Origin: Bacteroidales bacterium
Lineage (GTDB): Bacteria > Bacteroidota > Bacteroidia > Bacteroidales > P3
Reading direction: 5' to 3'
NCBI GenBank assembly: GCA_022482545.1
Contig: JAKVOZ010000001.1
Location: 124,001 to 188,000, forward strand
Length of the DNA: 64,000 nucleotides
This document shows, piece by piece, positions 1-64,000 of this stretch (position 1 is its first letter; every line of letters begins with the position of its first letter). A program made the position numbers and the translations under genes. The notes under the pieces are model-generated. The model saw nothing but the letters and a program-made list of their open reading frames with translations. It was not told the DNA's origin and ran no database searches.

Positions 1-524
1 TCATATTTATCAAACGCTTTAAGAATATGCTCATGATAGAAAGGCATAATACGATTAATACAATCATGAAGAGATTCAGTTAAAGGCAATTCATTACGAG
101 GAACATCTTTGTATCGTTTGTCATTGAAAGGAGAGCGTTTGTCATCTTCTGCTAGTATAGGAGATTGAACTTCATAACCTCTACGCCATAAAAGTACTTG
201 TTCTTCGCCATACTTATCTACTGTCTCTTTTTTGTTTAATCCTTGAAGAGCACCATAATGTTTTTCATTTAAACGCCATGATTTTTCTACTGGAAGATAA
301 TCAAGATTCATAGTGTCAAGAACAATATTTAATGTTTTTATAGCACGTTTTAAATAAGAAGTGAAGCATATTTGAGGTTCAAGATTGTTCTCCATCAAAG
401 CCTTACCTGCATTTTTTGCTTCGTTTATTCCATTGTCGCTTAAATCCACATCAGTCCAACCTGTGAAAAGATTTAATTTGTTCCACTCACTTTCTCCGTG
501 ACGAATTAAGATTAATTTTTTCAT
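1..524 (-). CDS. gpmA: 2,3-bisphosphoglycerate-dependent phosphoglycerate mutase, 3' part cut off by the window edge
   Basis: This glycolytic and gluconeogenic enzyme interconverts 3- and 2-phosphoglycerate through a phosphohistidine. About 174 codons are visible, reading leftward from ATG at 524. The N-terminus carries [10 protein letters not shown] with the phospho-accepting His, followed by the family segments [23 protein letters not shown] and, near the edge, [10 protein letters not shown]. The C-terminal quarter lies outside the window. The start follows the lgt stop by one base, so the two genes are probably co-transcribed with lgt first. The family call is secure; the gene symbol rests on the histidine phosphatase subtype with these segments. 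Confidence 0.9.
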
Positions 525-525
525 T

Positions 526-1398
526 TTATTTTCTGTTTTCTTTTTTAGGTGTTAATATATTTATAGCTAATTTCTTACCAATATCTTTTTTCTTGGAAAC
601 TATCATTAAGATTATGCCTGCAATAATAAAAGGTATTGAAAGCCATTGCCCCATATCTAACGGAAGAGTTTGCTCCCATATTTCTTGTGGGTTCTTTAAA
701 AATTCAATAAAAAATCTTGCTCCGAACAAACAAACGAGAAAAAGCCCAAAAACAAAACCTTGTCTTGGCAGTTTGTCTTTTTTCATTAACATAAAATAAA
801 GACATGTACCTAAGATGATATAAGATAAGGCTTCATAAAGTTGAGTTGGGTGGCAAGCAATGGTTTGTCCATCTCTAACAAAAACAAATCCCCATGCAAG
901 AGATGTTGCTTGTCCATATATTTCGGAGTTCATAAGATTGCCTAAACGTATTGAAGCACCAGCAAAACAAACAGCAATCATCAATCTATCCAATAGCCAC
1001 ATAAAAGAAATCTTTGTTTTTCTGCAATAAAGATAAACAGCAATAAATATACCAATTGCAGCACCGTGAGAGGCTAAACCTTGATAACCTATAAAGTGCC
1101 AACCTTGTGGAGTTTGTTTTATTGGTAAAATCATTTCAATTAGATGATGAGAATAGTAACTAAATTCATAAAATAAGCAATGGCCAAGTCTTGCACCAAC
1201 AAGAACACCAATAAAAATATAAATAGCAAGTTTATCTAAATAGTATGGAGGTACCTTTTCTTTTGTGAAAACTTTCTTCATTAAAATATAACTAACCACA
1301 AAAGCAAGAGCAAAAAGAACGCCATACCAACGCACTTCAATGCCTCCTAATTTGAACATAATTGGAGATACATTCCAATAAATTGATAATAATGACAT
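526..1398 (-). CDS. lgt: Prolipoprotein diacylglyceryl transferase
   Basis: Lgt moves a diacylglyceryl group from phosphatidylglycerol to the lipobox cysteine of prolipoproteins in the inner membrane, the first step of lipoprotein maturation. The 290-residue protein has about seven hydrophobic segments and the family blocks [11 protein letters not shown] (around residue 67), [14 protein letters not shown] (around 148) and [12 protein letters not shown] (around 226). Its length matches the family. A TACCTTTGC box on the minus strand (1427-1419) lies just upstream of the start. The gene diverges from thrS. Several lipoproteins in this window would be its substrates. Confidence 0.95.
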
Positions 1399-1414
1399 AA
1401 TTTTTCTTTATTTT

Positions 1415-1448
1415 TTTGCAAAGGTATGGAAAAAAGTTGTAATTTTGC
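1415..1448 (+). promoter_or_regulatory. Bacteroidota-type promoter for thrS and the ribosomal protein genes
   Basis: A -33 element TTTG (1415-1418) is followed, after 21 nt, by the -7 box TAATTTTGC (1440-1448). Transcription would start near 1455, leaving a leader of about 65 nt before the thrS ATG. The box lies inside the reading frame that would begin at ATG 1426, which argues against that earlier start. The spacer is slightly longer than the usual 19 nt. Confidence 0.6.
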
Positions 1449-1521
1449 ACGTTATTTTAGTAAAGTCTTTAAAAGATTAAAGAAAACTAATATAACAAAA
1501 ATATTAAAGGAGAGAATAAAT

Positions 1522-3456
1522 ATGATAATTATAACATTACCTGACGGTTCTAAAAGACAGTATAATGAAGGAGTAACGGCATTAGATGTTGCTAAAAGTA
1601 TTAGTGAGGGCTTAGCAAGAAATGTTCTTTCTGCTACTATAGATGGAGAAATTAAAGACCTTTCTTATACAATAGAAAAAGATTGTACATTAAAACTTAA
1701 TACATGGCAAGATGAAGATGGTAAAAAAACATTTTGGCATTCTTCTGCACATTTATTAGCCTCTGCTGTTCAATCTCTTTATCCAAAAGCAAAGTTTGGA
1801 ATAGGACCTGCTATTGAAAATGGTTTTTACTATGATATAGATTTTGGTGATGATGTATTAACAACGGAAGACTTTCCAAAGATAGAACAAAAAATGGTTG
1901 AGATAGTTAAACAAGGAGTAAAGATTGTTAGAAGAAATGTTTCTAAACAAGAAGCTCTTGACTATTTCACAAAAAGAAACGAAACATATAAAGTAGAATT
2001 AATAAATGACCTTCAAGATGGAACGATAAGTTTTTATGAAAGTGGAGACTTTACAGACCTTTGTCGCGGACCTCATTTATTAGATTTTTCTCCAATAAAA
2101 GCTATTAAGATAACATCTTTGGCTGGTGCATATTGGAGAGGAGATGAGAAGAATAAACAACTTACTCGTTTATATGCTATAACATTTCCAAAGAAAAAAG
2201 AGCTTGATGAATATCTTGCCTTACTTGAAGAAGCAAAGAAAAGAGACCACAGAAAGCTTGGAAAAGAAATGGAATTGTTTGCTTTCTCACAAAATGTTGG
2301 TCAAGGACTTCCTCTTTGGTTGCCAAAAGGTACAGCATTAAGAGAAAGACTAGAAAACTTTTTAAAGAAGGTTCAAAAAGAGTATGGATACTTACAAGTA
2401 ATAACTCCCCATATAGGAGATGTTAATCTTTATAAAACATCAGGACACTACCAAAAATATGGACAAGATTCATTTCGTCCAATAAAAACTCCTTATGAAG
2501 GTGAAGAGTATATGCTTAAACCAATGAACTGCCCTCACCATGTTGAGATTTATCGTTTAACTCCAAAATCATATAAAGACCTTCCTTATCGTTTGGCAGA
2601 GTTTGGTACAGTTTATCGTTATGAACAAAGTGGAGAACTACATGGATTAACAAGAGTTCGTTCATTTACTCAAGATGATGCACATATATTCTGTACTCCT
2701 GAACAATTAAAAGAAGAATTTTGTAAAGTAATAGATATTGTATTATATATATTTAAGACATTAAAGTTTAATGAATTCACAGCACAAATATCTTTGCGTG
2801 ATCCAAAGAACACACAAAAATATATAGGAAGTGATGAAGTTTGGGAAAAAGCAGAAAGAGCGATTGTTGAGAGTGCACAAGAGAAAGGATTGAAGACAAC
2901 AACAGAAATAGGAGAGGCTGCATTCTATGGACCAAAGCTTGACTTTATGGTTAGAGATGCTATTGGAAGAAAATGGCAACTTGGAACGATTCAAGTAGAT
3001 TATAATCTTCCAGAGAGATTTAATCTTGAATATATAGGTGCAGATAATCAAAAACATCGTCCTGTTATGATACATAGAGCACCATTTGGTTCTATGGAGA
3101 GATTTGTAGCAGTACTTTTGGAACATACAGCAGGCGAATTTCCTCTTTGGTTAACACCTGACCAATTTACAGTTTTGCCTATTAGTGAGAAATATGAAGA
3201 ATATGGCAATAAGGTATTAAAAGAACTTACTCATAATGATTTACGAGGAGATATTGACCTTAGAAGTGAAAAGACAGGTAAAAAGATTAGAGATGCAGAA
3301 TTAAAGAAAATTCGTTATATGTTGATTGTTGGAGAGAAAGAAGCACAAGATGGAACGGTATCTGTTCGTGAACACTTAAAAGGTGATTTGGGAACGATGC
3401 CAATTGAAAGTTTTGTTGAGTTAGTTAATGAAGCAGTAAAAAAAGAATTAAATTAA
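1522..3456 (+). CDS. thrS: Threonine--tRNA ligase
   Basis: ThrRS activates threonine and charges tRNA-Thr, with an editing domain that removes mischarged serine. The 644-residue protein has a TGS domain at the N-terminus ([17 protein letters not shown]), an editing domain with the metal/editing motif [10 protein letters not shown] (around 85), the class II catalytic core with [10 protein letters not shown] (around 333) and a C-terminal anticodon-binding domain. I chose ATG 1522 because the TGS domain starts there, an AAAGGAGAG ribosome site lies 8 nt upstream, and the frame further upstream runs through the promoter. It heads the conserved thrS-infC-rpmI-rplT order. Confidence 0.97.
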
Positions 3457-3486
3457 AAAATAAAATAAATTATTAACATTAAAGAT

Positions 3487-3503
3487 AGGAGGAATAAATC
3501 ATA
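3487..3503 (+). promoter_or_regulatory. Strong Shine-Dalgarno and non-AUG start region of infC
   Basis: AGGAGG (3487-3492) is an exact complement of the anti-Shine-Dalgarno CCUCCU in this genome's own 16S gene. It lies 5 nt before ATC (3498) and 8 nt before ATA (3501). An in-frame TAA (3495-3497) closes the frame immediately upstream, and no ATG, GTG or TTG occurs before residue 22. Most genes in this window have A-rich leaders with no such site, which makes this one stand out. Confidence 0.75.
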
Positions 3504-4052
3504 GAAACACCAATTCGACCATATCGCGGCAGGCTACCAGAAAAAAAAGAGAACCCGCATTTGATAAATGAACACATCAAAAGTCCTATTGTTAGAATAG
3601 TAGGAGAAGATGTTGAAACAAAGATTTGTAATATAAAAGAGGCATTAAAGATTGCCGAAGAAGCAGGATTAGACTTAGTTGAAATATCACCAAACGTTAA
3701 TCCACCAGTTTGCAAATTAATGAATTATCAAAAATTTCTTTACGAACAAAAAAAGAAACAGAAAGAAAAGAAATCTAAATCTGCTAAGATGTTGGTAAAA
3801 GAAATACGACTTGGACCTCAAACAGATGATCATGATTTTGATTTTAAATTAAAACATGCAATAAAATTTTTGGAGGAAGGGAATAAAGTTAAAGTTGATG
3901 TATTCTTCAAGGGACGTACAATAGTATATAAAGAACAAGGAGAACAAAAGCTATTGAAATTTGCAGAAGCTTTGTTTGAGTATGGCAAACCAGAGATGAT
4001 GCCACAACTTGAAGGAAAGAAAATGCTAATGATTATAGCACCTAAAAAATAA
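3498..4052 (+). CDS. infC: Translation initiation factor IF-3 with a non-AUG start
   Basis: IF-3 binds the 30S subunit, prevents premature 50S joining and discriminates against wrong start codons. The product reads ETPIRPYRGRLPEKK, then the N-domain block INEHIKSPIVRIVGED, the Lys-rich linker and the C-domain with VKEIRLGPQTDDHDFDFK and MMPQLEGKKMLMIIAPKK. A TTG at 3561 is the first conventional start codon, but starting there leaves the AGGAGG at 3487 nearly 70 nt away and drops a plausible N-terminal extension. The likely start is ATC 3498 or ATA 3501. IF-3 genes are known to use AUU-type codons that IF-3 itself discriminates against, giving autoregulation. Which of the two codons is used is uncertain. 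Confidence 0.9.
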   Translation: MIETPIRPYRGRLPEKKENPHLINEHIKSPIVRIVGEDVETKICNIKEALKIAEEAGLDLVEISPNVNPPVCKLMNYQKFLYEQKKKQKEKKSKSAKMLVKEIRLGPQTDDHDFDFKLKHAIKFLEEGNKVKVDVFFKGRTIVYKEQGEQKLLKFAEALFEYGKPEMMPQLEGKKMLMIIAPKK

Positions 4053-4142
4053 ATTGCTATAAACGTTCGTTACAAAGATTGTTGAGAATTAATTGTAATA
4101 AATTAATAAATATAGTATAAACCAATAAAAAAGGACATTAAG

Positions 4143-4337
4143 ATGCCAAAAATGAAAACCAAAGCCGCAGCAAAGAAACGTTTTGCTGTAACAGGTTCTG
4201 GAAAATTAAAAAGGAAACACGCTTATCATAGTCATATTCTTACTAAGAAAACGACTAAAAGAAAGAAAGTATTAGCTAGTACAACACTAGTTTCTGATGC
4301 AGATTATAAGACAATGAAAGTTCTTATACAAGCGTAA
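4143..4337 (+). CDS. rpmI: 50S ribosomal protein L35
   Basis: L35 is a small basic protein of the large subunit. The 64-residue product begins [20 protein letters not shown] and continues [22 protein letters not shown], the usual family pattern, at normal length. It sits between infC and rplT in the standard order. The 90-nt gap upstream is AT-rich and shows no clear promoter, so it is probably read from the thrS/infC transcript. Confidence 0.97.
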
Positions 4338-4435
4338 AAAATTTAAAAATTAATAGGAGTTATTAACCATTGTATTTTGCACAAAAGAGTCATAAAAGAT
4401 AATTGACCGCAAATACGAAAAAAAAGTAAAAAATT

Positions 4436-4783
4436 ATGCCAAGATCAGTAAATGCAGTAGCATCAAGACAGCGTAGAAAAAAAATCCTAAACCGTACAAA
4501 AGGTTATTGGGGAAGAGGAAAGAACGTATGGACAGTTGCCAAGAATAAATGGGAAAAAGGACAACAATACGCATTCCGTGACCGTAAAGTTAAGAAAAGA
4601 GAGTTCCGTTCTTTATGGATTAATAGAATAAATGCAGCATGTAGATTAAATGATATTTCTTATTCTGTATTTATGGGACTACTTCACAAAAACAACATTG
4701 AACTTAACCGTAAAGTGTTAGCAGATTTAGCTATGAATAATCCAGAAGCTTTCACTGCTGTTGTTAAATCAGTGAAGAAATAA
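4436..4783 (+). CDS. rplT: 50S ribosomal protein L20
   Basis: L20 is an early 23S rRNA-binding assembly protein. The 115-residue product opens [18 protein letters not shown] and carries [19 protein letters not shown] and the C-terminal globular domain, with normal length. The 98-nt rpmI-rplT spacer is longer than usual for this pair. L20 represses its own operon in several bacteria by binding a leader RNA, but I see no convincing L20-binding fold here by eye. The gene is followed 42 nt later by rplS. Confidence 0.97.
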
Positions 4784-4825
4784 AGAAAAGATAGTGTTTA
4801 ACAAAGTAAAAAAGAGAAAGAAGTC

Positions 4826-5179
4826 ATGGAAGATTTACTAAAATATGTAGAAGAGAACCTTAACGAGAAGAAAGAGTATCCTGCTTTTAGAGCTGGTGAT
4901 ACAGTTACTGTTGCTTATAAGATTAAAGAAGGAAATAAAGAGAGAATACAATCATTTCAAGGTATTGTTATTCAACGTTCAGGTCATAAAACTAACGAAA
5001 CTTTCACTGTAAGAAAAATATCTAATGGTATTGGAGTTGAAAGAATATTCCCAATGAATAGTCCTTTTATTGATAGCATCGTAGTTAATAAAAAAGGTGC
5101 TGTTCGTAGAGCAAGAATTTATTACCTAAGAGAACTTTCAGGAAAGAAAGCAAGAATAAAAGAGAAGAAGAACTTTTAG
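4826..5179 (+). CDS. rplS: 50S ribosomal protein L19
   Basis: L19 lies at the interface of the 30S and 50S subunits. The 117-residue product has the family core [44 protein letters not shown] and [20 protein letters not shown]. Length is typical. It is the last gene of the thrS-rplS run and is followed by an intrinsic terminator at 5207-5242. Confidence 0.97.
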
Positions 5180-5206
5180 TTTATCATTTTCTTTTAATAA
5201 ACAAAG

Positions 5207-5242
5207 AACAACTGCTATTCAATTATGGCAGTTGTTTTTTTT
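5207..5242 (+). terminator. Intrinsic terminator after rplS
   Basis: AACAACTGC (5207-5215) pairs perfectly with GCAGTTGTT (5228-5236) across a 12-nt loop, and a run of T follows directly. It closes the ribosomal protein transcript. Confidence 0.85.
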
Positions 5243-5287
5243 AGTCCCTCCATTTTTGATTACAATAAAATAGAATAAAGAGATAGC

Positions 5288-5392
5288 AAAATAGTTCTTT
5301 AATCCAGTAAAATAGAATCAAGAACTATTTCACTGTAATCAAAAGACATTTCAATAGAATCAAAAGACATTTCAATAGAATGAAGAACTATT
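5288..5392. repeat. 21-nt modular array A (five units)
   Basis: Five contiguous units of exactly 21 nt: 5288, 5309, 5330, 5351 and 5372. The cores are AGTTCTTTAATCC (inverted), CAAGAACTATT, CAAAAGACATT twice and GAAGAACTATT. The first unit is in reverse orientation to the rest, so the ends can pair. It lies between the rplS terminator and the ncRNA promoter. It belongs to the family also seen at 22052, 33095, 41503, 48214, 53555 and 59924. Confidence 0.85.
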
Positions 5393-5613
5393 TTAGTTGT
5401 GTGTATTTATTTAACAATTCTTTGCATAACGTGTTGGTTTACATTAATTACAAGGCTTGTAATTCTTTTTTTAGCGTGATTGTTGTGAATAGTTGATATA
5501 TTTGCAAAACAAACAAGATAAAAATATGGGCATAAACGCAAGACAAAATAGAGTTGTTAAACATTCGTATAAGATTTTAAAAAATAATATTTTCAAAAAA
5601 TCTTATAATAATG

Positions 5614-5644
5614 ATTGTTTTTCAAAATTAATTGTTATTTTTGC
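5614..5644 (+). promoter_or_regulatory. Promoter of the structured ncRNA
   Basis: An ATTG -33 element (5614-5617) precedes the -7 box TATTTTTGC (5636-5644) with an 18-nt spacer. Transcription would begin near 5650. A second box, TATATTTG (5497-5504), could drive a longer transcript but lacks a clear -33. Confidence 0.6.
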
Positions 5645-5649
5645 AAAAG

Positions 5650-5868
5650 TAAATATAGAAGAAATAGACTATGAAGTAGAAAAAATAATTACATATTATA
5701 AAAGAAGTATTGGCTTCTTGTTTGTTATATCCCAACAAATCACCACTGTAAAGATAAACATGCAAATAAGATGTGAATATTCATACCAACAGGTGTGGAT
5801 TTTCCTTTTGCATGTTGAGGTGTGTGGTGATACCGTAGGATATAACAAAGGTTAAGTTCACACTTTTT
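5650..5868 (+). ncRNA. ssrS: Structured RNA, probably Bacteroidales-1 / 6S-type RNA
   Basis: No protein reading of this stretch looks real, but it folds into a long interrupted rod. TTTGTTATATCC (5721-5732) pairs with 5838-5849, ATCACCAC (5739-5746) with 5824-5831, and AACATGCAAA (5757-5766) with 5807-5816, all perfect. A side hairpin AAGAAG/CTTCTT spans 5702-5719. The two internal loops (6x6 and 9x7 nt) and 40-nt apical region resemble 6S RNA, which mimics an open promoter and binds RNA polymerase. The Bacteroidales-1 RNA family is described as lying downstream of L20 genes behind a Bacteroidota promoter, which is this context. A T-run at 5864-5870 may end it. The assignment is by shape and position only. 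Confidence 0.65.
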
Positions 5869-5896
5869 TTATGCCCTATTTGAAAAAGAAAAGAAA

Positions 5897-6268
5897 ATGG
5901 AAAAAGAAGATAATAAAAATAATAAGAGTAGTGATTTAGGTTGCTTGATAATAGTTGCAATAATAATGATTATAGGTGTTATTTCTGTATTAAAAGATTC
6001 TGGTACAGTAAATGGATATGGAGAATTTGTATTCGTTGTTGGAAGTATTGTAATAGGATATTTTCTTGGTAGATTCATAGCAAATAAAACAAAATTAATT
6101 TATGGCGTCTTAGGAGGAATAGCAACTGCTCTTATATTATTAATTGTTGTTATTACTAATCAAGAACTACATGAAGGTTTAGATAAAGTATTAGGTGTGA
6201 TTATTATAGTTGTAATAGGAATACTGATTACTATTAATGTATTAAGATTTTTACACGAAAATAAATAA
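5897..6268 (+). CDS. Small four-helix membrane protein of unknown function
   Basis: I do not recognise a family. The 123-residue protein starts with a charged, Asn-rich cytoplasmic tail (MEKEDNKNNKSSDL), then has four hydrophobic segments (about 14-32, 43-60, 68-86, 99-116), ending in a short charged tail. ATG 5897 is the only sensible start. It opens a run of eight intact co-directional genes with gaps mostly under 50 nt, leading into a TerB-like protein, so it may act with those envelope proteins. Nothing in the residues points to catalysis. Confidence 0.6.
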   Translation: MEKEDNKNNKSSDLGCLIIVAIIMIIGVISVLKDSGTVNGYGEFVFVVGSIVIGYFLGRFIANKTKLIYGVLGGIATALILLIVVITNQELHEGLDKVLGVIIIVVIGILITINVLRFLHENK

Positions 6269-6297
6269 GAATAAAATATTAATAAAAAATTAAAATT

Positions 6298-6690
6298 ATG
6301 GACAAAAAAATTAAATCACATTTTTTCAATCTCTATTGTATGGCAATTGCAGATGGTAATGTAGCGCCAAAAGAATTAGAGCAATTGTATAAAATAGGGT
6401 CAGATTATTATGGAGTTTCTCCTGAAGAAATACAAGAAGTTGTATTCTCAACAGATATAACTCTATACAAACCAGAAACAAAAGAAGAGAAAATAATACT
6501 ATTGTATGATTTGGCTCTTATTGCTTGGGCAGATGGTGGAATAGATGAAGGAGAAAAAGAACTCCTTGAAAAGTTTGCAGTTAGATTTGATGTGTCATAT
6601 AATCAAATTAAAACATTAGTTGAATTTCTTTTAGAGAATGCTAAACAGAATGTTTCTCATGAAGAATTATTAAAAAAACTTAGTAAATAA
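6298..6690 (+). CDS. TerB-like (tellurite resistance family) helical protein
   Basis: The 130-residue soluble protein has two copies of the acidic helical signature of the TerB fold: LYCMAIADGNVAPKELEQL (about 12-30) and LALIAWADGGIDEGEKELL (about 62-80). In known TerB and DjlA-type proteins these Asp/Glu positions sit around a metal-binding site. TerB proteins scaffold stress-response complexes, often with VWA, DnaJ and membrane partners. All three partner types occur in the next 3.5 kb, which supports the call. No DnaJ domain is fused here; it is a separate gene at 9614. The exact role is unknown. Confidence 0.75.
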   Translation: MDKKIKSHFFNLYCMAIADGNVAPKELEQLYKIGSDYYGVSPEEIQEVVFSTDITLYKPETKEEKIILLYDLALIAWADGGIDEGEKELLEKFAVRFDVSYNQIKTLVEFLLENAKQNVSHEELLKKLSK

Positions 6691-6709
6691 CTTTTAAAAA
6701 TAAAACAAA

Positions 6710-7987
6710 ATGGAAGATAAGGATTTTACAATAAACAATACTTCTGTATTTGATAATGAAGATACAGAAAATCAAAATCATCAAGCAGATAAAAATTCAA
6801 ATAATAATCCTGATGGGTACTATATCTCACGAGGTAAGCAATGGGCTGGAACTGTTAAAGGTGATGCCAATTCTCTTGCGTCAGCAATAAATGCTATTTT
6901 TGGTCAAATCTGCACACATTTGAAACAAGATGTAACAAAAACTGCTACTAAAAAGAAAAGCCTTGAAGCACAGAAAAATAATTTAGAAGGCACTAATAAA
7001 ACATTGACTGAAAAAATAGGTCAAAAGAAAAATGAACTTGATAATAAAGATAAAGATATAAAACAGAAGCAAGAACAGTTAAATGATATAATAAGTGGAA
7101 AATTATTAGGAGACAGAGACGCTAAAATCACACTTATTATTAGTGCTGTTATATTGTTGGGTATAACAATATACTTATTCATGTTTTATAGTTCAACAGC
7201 ATATTCTGCATTCTTTAAAAATTGGGAAAATGCAACTTCTATTATGGAAGCAATGTTAGATCCTAATTGTATTCAGAATGCTTTACATAGTGGTTTTATA
7301 GAATTTGTTTTTATTTTATTCTTACCTTTATTATTTATGGGATTAGGTTTTACTGTACATCAAATCAATAAAACAACAAATGATAAGAGAATGAGTATCT
7401 TAAAAACAGTTGCCTTATATACTCTAACATTTGCTTTTGATTGTTTATTAGCATACAAAATAAGTAGTAGTTTGTACCAAGTAATTGTTGTAGATCCTTC
7501 TCCAGTTGCAGTTCCTCCATTTACATTCGGTATGGCAGCAAATAATGTTGACTTTTGGACAGTTATTTTCTGTGGATTTGTGGCTTATGTTATATGGGGA
7601 CTTGTCTTCTCTGCATTTATGAATGCTTATGATAAACTATTTAATAGAAAAACACAAATAGAAATAATTAACAAGGATATTAAGAAACTAAATGATGATA
7701 GAGACAAAATACAAACAGAATTTAATCAATTAACATCTCAATTCAATCAAAATGAGGCAGATATAAAGACTATATCAAATACGTTAGGAAATACTTATAT
7801 TATAACATGGCCAGATGTAAAACAACGTTTTGATAAATTTTTTGCAGGTTGGAACGCTACAATGGTTTTTCTTGGTAAATCTAAAACAGAATGTGAAGAA
7901 GCAAAACAGATTTATAGAAATGAAATAAAAACAATACACGATAAACATTTTGATGATCATAGTGATATTAGCTCACAAGATAAATAA
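6710..7987 (+). CDS. Coiled-coil membrane protein of unknown function
   Basis: The 425-residue protein has an Asn/Asp-rich N-terminal tail, a small segment (YYISRGKQWAGTVKGDANSL, about 37-56), a coiled coil at about 85-130, two pairs of membrane helices (about 138-160 and 196-217; 234-252 and 284-305), a second coiled coil at about 315-360 and a charged C-terminus. Both coiled coils would face the cytoplasm. No enzymatic motif is visible. Its place between the TerB-like and VWA-like genes suggests a membrane scaffold linking a cytoplasmic and an extracytoplasmic module; that is inference. Confidence 0.65.
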   Translation: MEDKDFTINNTSVFDNEDTENQNHQADKNSNNNPDGYYISRGKQWAGTVKGDANSLASAINAIFGQICTHLKQDVTKTATKKKSLEAQKNNLEGTNKTLTEKIGQKKNELDNKDKDIKQKQEQLNDIISGKLLGDRDAKITLIISAVILLGITIYLFMFYSSTAYSAFFKNWENATSIMEAMLDPNCIQNALHSGFIEFVFILFLPLLFMGLGFTVHQINKTTNDKRMSILKTVALYTLTFAFDCLLAYKISSSLYQVIVVDPSPVAVPPFTFGMAANNVDFWTVIFCGFVAYVIWGLVFSAFMNAYDKLFNRKTQIEIINKDIKKLNDDRDKIQTEFNQLTSQFNQNEADIKTISNTLGNTYIITWPDVKQRFDKFFAGWNATMVFLGKSKTECEEAKQIYRNEIKTIHDKHFDDHSDISSQDK

Positions 7988-8015
7988 TTAATTTAACCAT
8001 AAAAAGCATTTGAAA

Positions 8016-8921
8016 ATGAAAAAGACTTTAATAATAACGTTTGCATCAGTATTCGTTGCAATTTTACTTATAGTTTTATTGGCAAAAGCATGTTCTTCAT
8101 CTTCTTCTGATAAGGAAGCATGTGTTTGTAATTGTATAAAAAACGGAACTTGTTCTGGCGATTGTAAAGATATCTGCAAAGCCTCACCTTTGAATATATC
8201 AATATTCTTGGATTTGTCAGACCGTTTAACAAAAGTATCTAATTCTATGTCACAAAAAGATAAGGATTTGAGTTTGATTAAATCAATAGAAGATTATTTT
8301 TATGATAAACAATGGAAAGAAAAATTAAGGAATGGTGATGCTATGACAATATTTTTTTATCCAACTCCACAAGTGGCTAATGTTAATCAAATAGCTCAAG
8401 ATTTAACCATTGATACAAAATTGTCAAAAAGGTCAGATATAAGTAAAGTAAAAGAAAAATTGAAAACATTTAGAAATGTATGGAACAATGATTTAAATAA
8501 TATTTATACATCAACTCTTCAATCTAAGAATTGGATAGGTTCTGATATATGGGGCTTTTTTGATAATCAAGTAGATGTTCAATGTATTAAAAAGGATTAT
8601 AGAAATATTCTTGTAATATTAACAGATGGATATATTTATGATAAAAATAACATGATAGATAAAGGAGATGAAACATCTTATCTGTTAGAAAAAACGCTTT
8701 CAAATCCAAAAGCTAAATTGATTGCAACAAGAACAGATTTAAAAGACCTTGAAGTATTAGTACTTGAAGTAAATCCATCACATCCACAAGACTTTACTCA
8801 CATGAAAAATATCATGGAAGATTGGTTTAAAAAAATGGGTGTTAAGCATTATAGAATAGCACAAACAGATATTCCAATAAATACAGAAAAAGTTATAAGT
8901 AAATTTATAGAAGAAAAATAA
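8016..8921 (+). CDS. Membrane-anchored VWA-like protein with Cys-rich linker
   Basis: The 301-residue protein begins MKKTLIITFASVFVAILLIV, a single anchor that ends in LLAKAC, which could be a weak lipobox. A Cys-rich linker (ACVCNCIKNGTC, SGDCKDIC) follows. The remainder resembles a von Willebrand A fold: a first strand ISIFLDLSDRL with the start of a MIDAS-like D-x-S pattern, and a central strand NILVILTDGYIYD. The full DxSxS MIDAS is not present, since Arg replaces the last Ser, so metal binding is uncertain. ATG 8016 is preferred over the TTG six bases upstream. It follows the coiled-coil protein by 28 nt. Confidence 0.6.
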   Translation: MKKTLIITFASVFVAILLIVLLAKACSSSSSDKEACVCNCIKNGTCSGDCKDICKASPLNISIFLDLSDRLTKVSNSMSQKDKDLSLIKSIEDYFYDKQWKEKLRNGDAMTIFFYPTPQVANVNQIAQDLTIDTKLSKRSDISKVKEKLKTFRNVWNNDLNNIYTSTLQSKNWIGSDIWGFFDNQVDVQCIKKDYRNILVILTDGYIYDKNNMIDKGDETSYLLEKTLSNPKAKLIATRTDLKDLEVLVLEVNPSHPQDFTHMKNIMEDWFKKMGVKHYRIAQTDIPINTEKVISKFIEEK

Positions 8922-9000
8922 TATTAATAAATAAACGTGTATGAATAAATTATTTAATTAATAATTATTCATGCACGTTTTAATAAAAATAATAAAAGAT

Positions 9001-9441
9001 ATGACATTTACAGAATCAATAGAAACATGTTTTAAAAAGTGTTTTGATTATAAAGGTAGGGCATCACGCTCGGAGTTTTGGTGGTTTTGGCTATTCTATA
9101 TTATTATCATGAACATATTTAATATTATAGTAAGGGCAAGATTTCAAGAGAATACAGGATTTTATATCTTTGTTATAAGTTATGGAGTAATAATATTAGC
9201 TATCTTATTGGCATTAGTATCTGCTTTCGTTAGAAGATTACATGATACAAATCGTTCTTGTTGGTGGCTTTTATTATGGATATTTATAATGGCATTATTT
9301 TTAATAACAGCAAAGAAACAGTTGTTGGTGTTATCTATAATATTGTCTATTGTGTTTTTAATAGATACAATAATACTTATTGTATGGTTGTGTCAAGATG
9401 GAGATTATGATGCAAATAAATACGGAGAAAGAAATGAATAA
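9001..9441 (+). CDS. DUF805 family membrane protein
   Basis: The 146-residue product has the DUF805 hallmark near its N-terminus, CFDYKGRASRSEFWWFWLF, then four membrane segments, RRLHDTNRSCWWLL between the second and third, and a closing VWLCQDGDYDANKYGE. The function of DUF805 is not established. I prefer ATG 9001 because the conserved domain begins there; an in-frame ATG at 8971 would add ten residues. The last codons overlap the next gene by 8 nt. Confidence 0.85.
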   Translation: MTFTESIETCFKKCFDYKGRASRSEFWWFWLFYIIIMNIFNIIVRARFQENTGFYIFVISYGVIILAILLALVSAFVRRLHDTNRSCWWLLLWIFIMALFLITAKKQLLVLSIILSIVFLIDTIILIVWLCQDGDYDANKYGERNE

Positions 9442-9610
9442 AACAGTTAAAATAATAGTTACTATCGTATTGGTTATTGTGGTTATGTTTGTAGCTGGAA
9501 TAATAAAGATGTATCTAGGAGAGATGGGTAAAGCAGACCCTATTATAGATGTGCTTGCAGCTGCAGCATTAATTGGAGGTTGTACAGCTATTTGGAAAAA
9601 AAGAAAATAA
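9434..9610 (+). CDS. Small membrane protein
   Basis: The 58-residue product MNKTVKIIVTIVLVIVVMFV... has two hydrophobic segments (about 6-25 and 38-52) and a basic C-terminus (WKKRK). ATG 9434 overlaps the DUF805 stop, typical of translational coupling. Upstream in-frame ATGs fall inside the DUF805 gene and add an implausible polar extension. The family is unknown. Confidence 0.5.
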   Translation: MNKTVKIIVTIVLVIVVMFVAGIIKMYLGEMGKADPIIDVLAAAALIGGCTAIWKKRK

Positions 9611-9613
9611 AGA

Positions 9614-10090
9614 ATGTTTAAAGATTATTACAAGATATTATCAATAAATTATCCTGCAACACAGCAAGAGATACGCACGGCATATATAACACAGACTAAA
9701 CGTTGGCATCCGGATAGAAATCCTAATATAGATACTACCAAAAAGATGCAAGATATTAATGAGGCATATCAAATACTTAGCAATGTATCAAGTAAGGAAC
9801 GGTATGATAGAGAATATTCTATCTTTAAGAAAGAACAATATTCACAAAAGCAAAATAATAATGATTATAGTTATGATTATGATGTTAAAGATGAAGACTT
9901 GAAAGATGATATATTTAATGCAAGAAAAACAGCAGAAGAATATGTAAAAGAGTTCTTTTCAACTCTTCATTCTACATCAAAATCTGCAATTAAAGGTTCA
10001 TTTACTTATATGTTTTATGTAATACTTGGCTTTATTGGTTTTGGAATATTTGCTTTTCTTGTCTCTTTGTTAGCACAACAATGTCATTAA
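9614..10090 (+). CDS. DnaJ-domain protein with C-terminal membrane anchor
   Basis: The 158-residue protein starts with a complete J domain (about 1-66): DYYKILSINYPATQQEIRTA, the essential HPD in KRWHPDRNP, and DINEAYQILSNVSSKERYD. J domains stimulate the ATPase of DnaK-type Hsp70s. A charged Asn/Asp/Lys-rich linker follows and one membrane helix (about 131-153) ends the protein, so the J domain should face the cytoplasm. There is no Gly/Phe region or zinc finger. With the separate TerB-like gene at 6298 it recalls DjlA, where TerB and J domains are one membrane protein. Confidence 0.85.
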   Translation: MFKDYYKILSINYPATQQEIRTAYITQTKRWHPDRNPNIDTTKKMQDINEAYQILSNVSSKERYDREYSIFKKEQYSQKQNNNDYSYDYDVKDEDLKDDIFNARKTAEEYVKEFFSTLHSTSKSAIKGSFTYMFYVILGFIGFGIFAFLVSLLAQQCH

Positions 10091-10137
10091 TTAATTATTG
10101 GTATTTATATTTTAAAGAAATAAATAAGGATAAGAAA

Positions 10138-10560
10138 ATGAAAAAAATAATTATTTTATGTATTCTATGCTTTATAGGATTAAATATTAAAGCACAAACA
10201 TTGTATATATTCGGAGGAGAAAATCACGATGTCTTTTTGGGGTGTCTAAATTGTAATACATATAGTTCTAATTCTATCTGGAATGAATATGGAACTTATG
10301 GCAATTCTTATGGTATGACATCAATTTGGAATGAATATGGAACTTATGGAAACGAATATAGTTCCTTATCTCCGTGGAATAGTTATGCAAGTGATCCACC
10401 TGTTGTCGTTGATGAAAATGGAAACTTCTATGGTTATCTTACTATTAATAGATATAAAAGTCAAAGAGCTACATTTCAATTGGCGATAATACTTTATAAT
10501 AATTATAGAAGTATTAGACAAGATGTATCCTCATGGTATAATCAAATATTTTCATATTAA
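10138..10560 (+). CDS. Secreted protein with WNxYGxYG repeats
   Basis: The 140-residue product begins with a signal peptide (MKKIIILCILCFIGLNIKAQ) and a short segment containing GCLNCNTYSS. Two near-identical repeats SIWNEYGTYGN, spaced about 17 residues apart, are followed by SPWNSYASDPPVVVDENGNF and GYLTINR. I recall this Trp-Asn/Tyr-Gly pattern in other bacterial secreted proteins of unknown role but cannot name the family. ATG 10138 is chosen because the signal peptide starts there; an earlier ATG at 10081 overlaps the DnaJ gene. Confidence 0.65.
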   Translation: MKKIIILCILCFIGLNIKAQTLYIFGGENHDVFLGCLNCNTYSSNSIWNEYGTYGNSYGMTSIWNEYGTYGNEYSSLSPWNSYASDPPVVVDENGNFYGYLTINRYKSQRATFQLAIILYNNYRSIRQDVSSWYNQIFSY

Positions 10561-10580
10561 TAAAAAAATAAGCAAGTAAA

Positions 10581-10960
10581 ATGAAAAAAACATTATTATT
10601 TATTTCAGTATTAGTACTTTCAATAATTACGTTGTTTGCTCAAACAGCAGAAGATTATCGTGCAAAAGCAGAACAAGGAAATGCAGAAGCACAATATACT
10701 TTAGGTGTGTGTTATTATAATGGAGAAGGAGTAACAAAAGACCATGGTTAGCAATTAAGTGGTATAAAATATCAGCTCAAAATGGTAATAAAGAGGCAAA
10801 AGAACTAAAAAAACGTAATAATACAAAGATTGTTGTTGTAGCATTGGTAATGATAATATTAATAGTTAAATATAAATATAATAAAAATAAAACACACAAG
10901 CAAGCAGCAGAACAAGGAAATGCATATGCAAAAGAAGCATTAAAAGAATTAATGAAATAA
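10581..10960 (+). pseudogene. Sel1-repeat secreted protein, frameshifted
   Basis: ATG 10581 opens a signal peptide (MKKTLLFISVLVLS, ending FAQ) and a Sel1 repeat: YRAKAEQGNAEAQYTLGVCY and YNGEGVTKD. The frame then stops at TAG 10749-10751. The expected continuation, LAIKWYKISAQNGNKEA, is found in another frame from about 10748, followed by a membrane segment and a third Sel1-like piece (QAAEQGNAYAKEALKEL) to TAA 10958. One indel near 10740-10748 explains this. It may be true decay or a sequencing/assembly error. It closes the TerB/VWA/DnaJ run. Confidence 0.75.
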
Positions 10961-10998
10961 TAACTATAAGTAATAATGCAGGAATGGAACTTATTATA

Positions 10999-11021
10999 AG
11001 CATTGTTAGTTTAACAATGCT
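10999..11021. terminator. Hairpin after the Sel1 pseudogene
   Basis: AGCATTGTTA (10999-11008) pairs perfectly with TAACAATGCT (11012-11021) around a 3-nt loop. No long T-run follows. It sits between the end of the accessory run and the convergent topA and could stop transcription from either side. Confidence 0.5.
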
Positions 11022-11033
11022 GTATTAAGAAAG

Positions 11034-11072
11034 AGTAAAGAAGATTATTATTTTTCAATAATCTTCTTTACT
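11034..11072. terminator. Large hairpin overlapping the topA stop
   Basis: A 16-bp perfect inverted repeat: 11034-11049 (AGTAAAGAAGATTATT) and 11057-11072, with a 7-nt loop. It includes the last eight or so codons of topA. Its position between convergent genes suggests a bidirectional terminator, though the T-tract is weak. Confidence 0.55.
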
Positions 11073-13543
11073 TCATCTTCTGTTAATGTATCATACGTTT
11101 TCCCTTTTGGTATGCGGTAGTTCTTGCCGTTATATTTGATATACTCTCCAAATCTTCCATGCAAAACTTCTGCTCCAGAACTAAATGTCTTTAAAGGTTT
11201 AACGGTCGTCTTCGCTTTGCCAGAAACAATGGCTGTTGCTTGCTCTGATGTTATCGTTTTGGCGTCAATATCTTTTGGTATCCTATAATTCTTCTCGTTA
11301 TATGATAGATATAATCCAAATCTTCCGTATTTTAATTCAACAGGCTTGTCCTCAATGACAACAATTGTTTTAGGCAAATCCTTACTTAATTCTTCTTTTA
11401 TTTTATCTGCTTCAACTTTTTTGTCTATAACTTCCTTGCAAGTCTCAATCTCTACTGTGTAAGGGTCTAATGTTTTAGGTAAAGATACGTTCTTGTCGCC
11501 CCATTTGATATATGCACCAAATCGTCCAACAGAAACAATAACATCTTTTTGCTTATATTCTCCCAAAGTCCTTGGTAAATCAAACAAAGATAATGCTTCT
11601 TGTAAGGTTATCGTTGAAATACTTTGATTTTTCTTTAATGCAGCAAACTTAGGTTTCTCTTCATCTGATGTTTCGCCTATTTGAATCATAGAACCATAAC
11701 GTCCTATTCTTGCATATACATTCTTTTTTGTTTTATTATCAACACCCAACAAACGAGTACCTTTCTGCTTCTCGCTGTTTTGTTCAGTAAATTCTACTTC
11801 TTTGGCAAAAGGAGTATAGAAATCCTTAATCATTTTATGCCAATCTTGTTTTCCTTGTGCTATCTTATCAAACTGTTTTTCAACATCTGCCGTAAAGTTA
11901 TAATCAACTATATCTTTGAAGTTAGTTATAAGGAATTGATTAACAATTGTGCCTATATCTGTTGGCAAAAGTTTATTTACTTCTTTGCCATAGTTCTCTT
12001 TCTCAATAGTCTTTGTTATCTTATTATCATCGTTTAATAATAAAACAACAACATCTCGTTGCTTGCTTGGTGAGTTTTGTTTCTCAACATAATCTCTTTT
12101 TTGAATAGTTGATATAGTTGGAGCATAGGTAGAAGGTCTTCCAATACCTAAATCTTCCATCTTTTTAACTAATGTTGCTTCATTGTATCGTGGCATTTGT
12201 GTTGTGAAACTTTGATTTGCTTTTATCTGTTCAAACAAAACCTTTTCACCAACAGTTAATTTTGGAAGAGTTTTTGAACTATTGCCATCATTGTTTTGCT
12301 CAATATCATCTTCATCTACTGATACATTATATATTTTTAGAAAACCATCAAACAATATTACTTCACCCTGACAGACGAACTTATTGCTTTTGTCCTTACT
12401 TATGTTGATTGTTATTGTTGTTTTCTCAATCTTTGCATCACTCATCTGCGAAGCAATCATTCTTTTCCAAATAAGATTATACAATCTCTTTTGATTACTG
12501 TCGCCTTTTATTTCTTTATTTGCAAGATTTGTTGGTCTTATTGCTTCGTGTGCTTCTTGTGCACCTTTGGTCTTAGTTGTATAATTACGAATCTTTAAGT
12601 ATTTTTCTCCATAGTTAGCAATAATCTCGTTCTTTGCTTGCTCTAATGCAAAAGAAGATAAGTTAACAGAGTCTGTTCTCATATAAGTTATAAGTCCTTG
12701 CTCATACAATTGCTGTGCAACAAGCATAGTTTGTGATACAGAAAAGCCAAGTTTTCTCGCTGCTTCTTGTTGAAGTGTTGAAGTTGTGAAAGGAGGTTGG
12801 GCAGATTGTTTGCTTGGCTTGGTTTCTATTGCTCCAATTTCAAACATACTCTCACTACAAACTTTTAAGAAATCATTTGCTGTCTTTTCATCATCAAACT
12901 TATTATTAAGGTTGGCATTAATTATATGCTTATTGCTATTAGCAGTAGTTGCAAATATTCCACTGACTTTATAATAAGAGACAGGCGTAAATTCTTTTAT
13001 CTCTTGTTCTCTTTCTACAATAAGTCTTACTGCTACTGATTGAACACGGCCTGCTGAAAGAGATGGCTTAACTTTTTTCCATAAAATAGGTGATATTTCA
13101 TAACCAACAATACGGTCTAATATTCTTCTGGCTTGCTGTGCATTTACAAGATTAATATCAATATCTCTTGGATTCTCAACAGCATGTAGTATTGCTTGCT
13201 TTGTTATTTCATTAAAAACTATTCTTTTTGTATCTTTTTTGTCAAGATTAAGAGTCTGTTTTAGATGCCATGCTATCGCTTCTCCTTCACGGTCTTCATC
13301 GGAAGCAAGCCATATTACTTTCGCATCTTTTACATATTTCTTTAATTCACTAACAATCTTCTTCTTGTCTTCACTAATAATATACTCGGGCTCAAATCCT
13401 TTTTCAACATTTATCCCTAATTCTTTCTTCGCTAAATCTCTAATATGTCCATAAGAAGACTTAACTATATAATCTTTTCCTAAATATTTCTCTATTGTTT
13501 TCGCCTTTGCGGGTGATTCAACTATTACTAAATTGTCTGCCAT
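11048..13543 (-). CDS. topA: DNA topoisomerase I (type IA)
   Basis: TopA relaxes negative supercoils by single-strand cleavage. The 831-residue protein has the TOPRIM domain (LVIVESPAKAKTIEKYLG at the N-terminus; SDEDREGEAIAWHL around 80), RAGRVQSVAVRLIVERE-like segment SAGRVQSVAVRL (around 162) and the active-site Tyr in GLITYMRTDSVNLS (around 285). The C-terminus holds four degenerate repeats of the type GRFGLYLSYNEKNYRIPK instead of Cys4 zinc fingers, a common arrangement in this phylum. A minus-strand TACTTTTGC box lies 26 nt upstream of the start. Confidence 0.96.
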   Translation of the reverse strand: MADNLVIVESPAKAKTIEKYLGKDYIVKSSYGHIRDLAKKELGINVEKGFEPEYIISEDKKKIVSELKKYVKDAKVIWLASDEDREGEAIAWHLKQTLNLDKKDTKRIVFNEITKQAILHAVENPRDIDINLVNAQQARRILDRIVGYEISPILWKKVKPSLSAGRVQSVAVRLIVEREQEIKEFTPVSYYKVSGIFATTANSNKHIINANLNNKFDDEKTANDFLKVCSESMFEIGAIETKPSKQSAQPPFTTSTLQQEAARKLGFSVSQTMLVAQQLYEQGLITYMRTDSVNLSSFALEQAKNEIIANYGEKYLKIRNYTTKTKGAQEAHEAIRPTNLANKEIKGDSNQKRLYNLIWKRMIASQMSDAKIEKTTITINISKDKSNKFVCQGEVILFDGFLKIYNVSVDEDDIEQNNDGNSSKTLPKLTVGEKVLFEQIKANQSFTTQMPRYNEATLVKKMEDLGIGRPSTYAPTISTIQKRDYVEKQNSPSKQRDVVVLLLNDDNKITKTIEKENYGKEVNKLLPTDIGTIVNQFLITNFKDIVDYNFTADVEKQFDKIAQGKQDWHKMIKDFYTPFAKEVEFTEQNSEKQKGTRLLGVDNKTKKNVYARIGRYGSMIQIGETSDEEKPKFAALKKNQSISTITLQEALSLFDLPRTLGEYKQKDVIVSVGRFGAYIKWGDKNVSLPKTLDPYTVEIETCKEVIDKKVEADKIKEELSKDLPKTIVVIEDKPVELKYGRFGLYLSYNEKNYRIPKDIDAKTITSEQATAIVSGKAKTTVKPLKTFSSGAEVLHGRFGEYIKYNGKNYRIPKGKTYDTLTEDEVKKIIEK

Positions 13544-13568
13544 AACCTATTTTTGAAATTAAAACTTT

Positions 13569-13577
13569 GCAAAAGTA
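13569..13577 (-). promoter_or_regulatory. -7 box of the topA promoter
   Basis: On the minus strand this reads TACTTTTGC, matching TAnnTTTGC, 26 nt before the topA start. No clear TTTG -33 element is visible upstream of it. Confidence 0.5.
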
Positions 13578-13612
13578 CAAAAAAGTATTAAAAAAAATGT
13601 TTTAAAATGATA

Positions 13613-13643
13613 TTTGTGTTCAATTATTTTAATATATATTTGC
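13613..13643 (+). promoter_or_regulatory. Promoter of the Cys-rich small protein gene
   Basis: TTTG (13613-13616) and TATATTTGC (13635-13643) are separated by 18 nt, close to the Bacteroidota consensus. The start codon at 13674 lies about 25 nt past the expected transcription start. It diverges from the topA promoter. Confidence 0.65.
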
Positions 13644-13673
13644 AAAAAATAATAAAAATAATAAAAAAAACTT

Positions 13674-14108
13674 ATGGAAACAACTGTAAATCCAATAGAA
13701 ATGCCAGCAACATTTATCTGCTGTATGAATAACAATTGTAAGATGAAAGATACCTGTTTAAGGTTGTTTGCATCTTCTATTGTGCCGAAGAATATGGAAA
13801 TATTCAATGTATTAAACAATAAAAATCTTTCTAATGATGCGTCTTGCAAATATTACAAACAGAAGAAGACAATGAAATATGCTTATGGATTTTCTAATGA
13901 CTTGTTTGAAAGCATACCACATAAGAACTATAAGCCATTGCTTGATACATTAATAAATTATTTTGGCCATACAACATATTATAATATCAAAAACGGTAAG
14001 CGACCTATTAATGAAGAAGAACAAAATTATATAAAACAACAATTTGTTGCTTATGGTTATGATGGAGATATTGTATTTGAAAGATATGTAGAAGGTTACA
14101 ACTGGTAA
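13674..14108 (+). CDS. Cys-rich small protein of a Bacteroidales hypothetical family
   Basis: The 144-residue protein has four or five cysteines near the N-terminus (FICCMNNNCKMKDTCLRL and DASCKYYKQKK), suggesting metal binding or a redox-sensitive fold. The rest is basic and aromatic, with IPHKNYKPLLDTLINYFGHT and a KRPINEEEQNYIKQ segment. It has no signal peptide, so it is probably cytoplasmic. It resembles a family I associate with the label DUF6078, but I cannot confirm that. It has its own promoter and stands alone between topA and namZ. Confidence 0.6.
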   Translation: METTVNPIEMPATFICCMNNNCKMKDTCLRLFASSIVPKNMEIFNVLNNKNLSNDASCKYYKQKKTMKYAYGFSNDLFESIPHKNYKPLLDTLINYFGHTTYYNIKNGKRPINEEEQNYIKQQFVAYGYDGDIVFERYVEGYNW

Positions 14109-14166
14109 AAAGAAGATTTAGTATAGCGAATTACAGTACAAGCAAAATGAAATCAACTTGTACTGG

Positions 14167-14254
14167 CAGTACATTGCTAATGTACTATCAGTACAACAGC
14201 AATGTATTGTCAGTACATTAGCAATGTATTGTCAGTACATCAGCGATGTATTAG
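14167..14254. repeat. 22-nt tandem array with CAGTACA words
   Basis: Four contiguous 22-nt units start at 14167, 14189, 14211 and 14233, each opening CAGTACA and containing variants of TTAGCAATGTA or TTGCTAATGTA. A detached CAGTACA occurs at 14134. The ATTAGCAAT core also appears in the 21-nt arrays elsewhere in the window. The array lies in the untranslated gap upstream of the namZ promoter. Confidence 0.8.
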
Positions 14255-14282
14255 AACAAATCCTTATTCTAATAAAATGTAG

Positions 14283-14291
14283 TATCTTTGC
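14283..14291 (+). promoter_or_regulatory. -7 box of the namZ promoter
   Basis: TATCTTTGC matches the Bacteroidota -7 box 19 nt before the namZ start codon. A TTTG -33 element is not evident at the expected distance. Confidence 0.5.
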
Positions 14292-14310
14292 AAATGAATT
14301 AAATTAAGAA

Positions 14311-15450
14311 ATGAAAAAGAAAACTATATTATTACTATTAATTGTTGTTGCTCCGTTGCTATTGAACGCACAAACTCTTAGGTTGGCTAATGAAAGAATG
14401 GAGGAGTATGTTTATCTGTTGCAAGATAAAAAAGTTGGTGTGGTATGCAATCAATCATCGTTTGTTAATAATACTTTTCTTGTTGATACTTTGCTTAGTT
14501 GCGATGTTAATATAACAGAGATTTTTTCTCCCGAACATGGACTTAAAGGTAATCAAGAGGCTGGTAAGCAAATTAATAACTCTATTTATGATAAAGATTC
14601 TATTCCAATAATATCTTTATATGGCAATAACAGAAAACCAACCATTGAACAGATGAATAAAGTTGATGTTATCGTTTTTGATTTACAAGATGTTGGGTGC
14701 AGATTCTATACTTATATTTCTACGTTGGAACTTGTTATGAAAGCATGTGTTGAAAGTGATAAAGAACTTATTGTCTTAGATAGAGTAAATCCAAACAACT
14801 TTGTTGATGGACCTGTACTTGATACTGCGTTAAGAAGTTTTGTTGGCATGCAACCAATACCAATCTGTTATGGACTAACTATTGGCGAGTATGCTCTTAT
14901 GCTTAATGGAGAGAATTGGATTAATGAAGAAAACAAATGCAAATTATCTGTTATTGAGATGGAGAATTATTGTAGGCAAGAGTATAATAGTTTAGCCCAA
15001 TGTCCTTCACCCAATCTTCAAAATGATACAGCAATAATGAATTATCCAACACTTTGTTTGTTTGAAGGCACAAAAGTTTCGGTAGGAAGAGGTACTAATG
15101 AGCCGTTTCAAGTGATAGGTTACCCAAGATACAGTGATACTACATTGTCTTTTTCTCCTGTTTCAATAAAAGGCGTTAGTGAAGAGCCACCATATAAAGA
15201 TAGTATATGTTATGGCAAAAAAGTTGTAATAGAAGATAATAAGATACATCTTCAATACATTATAGATATGTATAACTCTTATCCAGAAAAAGAAAAGTTT
15301 TTCTCTTCTTTTTTTGATAAACTATGTGGAGATAGTCAATTAAAAGAAGATATAAAAGCAGGAAAGAGTGAAAAGGATATAAGAAAACAATGGGAAGAAA
15401 AGACAAAAGAGTATTTGAAGATAAGAAATAAATATATAATTTATAATTAA
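14311..15450 (+). CDS. namZ: Exo-beta-N-acetylmuramidase (DUF1343, NamZ family)
   Basis: NamZ-type enzymes remove terminal N-acetylmuramic acid from peptidoglycan fragments, feeding cell-wall recycling. The 379-residue product has a signal peptide (MKKKTILLLLIVVAPLLLNA) and the DUF1343 landmarks KKVGVVCNQSS, IFSPEHGLKGNQEAG, IVFDLQDVGCRFYTYISTL, CYGLTIGEYALMLNGE and SVGRGTNEPFQVIG. It lacks the beta-lactamase domain some relatives carry. An anmK gene at 37289, which handles anhydro-MurNAc, fits the same recycling theme. Its last 15 codons are duplicated downstream as part of a 63-bp repeat. Confidence 0.88.
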   Translation: MKKKTILLLLIVVAPLLLNAQTLRLANERMEEYVYLLQDKKVGVVCNQSSFVNNTFLVDTLLSCDVNITEIFSPEHGLKGNQEAGKQINNSIYDKDSIPIISLYGNNRKPTIEQMNKVDVIVFDLQDVGCRFYTYISTLELVMKACVESDKELIVLDRVNPNNFVDGPVLDTALRSFVGMQPIPICYGLTIGEYALMLNGENWINEENKCKLSVIEMENYCRQEYNSLAQCPSPNLQNDTAIMNYPTLCLFEGTKVSVGRGTNEPFQVIGYPRYSDTTLSFSPVSIKGVSEEPPYKDSICYGKKVVIEDNKIHLQYIIDMYNSYPEKEKFFSSFFDKLCGDSQLKEDIKAGKSEKDIRKQWEEKTKEYLKIRNKYIIYN

Positions 15451-15467
15451 TTTGTATCTTTGCAAAA
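15405..15467. repeat. 63-bp direct repeat, copy 1
   Basis: This segment contains the last 15 codons and stop of namZ plus a TATCTTTGC -7 box (15455-15463) serving the next gene. It is identical over 63 bp to 16248-16310, 843 bp downstream. The two copies bracket the lipoprotein gene. Confidence 0.95.
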
Positions 15468-15488
15468 AAAAGAAATTAAATAATAAAT

Positions 15489-16163
15489 ATGAAAACAAAT
15501 AAATTATTCAACAATAAGAATATAGATACAATACTATTGTTTTTAATAGTATTTTTTGCATTATCTTGTTCTTCTACTAATCCAAAGGTCTATAAGAAAG
15601 GAATGTCGTTTGATTATGATGTAATAATGACAGATTCTAATGGAAAACAAGAAGATACTTGCTCTATTACTATGACAATAGATGGAGGTGTAACAATAGA
15701 TAGGCAACAAAAGAAATTAAAATATTATTATAGCCCTTGTTTAGATAAGAATTATTATGAAGAAACAACTGGATATATTGATGATGGAAAAACAATTTCT
15801 TTGCATCCTCCACGATTATCTTATATGTCTTTCACAGAAATAGTGCCTTTTCCAACATTTACGTTACCTATTGGAGTGGAAACATCAACAAAAGGAACGC
15901 TAACAGTTAAAGAATCAACATTTAAACAACTAAATGGGAAAGAGGTTGAATATGAATATAATCAAGAAGGTGTTGATACTCTATTAATCAATAATCAAAA
16001 GATTGTTTGTTATTTAGTAAAAGGAAAAAACACTAATCAAATAAAAGAATTTGGGCAATATAGTTGTACGTATTATTTTAATGAAAGATATGGTTTTGTT
16101 AAATGGGTTTATATAAAACCAAATGGAGAAAAAGTTGAAATGATTTTAAAAGATTGCAAATAA
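15489..16163 (+). CDS. Lipoprotein of unknown function
   Basis: The 224-residue protein has an N-terminal hydrophobic segment ending in a lipobox (IVFFALSCSS, Cys about 27), so it should be lipidated and held in the envelope. The mature part is rich in Tyr and Thr and looks all-beta: KGMSFDYDVIMTDSNGKQ, YYEETTGYIDDGKT, FGQYSCTYYFNERYGFVKW. No family is recognised. It lies exactly between the two copies of a 63-bp direct repeat and uses the promoter in copy 1. A terminator at 16199-16243 ends its transcript. Confidence 0.7.
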   Translation: MKTNKLFNNKNIDTILLFLIVFFALSCSSTNPKVYKKGMSFDYDVIMTDSNGKQEDTCSITMTIDGGVTIDRQQKKLKYYYSPCLDKNYYEETTGYIDDGKTISLHPPRLSYMSFTEIVPFPTFTLPIGVETSTKGTLTVKESTFKQLNGKEVEYEYNQEGVDTLLINNQKIVCYLVKGKNTNQIKEFGQYSCTYYFNERYGFVKWVYIKPNGEKVEMILKDCK

Positions 16164-16198
16164 AAGTATTAAAACAAATAAAAAGAAAGAATAAATGG

Positions 16199-16243
16199 AT
16201 AACGCAGAGAAACAAGTAAAAAGAATCTTTGCGTTATTTTTTA
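16199..16243 (+). terminator. Intrinsic terminator after the lipoprotein gene
   Basis: ATAACGCA (16199-16206) pairs with TGCGTTAT (16230-16237), followed by a T-run. It lies directly before copy 2 of the 63-bp repeat, isolating ffh transcription from upstream. Confidence 0.75.
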
Positions 16244-16247
16244 TTGA

Positions 16248-16310
16248 AAAAGAGTATTTGAAGATAAGAAATAAATATATAATTTATAATTAATTTGTAT
16301 CTTTGCAAAA
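16248..16310. repeat. 63-bp direct repeat, copy 2 (ffh promoter region)
   Basis: An exact copy of 15405-15467. Here the former namZ codons are non-coding, and the TATCTTTGC box (16298-16306) is positioned as the -7 element of ffh, 33 nt before its start codon. Confidence 0.95.
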
Positions 16311-16339
16311 GAATTTAAACCGAAAAGAAAAATAAGAAA

Positions 16340-17671
16340 ATGTTTGAGAATTTATCAGAGAGATTAGATAAAGCCTTTAAGATAATAAAAGGAAAAGACC
16401 GAATAACGGATATAAATATATCGGAAAGCATAAAACAAGTAAGAAAAGCCTTGATAGATGCCGACGTAAGTTATCCAATTGCTAAGGAATTTTGTGATAA
16501 TGTTAAGAAAAAGGCGTTAGGGTCAAACGTATTAACGGCAGTAGAACCAGGACAAATGATGATAAAGATGGTTCATGATGAGTTAATTTCGTTGATGGGA
16601 GAGACAGAAAGTGAGATAAATATAAAAGGACAACCTGCAATTGTACTTATTTCCGGGCTACAAGGAAGTGGTAAAACAACATTTTCAGCAAAGTTGGCAT
16701 CTTATTTGAAAACAAAGAAAAATAAAAATGTTTTGTTAGTTGCGGGAGATGTGTATAGGCCTGCTGCTATCAATCAATTGCAAGTCTTGGCTTCTCAAAT
16801 AAATGTAGAGGTTTATACAGAGCAAAATAACACAGACCCTGTCAATATTTCGGTTAATGCAATAAAATATGCCAAGCAAAATAATATCAATGTTGTTATA
16901 ATAGATACAGCAGGACGTCTTGCTGTTGATGAGCAGATGATGAATGAGATTGCGAATATAAAGCAAACTGTTTCACCAACAGAGACTCTTTTTGTAGTAG
17001 ATTCTATGACTGGACAAGATGCTGTTAATACTGCCAAAGCATTTCATGATAAGATAAATTATGATGGCGTTGTCTTAACAAAACTTGATGGAGATACAAG
17101 AGGTGGTGCTGCTTTAACGATAAGACACGTTGTAACCAAACCAATAAAGTTTGTTTCAATTGGAGAGAAACTTGATGCGTTAGATGTTTTTCACCCAGAC
17201 CGTATGGCAAATCGTATTCTTGGTATGGGCGATATTGTTTCTTTGGTAGAAAAAGCACAAGAGCAATATGACGAAGACCAAGTTCGCAAACTTTCTAAAA
17301 AGATACATAACAATAATTTTGATTTTAATGACTTTCTTACGCAGATTCATCAAATAAAAAAGATGGGAAATTTGAAAGATTTAGTAGGAATGATACCAGG
17401 AGTTGGCAAGATGATGAAAGATATTGACATAAAAGATGATGCTTTTAAAGGAATAGAATCAATAATTGGAAGTATGACTCCACAAGAAAGAGAAAATCCT
17501 TCAATAATTGACGCATCTCGTAAGAATAGAATAGCAAGAGGAAGTGGAAATAAGTTGGAAGAAGTAAATAAATTAATAAAACAATTTGAACAAACAAGAA
17601 AGATGATGCGTTCAATGAGTAATGGTGGATTGAAAAACTTGAAGAACTTAAAAAATATTAAAAGGAGGTAA
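16340..17671 (+). CDS. ffh: Signal recognition particle protein Ffh
   Basis: Ffh binds signal sequences of nascent membrane proteins and docks with FtsY, using GTP. The 443-residue protein has the N domain (1-85), the G domain with GLQGSGKTT, DTAGR, TKLDGD and the family GDVYRPAAINQLQ, and the Met-rich M domain from about 320 (LVGMIPGVGKMMK, IARGSGNKLEEVNKLIKQFEQ segment). It heads an ffh-folD-queE run; folD begins 6 nt after its stop. Confidence 0.97.
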   Translation: MFENLSERLDKAFKIIKGKDRITDINISESIKQVRKALIDADVSYPIAKEFCDNVKKKALGSNVLTAVEPGQMMIKMVHDELISLMGETESEINIKGQPAIVLISGLQGSGKTTFSAKLASYLKTKKNKNVLLVAGDVYRPAAINQLQVLASQINVEVYTEQNNTDPVNISVNAIKYAKQNNINVVIIDTAGRLAVDEQMMNEIANIKQTVSPTETLFVVDSMTGQDAVNTAKAFHDKINYDGVVLTKLDGDTRGGAALTIRHVVTKPIKFVSIGEKLDALDVFHPDRMANRILGMGDIVSLVEKAQEQYDEDQVRKLSKKIHNNNFDFNDFLTQIHQIKKMGNLKDLVGMIPGVGKMMKDIDIKDDAFKGIESIIGSMTPQERENPSIIDASRKNRIARGSGNKLEEVNKLIKQFEQTRKMMRSMSNGGLKNLKNLKNIKRR

Positions 17672-17677
17672 AATATA

Positions 17678-18574
17678 ATGGAAAACAAACCAGCAATATT
17701 AATAGATGGCAAATTGATTGCGAGTAATATTAAAGAGGAAATAAAGAAAGAAGTAGCAGAATTGTTAGATAAGGGGCAACGTCCTCCTCATCTTGTAGCA
17801 GTTTTAGTTGGAAATGACGGAGCAAGTCTTTCTTATGTTAAGAGTAAAGAGAAACAAAGTAAGGAAGTTGGTTTTATGTCATCAGTTTATCGCTTTCCAA
17901 GCACAATAACAGAGAAAGAACTTTTGCAGACTATTGATTTTTTAAATAATGATAATGATGTTGACGGATATATTATTCAATTGCCACTACCAAAACAAAT
18001 AGATGCTAAGAAAGTATTAGAACATGTTTCACCAAAGAAAGATGTTGATGGTTTTCATCCAACGAATGCTGGTAGAATGTTATTATCTTTACCATCATAT
18101 CTACCTGCAACTCCGTATGGTATTATGACTTTAATTGAAAGAAGTGGTATAGAGACAGCAGGAAAACATTGTGTTGTTATAGGAAGAAGTGATATTGTTG
18201 GCACACCTATGGCAGTTCTTTTAAGTAGAAAAGGTAAATATGCAGATTGTACGGTAACTCTTTGCCATAGTAGAACAAAAAATATAAAAGAAATTTGTTT
18301 AACAGCAGATATTATAGTTGTTGCAATAGGCAAACCTCATTTCTTAACAGCAGATATGGTTAAAGAAGGAGCAGTTGTTATTGATGTCGGTATTCATCGT
18401 ATAGAAGATGATAGTGAAAAAGGCTATCATATTGTAGGCGATGTTGATTTTGATAATGTAAAACAGAAATGTTCTTATATAACTCCTGTTCCTGGTGGTG
18501 TAGGACCGATGACAATTGTATCGTTATTGACTAATACTTTGAAAGCATATAAAAAAGAAATTTATAAAGATTAG
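17678..18574 (+). CDS. folD: Bifunctional methylenetetrahydrofolate dehydrogenase/cyclohydrolase
   Basis: FolD converts 5,10-methylene-THF to 10-formyl-THF in one-carbon metabolism. The 298-residue protein shows the catalytic Tyr/Lys in SYVKSKEKQSKEVGF (around 50), VDGYIIQLPLPKQID, KDVDGFHPTNAG, the Rossmann segment VVIGRSDIVGTPMAVLL and the closing PGGVGPMTIVSLLTNT. GGAGG (17664-17668), formed by the last ffh codons, sits 9 nt before its ATG and may couple translation. Confidence 0.97.
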   Translation: MENKPAILIDGKLIASNIKEEIKKEVAELLDKGQRPPHLVAVLVGNDGASLSYVKSKEKQSKEVGFMSSVYRFPSTITEKELLQTIDFLNNDNDVDGYIIQLPLPKQIDAKKVLEHVSPKKDVDGFHPTNAGRMLLSLPSYLPATPYGIMTLIERSGIETAGKHCVVIGRSDIVGTPMAVLLSRKGKYADCTVTLCHSRTKNIKEICLTADIIVVAIGKPHFLTADMVKEGAVVIDVGIHRIEDDSEKGYHIVGDVDFDNVKQKCSYITPVPGGVGPMTIVSLLTNTLKAYKKEIYKD

Positions 18575-18575
18575 T

Positions 18576-19193
18576 ATGAATCATCAGCCAACAAAAGCAG
18601 ACAGACTTCCAATAAGAGAAGAATTTTATTCATTACAAGGTGAGGGATATAATGTTGGAATGTCTGCATACTTTATTAGGATTGCTGGTTGTAATGTTGG
18701 TTGTGAGTTCTGTGATGAGAAGCAATCTTGGACAATAAACAATGCAAAACAAAAAAACATTGAAGATATTGTTTTTAAAATAAAACAAAACAAAGCAATA
18801 AATGTTGTTGTTACTGGAGGCGAACCAACATTATATAATCTTAAACCTTTAACAGATTGTTTGAAAGCAAATAATCTTGTCTCTTTTTTGGAGACTTCTG
18901 GTGCAAATGATTTAACAGGAGATTGGGATTGGATATGCCTTTCTCCAAAAAAGAAGATGTTGCCCAAACAAATATTTTATGATAAGGCAGATGAGTTAAA
19001 AGTTGTGATAGAAAACGAAGAAGATTTTGTTTTTGCAGAGAGTTTTGTTGATAAGATGAAGACAAAAAATCTTTACCTTCAACCGCAATGGGGCAAGAAA
19101 GAAATAATAACTCCAATAATAATAGACTATATCAAGAAAAATCCTATGTGGAAACTATCAATACAGATACATAAATACATAGAAATAGCATAA
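18576..19193 (+). CDS. queE: 7-carboxy-7-deazaguanine synthase
   Basis: QueE is a radical SAM enzyme that rearranges carboxytetrahydropterin to 7-carboxy-7-deazaguanine in queuosine precursor synthesis. The 205-residue protein has EEFYSLQGEGYNVG, the cluster-binding CxxxCxxC in AGCNVGCEFCDEK (around 33-45), VVVTGGEPTLYN and LSPKKKML. The gene starts one base after the folD stop. The tgt gene at 56144, which inserts the modified base into tRNA, is also in the window. Other queuosine genes are not visible. Confidence 0.92.
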   Translation: MNHQPTKADRLPIREEFYSLQGEGYNVGMSAYFIRIAGCNVGCEFCDEKQSWTINNAKQKNIEDIVFKIKQNKAINVVVTGGEPTLYNLKPLTDCLKANNLVSFLETSGANDLTGDWDWICLSPKKKMLPKQIFYDKADELKVVIENEEDFVFAESFVDKMKTKNLYLQPQWGKKEIITPIIIDYIKKNPMWKLSIQIHKYIEIA

Positions 19194-19270
19194 AAATAAT
19201 ACAACAATATTTGTTATTAATATAAAAGAGAATACAATGTTGTTATATAGTAAGAAAGAAATAAGCAATT

Positions 19271-20422
19271 ATGGAAAAGAAAAAGATAATAATAGTAGCA
19301 CCTGCTTATCCTTATAGAGGAGGTCAAGCATTAGTGGAAGCATATCTTCACAAAACAATGACAGAATTAGGCTATAATACTTCAACTATTTCTTATAAAT
19401 TACTTTATCCTAAGATATTTTTTCCAGGAAAGACTCAATTTGATTGTTCAAAAAACATACCTTTTGAACATAATGACAAGATAAAACGCATAATAAACAG
19501 TATTAATCCAATAACTTGGTTGAAAACATACAAGCAAATAAAGAAAGAAAAACCAGATGTAGTGATGATAGTTTGGTGGATGTTCTTCTTTGCTCCATGT
19601 CTTAGCACAATATCATTTCTTATTAAGCATTTTATGAAAAAGACTAAGATATGTTTTCTTGTAGAGAACTATATCTCACATGAGAATCATTTTTATGAAA
19701 GGTTTTTTGTTAAACATACGTTTCATTATGGAGATAGTTTTATCAGCGAATCACACTATATATATAATGAAATAAAACGAGATTTTCCAAAAAAGAAAAT
19801 ATATGAAACAACTCTCTCAGTATTTGATTGCTATAATTTGAATAGATATGATAAACAGAAAGCAAGAGAGTTCTTAAATATAAAGACAAGCAATGTAATA
19901 ATGTTTTTTGGTTTAATAAGACAATATAAAGGTTTGGATAGTTTAATCAATGTTTTTCCTTTGCTTTTAAAAGATAAACCAGATACAACTCTTATGATAA
20001 TAGGAGAATGTTATGAAGATGTGAATAAATATAAGCATCAAATAGAGCAACTTGGGATAAAAGATAAAGTAATAATGGAGAATAGATTTATCGCAAACGA
20101 AGATGTTGAACCATATTTTAAAGCAACAGATGCCGTTATTATGCCATATTATTCGGCAACACAGAGTGGAATACTTATGATGGCGTATGGTTTTAATGTT
20201 CCAGTAGTTGCAACTAAGGTCGGTGGTATGCAAGAACTTATAGAAAATGATAAAACAGGTATATTAATAGAAGATAATAGCAAAGAAAATCTTTTACCAG
20301 CAATAGAAAAGATGTTAGATACAAAAGATAAGATACCATATAATGAAAATATAGCATCGTTTATAAGAAATATAGGCTACAATAATATTGGAAAAATATT
20401 ATTAGATTTGACAGATAACTAA
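19271..20422 (+). CDS. Glycosyltransferase family 4-like protein
   Basis: The 383-residue protein has a two-domain GT-B layout. The N-terminal half starts PAYPYRGGQALVEAYLHK; the C-terminal half holds FFGLIRQYKGLDSLINVFP, the donor-site region with YYSATQSGILMMAYGFNVPV and a VVATKVGGMQELI loop. The usual E-x7-E is only partly kept. Substrate is unknown; cell-surface polysaccharide or glycolipid synthesis is likely. It stands alone between queE and a thioesterase. Confidence 0.8.
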   Translation: MEKKKIIIVAPAYPYRGGQALVEAYLHKTMTELGYNTSTISYKLLYPKIFFPGKTQFDCSKNIPFEHNDKIKRIINSINPITWLKTYKQIKKEKPDVVMIVWWMFFFAPCLSTISFLIKHFMKKTKICFLVENYISHENHFYERFFVKHTFHYGDSFISESHYIYNEIKRDFPKKKIYETTLSVFDCYNLNRYDKQKAREFLNIKTSNVIMFFGLIRQYKGLDSLINVFPLLLKDKPDTTLMIIGECYEDVNKYKHQIEQLGIKDKVIMENRFIANEDVEPYFKATDAVIMPYYSATQSGILMMAYGFNVPVVATKVGGMQELIENDKTGILIEDNSKENLLPAIEKMLDTKDKIPYNENIASFIRNIGYNNIGKILLDLTDN

Positions 20423-20442
20423 AAAAACAAAAAAAATAAATC

Positions 20443-20832
20443 ATGGAAATAAATCTTCCTATTGGAATAGAAAATAAAAAAGAATTAATAGTAAATGAAA
20501 ATGATACTGCAATAAGATATAATAGCGGAGAAGTTAATGTTCTTGCCACTCCACGTTTGCTTGCTTTTATGGAAGAGGTCGCTTATGAAAGTGTAAAAAA
20601 TTATCTTCCCAAAGGGTGTGTTAGTGTTGGTGTTGAGATGCATATCTATCATTTAAAATCAACTTCTGTTGGTAAAAAAATCTCTTGTCAATCATATCTA
20701 TTAAAACAAGAAGGCAAAAAATTGTTTTTTAATGTTGTGGCAAATGATGAAAAAGGTAAGATAGGAGAAGGAAGCGTTGTGAGATATATTGTAGAGAAAG
20801 ATAGGTTTGAATTAAAAGCAAAAGAAAATTAA
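20443..20832 (+). CDS. Hotdog-fold thioesterase, FlK-like
   Basis: The 129-residue protein resembles the fluoroacetyl-CoA thioesterase-like family: GEVNVLATPRLLAFMEEVAY, then SVGVEMHIYHLKSTSVGKKI and a beta strand KLFFNVVANDEKGKIGEGSV. The Glu and His positions of the family are present in these blocks. The natural substrate of the Bacteroidota members is not known. It begins 20 nt after the glycosyltransferase and 16 nt before the methyltransferase gene, so co-transcription is likely. Confidence 0.75.
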   Translation: MEINLPIGIENKKELIVNENDTAIRYNSGEVNVLATPRLLAFMEEVAYESVKNYLPKGCVSVGVEMHIYHLKSTSVGKKISCQSYLLKQEGKKLFFNVVANDEKGKIGEGSVVRYIVEKDRFELKAKEN

Positions 20833-20848
20833 AAAAAATAAGAAAGAA

Positions 20849-22042
20849 ATGGATACAGAGTTCATAATGGTTGCTAAAACAATGTTTGGTTTAGAGGAAC
20901 TTTTAGCAAAAGAGATAGAAGAGTTAGGAGGAAAAGAGATAACAATATTGAAAAGAGCAGTGCAGTTCAAAGGAGATATGAAACTTTTGTATCGTGCAAA
21001 TTATTGTTTAAGAACAGCACTTGCAATATTAAAACCATTACAATCTTTTACTGCAAGAAGCGACCAAGAGTTATACGACCATGTTTATAAGATAGAATGG
21101 GAAAAATATATGAATCCAGATGGAACGATGTATATTGATGCGTCTGTTAATAGTAATATTTTCAAACATTCTCTTTATGCAGCACAAAAAACGAAAGATG
21201 CTATTTGTGATAGATTTCGTAAAATGTTTGATGTTCGTCCTTCAATAGAAAAAGATTATGTTGATTTAAAGATAGACCTACATATATATGATAATCAGGT
21301 AACAATATCTTTAAATTCTTCTGGTGAGAGTTTGCATAAAAGAGGTTATCGTCAAGAGGTTGGTTCTGCACCATTGAATGAAGTAACAGCAGCAGGATTA
21401 ATACAATTGAGCGGTTGGCAAAAAGATTGTAATTTCTATGACCCTATGTGTGGTAGTGGAACAATAGCAATAGAGGCTGCAATGTATGCCAACAATATCC
21501 CAGCACAATATTATAGAAAATATTTTGGCTTTAAGAAATGGAGCGAATTTAATGCAGTAGATTGGAAAAATGAAAAAGAGATTGCAGATAGCAAAATAAG
21601 TGAGTTTGATTATGAGATATGGGCTTCCGATGTTTCTGGCTCTGCAATAGAAAGAGCAGATAAGAACATAAGATTTGCTCATTTAAATCACGATATTAAT
21701 CTTTTTCGTGCAGCAATAGAAGATGGCAAAAGACCAGATGGCAAAACATTTGTTATAACTAACCCACCTTATGGAGAAAGAATGGAGGTTGATGATATTA
21801 TTGACCTTTATCAAAGAATAGGAGATAGTTTAAAACAAAACTTCCAAGATTGTACTGCATTCATCATATCTTCTGATATTTTTGCATTAAAGAAAATAGG
21901 TTTGAAACCAACACGAAAAATAGAAGTATTTAATGGAAACTTGGAATGTAGGTTGTTTAAATTTGAAATATATTCAGGCAGTAAGAAAGCAAAGTATAAT
22001 ATAGATAATCAAGAAAGAGAACAAGAGAATAATATAGAATAA
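20849..22042 (+). CDS. THUMP-domain class I rRNA methyltransferase (RlmL N-terminal/YpsC type)
   Basis: The 397-residue protein has an N-terminal ferredoxin-like/THUMP region (about 45-155, with LYRANYCLRTALAILKP) and a Rossmann methyltransferase domain: FYDPMCGSGTIAIEAAMYA (motif I), WASDVSGSAIERADKNI, and NPPYGERM (motif IV, the N-P-P-Y typical of base N2-methylation). The family methylates G2445 of 23S rRNA in E. coli (N-terminal half of RlmL). The long acidic C-terminal tail is variable. A modular 21-nt array follows. Confidence 0.87.
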   Translation: MDTEFIMVAKTMFGLEELLAKEIEELGGKEITILKRAVQFKGDMKLLYRANYCLRTALAILKPLQSFTARSDQELYDHVYKIEWEKYMNPDGTMYIDASVNSNIFKHSLYAAQKTKDAICDRFRKMFDVRPSIEKDYVDLKIDLHIYDNQVTISLNSSGESLHKRGYRQEVGSAPLNEVTAAGLIQLSGWQKDCNFYDPMCGSGTIAIEAAMYANNIPAQYYRKYFGFKKWSEFNAVDWKNEKEIADSKISEFDYEIWASDVSGSAIERADKNIRFAHLNHDINLFRAAIEDGKRPDGKTFVITNPPYGERMEVDDIIDLYQRIGDSLKQNFQDCTAFIISSDIFALKKIGLKPTRKIEVFNGNLECRLFKFEIYSGSKKAKYNIDNQEREQENNIE

Positions 22043-22051
22043 AAAGACACG

Positions 22052-22160
22052 AAAATAGTTCTTTATTCCATTAAAATGAATTGCTATTCCGTTAAAATGG
22101 ATTCAAAAACTATTTTAATGGATTCAAAAACTATTTCAGCGGATTAAAGAACTATTTTTT
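22052..22160. repeat. 21-nt modular array B (five units)
   Basis: Five exact 21-nt units start at 22052, 22073, 22094, 22115 and 22136. Cores in order: AGTTCTTTATTCC (inverted), ATTGCTATTCC, GGATTCAAAAACTATT twice, GGATTAAAGAACTATT. The first and last units are inverted copies, so the whole array can fold into a hairpin followed by TTTT. It fills the gap between two convergent genes. Confidence 0.88.
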
Positions 22161-22188
22161 GATATAGAAAAGACTGTAAAACAAAGAA

Positions 22189-22950
22189 TTAATTATTAGA
22201 AAGAAATATTTGATTGTCAATAATATTTGCTTTAACTTCAAAAATATCTCTTATGTTGTCTGCTGTTAAAACTTCTTTGTTTGAGCCAAAATTTACTAAA
22301 CGACCATCTTTTAGGGCAATAACATAGTCAGCATATTTTAAAGTCAAAGATAAATCGTGAAGAATGATTAATATTGTTGTATTACTTTCTTTGTTAATCT
22401 TTTTTAATAACTCCATAATTTCAAATTGATGCTTAATATCCAAACTTGAAACTGGTTCATCGAGCAAAATTATAGGTGTTTTTTGAGCAAGACACCTTGC
22501 AATGAACACTCTTTGTTTTTCTCCACCGCTTAAATCTTTTATGTTTCTGTTTCTAAGATGCCAAGTATTAGTGCGTTCCATACAGTCTTTAACAATAAGA
22601 AAATCTTCCTCACTATCTTGTTCTAAAAGTTTTTGATAGGGTATTCGTCCCATAAAAACTATTTGCATAGCAGAGAAATCAAACATTGTTTCATTCTCTT
22701 GAAAAACCACAGAGATGTTGTGTGCTAATTGTTTGGCAGAATATTTTCTAATATCTTTGTCTTTAATTTTTATTTGACCATCATTTAGAACGATATTGTT
22801 TGTTAGAGATTTGATTAACGTTGTTTTTCCGCTACCATTCATTCCAACAACACAATAAAAGCCTCCTTCTTCCAAAGAAAAAGAAATATCATTTAAAAGA
22901 AATCTATCTTTTATTTTATAACTAATATTATTTACTTCAATTATTTTCAT
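22189..22950 (-). CDS. ABC transporter ATP-binding protein (FecE/BtuD type)
   Basis: This is the ATPase of an iron-siderophore, heme or cobalamin importer. The 253-residue protein has Walker A (GMNGSGKTTLIKSL), the Q-loop in SVVFQENETMFDF, the signature LSGGEKQRVFIARCLA, Walker B (IILLDEPVSSLDIKHQ) and the switch His in LIILHDLSL. It starts 4 nt after the permease gene, with which it forms an operon. No substrate-binding protein gene is adjacent. Confidence 0.92.
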   Translation of the reverse strand: MKIIEVNNISYKIKDRFLLNDISFSLEEGGFYCVVGMNGSGKTTLIKSLTNNIVLNDGQIKIKDKDIRKYSAKQLAHNISVVFQENETMFDFSAMQIVFMGRIPYQKLLEQDSEEDFLIVKDCMERTNTWHLRNRNIKDLSGGEKQRVFIARCLAQKTPIILLDEPVSSLDIKHQFEIMELLKKINKESNTTILIILHDLSLTLKYADYVIALKDGRLVNFGSNKEVLTADNIRDIFEVKANIIDNQIFLSNN

Positions 22951-22954
22951 CTTT

Positions 22955-23920
22955 TTATGAATGTAGTTTCTTTTTAGCGTTATACAATAAATATATAAAG
23001 AAAGGACTGCCTATCAAAGAGGTTATGCTTCCTATTGGCAATTCGCTCGGAGCAATAATCGTTCTTGAAATAATATCAGAGATGAGCATAAATATCATAC
23101 CGCCAAAAATAGAAAAAGGAAGTATTCGTCTGTTGTCATTTCCAACAATAAGGCGAACAATATGAGGAACAATCAATCCAACAAATCCAATAACTCCACA
23201 ATAAGCCACCACACTACCTATCATAAGTGTTGAAACAATAAGAATAATTTTCTTTGTCTTTTCAACATTAATACCTAAACTTCTTGCTGTCATATTACCA
23301 AAAAGCAAAGCATTGAGTTCTTTTGCGTAAAACCTAATGATTAAACAGCCAAGAACAACAAAGCAACCAACAATAATATCATCATTAAACTTTATTCCAG
23401 AGAAAGAACCCATAGTCCAAAAATATATCTTGTGCATATCTTCTTGGTCAATAAACATAATGATTGAAATTATTGCAGAAAATAGGAAGTTGATACTTAT
23501 TCCAGATAAAAGGAGTGTTGTTGTATGAAGACGATTACCTACTTGTGATATTTTCATTATTAATATAACGGTGATAAAAGCAAAAACAAAAGCCATCAAA
23601 GAAATACCTAAAATAAAAACATCTAATCCTATCACAATTGCTATTGATGCTCCAAGACTTGCTCCTGAACTCACTCCAAGAATATAGGGGTCGGACAAAG
23701 GATTGCGAAAGATTGCTTGATAGGCTGTTCCACATACAGAAAGAGCAGAACCAACAAGACAACACATAATAACTCTTGGCAAACGAAGATTATATATTAT
23801 ATATAAGTCGTTAGAAGAAAAATTACTTATATCGCTACTACCTACCATCATTGCGATAAAACATAAAGCAATAACGATGATAGAAAGAAGAAAATAATAT
23901 ATAATATTTTTTTTATTCAT
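22955..23920 (-). CDS. FecCD-family ABC transporter permease
   Basis: The 321-residue membrane protein has about nine to ten hydrophobic helices and the FecCD blocks LRLPRVIMCCLVGSALSVCG, QAIFRNPLSDPYILGVSSGA and GFVGLIVPHIVRLIVGND. It would form the channel of a cobalamin, heme or siderophore importer with the following ATPase gene. The start overlaps the rlmH stop by 8 nt. Substrate cannot be told from the sequence. Confidence 0.92.
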   Translation of the reverse strand: MNKKNIIYYFLLSIIVIALCFIAMMVGSSDISNFSSNDLYIIYNLRLPRVIMCCLVGSALSVCGTAYQAIFRNPLSDPYILGVSSGASLGASIAIVIGLDVFILGISLMAFVFAFITVILIMKISQVGNRLHTTTLLLSGISINFLFSAIISIIMFIDQEDMHKIYFWTMGSFSGIKFNDDIIVGCFVVLGCLIIRFYAKELNALLFGNMTARSLGINVEKTKKIILIVSTLMIGSVVAYCGVIGFVGLIVPHIVRLIVGNDNRRILPFSIFGGMIFMLISDIISRTIIAPSELPIGSITSLIGSPFFIYLLYNAKKKLHS

Positions 23921-24386
23921 TATGATAAGGTTCGTTATTAAGGATAGTAAAAGCCCTATATAGTTGTTCTGTTATTAAGAGCCTAATCATTTGATGCGAA
24001 AAAGTCATCTTGCTAATAGAAAGTCTTTCTTGATAAAGCGAATATATTTTATCAGAGAAACCAAAAGCACCACCAACAATAAATACTAATGTTTTAGTTC
24101 CTTTGTTCATCTTTTTCTGCAAATAATCAGCGAACTCCATACTACGAAACTCTTTACCTCTTTCATCAAGAAGAACAACGGTATCTGTTGAGTTAATATG
24201 TTTTAAAATATTTTCTGCTTCTTTGTCTTTAAGAATAGAGGAAGAAAGGTTTTTTGCGTTTTTAACATCATTGACAACAACAATCTCGAAGCCTATATAG
24301 TGTTTTAAACGAGAGAAATATTCTTCTACTCCTTTTTCAACATAATCTTGATTTGTTTTTCCTACAACAATTAACTTAATATTCAT
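23913..24386 (-). CDS. rlmH: 23S rRNA (pseudouridine1915-N3)-methyltransferase
   Basis: RlmH is a SPOUT-fold enzyme that methylates pseudouridine 1915 in helix 69 of 23S rRNA. The 157-residue protein has the family length and LLDERGKEFRSMEFADYL, the SAM-binding FIVGGAFGFSD and a C-terminal MTFSHQMIRLLITEQLYRAF and HNE ending. It overlaps the importer permease start, a chance arrangement functionally. Confidence 0.95.
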   Translation of the reverse strand: MNIKLIVVGKTNQDYVEKGVEEYFSRLKHYIGFEIVVVNDVKNAKNLSSSILKDKEAENILKHINSTDTVVLLDERGKEFRSMEFADYLQKKMNKGTKTLVFIVGGAFGFSDKIYSLYQERLSISKMTFSHQMIRLLITEQLYRAFTILNNEPYHNE

Positions 24387-24389
24387 CTT

Positions 24390-25349
24390 TTAATTATGCT
24401 TAATCTTTCTTAAAAATTTATATATCTTTGAATAATATTTTTCAATCACTATATAAGGAGTTTGTTTTGCAGAAAAGGAGCGAAAATATCTTTCAACGCC
24501 CTTAATCATTGACCCTTCCATATCATAATCTTTTAATCCTATGCTATTAATAAAACACATTGCCGAATAAATAAGCAAACTCTCAGTATGAAAACAATCT
24601 TTTTCTTCATTTCTTGCACTGATAAGATTGTAGCAAGTCTCTTTATCCCAAACAATAAACAAGAACGCTAAAACATTTTTATCTTTATCTTTTGCAACAA
24701 ACATCTTACCTTGATTTCTTTTTTCACTTTCTTTAACAAGAGTAGAGAACATTTTAAAAGAAACAGGCGTTTGAATGTTTTGTCTTTTAAATATTTTTTG
24801 CCAAAGAGAGTAAAGATATTCAATATCATAGTCTTTGGTTATTATTGAACTAACATTTCTTTGTGCATCTCTTATATATTGTCTGCGTTTTTTATGAAAA
24901 GATAGGAATGTTTTGTCAATATCGCTTACATCAACCTTATATGTATAATGAATAGTAGCATTAAATCCATGCCAATAGAAACCTAAATGTGATTTTATTT
25001 CAGGAAAAAAACTATAAACAAATAAAGAAAGATGTCTTTTGTTTATTTGATTTGCCAAATCTTCCATTATATTGTTCTCTCTTTCATAAAAAGAATATAA
25101 ATTGCAATTATCTTCTCTTTTAATATATAATCCGTTTCGTGGAGTAAGATTTGGAGGAACAATAGAAAGAAAACAATATCTTTTTCTAATAAAAACAGGC
25201 ATTGCTGCAATTATTTCATCATTCTTTTCTATTAACAAAACGTCCCAAGAGTTGTTTGTAGCAATATTTAACCACCAATCCTGCATAAAGATAGGTATGT
25301 TTTCTGTTGTAGAACAAAGAAATTGTATGTATTTTTCTTTATTTGTCAT
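24390..25349 (-). CDS. FemAB/BioF2-like acyltransferase (GNAT fold)
   Basis: The 319-residue protein resembles the CelD/BioF2 acetyltransferase-like group related to FemAB aminoacyltransferases: QDWWLNIATNNSWDVLLIEK, IRKRYCFLSIVPPNLTPRNG, FHKKRRQYIRDAQRN and a second half with KMFVAKDKDKNVLAFLFIVW and FYRSFSAKQTPY. Substrate unknown; envelope or surface polymer modification is plausible. ATG 25349 is preferred to the upstream start at 25403, which adds a hydrophobic, off-pattern leader. It is 3 nt from rlmH. Confidence 0.75.
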   Translation of the reverse strand: MTNKEKYIQFLCSTTENIPIFMQDWWLNIATNNSWDVLLIEKNDEIIAAMPVFIRKRYCFLSIVPPNLTPRNGLYIKREDNCNLYSFYERENNIMEDLANQINKRHLSLFVYSFFPEIKSHLGFYWHGFNATIHYTYKVDVSDIDKTFLSFHKKRRQYIRDAQRNVSSIITKDYDIEYLYSLWQKIFKRQNIQTPVSFKMFSTLVKESEKRNQGKMFVAKDKDKNVLAFLFIVWDKETCYNLISARNEEKDCFHTESLLIYSAMCFINSIGLKDYDMEGSMIKGVERYFRSFSAKQTPYIVIEKYYSKIYKFLRKIKHN

Positions 25350-25492
25350 AATAAGAATAAAAATCCTATTAATAAAACTTGTTTTTATAAATTTTATTAT
25401 CATTTAACTTAAATATAAACTTAAAAAAACATTCTCCTTTGTTAAGAAAGATTTTCATAAAAGAAAGATATAATAAAATTTTATCACAAATT

Positions 25493-25524
25493 CTTGTAGG
25501 GAAAAGAAATAATTGTAATTTTGC
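25493..25524 (+). promoter_or_regulatory. Promoter of the lipoprotein/TonB receptor pair
   Basis: CTTG (25493-25496) and TAATTTTGC (25516-25524) are 19 nt apart, the usual Bacteroidota spacing. The lipoprotein start codon is at 25562. Confidence 0.65.
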
Positions 25525-25561
25525 AAAATAATAAAAAACATAAAAACAAATAAATACTAAA

Positions 25562-26071
25562 ATGAAAAACAACCAAAGAGCAACAACAAGAAAAACAAAA
25601 ATATTAACAGCAACAAAAACAATAACAAGAGTGTTTTTAATGGCAATCGTTGCTATAAATATGATAGCGTGTAGTGATGATGAAGAAAATAAAGATAGTA
25701 ATTCTCAAAATAACGATAACACAGAGATAGTATCAACCTTTGTTGGTAAGGCACAAGTAGGCGATTTTTCACAAGAAGGAGTTGTTCTTAAATTTGATTT
25801 CAAAAACAATTCAATAGTAAATCTTAGTATGGATTCTGTTAGATTTGCAAGTCAGATGCCTTTTATTAATATGAAAGTTAATAATCTTACGTATTCAGTA
25901 AGCAATCAAGATACAATAATAATAGGAGACAGTATAGCACCAATAGCAATGGGAGGAGAATTGCCAAGATATATGATAACAAATTTTAATGGTAAGATAT
26001 TTTCTGATTCATTAACGATAACAACCAAATGTGGCAACTATCAAATGACGTATAAAGGTAAAAGAAGATAA
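25562..26071 (+). CDS. Lipoprotein with calycin-like domain, TonB receptor partner
   Basis: The 169-residue protein has a long basic N-region, a hydrophobic core and a lipobox (INMIACSDDEE, Cys about 37), then an Asp/Asn-rich linker. The mature domain is beta-rich (STFVGKAQVGDFSQEGVVLK, MKVNNLTYSVSNQDTII, SDSLTITTKCGNYQMTYKG) and recalls Bacteroidota calycin-like lipoproteins. The stop is 3 nt before the TonB receptor start, so the two are probably one operon and the lipoprotein may bind or hand over ligand. Ligand is unknown. Confidence 0.7.
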   Translation: MKNNQRATTRKTKILTATKTITRVFLMAIVAINMIACSDDEENKDSNSQNNDNTEIVSTFVGKAQVGDFSQEGVVLKFDFKNNSIVNLSMDSVRFASQMPFINMKVNNLTYSVSNQDTIIIGDSIAPIAMGGELPRYMITNFNGKIFSDSLTITTKCGNYQMTYKGKRR

Positions 26072-26074
26072 GCA

Positions 26075-28348
26075 ATGAGCGTTTGCTTTAAAACAAAGGT
26101 ATTTATATTATCTTTTTTGAGTATAATTGTTTTAGATTGTTTTTGTTTGAAAGGACAAGATACAATAATAAACATACCGCAAGTAGATATTATATCAAAC
26201 ATTAAAACTAACGATACATTAAATAAACAACCATTTATTTCATATTCTTTTAATAAGAGATTTATTTCTAATAACAACATAACGCAAGCAAAGAATTTTT
26301 CTTCTTTTGTGCCTTCGTTATATATACCAGATTATGGCTCAAAGATTACTTCATCAATTTATCTTAGAGGTTTAGGTTCAAGAATAGACAATTCAAGCGT
26401 AGGTATTTGCTTAGATGGTGTGATGCTAATAAACAAAAATTGTTTTGATTTTGATTATTTTGATATATCAAGCATAAACGTTATTAAATCTCATACATCA
26501 ACTCTTTTTGGAATGAACACAATGGCTGGCGTTGTTTCAATAAACACTCTTTCTCCAATGGATTATCAAGGCGAAAATATTGTTGTTGGTTATTCAAATG
26601 CTAATACATATAATATTGGTGCGAGTATATATAAGAAGAACAACAAAAACTTTGCCTATATGATAGGAATGTATTACAATCATAGTGATGGCTTCTTTGA
26701 AAATGAATATAAGAAAGAAAAATGTGATTGGATTAATAGTCTATCTTTGCGTAGCGTTTTGCAATGGAAAAAGAAAAACGATGTTAATATAAAGAATGCT
26801 ACTTATGTTTCATTACTAAAACAAGGCGGATATCCATATTGTCTTTATGATACAACAAACAAAACAACAAAAAACGTATCATATAATGATGAAAGTGGAT
26901 ACAAAAGAATGAATATCATTAATAATTTTGATGTTAGTTACAAAAATGATAATCTTTCTTTTCAATCACAATCTTCTTTGCAGATGAATTATGATAAAAT
27001 GAATTTAGACCAAGATTTTACTAATTTATCATATTTCAATATGTATCAAAAAGAAGAGGATTATGCTTTTTCGCAAGAATTTATCTTAAAAAACAATAAA
27101 AAGAAAAGTCGTTTTGATTGGATAGTTGGCACTTATGCTTATTATCGTTATTTAAAAATGAATACTCCTGTAACGTTTCTTAAAGATGGAATAGATAGTC
27201 TTATTCTTTTAAATATAAATAATGGTATTCACAACATATTTCCAGATAATGATATATTGTTTTCTAATGATACTATGCCGATAAATAGCAAATTTACTTA
27301 TCCAAGAATGGGATTTGCTTTGTATGGAGAAGCGTCTTATAAGATAAAACATTGGAAAATAGTTATTGGAATGAGAGTAGATAATGAAAAGATTGGATTT
27401 GATTATCAAACTAATGCAACGGTTGATTATCTTTTCAATCTTACAATGTCAAATTATAGAACGCTAACAACACAATTGAATGGTAAAACAAGTAAATCAT
27501 ATATGGAGTTTTTGCCTAAGATGTCTGTTATGTATGAGATAGCAACAGATAAGAATGTTTTCTTTACTATTTCTCGCGGATACCTAACAGGAGGATACAA
27601 TACGCAGATGTTTGCTGATATAATGCAAAATCAAATGCGACAAATGATGACAAGAGACCTTGGAATAGCAATGAGTGATGCTTATAGTAATTACAAGATT
27701 AATGATATTATCAACTATTCTCCTCAATATGTTTGGAATTATGAAATAGGCACTCATTTGAGTTTTCTTAATAAAAAACTTAATCTTAATATGGCTTTAT
27801 ATTATCTTTCATGCAAAGACCAGCAAATAACAATCTTTTTAACTCAAACAACAACAGGAAGAATGATGACTAATGTAGCAAGTAGTAGAGTAATAGGTGG
27901 CGAAATGGATATGAATTATAGAATAAAAAATTGGTTGTTTTCTGTCTCTTATGGACTAAATGATGCAAGGTTTATTTCTTATGATGATAATAAACAAAAC
28001 TATAAAAATAAGTTTTTGCAATATGTGCCTTTCAATACAATGAATTTGAATGTTGATTACTTAATGAAAATAGATAATAAATACTTAGATAATATTATGT
28101 TCTCAATTAATTATAACGGAGTGGGCAAAATATATTTCAATCAAGAGAATACAATAAAACAAAACTATTATTCGCTTTTAAATACTAACATAACATTTAG
28201 ACGATACCCTTATTCATTAACATTTTTTGTTAGAAATATTTTTAGTGAAGATTATTATACGTTCTATTTTCAATCATGTGGAAAAAGTTTTGTTCAAAAA
28301 TCCAAACCAATACAAATAGGTGCAACAATGAAAATAACATTAAAATAA
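26075..28348 (+). CDS. TonB-dependent outer membrane receptor
   Basis: The 757-residue protein has a signal sequence (MSVCFKTKVFILSFLSIIVL), a plug domain with IYLRGLGSRIDNSSVGICLD and INVIKSHTSTLFGMNTMAGV, and a beta-barrel ending in an aromatic strand (KPIQIGATMKITLK). It imports a large ligand such as iron complex, heme, cobalamin or glycan. It has no SusD partner nearby, which disfavours a polysaccharide locus. The minus-strand FecCD/ATPase genes 2 kb away could serve the same uptake path, but that is a guess. Confidence 0.88.
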   Translation: MSVCFKTKVFILSFLSIIVLDCFCLKGQDTIINIPQVDIISNIKTNDTLNKQPFISYSFNKRFISNNNITQAKNFSSFVPSLYIPDYGSKITSSIYLRGLGSRIDNSSVGICLDGVMLINKNCFDFDYFDISSINVIKSHTSTLFGMNTMAGVVSINTLSPMDYQGENIVVGYSNANTYNIGASIYKKNNKNFAYMIGMYYNHSDGFFENEYKKEKCDWINSLSLRSVLQWKKKNDVNIKNATYVSLLKQGGYPYCLYDTTNKTTKNVSYNDESGYKRMNIINNFDVSYKNDNLSFQSQSSLQMNYDKMNLDQDFTNLSYFNMYQKEEDYAFSQEFILKNNKKKSRFDWIVGTYAYYRYLKMNTPVTFLKDGIDSLILLNINNGIHNIFPDNDILFSNDTMPINSKFTYPRMGFALYGEASYKIKHWKIVIGMRVDNEKIGFDYQTNATVDYLFNLTMSNYRTLTTQLNGKTSKSYMEFLPKMSVMYEIATDKNVFFTISRGYLTGGYNTQMFADIMQNQMRQMMTRDLGIAMSDAYSNYKINDIINYSPQYVWNYEIGTHLSFLNKKLNLNMALYYLSCKDQQITIFLTQTTTGRMMTNVASSRVIGGEMDMNYRIKNWLFSVSYGLNDARFISYDDNKQNYKNKFLQYVPFNTMNLNVDYLMKIDNKYLDNIMFSINYNGVGKIYFNQENTIKQNYYSLLNTNITFRRYPYSLTFFVRNIFSEDYYTFYFQSCGKSFVQKSKPIQIGATMKITLK

Positions 28349-28369
28349 AGAAGTCTTCATATAATTTTG

Positions 28370-28416
28370 CTAACTCTTCGTTTTAATGAAATATATTGAA
28401 GAGTTAGTAAATTTTT
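28370..28416. terminator. Hairpin between TonB receptor and GH57 genes
   Basis: CTAACTCTTC (28370-28379) pairs perfectly with GAAGAGTTAG (28398-28407); TAAATTTTT follows. Lying between convergent genes, it probably stops transcription from both. Confidence 0.7.
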
Positions 28417-28429
28417 ACGGCGTTTTATT

Positions 28430-29629
28430 TTAGTTGTGTTTTTCTTTATCAAAATTGTCTAATGTAAGGCGAAAATCACTTAAAACATTCATATAATTAA
28501 TGTAAGCATCATAAGGAGAATCATAATGATTGAAATATTTATGAACATCTCCGTCAGAGAACCATTTAGTACAAATATAATAGAAGTTATCAGATGTTTG
28601 CAAATGACGCCAAATGCTTATAAGGTCATCATTCTTTGTTGAAACGACTCTTTGTTCCAATTCATATATTTGATTAAAGGCATCTTTTTGAAGGTCATTG
28701 CCAAGCCAAGCACTAATATCTCTTTCAGCATCTGCCCAAGAAATAGGCGTTTTGCTTGAAAAAGTATCTTTGGGTTTAAGACTTTGTATAAGTAAGGTCG
28801 GAGTTTTGAAATCAAAATCACTATTAGCAAAAACCATATCAGGTAATGCTTTGAGAAAATCAAATATGCCTGTTTCTTTCCATTGATGCTCTCCAAATGT
28901 TTCATAATCCATAAAAAGATTAACACACTCTGGGTTATCTAATTGATTAAGCCAAAGAACATATTTATCTGCTGTCAAAGGATATTCATTCCAAGAATGT
29001 TGAGAAAAACGGAAAGCAATATCATCGCTTAGTTGATAGTTTTTCAAAAGAAGCATAAGACCATTTCTATCTATATGTTCATACAAATAATTAGGGCTTC
29101 GCCAGCCAAGAACTTGTTTTGCACCTTCGGCAAGCATTCCAATAAATCCAAGTTTATTAACCATTGAACCAATATCATCGCTATAAATAAGTTCTGTATT
29201 ACGAAAAACTTTTGGCTCATAATTAAAAACATCTTTTATAAGTTGTTTTTGAATATTAACTTGACAATTAAATTCTTTCTCACTTTTTAAACTTGATAAA
29301 GAATGAGTATATGTTTCGCAGAGAAATTCAACGTTGCCCGTATCTCTAAGACGTATAAAAGAATCTATAACTTCTGGTGTATATCTTTGAAATTGCTCTA
29401 TTGCGGTACCTGAAATAGAATATGAAATTTTAAACTTTCCTTGTGTTTTATTAATAAGGTCAAGCATAAGTTGATTAGTTGGCAAATAACATTTATCTGC
29501 AATTCTTCTACATAACCAACGATTTTGAACGTCATCATAATAGTTGTGGTTCTTTCCTATATCAAAAAAACTGTAATTCCTTAAACGAAAAGGTTGATGT
29601 ACTTGAAAATAAAAACATATTGACTTCAT
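28430..29629 (-). CDS. GH57 family alpha-amylase/glucan-processing enzyme
   Basis: The 399-residue protein belongs to glycoside hydrolase family 57: ICFYFQVHQPFRLRNYSF (motif 1 with HQP), FLCETYTHSLSSL, VFRNTELIYSDDIG and the motif MDYETFGEHQW. Members act on alpha-1,4-glucans or as branching enzymes. The gene follows, in the same direction, a glycogen synthase-like transferase and a debranching enzyme, the usual Bacteroidota glycogen cluster, so glycogen turnover in the cytoplasm is the likely role. There is no signal peptide. Confidence 0.9.
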   Translation of the reverse strand: MKSICFYFQVHQPFRLRNYSFFDIGKNHNYYDDVQNRWLCRRIADKCYLPTNQLMLDLINKTQGKFKISYSISGTAIEQFQRYTPEVIDSFIRLRDTGNVEFLCETYTHSLSSLKSEKEFNCQVNIQKQLIKDVFNYEPKVFRNTELIYSDDIGSMVNKLGFIGMLAEGAKQVLGWRSPNYLYEHIDRNGLMLLLKNYQLSDDIAFRFSQHSWNEYPLTADKYVLWLNQLDNPECVNLFMDYETFGEHQWKETGIFDFLKALPDMVFANSDFDFKTPTLLIQSLKPKDTFSSKTPISWADAERDISAWLGNDLQKDAFNQIYELEQRVVSTKNDDLISIWRHLQTSDNFYYICTKWFSDGDVHKYFNHYDSPYDAYINYMNVLSDFRLTLDNFDKEKHN

Positions 29630-29644
29630 AATTCTTCTTTTGTT

Positions 29645-30919
29645 TTAAATTAATTGTTTATAAATATTAATAACGTTGTCTGCTGCTTTGTCCCAACCTA
29701 TCTTCTTTATCTCTTTGTTACCTTGATTGATAAGCATATTAGATAGTGCAGAATAATGAGTTAAAGCATATATAGCATCACTCATTTTGTCTATATCCCA
29801 AAAATCCACTTTAATTGCATAAGAAACAACCTCACTTACGCCAGATTGTTTTGAAATAATGACAGGCACATTGCTTCTCATTGCTTCCAAAGGTGATATT
29901 CCAAAAGGCTCACTAACAGAAGGCATAACATAAACATCGCTCATAGAAAACAGATAATCAACATCACTTCCTTTCAAAAAGCCAGTAAAAAAGAAGTTCT
30001 TTGATATGCCTTTCTTTGCTACTAAGGCAACCATACGATTAAGCATATCGCCACTGCCAGCCATAACAAAAATAATATCTTTATCTTTATTCAAAACTTT
30101 TTCTGCTGCTTCAACAAAATAATCTGGCCCTTTTTGAAAAGTTATTCTTCCAAGAAAAGTAACAATCTTTTTATTGAATGGATTATTGTTTTTGTTTATT
30201 ATATGTTCTTTTGGAACTATACCATTATAAACAGTAACAACTTTATCTTCTCTTTGATGATATTTATTGATAACAATGTTTCTTGTAAGATTGCTAACAG
30301 TTATTATCTTGTCAGCGTTGTCCATTCCATATTTTTCAACGTCATAAACATCTTTGTTAATATTTTCTCCACTACGGTCAAATTCTGTTGCATGAACATG
30401 AACAACAAGTGGTTTGTTACTTATCTTTTTAGCAATAACTCCTGCTTTGTAAGTTAGCCAATCGTGAGAATGAATAATATCAAACTTGTTTTGTTTTGCT
30501 ATTGTGCCAGCAACTATTGCGTATTTCTCAACCTCTTCCATTAGGTTGTTGTTATATTCTCCCGAAAAGGCAAAACGTCTAAAAAGATTATTCTTCTCTT
30601 GTTCTTTATTAATAGATGTTTGGTTTATTATGTTGTAGTAATCATTTCTTCCAACATAAGGAACAAGATGACTATTTATTTCAATGTAAGAAAGGTTGTG
30701 CCAATAGTCTTTGATATATGAATCACTGAAATCCATAATAATATCGCTTGCATTAACTATTCGAGAACCATTATCGTTTTCATCTCCAAAAGCCTTAGGA
30801 ACAACAAACAAAATCTCCATACCTTGTTTTATCATAGAAGCAGTAAGTCTATAACAAGCAGTACCTAAACCTCCCGAAATGTGAGGAGGATATTCCCAAC
30901 CAAACATTAAAACCTTCAT
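29645..30919 (-). CDS. Glycogen synthase-like glycosyltransferase
   Basis: The 424-residue GT-B protein starts KVLMFGWEYPPHISGGLGTA, with the K/R-x-G-G-L nucleotide-sugar loop, and has IIHSHDWLTYKAGVIAKK, VTFLGRITFQKGPDYFVEAA and the donor-site PSVSEPFGISPLEAMRSNVP with E-x7-E. This matches the glycosyltransferase found between debranching enzyme and GH57 in Bacteroidota glycogen clusters. UDP- or ADP-glucose use cannot be told by eye. It is 15 nt from the GH57 gene. Confidence 0.88.
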   Translation of the reverse strand: MKVLMFGWEYPPHISGGLGTACYRLTASMIKQGMEILFVVPKAFGDENDNGSRIVNASDIIMDFSDSYIKDYWHNLSYIEINSHLVPYVGRNDYYNIINQTSINKEQEKNNLFRRFAFSGEYNNNLMEEVEKYAIVAGTIAKQNKFDIIHSHDWLTYKAGVIAKKISNKPLVVHVHATEFDRSGENINKDVYDVEKYGMDNADKIITVSNLTRNIVINKYHQREDKVVTVYNGIVPKEHIINKNNNPFNKKIVTFLGRITFQKGPDYFVEAAEKVLNKDKDIIFVMAGSGDMLNRMVALVAKKGISKNFFFTGFLKGSDVDYLFSMSDVYVMPSVSEPFGISPLEAMRSNVPVIISKQSGVSEVVSYAIKVDFWDIDKMSDAIYALTHYSALSNMLINQGNKEIKKIGWDKAADNVINIYKQLI

Positions 30920-30984
30920 AATCTTTCTTCTTTAATTATTCACTATTCATTTTTCTCTCTTCATTATTCACTATTCACTCTTAA

Positions 30985-32940
30985 TTATTCACTGTCTTTT
31001 GAATATTTGTCAATCAAATATTTCATTCTAACAATTTCTGCCACGCTCCATGCTTGTGAAATACAACCTCCTGCCTTATGAGGCGAGTTGCCATCATAAA
31101 CTTCTGCAATACTTCCTACACAATATTCACACAAAGCACTTTCAAATCCATCGTATATCTCTTTTATAAATCCCACACCTTGTTTGCCATACGTTCTAAG
31201 ATAACCTTCGCTGAATGCTCCTAAAAGCCATGGCCAAACTGTTCCATTATGATAAGCATAATCTCTTTCTTTTTGATTGCCAAAGTAAATACCTTTATAG
31301 TCTTTATGTGTTGGTGATAATGAACGCAAGCCTCGTGGAGTTAGAAGTTCGCTTTTAACTTTTTCTACAATAAGTTGGCGTATCTTAACACTTATTGGCG
31401 AATATTGAAGAGATGTTGCAAATATCATATTTGGCCTTACCGAAAAATCTTTATAATCTCCATCAACATAATCTGCAAGATAACCTTTTTCTTTTGACCA
31501 AAAAGTCTCCTTAAAGTTTATAGGAAAATTAGCACAAAAGTCTTGCCAATGTTGAATAGCACCATCATCGCAGTTTTCTTTTGCAAGTTCAATATAAAAC
31601 ATTACTGCGTTATACCAAAGACAGTTTATCTCAACAGCATAACCTTTTCTCTGCGTAACAGGAACACCATCAACAACAGCGTCCATCCAAGTTAATGCTT
31701 TTCCTTCTTGCCCTTGCCACAACAAATAATTGCTATCCATTCTTATGTTAGAGAACCCTTGCTCAAAGTTTTCAAGAATAGATTTCATCACTTTGTTATA
31801 TTTTTTCCAAACGTGTTTCTTGTCATCATTAAAGCAAACATATTGTTGCAAAGCCCAGAAAAACCATAATGGAGTATCACAACTATTGTATGCTGCTTCA
31901 AATCCATGACCTAAATTTGGAAAAAGACCATTTTTAAAATCTTTTAATATTGTATCAACAACAGAAAGAAATATTCGCATATCATCAATGCCTAAGCAAA
32001 GACCAGCAAGTGATATGAAAGTATCTCGTCCCCAACGTCCAAACCAAGGAAAGCCTGCAACAATATCAACATCGGTAGTACTTGTATGGCAGAAAAACAT
32101 TCTTGAAGCACGTTTTAGAACATCTTCCATGCTATTTATTTCAAATCTTATCTTTGATTCTCTTTTAAAATCTTGACTAAGAAGAAAAGGATTGCTGTTT
32201 TCAATACCGCATGATAAGTAAAAACTTTCGCCAGGAGCCAATTCAATTGAAAAAACTCCCATCATTAACAAATCTTCTAAATAATCGTAGCCTCTTTCTT
32301 TTTCTCTTATGTACTCAAAATTGTAGTACCAATCTGGACAATGATTATATTTCACTTTCTTTGAGAACTGAATATATAGTGGAGTGTAGTTTGGATACAT
32401 TTGATACATAACTCCATTATCTATTGATTGATAAGACGTGTCGGCATTATCGTTTTTGTGTGATAGTTTATGTATTTGTCTAAAAGCAAGCAAAGGTTGA
32501 AGATTGAGAGTTATGTTTGAGTCTGCCTCTTTAAGAGTATATTTAATTAAAAGTCTATCTCGTCTTTGTTGAATTTGAATTTCCTTTGTTAAACATATAT
32601 TACCAATACGGTAAGTTGTTATTGGAAGATTTTTTAAGTAGTAAGATTCAAGATATTTGTGTCCTTTGGGATAAAAGCAGTTATCTTTGTAGCAATGCAA
32701 CGCAAGATGAAACTCCTGGTCTTTTTGAATAACTGTCTCATCAAGAGAAGATAAAAGAACATGATTTTCATTATCTATTTTTGGTTGAGGAACAATTAAA
32801 AGACCGTGATATTTTCTTGTATTACAACCAGAAAGTGTTGTGCAAGCATAAGCATTGGACATATTTGCTCTTAGAATTTCTCTATTCAAAGAAAACTCTA
32901 AGTTCAATAATTCATCTTTTTGAAATAATATTTCTTTCAT
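30985..32940 (-). CDS. Glycogen debranching enzyme (amylo-alpha-1,6-glucosidase)
   Basis: The 651-residue protein has an N-terminal beta domain (GCNTRKYHGLLIVPQP) and a C-terminal alpha/alpha-barrel with GFPWFGRWGRDTFISLAGL, LWQGQEGKALTWMDA, VEINCLWYNA and NGTVWPWLLGAFSEGYLR. It removes alpha-1,6 branches from glycogen. It is the first gene of the cluster; a minus-strand TATCTTTG box at 32970-32963 lies 23 nt upstream of its start. Confidence 0.92.
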   Translation of the reverse strand: MKEILFQKDELLNLEFSLNREILRANMSNAYACTTLSGCNTRKYHGLLIVPQPKIDNENHVLLSSLDETVIQKDQEFHLALHCYKDNCFYPKGHKYLESYYLKNLPITTYRIGNICLTKEIQIQQRRDRLLIKYTLKEADSNITLNLQPLLAFRQIHKLSHKNDNADTSYQSIDNGVMYQMYPNYTPLYIQFSKKVKYNHCPDWYYNFEYIREKERGYDYLEDLLMMGVFSIELAPGESFYLSCGIENSNPFLLSQDFKRESKIRFEINSMEDVLKRASRMFFCHTSTTDVDIVAGFPWFGRWGRDTFISLAGLCLGIDDMRIFLSVVDTILKDFKNGLFPNLGHGFEAAYNSCDTPLWFFWALQQYVCFNDDKKHVWKKYNKVMKSILENFEQGFSNIRMDSNYLLWQGQEGKALTWMDAVVDGVPVTQRKGYAVEINCLWYNAVMFYIELAKENCDDGAIQHWQDFCANFPINFKETFWSKEKGYLADYVDGDYKDFSVRPNMIFATSLQYSPISVKIRQLIVEKVKSELLTPRGLRSLSPTHKDYKGIYFGNQKERDYAYHNGTVWPWLLGAFSEGYLRTYGKQGVGFIKEIYDGFESALCEYCVGSIAEVYDGNSPHKAGGCISQAWSVAEIVRMKYLIDKYSKDSE

Positions 32941-32962
32941 TGTATAATTTTTATTTACGTTT

Positions 32963-32970
32963 CAAAGATA
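32963..32970 (-). promoter_or_regulatory. -7 box of the glycogen cluster promoter
   Basis: The minus strand reads TATCTTTG, matching the Bacteroidota -7 box, 23 nt before the debranching enzyme start. No -33 TTTG is clear. Confidence 0.45.
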
Positions 32971-33094
32971 GGAATAAAAGTTAGAATAAAATAATTTTTT
33001 CGTATTAATTTTTTGTTAATTCTTCTTTTTGTTGCTAAATGATTAAAAGATAAAGTGTTTTTAATTATTCACTTTTCTCTTTTAATTATTCACT

Positions 33095-33178
33095 GAAATG
33101 GATTGCTAATCCAGTAAAATGTCTTTTGATTCCAGTAAAATAGTTTTTGAATCCATTAAAATAGTTCTTTAATCCATT
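33095..33178. repeat. 21-nt modular array C (four units)
   Basis: Four exact 21-nt units start at 33095, 33116, 33137 and 33158. Cores: GGATTGCTAATCC, GTCTTTTGATTCC, AGTTTTTGAATCC and AGTTCTTTAATCC, all in the reverse orientation relative to the right halves of arrays B and F. It is followed directly by a separate 22-nt tandem and preceded by AATTATTCACT words. Confidence 0.88.
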
Positions 33179-33186
33179 TCAACAAA

Positions 33187-33243
33187 ATGGCATTATGTTG
33201 GTGATAGAATGGCATTATGTTAGTGATAGAATGGCATTATGTT
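33187..33243. repeat. 22-nt tandem with ATGGCATTATGTT (three copies)
   Basis: ATGGCATTATGTT begins at 33187, 33209 and 33231, a strict 22-nt period; the linkers are TGGTGATAGA-like. It abuts array C, in the gap upstream of the glycogen cluster and downstream of the flippase gene. Confidence 0.85.
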
Positions 33244-33325
33244 GTATTATCTCTTTAAAGTAATTTATTATTAGTAAGAAAGAATTTAATAAGATGAAAA
33301 GAAAATTTAGTGTCTTTATATTTCG

Positions 33326-34795
33326 TTAATCGTTATCTTTTTTCAATTTGCTGGCCATCTCACTCCTGAAAAAGAAAACAAGTTCTTTGATGTTGAAGAT
33401 GTTGAAAATAAACGCACAAACAACAAACAATATTAATGAAACAATGATACGATAAACCCAATTGATGTTTATTTGATGTATTACTATGCCTATCAAAGCC
33501 AAAGAAATAACAAACAAAACTATTCTTAAACAATATTTTAACTCAAACTTAATATGAAAGATTTTAAGAGCAAGAACAACTTGTAATATTGCGGTAACGC
33601 TTTGAGCGATTATGCTTGTGATTGCACTTCCTACCTCTCTATATTTAGGAATAAGCACAAGGTTGAAACATATATTAAGAACCATACCCAAAGATGCTAC
33701 AATATTAAGTTTTTTCAAAGAACCATTAGCCGTAAGCAATGTGCCGAAGATGTAAGTCATTGATATTGGAATGAAACAAAAAGAAAGAATACGATAAACT
33801 CTTGCTGATTCAGATATATGTTTGTTATACAAAAGAGCCATTAATTCATTGGAATAGATAACAGAAACAACCACAAAGCCAACAGTAATTAGGAGTAATA
33901 GATGAAAAGAAATCTTTATAATATCATTAAGTTTTTGTTTCTCTTTAATCATCTTGGCAAATAGAGGAAGAAGAATAGTTGCAAAGAGAAGTGAAATCAT
34001 ATTAACCGAATCTACAAGACGAAAACCAGAAGCATATATGCCAGATGAAACTCCATTATCTGGTAAAATTCTTTCAAGCATAACGCTGTCCATTCGGTTG
34101 TAGAAAGACATCAAAAGAGCAAGTAACGCATAAGAAAAACCATATTTGAGAATGATTATGCTAAACTTCCAATCAAAATGAATTCTTATTCTTCCTGTCT
34201 TAATCAAACAAATTGATAAAGCGACCAAAAAAGTTATGAAAAGTGAGAGCGTTTGGGCATAAACAAAGTATTCAATTTTAAATCTTCCGTTAATAATATG
34301 TCCCCATAATAAAGCAGAGCAGAAAATAATCATAATGCTTCTATCTAACACTGAAAGGATACTATTTGTTTTGAAAAGCATAAGGGCAGCAATGTTACTC
34401 CTAAGATATTCTATCATAGAAGTGAGTATTTGACTAACACACATCCAACAAAGTAGTTTGAAAGCATAAGAATTGTAGCCAGAGAAAAAGGCAACACTAA
34501 ACAACACTATCGTATAAACAATAGCCAAAATAACACGTATAGGAATAATCTTAGCAAAATATTGTTTTAAAAGGATAGTGTTTTGTGCTATTGTCCTATT
34601 ATTAAAATTAGTTATACCGCAATCAAGAAGAATATTGAAAAGATAAGTAAAGTTGAATAGGGCATAATAAATACCATACTCACTTGCAGGTAAGGCGTTT
34701 TGAACTCCTCTATCTATTCCTAAAATCCAAAAAGATTTTATGAGTATGTTCAGAGTTAATAAGAATAATAAGTTAGTTAAAAAAAATTTCTTCAT
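33326..34795 (-). CDS. Wzx-type oligosaccharide flippase
   Basis: The 489-residue membrane protein has about 14 hydrophobic helices, an N-terminal FWILGIDRGVQNALPASEYG typical of the MOP/polysaccharide transporter superfamily, and a C-terminal pair of helices. It would flip lipid-linked oligosaccharides across the inner membrane for surface polysaccharide assembly. It diverges from a glycosyltransferase gene that may belong to the same pathway. On the minus strand TAATTTTGC (34814-34806) is a likely -7 box, only 11 nt from the start codon. Confidence 0.82.
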   Translation of the reverse strand: MKKFFLTNLLFLLTLNILIKSFWILGIDRGVQNALPASEYGIYYALFNFTYLFNILLDCGITNFNNRTIAQNTILLKQYFAKIIPIRVILAIVYTIVLFSVAFFSGYNSYAFKLLCWMCVSQILTSMIEYLRSNIAALMLFKTNSILSVLDRSIMIIFCSALLWGHIINGRFKIEYFVYAQTLSLFITFLVALSICLIKTGRIRIHFDWKFSIIILKYGFSYALLALLMSFYNRMDSVMLERILPDNGVSSGIYASGFRLVDSVNMISLLFATILLPLFAKMIKEKQKLNDIIKISFHLLLLITVGFVVVSVIYSNELMALLYNKHISESARVYRILSFCFIPISMTYIFGTLLTANGSLKKLNIVASLGMVLNICFNLVLIPKYREVGSAITSIIAQSVTAILQVVLALKIFHIKFELKYCLRIVLFVISLALIGIVIHQININWVYRIIVSLILFVVCAFIFNIFNIKELVFFFRSEMASKLKKDND

Positions 34796-34805
34796 ATTTA
34801 TGTGT

Positions 34806-34835
34806 GCAAAATTACAAAAGTCTTCGTATCTTTGC
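34806..34835. promoter_or_regulatory. Overlapping divergent promoters for flippase and glycosyltransferase
   Basis: On the minus strand TAATTTTGC (34814-34806) faces the flippase; on the plus strand TATCTTTGC (34827-34835) faces the glycosyltransferase. The two -7 boxes are only 12 nt apart and read away from each other, so polymerases at one would block the other. No clear -33 boxes are visible. Confidence 0.5.
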
Positions 34836-34864
34836 TACTTAAAATACAAAAAAAATAAGAAATT

Positions 34865-36025
34865 TTGAGAATAGGAGTAAATACAAGATTATTATTAGAA
34901 GGAAAACTTGAAGGTATAGGCTATTTTGAAGAACAATTACTTCAAAGAATTACAAAAGAACATAAAGATGATGAATTTGTTTTTTTCTTTGATAGAAGAT
35001 ATAGTAAAAAGTTTGTTTTTTCTTCAAATGTTAAGCCTGTTGTTATTGCTTTGCCTACTCGGTTGCCAATATTGTGGAAAATATATTTTGATTATCTTTT
35101 GCCAATATATTGTAAGATATATAAGATTGATGTTTTCTTTTCACCAGAAAATTATATTCCTAAAATAAAATCAATACCAATAATATCAACTGTTCATGAC
35201 CTTAATTTTATTCACAATCCTAATTATATAGGAAACAAAAGCCATAGAAAATATTTTGTAAAGTATTTTCCTAAATTCATTAAGCGTTCTGATGAAATAA
35301 TAACAGTGTCAAATTTTAGTAAGAATGATATTATTTCATTGAGTAAGGAGTTGAAAGTAGATAAAGAAGAACTAAGTAATAAGATAGATGTAGTTTATAA
35401 TGCTGCTAATACGATTTACCAACCTCAAACAACAGAAACGAATAATCAAACAAAACAAAGATATAGTGAAGGAAAAGATTATTTTTATTTTGTTGGAGCA
35501 ATACATAAAAGGAAGAACTTAACAAATCTTTTTAATGCTTTTGATGTTTTTAAGGATAAAACGCAAGCAGATGTTAAGTTGATAATCATTGGTAACAAAA
35601 AATGGTGGCATGGTGAGATAGAAGATAGTTATAATCAAATGAGACATAAATATGATGTTGTTTTTACGGGTAGATTAGACGCAAAACAGGTGTGTTTGAT
35701 AGCATCGGCAAGCATAGGACTTGTGTTTGTTTCGCTTTTTGAAGGTTTTGGCATACCGATAGTGGAAGCCTTTCAAACAAAAACGCCTGTCATTACCTCT
35801 AATACAACATCAATGCCAGAAGTAGCAGATAAGGCAGCAATCATTGTTGATCCGTATGATGTAAATCAAATAAGTGATGCAATGATTTCGTTATACAGCA
35901 ATAAAGAACTAAGAGAAAACTTAATAAATCAAGCAATAGAAAGAAATAAATATTTTTCTTGGGAAAAATCATCAAATAAATTATGGACGATAATAAACAA
36001 TACAGCAAAGAAAAAGAAGAAATAA
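34865..36025 (+). CDS. Glycosyltransferase family 4 protein with TTG start
   Basis: The 386-residue GT-B protein begins RIGVNTRLLLEGKLEGIGYF and has FFSPENYIPKIKSIPIISTV, VGAIHKRKNLTNLFNAF and the donor motif SLFEGFGIPIVEAFQTKTPV with E-x7-E. The only initiator that keeps the conserved RIGVNTR start is TTG 34865, since an in-frame TAA lies 9 nt upstream. Its stop overlaps the murF start by one base. A role in surface polysaccharide with the divergent flippase is likely. Confidence 0.87.
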   Translation: MRIGVNTRLLLEGKLEGIGYFEEQLLQRITKEHKDDEFVFFFDRRYSKKFVFSSNVKPVVIALPTRLPILWKIYFDYLLPIYCKIYKIDVFFSPENYIPKIKSIPIISTVHDLNFIHNPNYIGNKSHRKYFVKYFPKFIKRSDEIITVSNFSKNDIISLSKELKVDKEELSNKIDVVYNAANTIYQPQTTETNNQTKQRYSEGKDYFYFVGAIHKRKNLTNLFNAFDVFKDKTQADVKLIIIGNKKWWHGEIEDSYNQMRHKYDVVFTGRLDAKQVCLIASASIGLVFVSLFEGFGIPIVEAFQTKTPVITSNTTSMPEVADKAAIIVDPYDVNQISDAMISLYSNKELRENLINQAIERNKYFSWEKSSNKLWTIINNTAKKKKK

Positions 36026-37299
36026 TGAAGTATCTTTTGAAGATATTTCAAAAATATGAAGATGTAACAACAGATACTCGCACAATAAAAAAAGGAAGTA
36101 TATTCTTCGGATTGAAAGGTGAAAACTTTGACGGAAATAGTTTTGCTAACAAAGCGTTATCTCTTGGAGCAGAGGCAGTAGTTATAGACAACAAAGATTA
36201 TTATATTAATGATAAAACAATACTTGTTGAAGATAGTTTGAGTTGTTTGCAAGATTTTGCAAATTATTATCGTAAAACATTAACAATACCTATTTTTGCT
36301 ATAAGCGGAACAAATGGCAAGACAACGACAAAAGAACTTATTCATACTATTCTTTCAACAAAATACAAGACATCAGCTACCGTTGGCAACCTTAACAATC
36401 AAATAGGCGTACCTTTAACTCTTTTGAAAATAAAAAAAGATGACCAAATAGCGATAGTAGAGATGGGAGCAAGTCATTTAAAAGATATTGAGTTTCTTTG
36501 CAATATTGCCCAACCAACTTGCGGACTTCTAACTAATGTTGGAACAGCCCATATTGCAGGTTTTGGTTCTTTGGAAGGCGTTGTTCAAACAAAGACGGAA
36601 CTTTATCGTTTTCTTAATAGTAGAAAAGGTAAGGTATTTGTTAATTTTGATGATGATAACCTAAAACAACAACAAGTAGAAAATAAAACAACATATTCTT
36701 TAAAAACAAAGGCAGATATTCAAGCAAAGATAATTAATCAAGAAAGTCCTTTTGCTGAAATAGAGATAGATAATCAAGAGATACATTCTAATTTAATAGG
36801 AGGATACAATTGTTATAATATTTTGGCAGCAATATGTGTTGGAAAATATTTTGATGTTTCGCTTTCGTTGATGAAAAACTCAATAGAAAATTATCAACCA
36901 AACAATAACCGTTCGCAAATAAAGAAAACAGACAGAAACACTTTGATACTTGATTGTTATAATGCTAATCCGTCAAGTTGTAAAGAAGCAATAAATGCGT
37001 TTAGTAAGATAAAAGCAGATGAAAAAAGAGTATTCATTGGAGCGATGAAAGAACTTGGAACTGTTAGTGAAAAAGAGCATAAAGCAATTGCTGACCTTTT
37101 GAATAGTTTATCTTTAAAACAGATTATTTTTGTTGGAGATGAGTATAAACAATATGCAACACAAAAAAACAATGTTTGGTTTCAAACTTCTAATGAAGCG
37201 AAAAACTATATAATAAATAATGAACAGATAAAAGATTCTCTAATATTAATTAAAGGGTCTCGTGCAACGCAAATGGAAAACCTTGTAGATGTTTTATAG
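36025..37299 (+). CDS. murF: UDP-MurNAc-tripeptide--D-Ala-D-Ala ligase
   Basis: MurF adds D-Ala-D-Ala to complete the UDP-MurNAc-pentapeptide. The 424-residue protein has the N-terminal KGSIFFGLKGENFDGN, the ATP-binding loop AISGTNGKTTTKELI, NLNNQIGVPLTLL, VEMGASHLKDIEFL and DCYNANPSSCKEAI. ATG 36025 is preferred over an upstream ATG at 35983 because it directly overlaps the preceding stop (TAATG) and keeps the family N-terminus. Confidence 0.95.
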   Translation: MKYLLKIFQKYEDVTTDTRTIKKGSIFFGLKGENFDGNSFANKALSLGAEAVVIDNKDYYINDKTILVEDSLSCLQDFANYYRKTLTIPIFAISGTNGKTTTKELIHTILSTKYKTSATVGNLNNQIGVPLTLLKIKKDDQIAIVEMGASHLKDIEFLCNIAQPTCGLLTNVGTAHIAGFGSLEGVVQTKTELYRFLNSRKGKVFVNFDDDNLKQQQVENKTTYSLKTKADIQAKIINQESPFAEIEIDNQEIHSNLIGGYNCYNILAAICVGKYFDVSLSLMKNSIENYQPNNNRSQIKKTDRNTLILDCYNANPSSCKEAINAFSKIKADEKRVFIGAMKELGTVSEKEHKAIADLLNSLSLKQIIFVGDEYKQYATQKNNVWFQTSNEAKNYIINNEQIKDSLILIKGSRATQMENLVDVL

Positions 37300-38341
37300 A
37301 GTATTAGGATTAATGTCGGGAACATCGCTTGATGGTTTGGATATGGCATATTGTGAGTTTGAATACAAAGACAACAAATGGCATTATCAAATCAAACAGG
37401 CTCAAACAATAGAATATTCACAAGAAATAAAAGATATGATATTGTCTTGTGAAACATCTAATGGAGAATATCTTTGCAAAACATCATCTTTTCTTGGACA
37501 TTTTTTTGGCAAACAAGCATACAACTTCCTTGAAAAGAATAATCTTGAAGTGGATTTTGTGTCTTCGCATGGTCAAACAATATTTCATCAACCTTATAAC
37601 AATTTTACAACTCAGATAGGTGAGATAAACAGTTTGGCAAGTGAGGTAAAGCATAAAGTTGTTGGCGATTTTCGTTCATTAGATGTTGCTTTGGGTGGTC
37701 AAGGTGCTCCTCTTGTGCCAATAGGTGATAGATTATTATTCGCTTCTTATGATTATTGCTTAAATCTTGGAGGTTTCTCTAATATAAGTTTTGAAAAGAA
37801 TAACAAAAGACTTGCTTATGATGTTTGCCCTGTTAATATGGTTTTGAATTATCTTTCAAATAAAAAAAACTTACCTTATGACAAAGATGGCCTTTTAGCA
37901 AAACAAGGAAAGATTGATAGAAATCTGTTATCACAACTAAATAATCTTGCCTACTATAAAGATAAGGTTAGAAAATCACTTGGTAAGGAATGGGTGAAAG
38001 ATAATGTTTTTCCTTTATTAGAAGAATCTACAATAACAATAGAAGACAAAATAGCAACATATACTCAACATATAGTAGAGCAATTAAACAATAATATTAA
38101 AGGAGATACTCTTATAACAGGAGGTGGAGCATACAACACTTTCTTAATAGACGAACTTAGAGCAAAGACAAAACATAAAATAACAATACCAGATAAGAAG
38201 ACAATAGATTTTAAAGAAGCATTAATCTTTGCTTTTCTTGGAGTATTGAGAATGAGAGAAGAAACAAATTGTTTAGCAACAGTAACAGGAGCAAAAAAAG
38301 ATTCTTGTTCGGGAGTTGTTGTTCAATGGAATAATAATTAA
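37289..38341 (+). CDS. anmK: Anhydro-N-acetylmuramic acid kinase
   Basis: AnmK phosphorylates and opens 1,6-anhydro-MurNAc recovered from the cell wall. The 350-residue protein has VLGLMSGTSLDGLDMAY at the N-terminus, FVSSHGQTIFHQP, GGQGAPLVPIGD, LNLGGFSNISF and LITGGGAYNTFLIDEL. It overlaps murF by 11 nt. With namZ at 14311 it indicates active muropeptide recycling. Confidence 0.95.
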   Translation: MFYRVLGLMSGTSLDGLDMAYCEFEYKDNKWHYQIKQAQTIEYSQEIKDMILSCETSNGEYLCKTSSFLGHFFGKQAYNFLEKNNLEVDFVSSHGQTIFHQPYNNFTTQIGEINSLASEVKHKVVGDFRSLDVALGGQGAPLVPIGDRLLFASYDYCLNLGGFSNISFEKNNKRLAYDVCPVNMVLNYLSNKKNLPYDKDGLLAKQGKIDRNLLSQLNNLAYYKDKVRKSLGKEWVKDNVFPLLEESTITIEDKIATYTQHIVEQLNNNIKGDTLITGGGAYNTFLIDELRAKTKHKITIPDKKTIDFKEALIFAFLGVLRMREETNCLATVTGAKKDSCSGVVVQWNNN

Positions 38342-38345
38342 TATT

Positions 38346-38897
38346 ATGGACGATAAACTTATACTTGACTTAATAAAAGATAAAAGAACAAGAGAGAGGG
38401 GTTATCGTCTTTTAATTAATCAGACGAAAGAAAAAATGTATTGGCAAATACGCCGTATGGTTCTTTCACACAACGATACTGATGATTTAATTCAAGAAGT
38501 TTATATTAAAGTTTTTAAACATATAAATCATTTTCACGGCAACTCTTGTTTATCAACTTGGATTTATCGTATATCATACAACGAAACAATAAACTTTTTG
38601 AAAAGCAAAGAAAATAAAAAACATCAAAAAAACATTTCTTTGGAAAACAATATGATTGATAGCCTTACAGAGGATAGCCTTTTTGATGCTAATGAAATAA
38701 ATATTAAATTTGAAAAAGCAATACTTTCTTTACCTTCAAAGCAGAGAGCAGTTTTTCAGATGAGGTATTATGAAGATATACCTTTTAAAGAGATGGAAAA
38801 GATAACCAATACAAGCGAGAGTGCTTTGAAAACATCTTATCATATTGCTGAAAAAAAGATTAAGGATATTATGTTAGAAGACAATAATGAAAAATAA
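38346..38897 (+). CDS. ECF-type RNA polymerase sigma factor
   Basis: The 183-residue protein has region 2 (DTDDLIQEVYIKVFKHINHF, then LSTWIYRISYNETINFL) and region 4 (ALPSKQRAVFQMRYYEDI-like segment LPSKQRAVFQMRYYEDIPFK, EMEKITNTSESALKTSYH). ATG 38346 is chosen; an upstream ATG lies inside anmK. It is followed by a membrane protein with a short N-terminal cytoplasmic domain and by a Spy-like periplasmic protein, a set that suggests envelope-stress control. Confidence 0.9.
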   Translation: MDDKLILDLIKDKRTRERGYRLLINQTKEKMYWQIRRMVLSHNDTDDLIQEVYIKVFKHINHFHGNSCLSTWIYRISYNETINFLKSKENKKHQKNISLENNMIDSLTEDSLFDANEINIKFEKAILSLPSKQRAVFQMRYYEDIPFKEMEKITNTSESALKTSYHIAEKKIKDIMLEDNNEK

Positions 38898-38968
38898 ACA
38901 TAATAATATTTAAACTTTTTTAATTTTTTTTTGTCAAAACAATAAATGAAAGGGGCATAGGGGCAAAG

Positions 38969-39436
38969 ATGAAAAATAATAATGAATTTAAGGTGCCATT
39001 TAAGGTGCCAGAAGATTATTTTTCTAAAATGGAAGATAAGGTTATGGGTTCTTTTTATAAACATAAGAGAAAGGAACGCAGAAATCGTATCATTCAAATA
39101 ACGTCTGTTTCTTTTGTTGTGATAGGAATAGTTAGTCTGTTTAAGATAATGCCCGAAAATTCTTCTGCAACATTAATGCAAAAGAATGATATGGCAAGCA
39201 AGATTTTAGATACACAAAATTCAAATAATAATTCACAAAAAAATACCTTCACTTTCAATGATAAAAATCTTCAAGATAATTCATTAAAACAAAAAGATAA
39301 TTCAAAAAAACGAAGAAATAATTCAAAAGATAAAACTATTAGAAAAACAGAAGGTTATAGCGAAAAAGAATTACAATATTTGGAACAATACATAAGAGAA
39401 GATACTTACGAGTTAATGACAAATAATTCAAAATAA
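38969..39436 (+). CDS. Putative membrane anti-sigma factor
   Basis: The 155-residue protein has an N-terminal segment EFKVPFKVPEDYFSKMEDKV, seen in many Bacteroidota proteins encoded after ECF sigma genes, one membrane helix (about 45-62, QITSVSFVVIGIVSLFKIM) and a periplasmic Asn/Lys/Ser-rich tail ending LEQYIREDTYELM. Position directly after the sigma gene (72 nt) and topology suggest it sequesters that sigma. There is no zinc-binding HxxxCxxC motif, so this is by context. Confidence 0.65.
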   Translation: MKNNNEFKVPFKVPEDYFSKMEDKVMGSFYKHKRKERRNRIIQITSVSFVVIGIVSLFKIMPENSSATLMQKNDMASKILDTQNSNNNSQKNTFTFNDKNLQDNSLKQKDNSKKRRNNSKDKTIRKTEGYSEKELQYLEQYIREDTYELMTNNSK

Positions 39437-39444
39437 ATAAAAAG

Positions 39445-40032
39445 ATGAAAAAATTAGTTTTAATATTAATATCAGCAATGATGTTTTCATTACCGGTAAT
39501 TAGTCAAACATCAAAAGAAAATCACAAACCAATAAGACAAAAGAAAGAATTGTGTCAAAACAAAGATTGTGATAAAATGACAAGTGAAGATATAAAAGTT
39601 TTGCATGATAAGATGATGAAGCAAAAACGAGAAATCTTTGCTAAATCATTAGATTTGAATAAAGACGAATTGTCAAAGTTTTGGACTATGTATGAGAAAT
39701 ATGACAATGATATATTCGTTTGCCATAGCAAATATCACAAAATGAAAGATGAGATAATGAAAGATGTTAAAGATAAAAACAAAGAAGATGCTATTCTTTC
39801 GCTTAGCAATGAGCAAGCAGAACAATTGTTGAAAATGAAGATGAATAATGAAAAAGAAATTTTAGAAATAACAAACAAATATATAGAAGAGTTTCATCAA
39901 GTGTTGCCTCCACAAAAAATAATTAGACTACAACAAGAAGAAAAACATTTTATGAGACATATAATGAATACATGCCCAAATCCAGATAAAGAAAACCAAG
40001 AAAGAATGATGTCTAATAAAAGGCATAAATAA
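39445..40032 (+). CDS. Spy/CpxP-like periplasmic helical protein
   Basis: The 195-residue product has a signal peptide (MKKLVLILISAMMFSLPVIS) and a long helical, highly charged mature part: MKQKREIFAKSLDLNKDELS, KFWTMYEKYDNDIFV, LLKMKMNNEKEILEITNKY and LPPQKIIRLQQEEKHFMRH. The LDLNKDE/LPP.K.IRL pattern is that of metal-sensing or chaperone proteins such as CpxP, Spy and ZraP. It may report envelope damage or metals to the sigma/anti-sigma pair upstream; 8 nt separate it from the latter. Confidence 0.72.
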   Translation: MKKLVLILISAMMFSLPVISQTSKENHKPIRQKKELCQNKDCDKMTSEDIKVLHDKMMKQKREIFAKSLDLNKDELSKFWTMYEKYDNDIFVCHSKYHKMKDEIMKDVKDKNKEDAILSLSNEQAEQLLKMKMNNEKEILEITNKYIEEFHQVLPPQKIIRLQQEEKHFMRHIMNTCPNPDKENQERMMSNKRHK

Positions 40033-40130
40033 TAAATTCTTTTCATAATTAAATTTGTTTTGTAGGCAGGTTGCTTTTTTTAGTTTCCTGCTTACTTTTT
40101 TTTGTAATTTTGCAAAATAAAATACAAACG

Positions 40131-40922
40131 ATGAGTATAACTATTATCATAATATTAATATTGTCTGGCGTCATTGTTGGATTTATCAACACTCTTTCAG
40201 CAGGAGGCACTACGATAACAATAGCCTTGTATCTTGCCTTAGGCTTACCTGTTCAAACAACTAACTCAATAAATAGAGTAGGCGTTATTATTCAAAATCT
40301 TTTCGCTACTTCATTTTTTGCAAAGAAGAGAATGATAAATTTTAAACGCATTATTCCTTATGCAATACCAACAATGCTCGGAGCCTTTTTAGGTTCTTTG
40401 TTAGCCATTAAAATAAATGAGACAGTGTTCTCTTATTGTATGGGCGGTGTTATGATAATGATGATATTTTTTTTAACGATAAAAAGAAAACAAAAGCAAA
40501 TTGCCAAACAACAAATAAGCACAATAAAAAGAATAATCTTTATGTTTGTGTTTTTTCTTGCTGGTTTTTATGGAGGCTTTGTTCAAGTTGGCACCGGCTT
40601 CCTTCTAATAACTGCAATAAGTACTATCCTTGGTTATGATTTAGTAGAAACCAACGCCAATAAAGTATTGATAATGTTTCTTTATACTTTTGTTGCTTTA
40701 TGTGTGTTCGTCTTTCGTGGTGGCATAGAGATGAAGTATTGGATTTATGGTATCATTCACGCTTTTGGTAATATAATAGGAGCATATATTGCAGCAAGAT
40801 ACGCAATAAAAAAAGGCGAAAAACTTGTCAAAATAGTTATCTTAGTTGTTATTGTTTTAACATCACTAAACCTTTTCGGCGTTATTGATTTGAAAATATT
40901 ATTTAATAATTTAGTTAAATAA
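40131..40922 (+). CDS. TauE/SafE-family anion exporter
   Basis: The 263-residue membrane protein has about eight helices and the TSUP signature GFINTLSAGGTTITIALYLA near the N-terminus, repeated as GFYGGFVQVGTGFLLITAIS in the second half. Members export sulfite or organosulfonates; the substrate here is unknown. ATG 40131 follows a TAATTTTGC box (40105-40113), which makes the longer reading from 40071 unlikely. Confidence 0.87.
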   Translation: MSITIIIILILSGVIVGFINTLSAGGTTITIALYLALGLPVQTTNSINRVGVIIQNLFATSFFAKKRMINFKRIIPYAIPTMLGAFLGSLLAIKINETVFSYCMGGVMIMMIFFLTIKRKQKQIAKQQISTIKRIIFMFVFFLAGFYGGFVQVGTGFLLITAISTILGYDLVETNANKVLIMFLYTFVALCVFVFRGGIEMKYWIYGIIHAFGNIIGAYIAARYAIKKGEKLVKIVILVVIVLTSLNLFGVIDLKILFNNLVK

Positions 40923-40945
40923 TAGGTGATTTAATATTTTTTTTA

Positions 40946-40954
40946 TAATTTTGC
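40946..40954 (+). promoter_or_regulatory. -7 box of the PepSY-like lipoprotein promoter
   Basis: TAATTTTGC, 33 nt before the start codon at 40988. No good TTTG lies at the -33 distance. Confidence 0.45.
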
Positions 40955-40987
40955 CAATTGTTAAAGAATTAAAAAAAAATAAATAAG

Positions 40988-41446
40988 ATGAAAAAATACG
41001 TTTTATTATTGTTGGCAGCCGTAACAGTGTTAGGTTGCACAAGTATGAAAAAAAGTGCATACAAATCAGTAGATCAAAGAAATGTACCTGAAAGATACGT
41101 TAAAGATTTTCAAAGAAACCGTCCAGAAGTTAAGGATGTAAGATGGGAAATGGCAGATAGTAACACATATTTTGCTAATTTTAAATCAATGGATAATGAT
41201 TGTATTATGAAGTTCACAAGAACGAGAGTTGATACATATTATCTTGTTCCAACGGAATATGCTCCAAGTAATATTATTGATTTTATTCAAGAAAAATATC
41301 CTGAATCTAAAATTAATAGAGTATATATTTTGGATTCAAGAAATTTGAAAACATATAGAGCAGACATTCAAAATAAAAATGAGAAAAGAGTTTTGGAGTT
41401 TGACCTTAATGGAAACTTCAACAAAGAGATAGAACACGATAATTAA
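40988..41446 (+). CDS. PepSY-like lipoprotein
   Basis: The 152-residue protein has a lipoprotein signal (LLLAAVTVLGCTS, Cys 17). The mature part shows the PepSY-like pattern of Bacteroidota periplasmic proteins: VPERYVKDFQRNRPEVKDVR with WEMADSNTYFANF, then APSNIIDFIQEKYPESKIN and a closing LEFDLNGNFNKEIE. Such domains are thought to inhibit or sense peptidases, but function is not proven. It stands alone. Confidence 0.72.
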   Translation: MKKYVLLLLAAVTVLGCTSMKKSAYKSVDQRNVPERYVKDFQRNRPEVKDVRWEMADSNTYFANFKSMDNDCIMKFTRTRVDTYYLVPTEYAPSNIIDFIQEKYPESKINRVYILDSRNLKTYRADIQNKNEKRVLEFDLNGNFNKEIEHDN

Positions 41447-41502
41447 TATCTTATTTGATATAAACATAAAAAGTATTAGGAATTTTAGGATTAAACAATA
41501 AT

Positions 41503-41606
41503 AAATTAGTTCTTTAATCCGCTAAAATGAATTGCTAATCTATTTAAATAGTTCTTGAATCCGTTAAAATGGATTAAAGAACTATTTTTTTATCTCTTTA
41601 ATCCAT
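41503..41606. repeat. 21-nt modular array D (four units plus partial)
   Basis: Exact 21-nt units start at 41503, 41524, 41545 and 41566 with cores AGTTCTTTAATCC (inverted), ATTGCTAATC, AGTTCTTGAATCC (inverted) and GGATTAAAGAACTATT. A further CTCTTTAATCC piece follows. First and last units are inverted copies, and the last is followed by TTTTTTT. It lies between convergent genes. Confidence 0.85.
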
Positions 41607-41723
41607 TTGCACCCGTTGCAATGTTTGTCGCATTAATGGTAGTAAGAACATTTAAGACTCTGAAAACAACAAGGATATTTAATAAAATAAATAACCGAAA
41701 GTAAGAAAAAGAATATTTAGATA

Positions 41724-41759
41724 AAAAATAAAGGTGAAATTCCGAAGAACCTCACCTTT
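41724..41759 (-). terminator. Intrinsic terminator of the Lys/Ala/Thr-rich protein gene
   Basis: On the minus strand AAAGGTGA (41759-41752) pairs with TCACCTTT (41737-41730), with TTCG in the inner loop, followed by ATTTTTTA. It lies 25 nt beyond the stop codon at 41785. Confidence 0.8.
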
Positions 41760-41784
41760 GTAAAATTACTCTAAACTAAAAAAA

Positions 41785-42069
41785 TTATTTAGTTGCTGGA
41801 GTTGCTGTTGCTGTCTTTTCAGCAGCTTTTTTGCTGTGTTTTACAACTCTTTTGTGATGTTTTTTTGTAGTAGTTTTAGTATCTTTAGTTGCTGTTGCAG
41901 CTGTTGTACTTTCTGCTACTGTTGCAGTTTTAGCATCTTTCTTTGCGCAAGCTTTTTTAGATTTTGTGCATTCTTTTTTAGCTTGTTTGCCATCTTGTGG
42001 TTTTTGTGCATAAACTGTTGTTCCAGCTATTAATAAACATGCACATGCCATTACAATTACTTTTTTCAT
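41785..42069 (-). CDS. Small secreted Lys/Ala/Thr-rich protein
   Basis: The 94-residue product has a signal peptide (MKKVIVMACACLLIAGTTVY, cut after AQ) and a mature part of about 73 residues that is almost only Lys, Ala, Thr plus three Cys: KECTKSKKACAKKDAKT, then TTKKHHKRVVKHSKKAAEK. It is low complexity and strongly basic, like histone H1 tails, but directed to the envelope. The Bacteroidota bias towards such proteins is known only loosely to me; function unknown. Its own terminator is clear. Confidence 0.7.
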   Translation of the reverse strand: MKKVIVMACACLLIAGTTVYAQKPQDGKQAKKECTKSKKACAKKDAKTATVAESTTAATATKDTKTTTKKHHKRVVKHSKKAAEKTATATPATK

Positions 42070-42291
42070 CTTTTTAAAAAGTTTTTTTGTTTTACATTAT
42101 AGCCCTTTCAGGCTGTTGTTATTTGTTTTTTTCTTTTCCCTTTTTTAGAAAAAGTTCGTATAAAAACGACAATTATTTTTTATTATTATTTTTTACTAAA
42201 AAAAAATGTTACTTTTTTTTAATTTTTTTTTAATCTATTGAAATACAATGAAATATTTTTACAAAAAAATGATAAAAAAGATGAATTTTAT

Positions 42292-43053
42292 TTAATCCCA
42301 ATCTTGTGAGACGTTAAAAGATTTCCTCAGGGTAGTTATTTCGTCTATGTTTATTGAATAACACCCAATATTATCGTCATCTTTAAATAGCGAGAAACAT
42401 ATTTCGCCATTAGGATTAATTATTACGCTATAACCACTATAATAAACATTGTTTAAATCTCTTCCACAACGATTAACCCCAATAACATAGCATTGGTTTT
42501 CTATTGCTCTTGCCATAAGAAGTTTTAACCATTGGTCTTTTCTTTGATTAGGCCACGAAGCAACATAAACAATAATATCATAAAGAAAATGATTGTCTAT
42601 TATTTTGTTTCTACTCCACAAAGGAAAACGCAAATCGTAACAAGTTAATGGAAGAATATTAAAACCTTTATAATTAATTATTGTTGTTTGTTTTCCTGGT
42701 GTTATAATATCTGGCTCTTTTGATAAACAGAAAAGATGTTTTTTGTCATAATAACTAACATCATCTTTTGTAACAAAATAATGGCGATTATAATAATGAT
42801 TATCTTCTTCAATAAAAAGACTACCTTCAACGGCAAGGTCTTTTTCTTTTGCGATTGTTTTCATAAAAGATAGTCCAATATCTTTGTTTGGTTTTGCCAA
42901 AGAAGTGTCAAAATAAAATCCTGTCAAAAACATTTCTGGTAGAATAATTAAATCAACATCATTATCAATATCTTTAATCTTCTGTTTAAGATAAGAAAGA
43001 TTTTCATCAATGTTTTTGTCTCTTATTTCGGCTTGAAAGATGGCTATCTTCAT
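42292..43053 (-). CDS. Carbon-nitrogen hydrolase (omega-amidase/YafV type)
   Basis: The 253-residue protein has the nitrilase triad: Glu in IILPEMFLTGFYFD, Lys in YDKKHLFCLS and Cys in LTCYDLRFPLWSRN. This subgroup, close to omega-amidase YafV/Nit2, deamidates 2-oxoglutaramate or 2-oxosuccinamate. RAIENQCYVIGVNRCGRD and SGYSVIINPNGE fit the family. Cytoplasmic, single gene 39 nt downstream of the LRR gene region in opposite reading order. Confidence 0.88.
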   Translation of the reverse strand: MKIAIFQAEIRDKNIDENLSYLKQKIKDIDNDVDLIILPEMFLTGFYFDTSLAKPNKDIGLSFMKTIAKEKDLAVEGSLFIEEDNHYYNRHYFVTKDDVSYYDKKHLFCLSKEPDIITPGKQTTIINYKGFNILPLTCYDLRFPLWSRNKIIDNHFLYDIIVYVASWPNQRKDQWLKLLMARAIENQCYVIGVNRCGRDLNNVYYSGYSVIINPNGEICFSLFKDDDNIGCYSINIDEITTLRKSFNVSQDWD

Positions 43054-43092
43054 TGTTGTTCGTTGTTAAATTAAATGTTAGATTATTTTGTT

Positions 43093-43596
43093 TTATCTAC
43101 CGCAATTGCAAGGGTGGTCTTTTCTTATCCTTGCATTAGGAAAAAGATTTATTATTGCTTTTTGTTCTTTTCTTGTCATAAGAATAGCGCGCAAATCCAA
43201 GTATTTTAGAGGCAGATAAGCAAAGCATGAATCAAAATAACGTATTTGATTGTCCCAAAGAATGAGAGTATCAATAGGTAATAAGGACATTTCGCAAGGA
43301 AGTGATTCAATAAAATTAGAAGAAAAATCAATGTAGTGTAAATGCTTTAAACAAGCAATCTCTTTTGGTATTGTGTCAAGATAATTCCTTGAAAGAGATA
43401 GTTTTTCTAAGTTTTTCAATTGCATAATCTCCATAGGAAAATGATGTATTTTTTGTTTCTTTAAGTTTAAGCAAGTAACAGAGTCTTTGTTTTTAAGAGC
43501 CTCTTCAAGCGAAGTGTATTCTTTTTGTTGGCAATAGCAATTGAAACAAAAGAAAACCAATAATAAATTAAGAAAGTATTTGATTGGCTTTTTCAT
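43093..43596 (-). CDS. Secreted leucine-rich repeat protein
   Basis: The 167-residue product has a signal peptide (MKKPIKYFLNLLLVFFCFNC) and four to five LRR units: LKNLEKLSLSRNYLDTIPKE, LKHLHYIDFSSNFIESLP, PIDTLILWDNQIRYF and YLPLKYLDLR. Such short LRR domains mediate protein binding. The end is Cys-containing (DHPCNCGR). Its start overlaps the 3' end of ribF by 29 nt, so it is likely co-transcribed with ribF. Confidence 0.8.
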   Translation of the reverse strand: MKKPIKYFLNLLLVFFCFNCYCQQKEYTSLEEALKNKDSVTCLNLKKQKIHHFPMEIMQLKNLEKLSLSRNYLDTIPKEIACLKHLHYIDFSSNFIESLPCEMSLLPIDTLILWDNQIRYFDSCFAYLPLKYLDLRAILMTRKEQKAIINLFPNARIRKDHPCNCGR

Positions 43597-44497
43597 AATC
43601 TTGTTGTATTTGTTGTTTTAGAAGTTCTTTGTTATCAAATCTTTGTTCTTCTCTTAAAAAATTAAAGAAAGAAATTTTTATCTTCTTATTATAAATATTT
43701 TTAACGAAAGAAAATATAAAGGTTTCTATCGTTCTATTTTTGCCATTGAAAGTTGGGCGAAAGCCTATGTTGGTAATGCCATTATAAGTTGTATCATCAA
43801 TCTCAACTCTTACAGCATAAACGCCATCTTTTGGTAAGATGATGTTCTCTGGTATAGATATGTTAGCAGTAGGAAAGCCAATAGTACGACCAATCTTCTG
43901 CCCATTGACAACAGTTGAACATATACTATAATTTTCGTTTAACATAGTGTTGGCAAGACAAATGTCGCCTCTTTTTAATGCTTTTCTTATTTCGGTAGAT
44001 GATACTTCAATACTATTATAATATATAGCCTGTTTTTCTTGTTCTATCTTTAATGTTTTGTAACACCCATTAGATAAAATCTCTTTAAACTCACTATTGT
44101 TGGGATTGCCAAAATGATTATCATAGCCAAGAAGAAGTATTTTGGGATTGAGTTTTTCTATCAAAATATCAAGAAATTGTTTAGGAGTTAGATGAGAAAA
44201 ATCATTAGAAAATTCAATAAGCAAAAGATAATCAATATTCATTTTTGCTATTTTGTTAAATCTTTGTTCATTAGTTTGAAGCAATTCAACTTTATTTGTA
44301 TTGCAGTTTTTTTCAAGAACTAATCGTGGGTGATTTTTGAAAGAAATGACAACACTTTTAGCATTTGTTTGTTTTGCTTTGTTGGTTAAATCATTAAGAA
44401 GTTGTTGGTGCCCAATATGAACGCCATCAAACATACCTATTGTAATGATTGATGGAAAATTAATATGGTTAATGTTGCTAAAATCTAATATCTCCAA
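43568..44497 (-). CDS. ribF: Bifunctional riboflavin kinase/FAD synthetase
   Basis: RibF makes FMN and FAD. The 309-residue protein has the FAD synthetase domain (SIITIGMFDGVHIGHQQLL, LLLGYDNHFG, SSTEIRKALKRGD) and the flavokinase domain (GQKIGRTIGFPTANI, YNGITNIGFRPTF, IETFIF). I prefer TTG 44497 (LEILDFSNI). The next upstream start, ATG 44539, falls inside the TAATTTTGC promoter box (44525-44517 on the minus strand) and would not be transcribed. Confidence 0.93.
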   Translation of the reverse strand: MEILDFSNINHINFPSIITIGMFDGVHIGHQQLLNDLTNKAKQTNAKSVVISFKNHPRLVLEKNCNTNKVELLQTNEQRFNKIAKMNIDYLLLIEFSNDFSHLTPKQFLDILIEKLNPKILLLGYDNHFGNPNNSEFKEILSNGCYKTLKIEQEKQAIYYNSIEVSSTEIRKALKRGDICLANTMLNENYSICSTVVNGQKIGRTIGFPTANISIPENIILPKDGVYAVRVEIDDTTYNGITNIGFRPTFNGKNRTIETFIFSFVKNIYNKKIKISFFNFLREEQRFDNKELLKQQIQQDYEKANQILS

Positions 44498-44516
44498 TGT
44501 TTTTCTTTTGTTTTTT

Positions 44517-44525
44517 GCAAAATTA
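44517..44525 (-). promoter_or_regulatory. -7 box of the ribF promoter
   Basis: Minus strand TAATTTTGC, 19 nt before the proposed TTG start of ribF. It decides against the longer upstream reading. Confidence 0.55.
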
Positions 44526-44703
44526 CAAAAAAGAAACAAGATAGTTATAAATCTTTACACTATTTCATTGTTTAATAGGAATAAAAGAAGAAAAAAATGA
44601 TAAAATTTATTCAAAAAAAATAAAAATAAACTTGTTAATAAAATATTGAAATATTGTTAATTAAAAAAAAGGATTTAAAAAAAATCTAAAAAAAATAAGG
44701 TAA

Positions 44704-46275
<1,572 letters not shown>

Positions 46276-46289
46276 AAGAAGTTAGGTAT

Positions 46290-46526
46290 ATGAAAATAAG
46301 TATCATAACACCGGACGAAAGTCTTTATAGCGGAGAAGTGAAAGATGCACGTTTGATTGGTCTTGATGGACATTTTGAGATATTAAACAATCATGCACCT
46401 ATTGTTTCTGCTCTTGGTAAAGGTGAGATAAAGTTAATAGACAATCAAGACAAAGAACACTCTTTTAATATTAATGGTGGTTTGTTGGAGATGTCTAATA
46501 ATGAAATACAAATATTAGCACAATAA
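46290..46526 (+). CDS. atpC: ATP synthase F1 subunit epsilon (short form)
   Basis: The 78-residue protein has the beta-sandwich domain only: SIITPDESLYSGEVKDARL, GHFEILNNHAPIVSALGKGE, INGGLLEMSNNEIQILA. The C-terminal helical hairpin that inhibits ATP hydrolysis in E. coli (139 residues) is absent, as is usual in this phylum. It lies 14 nt after atpD. A hairpin at 46557-46580 follows. Confidence 0.92.
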   Translation: MKISIITPDESLYSGEVKDARLIGLDGHFEILNNHAPIVSALGKGEIKLIDNQDKEHSFNINGGLLEMSNNEIQILAQ

Positions 46527-46556
46527 TTTTGTTCTAAATATTATAATAAAAACGTA

Positions 46557-46580
46557 AGAGGCACAAGTAATTGTGTCTCT
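46557..46580 (+). terminator. Hairpin after atpC
   Basis: AGAGGCACAA (46557-46566) pairs with TTGTGTCTCT (46571-46580) with one G-U pair and a 4-nt loop. The T-rich tail is short, so termination strength is uncertain. Confidence 0.5.
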
Positions 46581-46595
46581 ATTTGTAAATACACT

Positions 46596-47069
46596 ATGAC
46601 AGTTTATCTTAGACAATTAACAATAAACGATGCTAATACTTCTTTTTTGTGGCGTAAAGATAAGGAAGTGTTTCAATATACAGACCAGATGTGTGGCAAT
46701 AATCTTACAATAGAAGATGAAAAACATTGGATAGAAAATTCTATTAAAGATAAATATTCAGTTTTTTTTGCTATAATGGTTGATGATGCTTATGTTGGTA
46801 ATGTGTTTCTTACAGATATTAATACAAAAATACCTTATTATCATATCTATATAGGAGAGAAGACGTTGTGGAATAAAAGCATTGGCTACAAATCTTCTTT
46901 ACTTATAATTGATTATGCTTTTAAAACACTTAAACTAAAACATCTCTATCTTTATGTTCATAAAAAAAATCTTTATGCTCAAAAACTTTACAACAAATTA
47001 GGCTTTTCTTATGAGAGTCCTTACGATGATGTTTGGGATAGATTTATTTTGAACAACAAATCATTGTGA
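46596..47069 (+). CDS. GNAT family N-acetyltransferase (RimJ/RimL-like)
   Basis: The 157-residue protein follows the RimJ/RimL-type GNAT plan: VYLRQLTINDANTSFLWRKD, DEKHWIENSIKDKYSVFFAI, IGEKTLWNKSIGYKSSLLII (acetyl-CoA-binding region, with an atypical loop) and LYVHKKNLYAQKLYNKLGFS. The acceptor is unknown. It follows the atpC hairpin by 15 nt. Confidence 0.8.
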   Translation: MTVYLRQLTINDANTSFLWRKDKEVFQYTDQMCGNNLTIEDEKHWIENSIKDKYSVFFAIMVDDAYVGNVFLTDINTKIPYYHIYIGEKTLWNKSIGYKSSLLIIDYAFKTLKLKHLYLYVHKKNLYAQKLYNKLGFSYESPYDDVWDRFILNNKSL

Positions 47070-47121
47070 TATTGAAACTTTTAATTGATTTCAACGTAAG
47101 AATAACAAAAACATTAAAGAA

Positions 47122-47250
47122 ATGAATCACGATTACGAAAAATTTTGCACTTCTTGTGGTGCATCAATTGACAAGAGAGCACAATATTGTCCAAAATGTG
47201 GAGCAAAACAAGTTACGGATAGTAATAATCAAACAAAATACAATGAATGA
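47122..47250 (+). CDS. 42-residue zinc-ribbon protein
   Basis: ATG 47122 opens a short frame with a complete zinc ribbon: EKFCTSCGASIDKRAQ then YCPKCGAKQ (two CxxC knuckles). The frame ends at TGA 47248-47250, overlapping by 8 nt the start of the TM2 gene. In many bacteria a zinc ribbon like this is fused at the N-terminus of a TM2 protein, so this may be a split gene, a frameshifted one or a translationally coupled pair. Confidence 0.7.
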   Translation: MNHDYEKFCTSCGASIDKRAQYCPKCGAKQVTDSNNQTKYNE

Positions 47251-47479
47251 TAATCAAGAAAAAGTTGGTACTGTTAATAAACAATGGCTTATAACAATCA
47301 TTCTTTGTGTCCTTGTTGGAGAGATAGGCGTACATCGTTTTTATAATGGTAAGATAACCTCAGGTATTTTTGAACTTCTAACTTTTGGAGGTTTTGGCAT
47401 ATGGTATCTGATTGATATTATAACGATTGTCTTAGAAAAATTTACAGACAAAGACGGTAACTACATAAAAATAAACTAA
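47243..47479 (+). CDS. TM2 domain membrane protein
   Basis: The 78-residue protein has the TM2 domain: two helices with WLITIILCVLVGEIGVHRFY, the polar NGKITSGIFELLTFGGFGIW and a conserved aspartate in YLIDIITIV. Function of TM2 proteins in bacteria is unclear. ATG 47243 is the start within the overlap with the zinc-ribbon gene; a longer reading from 47156 is a shadow of that gene. Confidence 0.85.
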   Translation: MNDNQEKVGTVNKQWLITIILCVLVGEIGVHRFYNGKITSGIFELLTFGGFGIWYLIDIITIVLEKFTDKDGNYIKIN

Positions 47480-47496
47480 CACAACAATATTTATTT

Positions 47497-48179
47497 ATGA
47501 CAATAGACCAGGTGATAAATCTATTGCTTTCCATGCAAAACGAAGACAATGCAAATGGAATGCAAAGATTTGGTATTAAAGGCAATTTGTTGGCATCTCG
47601 GTAGTAGAACTTAGAAAGATAGCAAAGCAAATAAAGACAGACCATTCTCTTGCATTAAATCTTTGGCAGAGTCCTTTTCATGAAGCAAAACTATTAGCCA
47701 CAATGATTGCAGATAAACAACAGATGACAGCAAAAGAAATGGATTGTTGGGTTAAAGACTTTTATGGTTGGGATATTGTTGACCAAGCATGTAGTAATAT
47801 CTTTAAATATCTGTCGTTTTCGCAAGATAAGGTTTTTGAGTATGCCAAAAGTGATGAGGAATATGTTCGTAGAACTGCTTTTTCACTTATTGCAACGATG
47901 ACTTTCAATAAAAAAATACCAGATAGCAAGTTTGAGGAGTATCTTCCTTTGATAGAAAAATATTCTTTTGATGAAAGAAACTTTGTTTGGAAAGCAGTTG
48001 ATTGGGCATTGAGAAGTATAGGAAAAAGAGATATGTATCTTCACGATAAGGCTCTTCAAGAGGCTGATGCTTTGCTTTTGTTGAACAACAAGAACAGCAA
48101 GAAAATAGGCAGAATATCACAGAAAGAACTTCTTGATGAAAAAACTATTTTGCGAATAAAAACAAAAGAAAAAAAATAG
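47497..48179 (+). pseudogene. AlkD-like DNA alkylation repair protein, frameshifted
   Basis: ATG 47497 reads MTIDQVINLLLSMQ...MQRFGIKGNLLASR and stops at TAG 47602-47604. The family continuation ISVVELRKIAKQIKTDHSLA, NLWQSPFHEAKLLATMIADK and later DEEYVRRTAFSLIATMTF and FVWKAVDWALRSIGKRD runs in the next frame to 48179. Loss of one G near 47592-47594 explains it. AlkD-type HEAT-repeat glycosylases remove alkylated bases. The C-terminal 158 codons from ATG 47703 remain open. It may be a sequencing error, since the rest is well kept. Confidence 0.8.
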
Positions 48180-48213
48180 TAATCTTCGTATTGCGTTAAA
48201 ATAAAGAGATAGT

Positions 48214-48297
48214 AAAATGGATTGCTAATCCGTTAAAATGGATTCAAAAACTATTTTACTGGAATCAAAAGACATTTTATTGGATTAGCAATCCATT
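48214..48297. repeat. 21-nt modular array E (four units)
   Basis: Exact 21-nt units start at 48214, 48235, 48256 and 48277: GGATTGCTAATCC, GGATTCAAAAACTATT, GGAATCAAAAGACATT and GGATTAGCAATCC. The first and last are reverse complements, and TTTTT follows the last. It lies 3' of the AlkD-like gene and is followed by AGTGAATAATT words. Confidence 0.88.
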
Positions 48298-48374
48298 TTT
48301 AGTGAATAATTAAAAGTGAAAAGTACTTCGCTACGGTTGAGGATAGAATAAAAACATAAACATTTTTAAATACA

Positions 48375-50228
48375 ATGAAACAAAAAACAAAAGACAATAT
48401 ATTCATAGGGTTTATTTATTACCTAATATCTACAATTATTCTTGCTTTTCAATTCTTTTTCTTCTTAATATCAAATATGCAAAGTGTGTATATGGATTTT
48501 GGAGGTTGGGTATTTTATGTTGTTTCGTGTTTGTCGCATGCAGCAATAGTTGTTTTGATACCTTTTATCATCTTTTATCTTCTTCCAACGTCTTTGAAAC
48601 TTAAAAGAAACATTGCGTTAAGTTTAATGCTTATTGTCGTTTTATGTATTAATGTTTTTGTGGTTATAGATAAATTTGTTTTTTCTCTTTATAGGTTTCA
48701 TCTAAATGGTTTAGTGATGAGTATGTTTTTTGGTGTTGGAAGCAAAGATATATTTGTTTTTGATTGGAGATTATATCTTAAAGCAATACTTATTCTATTG
48801 GTTTTTATTGGATTAAATGTTGGCGGAATATTTTTATCAATCAAACTAAATAAATTGTTAAAAAACAAGAAAAGATTTAATATTATTGCTATCGTTTCAA
48901 TTCTTTCTTTAACTGTTCTGGCAAATGGTATTCATGTTTATGGTTATGCAATGCAAAAAAGCAGTATTGTAAAAAGTTCAACGTTCATTCCTTATTATTA
49001 TCCTTTGACTGCCAACAGTTTGCTTGACAAGATGGGCATATATTCAAAAGAAAAGTTTAATCAAGGAGAGTTTGACAAAGAATATTCAACAGTTAATTAT
49101 CCTAAAAACAAGATAGAATATGGAGTAAGTGAGAAAGATAAGAAACCAAATGTAATAATAATTGCAATAGATTCTTGGAACAGAAGAACATTAACGCAAG
49201 AAACTATGCCAAATACATATAAATTTGCAAATTCTTGCGAATGGTATACTAATCATTTTAGTAGTAGCAATGGAACACGAGGAAGTATTTTTGGACTTTT
49301 TTATGGTATTTCATCAATATATTGGAAAGATTTTGATTTAGCACAAAAACAACCATTACTTATTCATTCTTTTGTAAAATATGGCTATCATTGTCAAACC
49401 TATCCAAGTGCTACTTTGCTTTCTCCTCCTTTTGCTAAAATAATATTTAAAGAGATAAAAAATCTTAATGTTGGTGGTGTTGGCAAAAACACTTATGAGG
49501 CAGATTGTCTTCAAACGAATAAGTTTATAACAGATTTAAAGCATTATGATGGTAACAAACCAATGTTTGCGTTCTTGTTTTATGACCTTGCACATGCAAT
49601 ATCTTTACCCAAAAACAAGATAACACATTTTTCTCCTTCATGGAAATATGCAGATTATACGGCATTGAATAACAATATGGACCCTACGCCGTATTTTAAT
49701 CTTTATAGAAACTGTGTATATCAAGTTGATTCGCTTGTAGGTAAGGTTATTTCTGCGATAAAAGATAAAGGAATAATGGATAACACCATAATAATTATCA
49801 CAGGCGACCATGCACAAGAATTTAATGAGAACCACAAAAACTATTGGGGGCATAACGGAAACTTTTCTAAGGAACAAATATGCGTACCTTTATTATATTA
49901 TTACCCAAACTGCCAACCAAAGAAAATGAATTATCGTACAACTCATTACGATGTACCAACTACGCTATTAAGACAAGTATTTAAACTAAAAAATCCAACA
50001 TCTGATTATAGTATGGGAAAGGATTTGCATGATGTATCTTCACGTTCTTGGCATTTAGTTGGCAGTGATATAGATTATGCGTTCATTGTTGATAAGGACA
50101 TCATAATAACAAAGAAACCAAATGGAACAATGGAGATTTATGATGCTAAAATGAATCCTATCAACTATTCTCCGAACGCAAAAACATTATCTAACGCAAT
50201 AAAAAAGATGAATAGTTTTTACAAATAA
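48375..50228 (+). CDS. YejM/PbgA-like inner membrane sulfatase-fold protein
   Basis: The 617-residue protein has five membrane helices in the first 200 residues (DUF3413-like) and a periplasmic alkaline phosphatase/sulfatase domain: PNVIIIAIDSWNRRTLTQE with the metal-binding Asp and a Thr at the nucleophile position, SNGTRGSIFGLFYG, and ITGDHAQEFNENHKNYWGHN with the metal ligands. YejM/PbgA (LapC) binds lipid A and tunes LPS synthesis in E. coli; relatives include LTA synthases and phosphoethanolamine transferases. The metal residues look intact, so it may be a transferase. Confidence 0.82.
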   Translation: MKQKTKDNIFIGFIYYLISTIILAFQFFFFLISNMQSVYMDFGGWVFYVVSCLSHAAIVVLIPFIIFYLLPTSLKLKRNIALSLMLIVVLCINVFVVIDKFVFSLYRFHLNGLVMSMFFGVGSKDIFVFDWRLYLKAILILLVFIGLNVGGIFLSIKLNKLLKNKKRFNIIAIVSILSLTVLANGIHVYGYAMQKSSIVKSSTFIPYYYPLTANSLLDKMGIYSKEKFNQGEFDKEYSTVNYPKNKIEYGVSEKDKKPNVIIIAIDSWNRRTLTQETMPNTYKFANSCEWYTNHFSSSNGTRGSIFGLFYGISSIYWKDFDLAQKQPLLIHSFVKYGYHCQTYPSATLLSPPFAKIIFKEIKNLNVGGVGKNTYEADCLQTNKFITDLKHYDGNKPMFAFLFYDLAHAISLPKNKITHFSPSWKYADYTALNNNMDPTPYFNLYRNCVYQVDSLVGKVISAIKDKGIMDNTIIIITGDHAQEFNENHKNYWGHNGNFSKEQICVPLLYYYPNCQPKKMNYRTTHYDVPTTLLRQVFKLKNPTSDYSMGKDLHDVSSRSWHLVGSDIDYAFIVDKDIIITKKPNGTMEIYDAKMNPINYSPNAKTLSNAIKKMNSFYK

Positions 50229-50358
50229 ATTAATACAAAACATCAAAATATCATTAAATATTAGATAGTCTTAATTAAAAAAAATAAATATAATAAAAAA
50301 ATAATCAGTCAATTGAGTAGAGGCAGCAAAAAAAATATAAAAAAAAGTCTAAAAATAT

Positions 50359-50390
50359 TTTGGTAGGAAATAAAAAGTGTGTAATTTTGC
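50359..50390 (+). promoter_or_regulatory. rRNA promoter
   Basis: TTTG (50359-50362), a 19-nt spacer and TAATTTTGC (50382-50390) match the Bacteroidota consensus closely. Transcription would start near 50396, giving a leader of about 245 nt. From about 50417 to 50640 that leader is extremely purine-rich (runs of GA, AGAG, GGAG) with almost no C. Confidence 0.8.
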
Positions 50391-50522
50391 AACTCCAAAC
50401 TTCGGAGCAGGGATGCTAAAAAGAGATAGAGTGAGAGAAGAGGGGGAAGAGATAAGAGGAGTGAGGAGAGAAGAGAGAAGAGAGAGAAAAAAGAGAGATC
50501 ATTGAAAAAGAGATAAAGACCT

Positions 50523-50534
50523 AAAGTAGCGTAA
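50523..50534 (+). other. Pre-16S processing stem, 5' arm
   Basis: AAGTAGCGTAA (50524-50534) is complementary to TTACGCTACTT at 52262-52272, on the far side of the 16S gene; ACCT (50519-50522) and AGGT (52278-52281) can add further pairs. This is the expected RNase III stem that brings the ends of pre-16S RNA together. Confidence 0.75.
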
Positions 50535-50641
50535 AGAGTATAAGAGATAGAGATATTGAATATACGGAAGAAAAGGTAAGAGAAAGAGGCAAAAAAGAAA
50601 AAGCCTCGTCAAAAAAGAGAATATCCGAGAGAGAGATTAAT

Positions 50642-52174
<1,533 letters not shown>

Positions 52175-52261
52175 AGAGATAGAAAAAAAATAAAAAAAAG
52201 GAGAGAGGAGAGAGAGAAGGAAGGATACGATAAAAAGAGACAGAGAGTAACTTACTTTTAG

Positions 52262-52272
52262 TTACGCTACTT
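52262..52272 (+). other. Pre-16S processing stem, 3' arm
   Basis: TTACGCTACTT is the exact complement of 50524-50534. Its presence shows that the sequence just past the 16S gene is the true spacer of this gene. Confidence 0.75.
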
Positions 52273-52299
52273 AAAATAGGTTTTTATAAAGAGATAAAC

Positions 52300-52373
52300 A
52301 GTTCCGTAGCTCAGTTGGTTAGAGCACTACACTGATAATGTAGGGGTCGGCAGTTCAACTCTGCCCGGAACTA
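52300..52373 (+). tRNA. tRNA-Ile (GAT anticodon)
   Basis: A complete cloverleaf: acceptor stem AGTTCCG (52300-52306) with CGGAACT (52366-52372), D arm GCTC/GAGC, anticodon stem CTACA/TGTAG with loop CTGATAA (anticodon GAT at 52334-52336), variable loop GGGTC, T arm GGCAG/CTGCC and discriminator A at 52373. CCA is not encoded. It is the usual first tRNA of a 16S-23S spacer, 125 nt after the 16S end, but no tRNA-Ala or 23S follows. Confidence 0.95.
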
Positions 52374-52386
52374 CAAACATAATTTT

Positions 52387-52475
52387 AAATCATTAACTTA
52401 TAAATCATATAAGTTACAAATCATTAACTTAAAATCGTTAAGTTATAAAATCAATAAGTTATAAATAAAAATCAT
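52387..52475. repeat. 15-16-nt degenerate tandem after tRNA-Ile
   Basis: About six imperfect units of 15-16 nt: AAATCATTAACTTAT, AAATCATATAAGTTAC, AAATCATTAACTTAA, AATCGTTAAGTTATA, AAATCAATAAGTTAT. TAACTTA and TAAGTTA are reverse complements, so neighbouring units can pair. It occupies the place where tRNA-Ala and 23S would normally be. The rest of 52374-52747 is AT-rich with one promoter box. Confidence 0.7.
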
Positions 52476-52635
52476 TGACTACGTTTTTGATTACGTTTAT
52501 TTATGTGGTTTAAGTTATTACTTATTCAAAATGAGATTTGTTTAAATAATTAAAATCAGTATAAATATATAATACAATTAGTTGAGAAGAAAATTAATCG
52601 CTTTTTATTATTGTAACGATAATAGAAATAATTGT

Positions 52636-52644
52636 TATCTTTGC
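52636..52644 (+). promoter_or_regulatory. -7 box before the Cys-rich/ankyrin-like gene
   Basis: TATCTTTGC, about 105 nt before the start codon at 52748. An ATTG at 52610-52613 is the nearest -33 candidate (22-nt spacer), so the promoter call is moderate. Confidence 0.45.
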
Positions 52645-52747
52645 AATAATATTGTTGATTAAAAATTAAGACGTTATTCAGTCAAAATACTCCTATGTAT
52701 GAAAATATGGACAGAAAAACAATACATAAAATATTCTTATAATTGCT

Positions 52748-53539
52748 ATGGCATATCCAAAAATAATAAATAAAGATTTAATAGTCGCTATCTATAAAAG
52801 AGACATAAAAACACTACAACAATATTTGGAAAAATATCACAAAAATGTTATTGTAATAGAAATGTGTGATTGTTTTGAAATGGGAGAAGAATGCGACTAT
52901 AAAGACGATTGCAAAGAATGTGAATATTGCTATAAGATAACTGCCTTTGAGTTAGTATATGCCTTATGCAATATATTTAGATATTATGAAGAAAAAGATT
53001 ACAATATCTATAAATCTATGATGGATTTGTTTTTTAATATACCAATAACACCTATTTTGCCAAAGATAAACTATGGTGATTTCTCTTTTATAACATATAA
53101 TGATGATGTTTATGATTATTTTGAAGACTATGATTTTGTAAAATATAAACCAAAGGATATAGATATACAACTTGCCAACTGTGGTATGAAACATAAACAA
53201 GAGGAGGTTATAAAGTTATTAAAACAAGGAGCATCGCCTTATATAGAGAATGATTTAGATTTAAATCAAGACAATATTTACACTTATTATAATGTTGCAC
53301 CAATGTTAGATACATTAGAGACTGATATTGAATTTATTATTACGTGTTTAATTGATGATATAATTGCTAATGAGTATAAAGAAGATTCGTCAAAACTTTC
53401 CTTTGTTAACACTTTTATAAATGTCCTTGTGGCATCTGCACATATTGAGATATTGTCCATTGTAGATAAGTATATATTGCCAGAAGTTAGAAAGAAAGGA
53501 GAGGAATTGATGCAAAGGAAATTGGGAGAGGTTGAATAG
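52748..53539 (+). CDS. Hypothetical protein with ankyrin-like segments
   Basis: The 263-residue protein has an N-terminal Cys cluster (MCDCFEMGEECDYKDDCKEC, EYCYK) that could bind metal, and a middle segment LANCGMKHKQEEVIKLLKQG with ASPYIEN that matches the ankyrin helix-turn-helix pattern. Other ankyrin-like pieces are degenerate. The rest is acidic and Tyr-rich. It has no signal peptide. It stands alone between the tRNA and array F. Family not recognised beyond the ankyrin resemblance. Confidence 0.6.
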   Translation: MAYPKIINKDLIVAIYKRDIKTLQQYLEKYHKNVIVIEMCDCFEMGEECDYKDDCKECEYCYKITAFELVYALCNIFRYYEEKDYNIYKSMMDLFFNIPITPILPKINYGDFSFITYNDDVYDYFEDYDFVKYKPKDIDIQLANCGMKHKQEEVIKLLKQGASPYIENDLDLNQDNIYTYYNVAPMLDTLETDIEFIITCLIDDIIANEYKEDSSKLSFVNTFINVLVASAHIEILSIVDKYILPEVRKKGEELMQRKLGEVE

Positions 53540-53554
53540 TTTTCATTTCAGTTA

Positions 53555-53638
53555 AAAATGGATTAAAGAACTATTTTACTGGAATCAAAAGACATTTAAA
53601 TGGATTAAAGAACTATTTTACTGGATTAGCAATCCATT
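53555..53638. repeat. 21-nt modular array F (four units)
   Basis: Exact units start at 53555, 53576, 53597 and 53618: GGATTAAAGAACTATT, GGAATCAAAAGACATT, GGATTAAAGAACTATT, GGATTAGCAATCC. The ends AAAATGGATT and AATCCATTTT are inverted copies. It lies between convergent genes. Confidence 0.88.
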
Positions 53639-53639
53639 T

Positions 53640-53715
53640 TCAGTTAAAAGTTAAAAATGAAAAGTTAATAGTGAATAGTGAATAATGAATAGTGCGAAAT
53701 GAAAAGTGAATAAAC
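53640..53715. repeat. Low-complexity AGTGAATA/AGTTAAAA words
   Basis: Tandem short words (GTTAAAAGTTAAAAATG, AATAGTGAATAGTGAATAATG, AGTGAATAA) of 7-8 nt. The same words flank other 21-nt arrays: 30935-30990 and 33060-33094 (reverse complement), 48299-48325, 59898-59922 and 60009-60045. Confidence 0.65.
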
Positions 53716-53716
53716 A

Positions 53717-53762
53717 AACCCTCACATGCGTCTAGCAATAATCCCCGCCACGGTTGTGGCTA
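53717..53762 (-). repeat. Isolated GC-rich hairpin repeat (GCCAC-AACC-GTGGC type)
   Basis: On the minus strand GCCACAACCGTGGC (53760-53747) is followed by GGGGATTATTGCTAGACGCATG. This is the same unit found five times after the HU-related gene. The outer part CCCTCACATGCGTCTAGC also occurs at 63154-63171. The repeat begins inside the acetyltransferase gene and supplies its last codons. Confidence 0.85.
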
Positions 53763-54276
53763 TATACATTAAGATAAAGGGTGTGGCGTATTGTTTCAAA
53801 TGATGGAAAAGATGTTGTCGGTTGGTCTTGATGAAACATTACAATTAATTCCAGCGATTGTCCTTGCTCGGTGTAGGGCGGTTGTATGTATCTCTGAACA
53901 AAAGACTCAAAACCAAGACGCTTATAAAACATTATCCTTTTCTTACTTATCTCGTTTGTTGGTAGTTCTACTTCAAGAACAATGTTAGCGTTTATGTTGT
54001 TGATTATATGCGATATGGCTTGTGTGCCAAGATGATTGCCTCTTAGAGTTTTGTCAATAGCAAAATGTTCTACATAAACAAAGTCTTTGAAAAACCACAA
54101 AGATATTATTCCAACAAAGAGAGAGTCTTGTTCAATGACGAAGAAAGAATAATAGTCTTGTTGGTTTAAGTCAAGAATAGAAGACCACTCACGTCTTTCA
54201 TCAAAGGGAAAACAAGCAAGATAAAGTTCTTTGGCTAAGTGCTTAAAAGAAGATTTGTCAAAAGGGGTGAGAACCA
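53732..54276 (-). CDS. GNAT family N-acetyltransferase with repeat-derived C-terminus
   Basis: The 181-residue protein has GNAT motifs: VEHFAIDKTLRGNHLGTQAI (acetyl-CoA loop RGNHLG) and FYKRLGFESF. The last nine residues, SHNRGGDYC, are encoded by a GC-rich hairpin repeat shared with the HU-related locus, so the original 3' end was probably replaced. ATG 54276 is preferred over TTG 54286. It lies 14 nt after the sigma gene stop in a GT2-sigma-GNAT operon. Acceptor unknown. Confidence 0.82.
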
Positions 54277-54290
54277 TAAAAGACAATGAT

Positions 54291-54908
54291 TTATTTTTGG
54301 TGAGGGTTGTTCTTGATTATGTTCAACAAAAGGTTTCTTGCTCTAAAAAGTTTAGCCTTAACTGTGCCTATTGGAAGATTAAGGTCTTTGGAAATCTCTT
54401 CATAAGACTTCTCCATAAAGTATCTTTCTTCAACAAGGACACGATAATGAGGTTTAAGTTTAGAAACAATATCTCTCATCCAAAGTTTTTGTTGTTCATC
54501 AATAATCAATTCTTCTGGGTCAGGATTTTGGCAAGGAATGTTAGAACCTTTAAAAGAATAGCCATCTTCTTCGCCTTCAATCTCTTTATCTATTGAAACA
54601 GTTATTGTTTTGTTTTTTCTAATATAGTCAATGCAGTTGTTGGTTGCAATACGGAAAAGCCATGTAGAGAAAGCAAAGTCAGGCGAATAATCATTAAGAG
54701 ATTTGAAAGCCTTACCGAATGTTTCTATTGTTAAATCATCTGCATCAATGGTATTGTTAGTCATCTTCAACAACATATAATATATAGGCTCTCTATAAGT
54801 AGAAAGAAGAGTGGAATAAGCCTTTTGGTCGCCTTTCTCTCTTGCTAAAAGAACAAGTTCATAATCTCTTTGTGCCTTTGCTGTAAGTTGTCTTGATGTT
54901 ATTCCCAT
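54291..54908 (-). CDS. ECF-type RNA polymerase sigma factor
   Basis: The 205-residue protein has sigma region 2 (YREPIYYMLLKMTNNTIDAD, DLTIETFGKAFKSL, FSTWLFRIATNNCIDYIR) and region 4 (LKPHYRVLVEERYFMEKSYE, EISKDLNLPIGTVKAKLFRA). No anti-sigma gene is adjacent. Its start overlaps the end of the GT2 gene by 10 nt, a coupling I recall in other Bacteroidota, where this sigma is broadly conserved. Its regulon is unknown. Confidence 0.92.
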   Translation of the reverse strand: MGITSRQLTAKAQRDYELVLLAREKGDQKAYSTLLSTYREPIYYMLLKMTNNTIDADDLTIETFGKAFKSLNDYSPDFAFSTWLFRIATNNCIDYIRKNKTITVSIDKEIEGEEDGYSFKGSNIPCQNPDPEELIIDEQQKLWMRDIVSKLKPHYRVLVEERYFMEKSYEEISKDLNLPIGTVKAKLFRARNLLLNIIKNNPHQK

Positions 54909-56047
54909 TTGTTTTTCTTGATGAATAATGATTTAACGAATAAATTGAAATGCAAGAACATAAAATAAACTTCCATAAAAGGAGTAAGCATATAACAGTT
55001 CTTTATTTCAAAAGTTTTCATACATTTTTTGTAATATAAAATCTGTATCAACCATTTTACAACGACAACAGGGATACAATATTGCCAAGGAAAGCGAATA
55101 ATTATTAAAAAGATTATTCCAAGATAAAACAAAAGAGAGTCAAAAGGAAGAAGAGAAAGAAGAAACTTATCTTTGAATTTGAAGTGTTTAAAGGCTAAAT
55201 AGTTGTTTATCTTGTTGCGTTTAAAGAAAGAGTAAGAAGAAAAACCGTTGCAATAAGTGAAAGAGTCTTTATTTAAAACAACACTTGTGTTGGATTTGTT
55301 AGCATAGCGATTAACAAAGATATCATTACTGCCAGTGTGAGTGCGATATTGACTAATAAGACCACCATGGCGGAAAAAGAAATCTTTGGAATAGGCTATG
55401 TTTTCATTTACTCCTGTGTAGGGGTTGCCAATAAGAGCGAAAGAAAAACAGTTCATAGCATTAGTAATACTATCATATTGAACAAATTGATTAAGAAAAC
55501 CTTTGCTTGGCTTTATACCACAAAAACCTATTGCAATCTTTTTCTTTTTGTTTTGCATTTGTTCATTGATATGACTAAGCCAAGAAAAAGAAGAAGGACA
55601 ACATTTAGGCTCTGTTATTACGATAGTATCATATTTAGCAGATTTAATACCAATATCTAATGAGAACTTGCGAGTGATGAACTTGTTAATATTTTCTTGA
55701 AGATTGATTATTTTAAGGTTTTTGTAGTTCTCTGTTAAAATATGAAGAACAAACTCTGAATCATCATTAGAGTTTTCATTAATAACAATAACTTCAAATA
55801 AAGGATATTCTTGCTCTAATATTTGAAGAAGATTTTCTTGAAGATTAAGTTCATCATTTTGAGCAATAATTATAACACTTATTCCATTTGTTGTTATTTT
55901 ATCGTCATCAATAGGTTTATTTTTGTAAAAAGCCACTCTATTATATACAATTACATAGTAAAGTATCTGAAATAAAAGCAATCCACCAGTAATAGAGGAC
56001 AAAATTAAACTAAGATTAGTAAATTGATATTCTAAAAATTGCATCAT
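54899..56047 (-). CDS. Membrane glycosyltransferase family 2
   Basis: The 382-residue protein has an N-terminal membrane helix (LILSSITGGLLLFQILYYVI), a GT-A domain with GISVIIIAQNDELNLQENLL, NSNDDSEFVLHILTENYKNL and TGSNDIFVNRYANKSNTSVV, and C-terminal membrane helices. It resembles GT2 enzymes of unknown acceptor. The DxD motif is not obvious. It is the first gene of a minus-strand operon with the sigma factor. Confidence 0.8.
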   Translation of the reverse strand: MMQFLEYQFTNLSLILSSITGGLLLFQILYYVIVYNRVAFYKNKPIDDDKITTNGISVIIIAQNDELNLQENLLQILEQEYPLFEVIVINENSNDDSEFVLHILTENYKNLKIINLQENINKFITRKFSLDIGIKSAKYDTIVITEPKCCPSSFSWLSHINEQMQNKKKKIAIGFCGIKPSKGFLNQFVQYDSITNAMNCFSFALIGNPYTGVNENIAYSKDFFFRHGGLISQYRTHTGSNDIFVNRYANKSNTSVVLNKDSFTYCNGFSSYSFFKRNKINNYLAFKHFKFKDKFLLSLLPFDSLLFYLGIIFLIIIRFPWQYCIPVVVVKWLIQILYYKKCMKTFEIKNCYMLTPFMEVYFMFLHFNLFVKSLFIKKNKWE

Positions 56048-56096
56048 AAAATTAAATTATTTTTAGCAAAATTATTATTAATTTGACATTTATCGT

Positions 56097-56104
56097 TATC
56101 TTTG
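56097..56104 (+). promoter_or_regulatory. -7 box of the tgt promoter
   Basis: TATCTTTG, 39 nt before the tgt start. No -33 element at the right spacing is evident. Confidence 0.4.
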
Positions 56105-56143
56105 TAAAAATATTTCTAAACATTTATTGTTAATAACGTTTGA

Positions 56144-57274
56144 ATGGAATTTAAAATTATTTCAAAATCAAAAAATTGCGAAGCAAGATTAGGTGAAATA
56201 AAAACTAATCATGGCAATATTTCTACGCCAATATTTATGCCAGTAGGAACAGTAGGAAGTGTTAAAGGTGTTGGAGTAGATGTATTAAAAGAAGAAGTTA
56301 AGGCTCAAATCATTCTTGGAAATACTTATCATCTTTATCTTAGACCAACAACAGATATAATACAAAAAGCAGGGGGAATACAAAAGTTTAACTCTTGGAA
56401 TAAGCCAATGCTAACAGATAGTGGCGGATTTCAAGTTTATTCTCTTGGTAAGATAAGAAAGATAACAGAAGATGGTTGTACGTTTCATTCTCATATTGAT
56501 GGCTCATTGCATACCTTTACTCCCGAGAAAGTTATTGATATTCAAAGAAAGATAGGAGCAGATATAATGATGGCTTTTGATGAATGCACACCTTATCCTT
56601 GTGAATATAGTTATGCAAAGAAATCTCTTAAACTCACTCATTCATGGTTAGATAGATGTGTTAAAAGAATGAATGAAACAGAGCCAATATATGATTATAG
56701 TCAATCATTGTTTCCTATTGTTCAAGGAAGTGTGTATAGTGATTTAAGAGAAATATCTTGCAAGAAAGTAAGTGAATATGATTGTGATGGATATGCAATA
56801 GGTGGTTTGTCTGTTGGAGAACCTGTTGAAAAGATGTATGAATTAACATCGCTTTGTTGTTCCATATTGCCAAAAGATAAGCCACGTTATCTTATGGGCG
56901 TTGGAACACCAGCAAATATATTAGAATGTATATCATTAGGAATAGATATGTTTGATTGCGTTATGCCAACAAGGAATGGTAGGAATGCGATGCTTTTTAC
57001 AAGTGAAGGAACGATGAATATGAGAAACAAAAAATGGGAAGATGATTTTTCAGAGATAGATGTTAATGGAACTGCATCAATAGACCATCTTTATACAAAA
57101 GCCTATCTAAGACATCTTTTTGTTTCAAAAGAGTTGTTGGCTATGGAGATTGCAAGCATACATAATCTTGCTTTTTATTTGTGGTTAGTTTCTCAGGCAA
57201 GAGAGCATATAAGTAATGGCGATTTCTTGCAATGGAAAAATATCATGGTAGAAAAACTATCAAGAAAACTATAA
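56144..57274 (+). CDS. tgt: tRNA-guanine transglycosylase without the zinc cysteines
   Basis: Tgt exchanges guanine 34 for a queuine precursor in tRNAs with GUN anticodons. The 376-residue protein has FMPVGTVGSVKGVGVDVLKE, TDSGGFQVYSLGKIRKI with the catalytic Asp region, PIVQGSVYSDLREI, IGGLSVGEPVEKMYE, MGVGTPANILECISLGIDMF and DCVMPTRNGRNAML with the nucleophile Asp. The usual zinc site CxCxxC after DDFSEID is replaced by GTASIDHLY, though the later His (IHNLAFYL) remains. Relatives in Bacteroidota may share this. The lptF/G-like gene starts 9 nt later. Confidence 0.93.
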   Translation: MEFKIISKSKNCEARLGEIKTNHGNISTPIFMPVGTVGSVKGVGVDVLKEEVKAQIILGNTYHLYLRPTTDIIQKAGGIQKFNSWNKPMLTDSGGFQVYSLGKIRKITEDGCTFHSHIDGSLHTFTPEKVIDIQRKIGADIMMAFDECTPYPCEYSYAKKSLKLTHSWLDRCVKRMNETEPIYDYSQSLFPIVQGSVYSDLREISCKKVSEYDCDGYAIGGLSVGEPVEKMYELTSLCCSILPKDKPRYLMGVGTPANILECISLGIDMFDCVMPTRNGRNAMLFTSEGTMNMRNKKWEDDFSEIDVNGTASIDHLYTKAYLRHLFVSKELLAMEIASIHNLAFYLWLVSQAREHISNGDFLQWKNIMVEKLSRKL

Positions 57275-57283
57275 TAACAAACT

Positions 57284-58384
57284 ATGATAAATAAGAATAA
57301 TAAGTTTTTAACAACACTTGATTACTATATAATTAAAAAGATTATCGCAACGTTTTTTGTTGCAATTGCTTTAATCATACTTATTGTTATCATTTTTGAT
57401 TTAGGAGAAAAGATAGATGATTTTATTGACCACAAAGCACCATTGAAGGCTATCATCTTTGATTATTATTGCAATTTCATTCCATCGTTTGTCAATCTTT
57501 TTGGACATCTGTTCTTCTTTATAGCAATTGTTTTTGTTACCTCACGACTAACAGCAAGAAGTGAGATAATATCTATTCTTTGCTCAGGAATAAGTTTTAA
57601 AAGACTATTGAGACCCTATCTTATCAGTGCAATATTTATTGGTTTGATTAACTTGTATTTTTCTAACTATTTGATACCATATGTTAATATAGGCAAAAGT
57701 AAGTTTGAACAACAATATTACAGAAATCCATACAATAATCAATTATATAATATTCATATTCAGTCTTCGCCCAATAATCAGTTGTATGTTCAACGCTATG
57801 ATAACAACACAAAAACAGGTTATCTTTTCTCTTGGGAAGTGTTTAAAGGCAACAACGTGATAAAGAAGATAACTGCTGAAACAATAACTTATGATTCTCT
57901 GTCTAATCAATGGGAACTTGTCAATTATTCAGTAAGAACGATAGATAAAGACAAAGAGAGTTTGGAAAGAGGAGTGAATACAAAGATGGATATACATGCT
58001 ATGCCAAATGATTTCAATTTAAACGTAATCAATATGGATATATTAAACTTCAATCAACTCAACCAAGCAATAGCAAGAGAAGAACTTAAAGGAACGAATA
58101 TGGTAAGTACTTTGCTTGTAGAGAAATATCAAAGATTGTTTAATCCATTAGCATACATAGTATTAACAATAATAGGACTGTCGCTTTCTTGCAAAAAGAC
58201 AAGAGGAGGAACAGGATTTAATCTTGCAATAGGTATAGGCTTGGCTTTTAGTTTAATATTGATGATGAAAGTGTCGCAAGTGTTTGCAATCAATAGCAAT
58301 CTTGCTCCTTGCTTAGCAATACTAATACCAATAATGCTTTATGCTCTTATTGCAATATATTTATTAAAAAGAGCACCAAAATAA
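57284..58384 (+). CDS. LptF/LptG family LPS export permease
   Basis: The 366-residue membrane protein has the YjgP/YjgQ layout: N-terminal helices with TTLDYYIIKKIIATFFVAIA and TSRLTARSEIISILCSGISF, a central periplasmic beta-jellyroll (about 115-260) and three C-terminal helices with SLSCKKTRGGTGFNLAIG. It would work with LptB to pull LPS from the inner membrane. The tgt-lptF/G order is common in Bacteroidota. Whether it is F or G cannot be settled by eye. Confidence 0.88.
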   Translation: MINKNNKFLTTLDYYIIKKIIATFFVAIALIILIVIIFDLGEKIDDFIDHKAPLKAIIFDYYCNFIPSFVNLFGHLFFFIAIVFVTSRLTARSEIISILCSGISFKRLLRPYLISAIFIGLINLYFSNYLIPYVNIGKSKFEQQYYRNPYNNQLYNIHIQSSPNNQLYVQRYDNNTKTGYLFSWEVFKGNNVIKKITAETITYDSLSNQWELVNYSVRTIDKDKESLERGVNTKMDIHAMPNDFNLNVINMDILNFNQLNQAIAREELKGTNMVSTLLVEKYQRLFNPLAYIVLTIIGLSLSCKKTRGGTGFNLAIGIGLAFSLILMMKVSQVFAINSNLAPCLAILIPIMLYALIAIYLLKRAPK

Positions 58385-58404
58385 GAACAAAACAAAAAAA
58401 CAAT

Positions 58405-59910
58405 ATGCCAACAATAAATAGTATAGTTAATAAATTAATGCTTAGAAGAATACCGCAGATAGAAAATTTTATGAAGAACCCAATAGATGTTCAACAAAAA
58501 GTGTTTCAAAACCTTATCCTTTCAGCAAAAGATACTATATGGGGAAAGTTTTATGATTATTCTTCAATAACCAACCAAAGAATATATAACGAAAGAGTTC
58601 CACTAAATGATTACAATTCTCTTTTGCCATTTTTTAATAGGATAATCAAAGGCGAACAGAATGTATTGTGGAACAGTGATATTAAATGGTTTAGCAAATC
58701 TTCTGGAACAACATCAACAAGGAGCAAGTTCATTCCAGTAAGCGAAGAGTCTTTGCAAGAATGTCATTATAAAGGAGGCAAAGATATGTTGGCTTTGTAT
58801 TGCAATAATCACCCAGATAGTCAGATATTTTCGGGCTATTCTCTTGCTCTTGGAGGTTCAAGACAAGAAGCAACAAATGATGATATATTTTGTGGAGATG
58901 TGTCTGCTATCATAATAGATAATCTTCCTTTTTGGGCAGAGTGGTATCGTGTGCCAAAGAAAGAGATTGCTCTTATGCCTGATTGGGACACTAAACTAAA
59001 AAAGATGATAGAGTCTGTCTCTGTAACTAATATATCATCGCTTTCAGGTGTGCCGTCTTGGATGCTTATGCTCTTGGAAGGCGTTATGGCTTATACCAAC
59101 AAATCAATAGAAGAAGTGTGGCCAAATATTGAGGTTTATTTTCATGGAGGAGTATCGTTTAATCCTTATCGTAAGCAATACCAACAAATACTTCCTAAGA
59201 CAATGAACTATATGGAGACCTACAACGCTTCCGAAGGTTTCTTTGGTTTGCAAGATAGGACAGATGATGACTCTATTCTTTTACTATTGGATTATGGTAT
59301 ATATTATGAGTTCATTCCTTTTGAAGACCTTGACAAAGAAGATAAAAAGATAATACCTCTTAGCGATGTTGAATTAAATAAGAACTACGCAATGGTTATC
59401 TCTACTAATGGAGGCTTGTGGAGATATATGATAGGCGACACAATATCTTTTACCGAGATTGCTCCTTATCGTTTCAAGATAACAGGTAGGACAAAAAGTT
59501 ATATAAATGCTTGCGGAGAAGAACTTATTGTAGATAATGCAGATAAAGCAATAAGCAAGGCTTGCAGGCAAACAAATAGTTCTGTTGTTGAATACACTGC
59601 TTGCCCATTGTTTGATAAGCCCAACAACCGCACTTTGCACCAATGGGTGATTGAATTTGAGAAAGAACCACAGGATATGGACGATTTTATCACAAGATTA
59701 GACACTTGCCTTCAAGAAGTTAATTCAGACTATCAAGCCAAACGCTACAAAGATATGATACTTAAAAAACCAATGGTTAATGTTGTACCAAAAAACACGT
59801 TCTATTTGTGGCTTAAAGATAAAGGTTCTCTTGGCGGACAACACAAAATACCAAGACTATCTAATGATAGAAAATATGTAGAACAAATACTTAATTTAGT
59901 GAATAATTAA
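58405..59910 (+). CDS. GH3 auxin-responsive promoter family protein (acyl-adenylate ligase fold)
   Basis: The 501-residue protein matches bacterial GH3-family proteins, relatives of plant acyl-amido synthetases: FSKSSGTTSTRSKFIPVSEE (ATP-binding loop), YNASEGFFGLQDRTDDDSIL, TNGGLWRYMIGDTISFTE and KITGRTKSYINACGEELIVD. The ligase would join an acid to an amine or amino acid through an adenylate; the bacterial substrate is unknown. ATG 58405 is chosen because an earlier reading overlaps the permease gene. Confidence 0.88.
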   Translation: MPTINSIVNKLMLRRIPQIENFMKNPIDVQQKVFQNLILSAKDTIWGKFYDYSSITNQRIYNERVPLNDYNSLLPFFNRIIKGEQNVLWNSDIKWFSKSSGTTSTRSKFIPVSEESLQECHYKGGKDMLALYCNNHPDSQIFSGYSLALGGSRQEATNDDIFCGDVSAIIIDNLPFWAEWYRVPKKEIALMPDWDTKLKKMIESVSVTNISSLSGVPSWMLMLLEGVMAYTNKSIEEVWPNIEVYFHGGVSFNPYRKQYQQILPKTMNYMETYNASEGFFGLQDRTDDDSILLLLDYGIYYEFIPFEDLDKEDKKIIPLSDVELNKNYAMVISTNGGLWRYMIGDTISFTEIAPYRFKITGRTKSYINACGEELIVDNADKAISKACRQTNSSVVEYTACPLFDKPNNRTLHQWVIEFEKEPQDMDDFITRLDTCLQEVNSDYQAKRYKDMILKKPMVNVVPKNTFYLWLKDKGSLGGQHKIPRLSNDRKYVEQILNLVNN

Positions 59911-59923
59911 TAGTTAATAGTGA

Positions 59924-60007
59924 AAAATGGATTAGCAATCCGCTGGAATGGATTCAAAAGACATTTAAATGGAATAAAGAACTATTTTACTGGATTAGCA
60001 ATCCATT
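59924..60007. repeat. 21-nt modular array G (four units)
   Basis: Exact units start at 59924, 59945, 59966 and 59987: GGATTAGCAATCC, GGATTCAAAAGACATT, GGAATAAAGAACTATT, GGATTAGCAATCC. Flanked on both sides by AGTTAATAGTGAAAA words. It sits between the GH3 family and sufE genes, both on the plus strand. Confidence 0.88.
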
Positions 60008-60065
60008 TAAAGTGAAAAGTGAAAAGTTAATAGTGAAAAAATAAATAATAATAAAAGTTAAAAAT

Positions 60066-60509
60066 ATGGAAGAAAAAGAAAAGAAACCTGCCACGATTGT
60101 GGAGATAGAACAAGAGATAGAACAAGAGTTTAATATGTTTGATGATTGGATGGATAAATACAATTATCTTATAGAGTTAGGAAAAGATTGTCCAATAATA
60201 GAGGAGAAAGATAAGAACGAGAAGAACTTAATAAAAGGTTGTCAAAGCAGAGTGTGGGTAAGTGCCCAGATGAAAGATGGTGTGATGGATATAAAAGCGG
60301 ACTCTGATGCAGTGATAACCAAAGGGATAATAACGTTGCTATTAAGAGTGTTTAATCATCAAAAACCACAAGATGTGCAAGAGGCAGACCTTCATTTTAT
60401 TGATACGATAGGTCTTACACAACACTTGTCGCCAACAAGAAGTAATGGCTTGCTTGCTATGATTAAACAAATAAAACTTTATGCTCTTGCTTTCTCTTGT
60501 CAGTCATAG
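60066..60509 (+). CDS. sufE: Cysteine desulfuration protein SufE
   Basis: SufE accepts sulfur from SufS for iron-sulfur cluster assembly. The 147-residue protein has WMDKYNYLIELGKDCP, the sulfur-accepting Cys in LIKGCQSRVWV (around 60) and LSPTRSNGLLAMIKQIK. The rest of the suf operon is not here. The N-terminal codons KPATIVE contain GCCACGATTGTGG, a near hairpin that may be chance. Confidence 0.92.
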   Translation: MEEKEKKPATIVEIEQEIEQEFNMFDDWMDKYNYLIELGKDCPIIEEKDKNEKNLIKGCQSRVWVSAQMKDGVMDIKADSDAVITKGIITLLLRVFNHQKPQDVQEADLHFIDTIGLTQHLSPTRSNGLLAMIKQIKLYALAFSCQS

Positions 60510-60561
60510 CATGACACGCATTCTTGCTAGAATGATTAAAAAAACAAAACATAAAAACCTT

Positions 60562-61437
60562 ATGATAGACCAAACAAAAGCATTAGAAATACTAAAAAAA
60601 TACAAAAACTTTTTTGAGTTGGATTGTGATAATAGCTATTTATATAATGTTCCACAAGATAAAATAGGTGATTTATTAATAGAATTAGGAATATTAGAAA
60701 ATAGTGTAGATTTAAAATGTTTTTTAGAAGCTTATTTAAATAAAAGTATAAACGGAGCCACCCGTGATGATTATTGGAAAGGTTTAAATTTTCAAGAGGT
60801 TTATAGGGAAGAATATAAAGAAGAAGACAGGTTTTTGGGTTGGATATATAACACAAAAAGTGAATTGAATGGATTAGCAGTTTTTAAATCTTATTTCATA
60901 AGCCCATTTGAACCAGATGTATATTTTGGTTTTGATTGTCCAATAGAGTTAAAATATTTTGTTTTAAAAATATTAGATGATGATAGATTAAAAGATTTTG
61001 AAAAAGAAATACTCTCAAAAGCAATAAAAAAAGAAGAGATAGAAGATATACTTGTCTGTGAAAATAATAAAGAAAACAAAAAAGAAAAAGAACATTTAAA
61101 TAGTGTAGATTTTAAAAATATTGAAGATTGCAAAGATATTTTTGAATTTGTATCAAAACATTCTCTTTCTGATATTGATAAGATAAAAGATACTTTATTC
61201 TTTTTTATAACAGGAAAAGATAAGCCTAAAAAATTGAGTCCTATTGTTTGGAAAAATAATGAAAACAAGTATTTGGCTAAGTTGGTTTATGAAAAAATAC
61301 TTAATGAAAAAGACAGAGATGATAAAAAAATAGAGAAATGGAAGATAACAACTAAGTATTTTTGCCATGAAAATGGAGATTTTTTCACAGAAGCACAGTT
61401 AAGAGATGGTTTGCAACAGTATAAACGTAATAAATAA
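60562..61437 (+). CDS. Hypothetical protein, Lys/Glu/Asp-rich
   Basis: I do not recognise a family. The 291-residue protein starts MIDQTKALEILKKYKNFFEL and has a folded first half with WKGLNFQEVYREEYKEEDRF and FISPFEPDVYFGFDCPIELK, a Lys/Glu-rich coiled linker (about 160-185) and a C-terminal part with FFITGKDKPKKLSPIVWKNN and YFCHENGDFFTEAQLRDGLQ. Longer in-frame starts reach back into the sufE end and add a poor leader. It has no signal peptide or membrane helix. AT-rich codon use and position suggest an accessory gene. Confidence 0.55.
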   Translation: MIDQTKALEILKKYKNFFELDCDNSYLYNVPQDKIGDLLIELGILENSVDLKCFLEAYLNKSINGATRDDYWKGLNFQEVYREEYKEEDRFLGWIYNTKSELNGLAVFKSYFISPFEPDVYFGFDCPIELKYFVLKILDDDRLKDFEKEILSKAIKKEEIEDILVCENNKENKKEKEHLNSVDFKNIEDCKDIFEFVSKHSLSDIDKIKDTLFFFITGKDKPKKLSPIVWKNNENKYLAKLVYEKILNEKDRDDKKIEKWKITTKYFCHENGDFFTEAQLRDGLQQYKRNK

Positions 61438-61488
61438 ACATTTTTTTGTGTGAAAAGAGAATATTATCTCATTTTTTTGCAAAAAAAC

Positions 61489-61737
61489 ACACAACATATC
61501 AATCAAATCAACACAACATTTATTCTTTATAGCACAACAAAAAGTCTTTTATAATAATATAATATTAACAATCCAAAACATCATTATTTTTGATGTTTTT
61601 TTTGTATATTGCTGTAAATTAGAATTATAATTCAACTTTTTTTAACACAACATTGTGCTAAGTTATTTGGCAATATATTTGTTATACACAACAATTATTT
61701 TTTATTACACAACATTATCAACTAACCAATACAACAT
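61489..61737. repeat. Iteron-like array of ACACAACAT words
   Basis: Seven copies of ACACAACAT/A or close variants start at 61489, 61511, 61532, 61645, 61686, 61707 and 61729. Spacings of 22, 21, 113, 41, 21 and 22 nt fit a repeating 21-22 nt step (two helical turns). Two copies run into TTGTG and form short palindromes (ACACAACATTGTG). AAAACATC/GATGTTTT (61575-61599) forms a hairpin in the central gap. The array lies directly upstream of the RepA-type ATPase gene, as iterons do at plasmid origins. Confidence 0.65.
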
Positions 61738-61795
61738 TGTGTTTTATGGTATTAAAGGGTAGATATAATATTGTTTTTATATCAATTTTTATTTC

Positions 61796-61804
61796 TATCT
61801 TTGC
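61796..61804 (+). promoter_or_regulatory. -7 box of the RepA-type gene promoter
   Basis: TATCTTTGC, 53 nt before the start codon at 61858. ATTG at 61770-61773 is the nearest -33 candidate. Confidence 0.5.
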
Positions 61805-61857
61805 TACATAAATCTTAGTTAATGACGGCTAAGATAATAATTTAAAATAAAATAAAA

Positions 61858-62880
61858 ATGACAGATTACGTAGATTTAAAAAATGTAAGTTCTACAACAG
61901 AAGAAAACAAAAACATTTCTCAAAATTTGAAAAATTCAAAACCTAAGGAAGTCAAGAATTCAGATTTTGAATTAAATTTACAAAAAAATTGTAATATACC
62001 ACAATATGCTATATTACATTTTCCTCTACCAGAGGATTTTGAAATACCACAACCAGAATTTCTTGTTGATGGTTTAATACTAAAAAACTCCATAAATTTT
62101 TTTTGTGGAGATGGCGGTGTAGGTAAAAGCACCTTATTAAATTATATTACAATATCAATATTATCACAAAGAGACGTCTTTGGTAGACAAACACATCTTG
62201 ATGATGCACCTAAACGTGCGTTATTAATAAACTGCGAAGAGTGCCAAGAAGTTATTACTCGTTTGGGAACACTCTCAAAAGAGATGGAAATAAAAGAAGA
62301 ATTTGAGATTATAAACCAATCATCAATTGATAGGAAGATAATTAAAGAACTCTTTTCTAATCCTTCAAAAAGACCATCTTTTGTTGTTATTGAACCCTTT
62401 CGTTGTCTTGCGGAAGAATTAAACACGCAAAAAGATGTCAATAAAGCACTCGCACCATGGATTGAAATTGCTCAAAAATACAATACAACAATCATTTGTA
62501 TTCATCACCACAACAAAAAAGGAGATTATAGTGGCTCTCACGTGATAAGAGATACCGCAAGACTTCTTTGGAATGTAGATAGAACAGACGATGGTTATAT
62601 CACATTAACTTGCGAAAAAGCTAATTGTCAACAACCAACAGGTTTAAAACTCAAAAGAGAAGAAGACGGATATATGTTTGAGTATGTTGATGATATATCT
62701 CAACAACAAGATAAACCACAAAAAAACATAACAAAAAAACAATTGAAAAAACAACAGAAAGAACAAGAGAACCAAGAGATTAAAAGATTATATGAGAAGG
62801 AGAATATGTCAGCGACAGATATTTCTAAAAAGCTAAATATTAATTATAACCACGTTAATTACATAATCAATAATAAATAA
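61858..62880 (+). CDS. RepA-type AAA ATPase with C-terminal helix-turn-helix
   Basis: The 340-residue protein has a RecA/DnaB-like ATPase core of the AAA_25/RepA group: FFCGDGGVGKSTLLNYITIS (Walker A), RALLINCEECQEVITRL, SFVVIEPFRCLAEELN (Walker B) and TTIICIHHHNKKGDYSGSHV with RDTARLLWNV, typical of plasmid and prophage replication helicases. The last 35 residues, RLYEKENMSATDISKKLNIN with YNHVNYIIN, form a helix-turn-helix. With the upstream iteron-like array it looks like a replication module of an integrated element. A terminator follows. Confidence 0.8.
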   Translation: MTDYVDLKNVSSTTEENKNISQNLKNSKPKEVKNSDFELNLQKNCNIPQYAILHFPLPEDFEIPQPEFLVDGLILKNSINFFCGDGGVGKSTLLNYITISILSQRDVFGRQTHLDDAPKRALLINCEECQEVITRLGTLSKEMEIKEEFEIINQSSIDRKIIKELFSNPSKRPSFVVIEPFRCLAEELNTQKDVNKALAPWIEIAQKYNTTIICIHHHNKKGDYSGSHVIRDTARLLWNVDRTDDGYITLTCEKANCQQPTGLKLKREEDGYMFEYVDDISQQQDKPQKNITKKQLKKQQKEQENQEIKRLYEKENMSATDISKKLNINYNHVNYIINNK

Positions 62881-62891
62881 AATAAAAATTC

Positions 62892-62940
62892 AAAAATTGA
62901 ATTCTTCAAAAACATAGGTAATTCAAGAATTCAATTTTTT
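62892..62940 (+). terminator. Intrinsic terminator after the RepA-type gene
   Basis: AAAAATTGAATTCTT (62892-62906) pairs perfectly with AAGAATTCAATTTTT (62925-62939), ending in T. Confidence 0.75.
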
Positions 62941-62991
62941 TAAACTTGTTAATAATCAATAATAAATAATGTTATAATTTATTATTAAAAA

Positions 62992-63024
62992 CTTGCGTAT
63001 ATCTAAAAAATATTGTATCTTTGC
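62992..63024 (+). promoter_or_regulatory. Promoter of the HU-related gene
   Basis: CTTG (62992-62995) and TATCTTTGC (63016-63024), with a 20-nt spacer. The start codon is at 63282, so the leader is about 250 nt and contains four hairpin repeats. Confidence 0.6.
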
Positions 63025-63085
63025 ATAAGTAAATGATAAAAAACTATATGACGTCTATATCTTTTTGATTATTTACTACAAGTCG

Positions 63086-63119
63086 GCCACAACCGTGGCG
63101 AGGATTATTGCTAACGCAG
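63086..63119 (+). repeat. Hairpin repeat unit in the HU-gene leader
   Basis: GCCACAACCGTGGC (63086-63099) followed by GAGGATTATTGCTAACGCAG. It matches the 33-nt units after the gene with one change. An inverted partial copy, ATGCGTCTAGCAAAAACCC, lies at 63161-63179. Confidence 0.85.
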
Positions 63120-63180
63120 ACTAAGGCTTATTTATTAAGTTTTTATTTATAAACCCTCATATGCGTCTAGCAAAAACCCA

Positions 63181-63256
63181 GTCGGTGGTTACCGACAAGC
63201 AAAAAACCCAGTCGGTGGTTACCGACAAACAAAAAACCCAGTCGGTGGTTACCGAC
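63181..63256. repeat. Three 30-nt hairpin units before the HU-related gene
   Basis: GTCGGTGGTTACCGAC occurs at 63181, 63211 and 63241, an exact 30-nt period; the linkers are AARCAAAAAACCCA. Each forms a 6-bp stem GTCGGT/ACCGAC with a GGTT loop. Their GC content far exceeds the surroundings. Confidence 0.92.
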
Positions 63257-63281
63257 AAACAATTTAAAAAAAACAACAACT

Positions 63282-63683
63282 ATGATTTCATTTGTAAAAA
63301 TTAAAAGAAACATCGCAGTAGGACACACACCAGGAGTAAAGTATATGGCTCATCTTTGGCGTGAAGCAGATGTTAATCTTGACACAATAGCACAAGAGAT
63401 TGCTGATGCTACTACTGTGTCTTATCCAGACGTGTTAGCCTGCTTGAAAGCAATGGAGATACACGTAAGTAAGTATGTCCTTAATGGCTCTGCCGTAAAA
63501 TTTGGTACTCTCGGCTCTTTCATCCCTTCTATCAAGGCTACCTGCCAAGATACGTTGGAAAAAGTAACTGCTGACACTATCAAAAAAACACGTTGCCGTT
63601 TCTATCCTTCACCTGCCTTTATGAGGAAACTACAAAAAGCACAATTTGCTTACAAAGACTTAACCGTCAAAGGTCTTCAGTAG
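63282..63683 (+). CDS. HU-related DNA-binding protein
   Basis: The 133-residue protein belongs to the Bacteroidota HU-related group: MISFVKIKRNIAVG, an N-terminal region EIADATTVSYPDVLACLKAM (HU helices), the beta arm region LNGSAVKFGTLGSFIPSIKA and a closing RCRFYPSPAFMRKLQKAQFA. HU-type proteins bend DNA and organise nucleoids. Codon use is markedly more GC-rich than its neighbours, suggesting transfer. The stop TAG merges with the first base of the downstream repeat. Both untranslated regions are packed with hairpin repeats. Confidence 0.85.
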   Translation: MISFVKIKRNIAVGHTPGVKYMAHLWREADVNLDTIAQEIADATTVSYPDVLACLKAMEIHVSKYVLNGSAVKFGTLGSFIPSIKATCQDTLEKVTADTIKKTRCRFYPSPAFMRKLQKAQFAYKDLTVKGLQ

Positions 63684-63847
63684 CCACAACCGTGGCGGGG
63701 ATTATTGCTAACGCAGCCACAGCCGTGGCGGGGATTATTGCTAACGCAGCCACAACCGTGGCGGGGATTATTGCTAACGCAGCCACAGCCGTGGCGGGGA
63801 TTATTGCTAACGCAGCCACAACCGTGGCGGGGATTATTGCTAACGGT
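63683..63847. repeat. Five 33-nt hairpin units after the HU-related gene
   Basis: Units start at 63683, 63716, 63749, 63782 and 63815. Each is GCCACARCCGTGGC plus GGGGATTATTGCTAACGCA. The loop alternates AACC, AGCC, AACC, AGCC, AACC, so a 66-bp higher-order repeat exists. Reading frames through this region encode only a repeat peptide (VAGIIANAAT) and are not genes. Confidence 0.93.
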
Positions 63848-63873
63848 CGGTAACCACCGACAGGGATTAATAA
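63848..63873 (-). repeat. Inverted GTCGGT hairpin closing the HU locus
   Basis: GTCGGTAACCACCGAC (63849-63864) is the reverse complement of the three leader hairpins, followed by AGGGATT, as CCC precedes them. The GTCGGT elements thus bracket the HU-related gene in inverted orientation. Confidence 0.85.
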
Positions 63874-63890
63874 TTAAAGATATTAATGTA

Positions 63891-63916
63891 GGGGCAACTC
63901 TTGTGGTTGCCCTTTA
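63891..63916 (+). terminator. Hairpin and T-rich tail beyond the HU locus
   Basis: GGGCAAC (63892-63898) pairs with GTTGCCC (63906-63912) around a 7-nt loop and is followed by TTTATT. It can end the HU transcript. The remaining 84 bases to the window edge are AT-rich with nothing I can identify. Confidence 0.55.
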
Positions 63917-64000
63917 TTGTTGGTTATTAATATAATTGATAATTGATTAATGCAATGCACCTAATACTTTTATAACGAAGATAAGCCCTATTATTAGTTC

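Follow-up and report, generated by a model that had tools for sequence, protein, structure and literature searches.

Arrays of 21-nt units between the genes of the window

The DNA analyzed here is a 64,000-nt stretch of a Bacteroidales genome (hereafter, the window), and its positions 22052-22160 hold 105 nt of repeat units followed by four T residues. This array lies 10 nt 3' of the stop codon of an ORF for an RlmL-like methyltransferase, and an additional degenerate unit (~22031-22051) overlaps the end of that ORF. A first-pass annotation had listed seven such arrays in the window, with 5+5+4+4+4+4+4 = 30 units, each exactly 21 nt long and joined without gaps; these counts and the coordinates proved correct, and all seven arrays do lie between ORFs, as it had stated. 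However, two of the arrays extend further: array 1 really starts at 5267, its first unit (AAAATAGAATAAAGAGATAGC) having been overlooked, and array 4 runs up to 41609. GC content of the region is 30%. The repeat features of the window are listed below (none is assigned to a strand; F and P denote unit types, and signs their orientation).

5267-5392: array 1, six units (F+ F- F+ F+ F+ F+), previously given as 5288-5392
14159-14252: 22b palindrome array (GTACATTRGCAATGTAC), of a family that joins 21-nt arrays in register elsewhere in the genome
22052-22156: array 2, five units (F- P- F+ F+ F+), in a convergent gap
28349-28429: decayed unit pair (CTAACTCTTCGTTTTAAT...TTGAAGAGTTAG), in a convergent gap, hairpin folding retained
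33095-33180: array 3, four units (P- F- F- F-)
33181-33244: 22a palindrome array (AATGGCATTATGTTGGTGATAG; palindromes at 33186-33244), continuing array 3 in register
41503-41609: array 4, five units (F- P- F- F+ F-; previously four), in a convergent gap
48214-48297: array 5, four units (P- F+ F+ P+)
53555-53638: array 6, four units (F+ F+ F+ P+), in a convergent gap, with 7-nt repeats after the array
59924-60007: array 7, four units (P+ F+ F+ P+), with 7-nt repeats on its flanks

The F- F+ pair of array 4 forms a strong hairpin followed by T7, and array 5 is preceded by a degenerate unit, AAAATAAAGAGATAGT. Searching the window against Rfam gave only 16S rRNA and one tRNA above threshold; the 16S rRNA gene, and then the tRNA, occupy 50642-52373. 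A neighbouring gene has its nearest named relatives in Bacteroidales MAGs (best protein identity, 60%).

Other short repeats occur in the same DNA. Intergenic 7-nt lattice repeats (AGTGAAA, AGTTAAT, ATTCACT and variants) are found at 30937-30993, 53642-53712 and 60009-60039, and often directly adjoin 21-nt arrays. Near the end of the window are two near-identical tandem repeats, one of 30 nt (AAAAACCCAGTCGGTGGTTACCGACAAACA, 3 copies, 63172-63262) and one of 33 nt (AGCCACAACCGTGGCGGGGATTATTGCTAACGC, 5 copies, 63682-63845), both GC-rich although the genome has 30% GC. A sequence similar to AAAAACCCAGTCGGTGGTTACCGACAAACA adjoins an array in L020.

Abundance of the units in the genome

Our statistics are based on a 464-kb sample from two contigs (the window plus 20 stretches of 20 kb each from contigs C1 and C2) and on pattern searches of the whole 1.88-Mb genome. 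The 16-nt unit word GGATTAAAGAACTATT gave 75 genome matches (37 + 38) with at most one mismatch, as against 0 for the reversed control; with 3 mismatches, the corresponding counts were 161 + 156 and 31 + 34. A position weight matrix trained on array units and applied at a cut-off of 14 bits or more identified 230 units in the 464-kb sample versus 7 in a third-order Markov null. The sample contains 50 arrays of two or more units, ranging in length from 2 to 8 units, and extrapolation from it gives roughly 200 arrays for the whole genome. When pairs of AATRGAWT were collected genome-wide with a free gap, 56 of 86 were 42 nt apart and 12 of 86 were 63 nt apart, with no other spacing represented more than 4 times. 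The first-pass annotation had named loss of the 21-nt period outside the window, or words at background frequency, as outcomes that would speak against a repeat class; checked genome-wide, neither was found, and multiples of 21 were kept. Thus, the arrays are not due to chance: the 30% GC content of the region would suit a periodicity arising by chance in AT-rich DNA, or an artefact of assembly, but that reading has virtually no probability left, being refuted by the reversed control (75 versus 0), the Markov null (230 versus 7) and spacings locked to multiples of 21 across many contigs and many species.

One dyad lattice for both strands and several word families

The arrays follow a strict lattice, which the two strands and several unrelated word families have in common. 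Read in the forward sense, a unit consists of a linker plus left half of ~10 nt (e.g., AAAATGGATT, TTATTAGAAT or AAAATAAAAC), followed by an 11-nt core, which is AAAGAACTATT, CAAAAGACATT, CAAAAACTATT, CGAAGAAATATT-type, AAAGAGATAGC or the palindromic AGCAATCCATT. Same-strand neighbours in the 464-kb sample are 21 nt apart in 88 of 95 pairs. For opposite-strand neighbours, spacing measured by core is 23 nt (+-) or 19 nt (-+), because the feature that the units have in common is the lattice dyad, a single dyad lattice serving both strands. The earlier description of units joined gap-free in either orientation therefore holds for the two orientations and the exact 21-nt step, whereas opposite-strand cores are separated by, or overlap by, 2 nt.

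Diversity among the units is high (52 core words in 162 F units of the 464-kb sample). The units had also been called interchangeable, and free interchange was not borne out, since halves and neighbours are correlated. More specifically, the left half TAAAAC goes with GAAGAAA-type cores (core CGAAGAAATATT) and TGGAAT with CAAAAGA, and all 12 core-to-core junctions pair one ATT-ending unit with one unit of another type (GATA- or GACA-like), so that a boundary of this kind has just one A/T tract, with one polarity. Dyad symmetry of the 21-nt family (0.59) is hardly higher than after column shuffling (0.57). Tandem palindromes were accordingly rejected as a universal rule, as they hold for the 22-nt families and are weak in the 21-nt families.

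Two intergenic families of 22-nt palindromes are present in the genome, namely, 22a (CATAATGCCATTATG; AATGGCATTATGTTGGTGATAG in the array after array 3) and 22b (GTACATTRGCAATGTAC). The first 22a dyad in the window lies exactly 21 bp beyond the last dyad of array 3, and of the 13 contiguous junctions at which a 21-nt and a 22-nt family meet, 11 have their dyads 21 bp apart and 2 have them 22 bp apart. These junctions are polar, 22b meeting the core side and 22a mostly the linker side. The 22b junctions have AATAAAATACAT in common, and part of the register may therefore descend from one ancestral junction. Arrays of 22-nt palindromes also occur in L016 and L054 (~3360-3535).

The first-pass annotation had equated the period with two DNA turns. 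That equation fits, and suggestive support comes from predicted curvature, which is maximal at period 21; as computed with a simple wedge model, arrays curve by 40.5 degrees per 42 bp, whereas shuffled sequences reach 28.6 and gaps lacking arrays 31.9.

Mosaic order and turnover of the arrays

The order of units within arrays is mosaic. Identity between F units is 70.3% for adjacent units, 69.8% for non-adjacent units of the same array and 68.6% for units of other arrays; since neighbours are hardly more alike than units of other loci, we regard the arrays as mosaics and rule out simple local tandem duplication. Neighbours share the same core in 18 of 93 cases, as against 7.5% expected by frequency, which indicates some local copying. 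The longest exact blocks that different loci of the 464-kb sample have in common measure 42-49 nt, approximately the length of two units. The proposal of a shared vocabulary newly combined at each locus is thereby upheld, the units forming a genome-wide vocabulary mosaic rather than a minisatellite set. Conservation of arrays at orthologous gene ends in congeners was not found: where a gene of the window genome has an array, only 1 of 21 orthologous 3' gaps has one, which points to fast turnover.

Lattices with other words in related genomes

Vocabularies are species-specific, with a shared ancestral word. The exact words of the window species have 0-1 matches in other congeners, and a two-unit word pattern had no match in 84,980 species or 2.9 million viral contigs, collections from which the nearest relatives of the window genome may be missing. 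The lattice was counted in relatives in a word-free manner, by tallying repeated 7-mers in intergenic gaps by lag. In 13 congeners, we observed 41 clusters at lag 21 and 11 at lag 22, versus 2 and 5 at lags 20 and 23. Likewise, 21 genomes from the family's other genera had 25 clusters at lag 21 and 12 at lag 22, versus 2 and 0 at lags 20 and 23. Other families of the order showed no clear lattice (7 clusters at lag 21 versus 6 at lag 20). Several species with other words carry inverted words on one lattice phase in 80-100% of pairs, as against ~5% if phases were uniform, neighbouring 7-mers in this count not being independent of each other. The class is accordingly not limited to the words first described from the window, as 21/22-bp lattices with other words occur across the family.

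Some words are nevertheless shared between genera. Copies of TAAAACGAAG spaced exactly 21 nt apart are found in three or more genera of the family, and the word pair AAAACGAAG...ARAAYVAAG at 21 nt was found 59, 77, 48, 190 and 53 times in G007, G008, G010, G022 and G079, respectively, and in further genomes (range, 13-190), versus 0-3 matches in controls and background level outside the family. A 21-nt word pair present in at least three genera implies a homologous part of the class that is old within the family and whose vocabularies drift.

Lattices of 21/22 nt with unrelated words are found in G001, G002, G004, G013 and G014 (L082, L112, L113, L085, L105, L120 and L121), examples of such words in relatives being TAATCTGCGTGATTA, TTTCAGACGGTCTGAAA, TTGAACCGTCC and AAGGTCAATTTGTTGACCTT. 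These vocabularies may either derive from the homologous part of the class or have had separate origins. In L185 (G061), a 21-nt array extends into the apparent start codon of the next gene (AAAGAAATATGAAACTACATTTT), in contrast to the 3'-end placement usual in the window genome.

Position of the arrays relative to genes

Arrays are biased toward convergent gaps and gene 3' ends. In the 464-kb sample they occupy 18 of the 39 gaps between convergent genes, 22 of the 242 tandem gaps and 7 of the 42 divergent ones, that is, 40 of the 47 classifiable arrays lie in convergent or tandem gaps, classes that are approximate because the ORFs were called mechanically. Preference for convergent over tandem gaps is strong (odds ratio 5.7, p 3e-5), and repeats of other periods have no such bias. 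Arrays in tandem gaps lie a median of 47 nt from the upstream stop and 98 nt from the next start. The convergent bias is a trend in congeners (p 0.067) and is absent at period 21 in other genera of the family; it is clear in the window genome alone. The 3' bias could reflect mere tolerance.

Origin and maintenance of the arrays

We consider the arrays best explained as a lineage-restricted class of BIME-like mosaic repeats, remade by block exchange and held in register both by helical phase and by this exchange, a reading to which we assign a probability of roughly 0.5. The building block would be a 21-bp unit with facing halves, either strand's reading of which fits one lattice. Arrays would be remade by swapping blocks of one to two units between loci, an exchange deduced from one genome per species, and ectopic recombination or template switching could preserve the register by itself. 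Arrays may persist where they do little harm, or where they help to separate transcription units. The two-turn step might be kept because A/T tracts and dyads on one helix face would yield curved DNA, and a curved array could serve as a landing track for a cooperative DNA-binding protein. The words of several relatives are without A-tracts, which counts against the curvature account. No mobilising enzyme was found, and the genes between two arrays in the sample gave no obvious candidate for an autonomous element.

Alternatively, the arrays as a whole may be binding tracks of a DNA-binding or nucleoid protein that reads sequence and acts cooperatively, with 21 bp as its protein-protein spacing and a vocabulary that co-evolves with it in each species. 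The exact two-turn register, dyads common to both strands, the joining of different word families in register, the polar boundary rule at 12 of 12 core-to-core junctions and the raised predicted curvature are all in keeping with such a protein. We nevertheless think this unlikely, given the great diversity of units within one genome (52 core words among 162 F units), the lack of a candidate protein and of array conservation at orthologous genes, and the fact that homologous exchange alone also predicts register. A broader and comparably doubtful proposal is that of family-wide phase-locked DNA, whereby a 21/22-bp two-turn register would be selected independently of sequence, read by a putative architectural protein or written by a putative enzyme acting as a two-turn ruler, with each species placing its own words on the conserved lattice.

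The arrays might also act as bidirectional terminators or 3'-end elements, with RNA hairpins formed by facing units and, whichever strand is transcribed, a run of U at the far edge. Enrichment in convergent gaps would suit this role, and so would the edges of the arrays, where units point outward in 66 versus 34 cases (p 0.0018) and T runs are longer (p 0.0014). In tandem gaps, the orientation of the units matches transcription in 16 of 21 arrays (p 0.027). These edge and orientation biases hint at a transcription-linked role, and count against a purely neutral repeat, which would not need one. Arrays also fold more stably (z ~ -3.4) than control gaps (z ~ -1.2), and individual F- F+ pairs form hairpins of -18 to -22 kcal/mol followed by T runs. 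However, units permuted among arrays fold alike (-775 ± 40 versus -755), and random unit flips lower the folding energy (-896); pairing within arrays is therefore not selected, and folding follows from the vocabulary. The RNA hairpin as a selected feature is thus unsupported under unit permutation. Judged by a GC-rich hairpin plus T run at each gene end, some unit pairs qualify as terminators and others do not; many all-forward arrays are unable to form a hairpin, and seven arrays lie in divergent gaps. Ordinary terminators are about equally frequent in array gaps and other gaps, and this coexistence leaves a role as terminator replacements unsupported. Taken together, we hold the terminator reading to be improbable.

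Still less probable, to a marked degree, is that the arrays are MITEs, i.e., short non-autonomous transposons that a transposase moves in one piece (the 84-bp P-F-F-P form would be an example). The four-unit P-F-F-P form does recur (window positions 48214 and 59924, L051:5485 and L053:11507), palindromic units are frequent at array ends (18 of 76 terminal versus 10 of 93 internal units, p 0.036), and the vocabulary is both genome-wide and species-specific. But no two loci of the sample have more than 49 nt exactly in common, indicating that whole arrays are not copied; moreover, array length varies between 2 and 8 units, no duplicated target sites were noticed next to the window arrays, and the genus is without a Y1 transposase.

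If block exchange among BIME-like mosaics is the right account, the genomes of one bacterial family each contain some hundreds of repeat loci whose grammar is unlike that of any described repeat class: the two-turn register is fixed, the two strands are used symmetrically, several word families sit on one lattice, and species vocabularies are built on a shared ancestral word. Such loci would make a natural system for two questions, namely, whether intergenic DNA is selected for helical phase as such, and by what means interspersed mosaic repeats can disperse and diversify in the absence of a RAYT transposase.

Comparison with known repeat systems

The arrays are apparently an undescribed repeat class, real and widespread, of the kind of interspersed mosaic elements. 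The first-pass annotation knew of no named class with such a grammar; consistently, our literature searches found none matching mosaic arrays on a 21-bp lattice, although that annotation had missed the nearest kind, REP/BIME, as found in E. coli. A CRISPR array is ruled out, as the units abut without spacers.

ARG boxes are phased operator arrays. BldC direct repeats likewise form a phased operator array with cooperative binding (PMC5859096). Both resemble the present arrays in having sites whole helical turns apart on one face, with cooperativity and variable array length, but comprise few promoter sites with one motif, as opposed to ~200 gene-end loci with a varied vocabulary. Heptamer repeats, such as the TAACTGA arrays of Beggiatoaceae, Cyanobacteria and some Bacteroidetes, are found mostly just upstream of start codons (PMC4679880); they share a strict short period, intergenic location and patchy distribution, and differ in their period of 7, single word, uniform orientation and start-codon placement.

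The nearest named repeat of Bacteroidales is the BrickBuilt MITE/minisatellite of Porphyromonas gingivalis, a gap-free tandem 23-nt repeat at ~20 intergenic loci, in which a single sequence is repeated in a single orientation, flanked by leader and tail, with IS5-type inverted ends (PMC4596501). The two have gap-free short tandem units, intergenic location and species specificity in common. In contrast, the units described here are diverse, 21 nt long, in two orientations and without leader, tail or shared ends, a common leader or tail being precluded by the 49-nt limit on blocks shared between loci.

Closest in kind are REP/BIME elements, i.e., short, foldable extragenic units present many times per genome in both orientations, as mosaic clusters of species-specific families, and placed mainly downstream of genes, between convergent or unidirectional ORFs (PMC3733652). 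REP units are palindromes 20-40 nt long that bear a GTAG or CGTC tag, and CGTC REPs, too, reportedly lack a dedicated transposase (PMC3733652). Neither tag is in our unit consensus, and there is no strong hairpin per unit. The RAYT (Y1) transposase PF01797 was missing in all 14 genomes of the genus as well as in three array-rich genomes of other genera (G022, G079 and G081), control genomes being positive; with no Y1 transposase in the genus and an anti-correlation in the family, mobilisation by RAYT is ruled out. Family genomes rich in Y1 (G015, G017, G029, G071 and G094) are mostly without TAAAACGAAG 21-nt arrays, and the genomes richest in arrays (G007, G008, G022 and G079) are without Y1 transposases. 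The likeness to REP/BIME lies in the mixture of F+, F- and P units in 50 arrays, in both orientations and species-specific, and in the preference for convergent pairs and gene 3' ends (40 of 47 arrays convergent or tandem). The difference lies in 21-bp units that abut on a strict lattice, and in a half-unit and boundary grammar with several word families in one register. Our best reading is that the arrays fall outside the described REP families, on account of tag, hairpin per unit and RAYT, and yet work like BIMEs.
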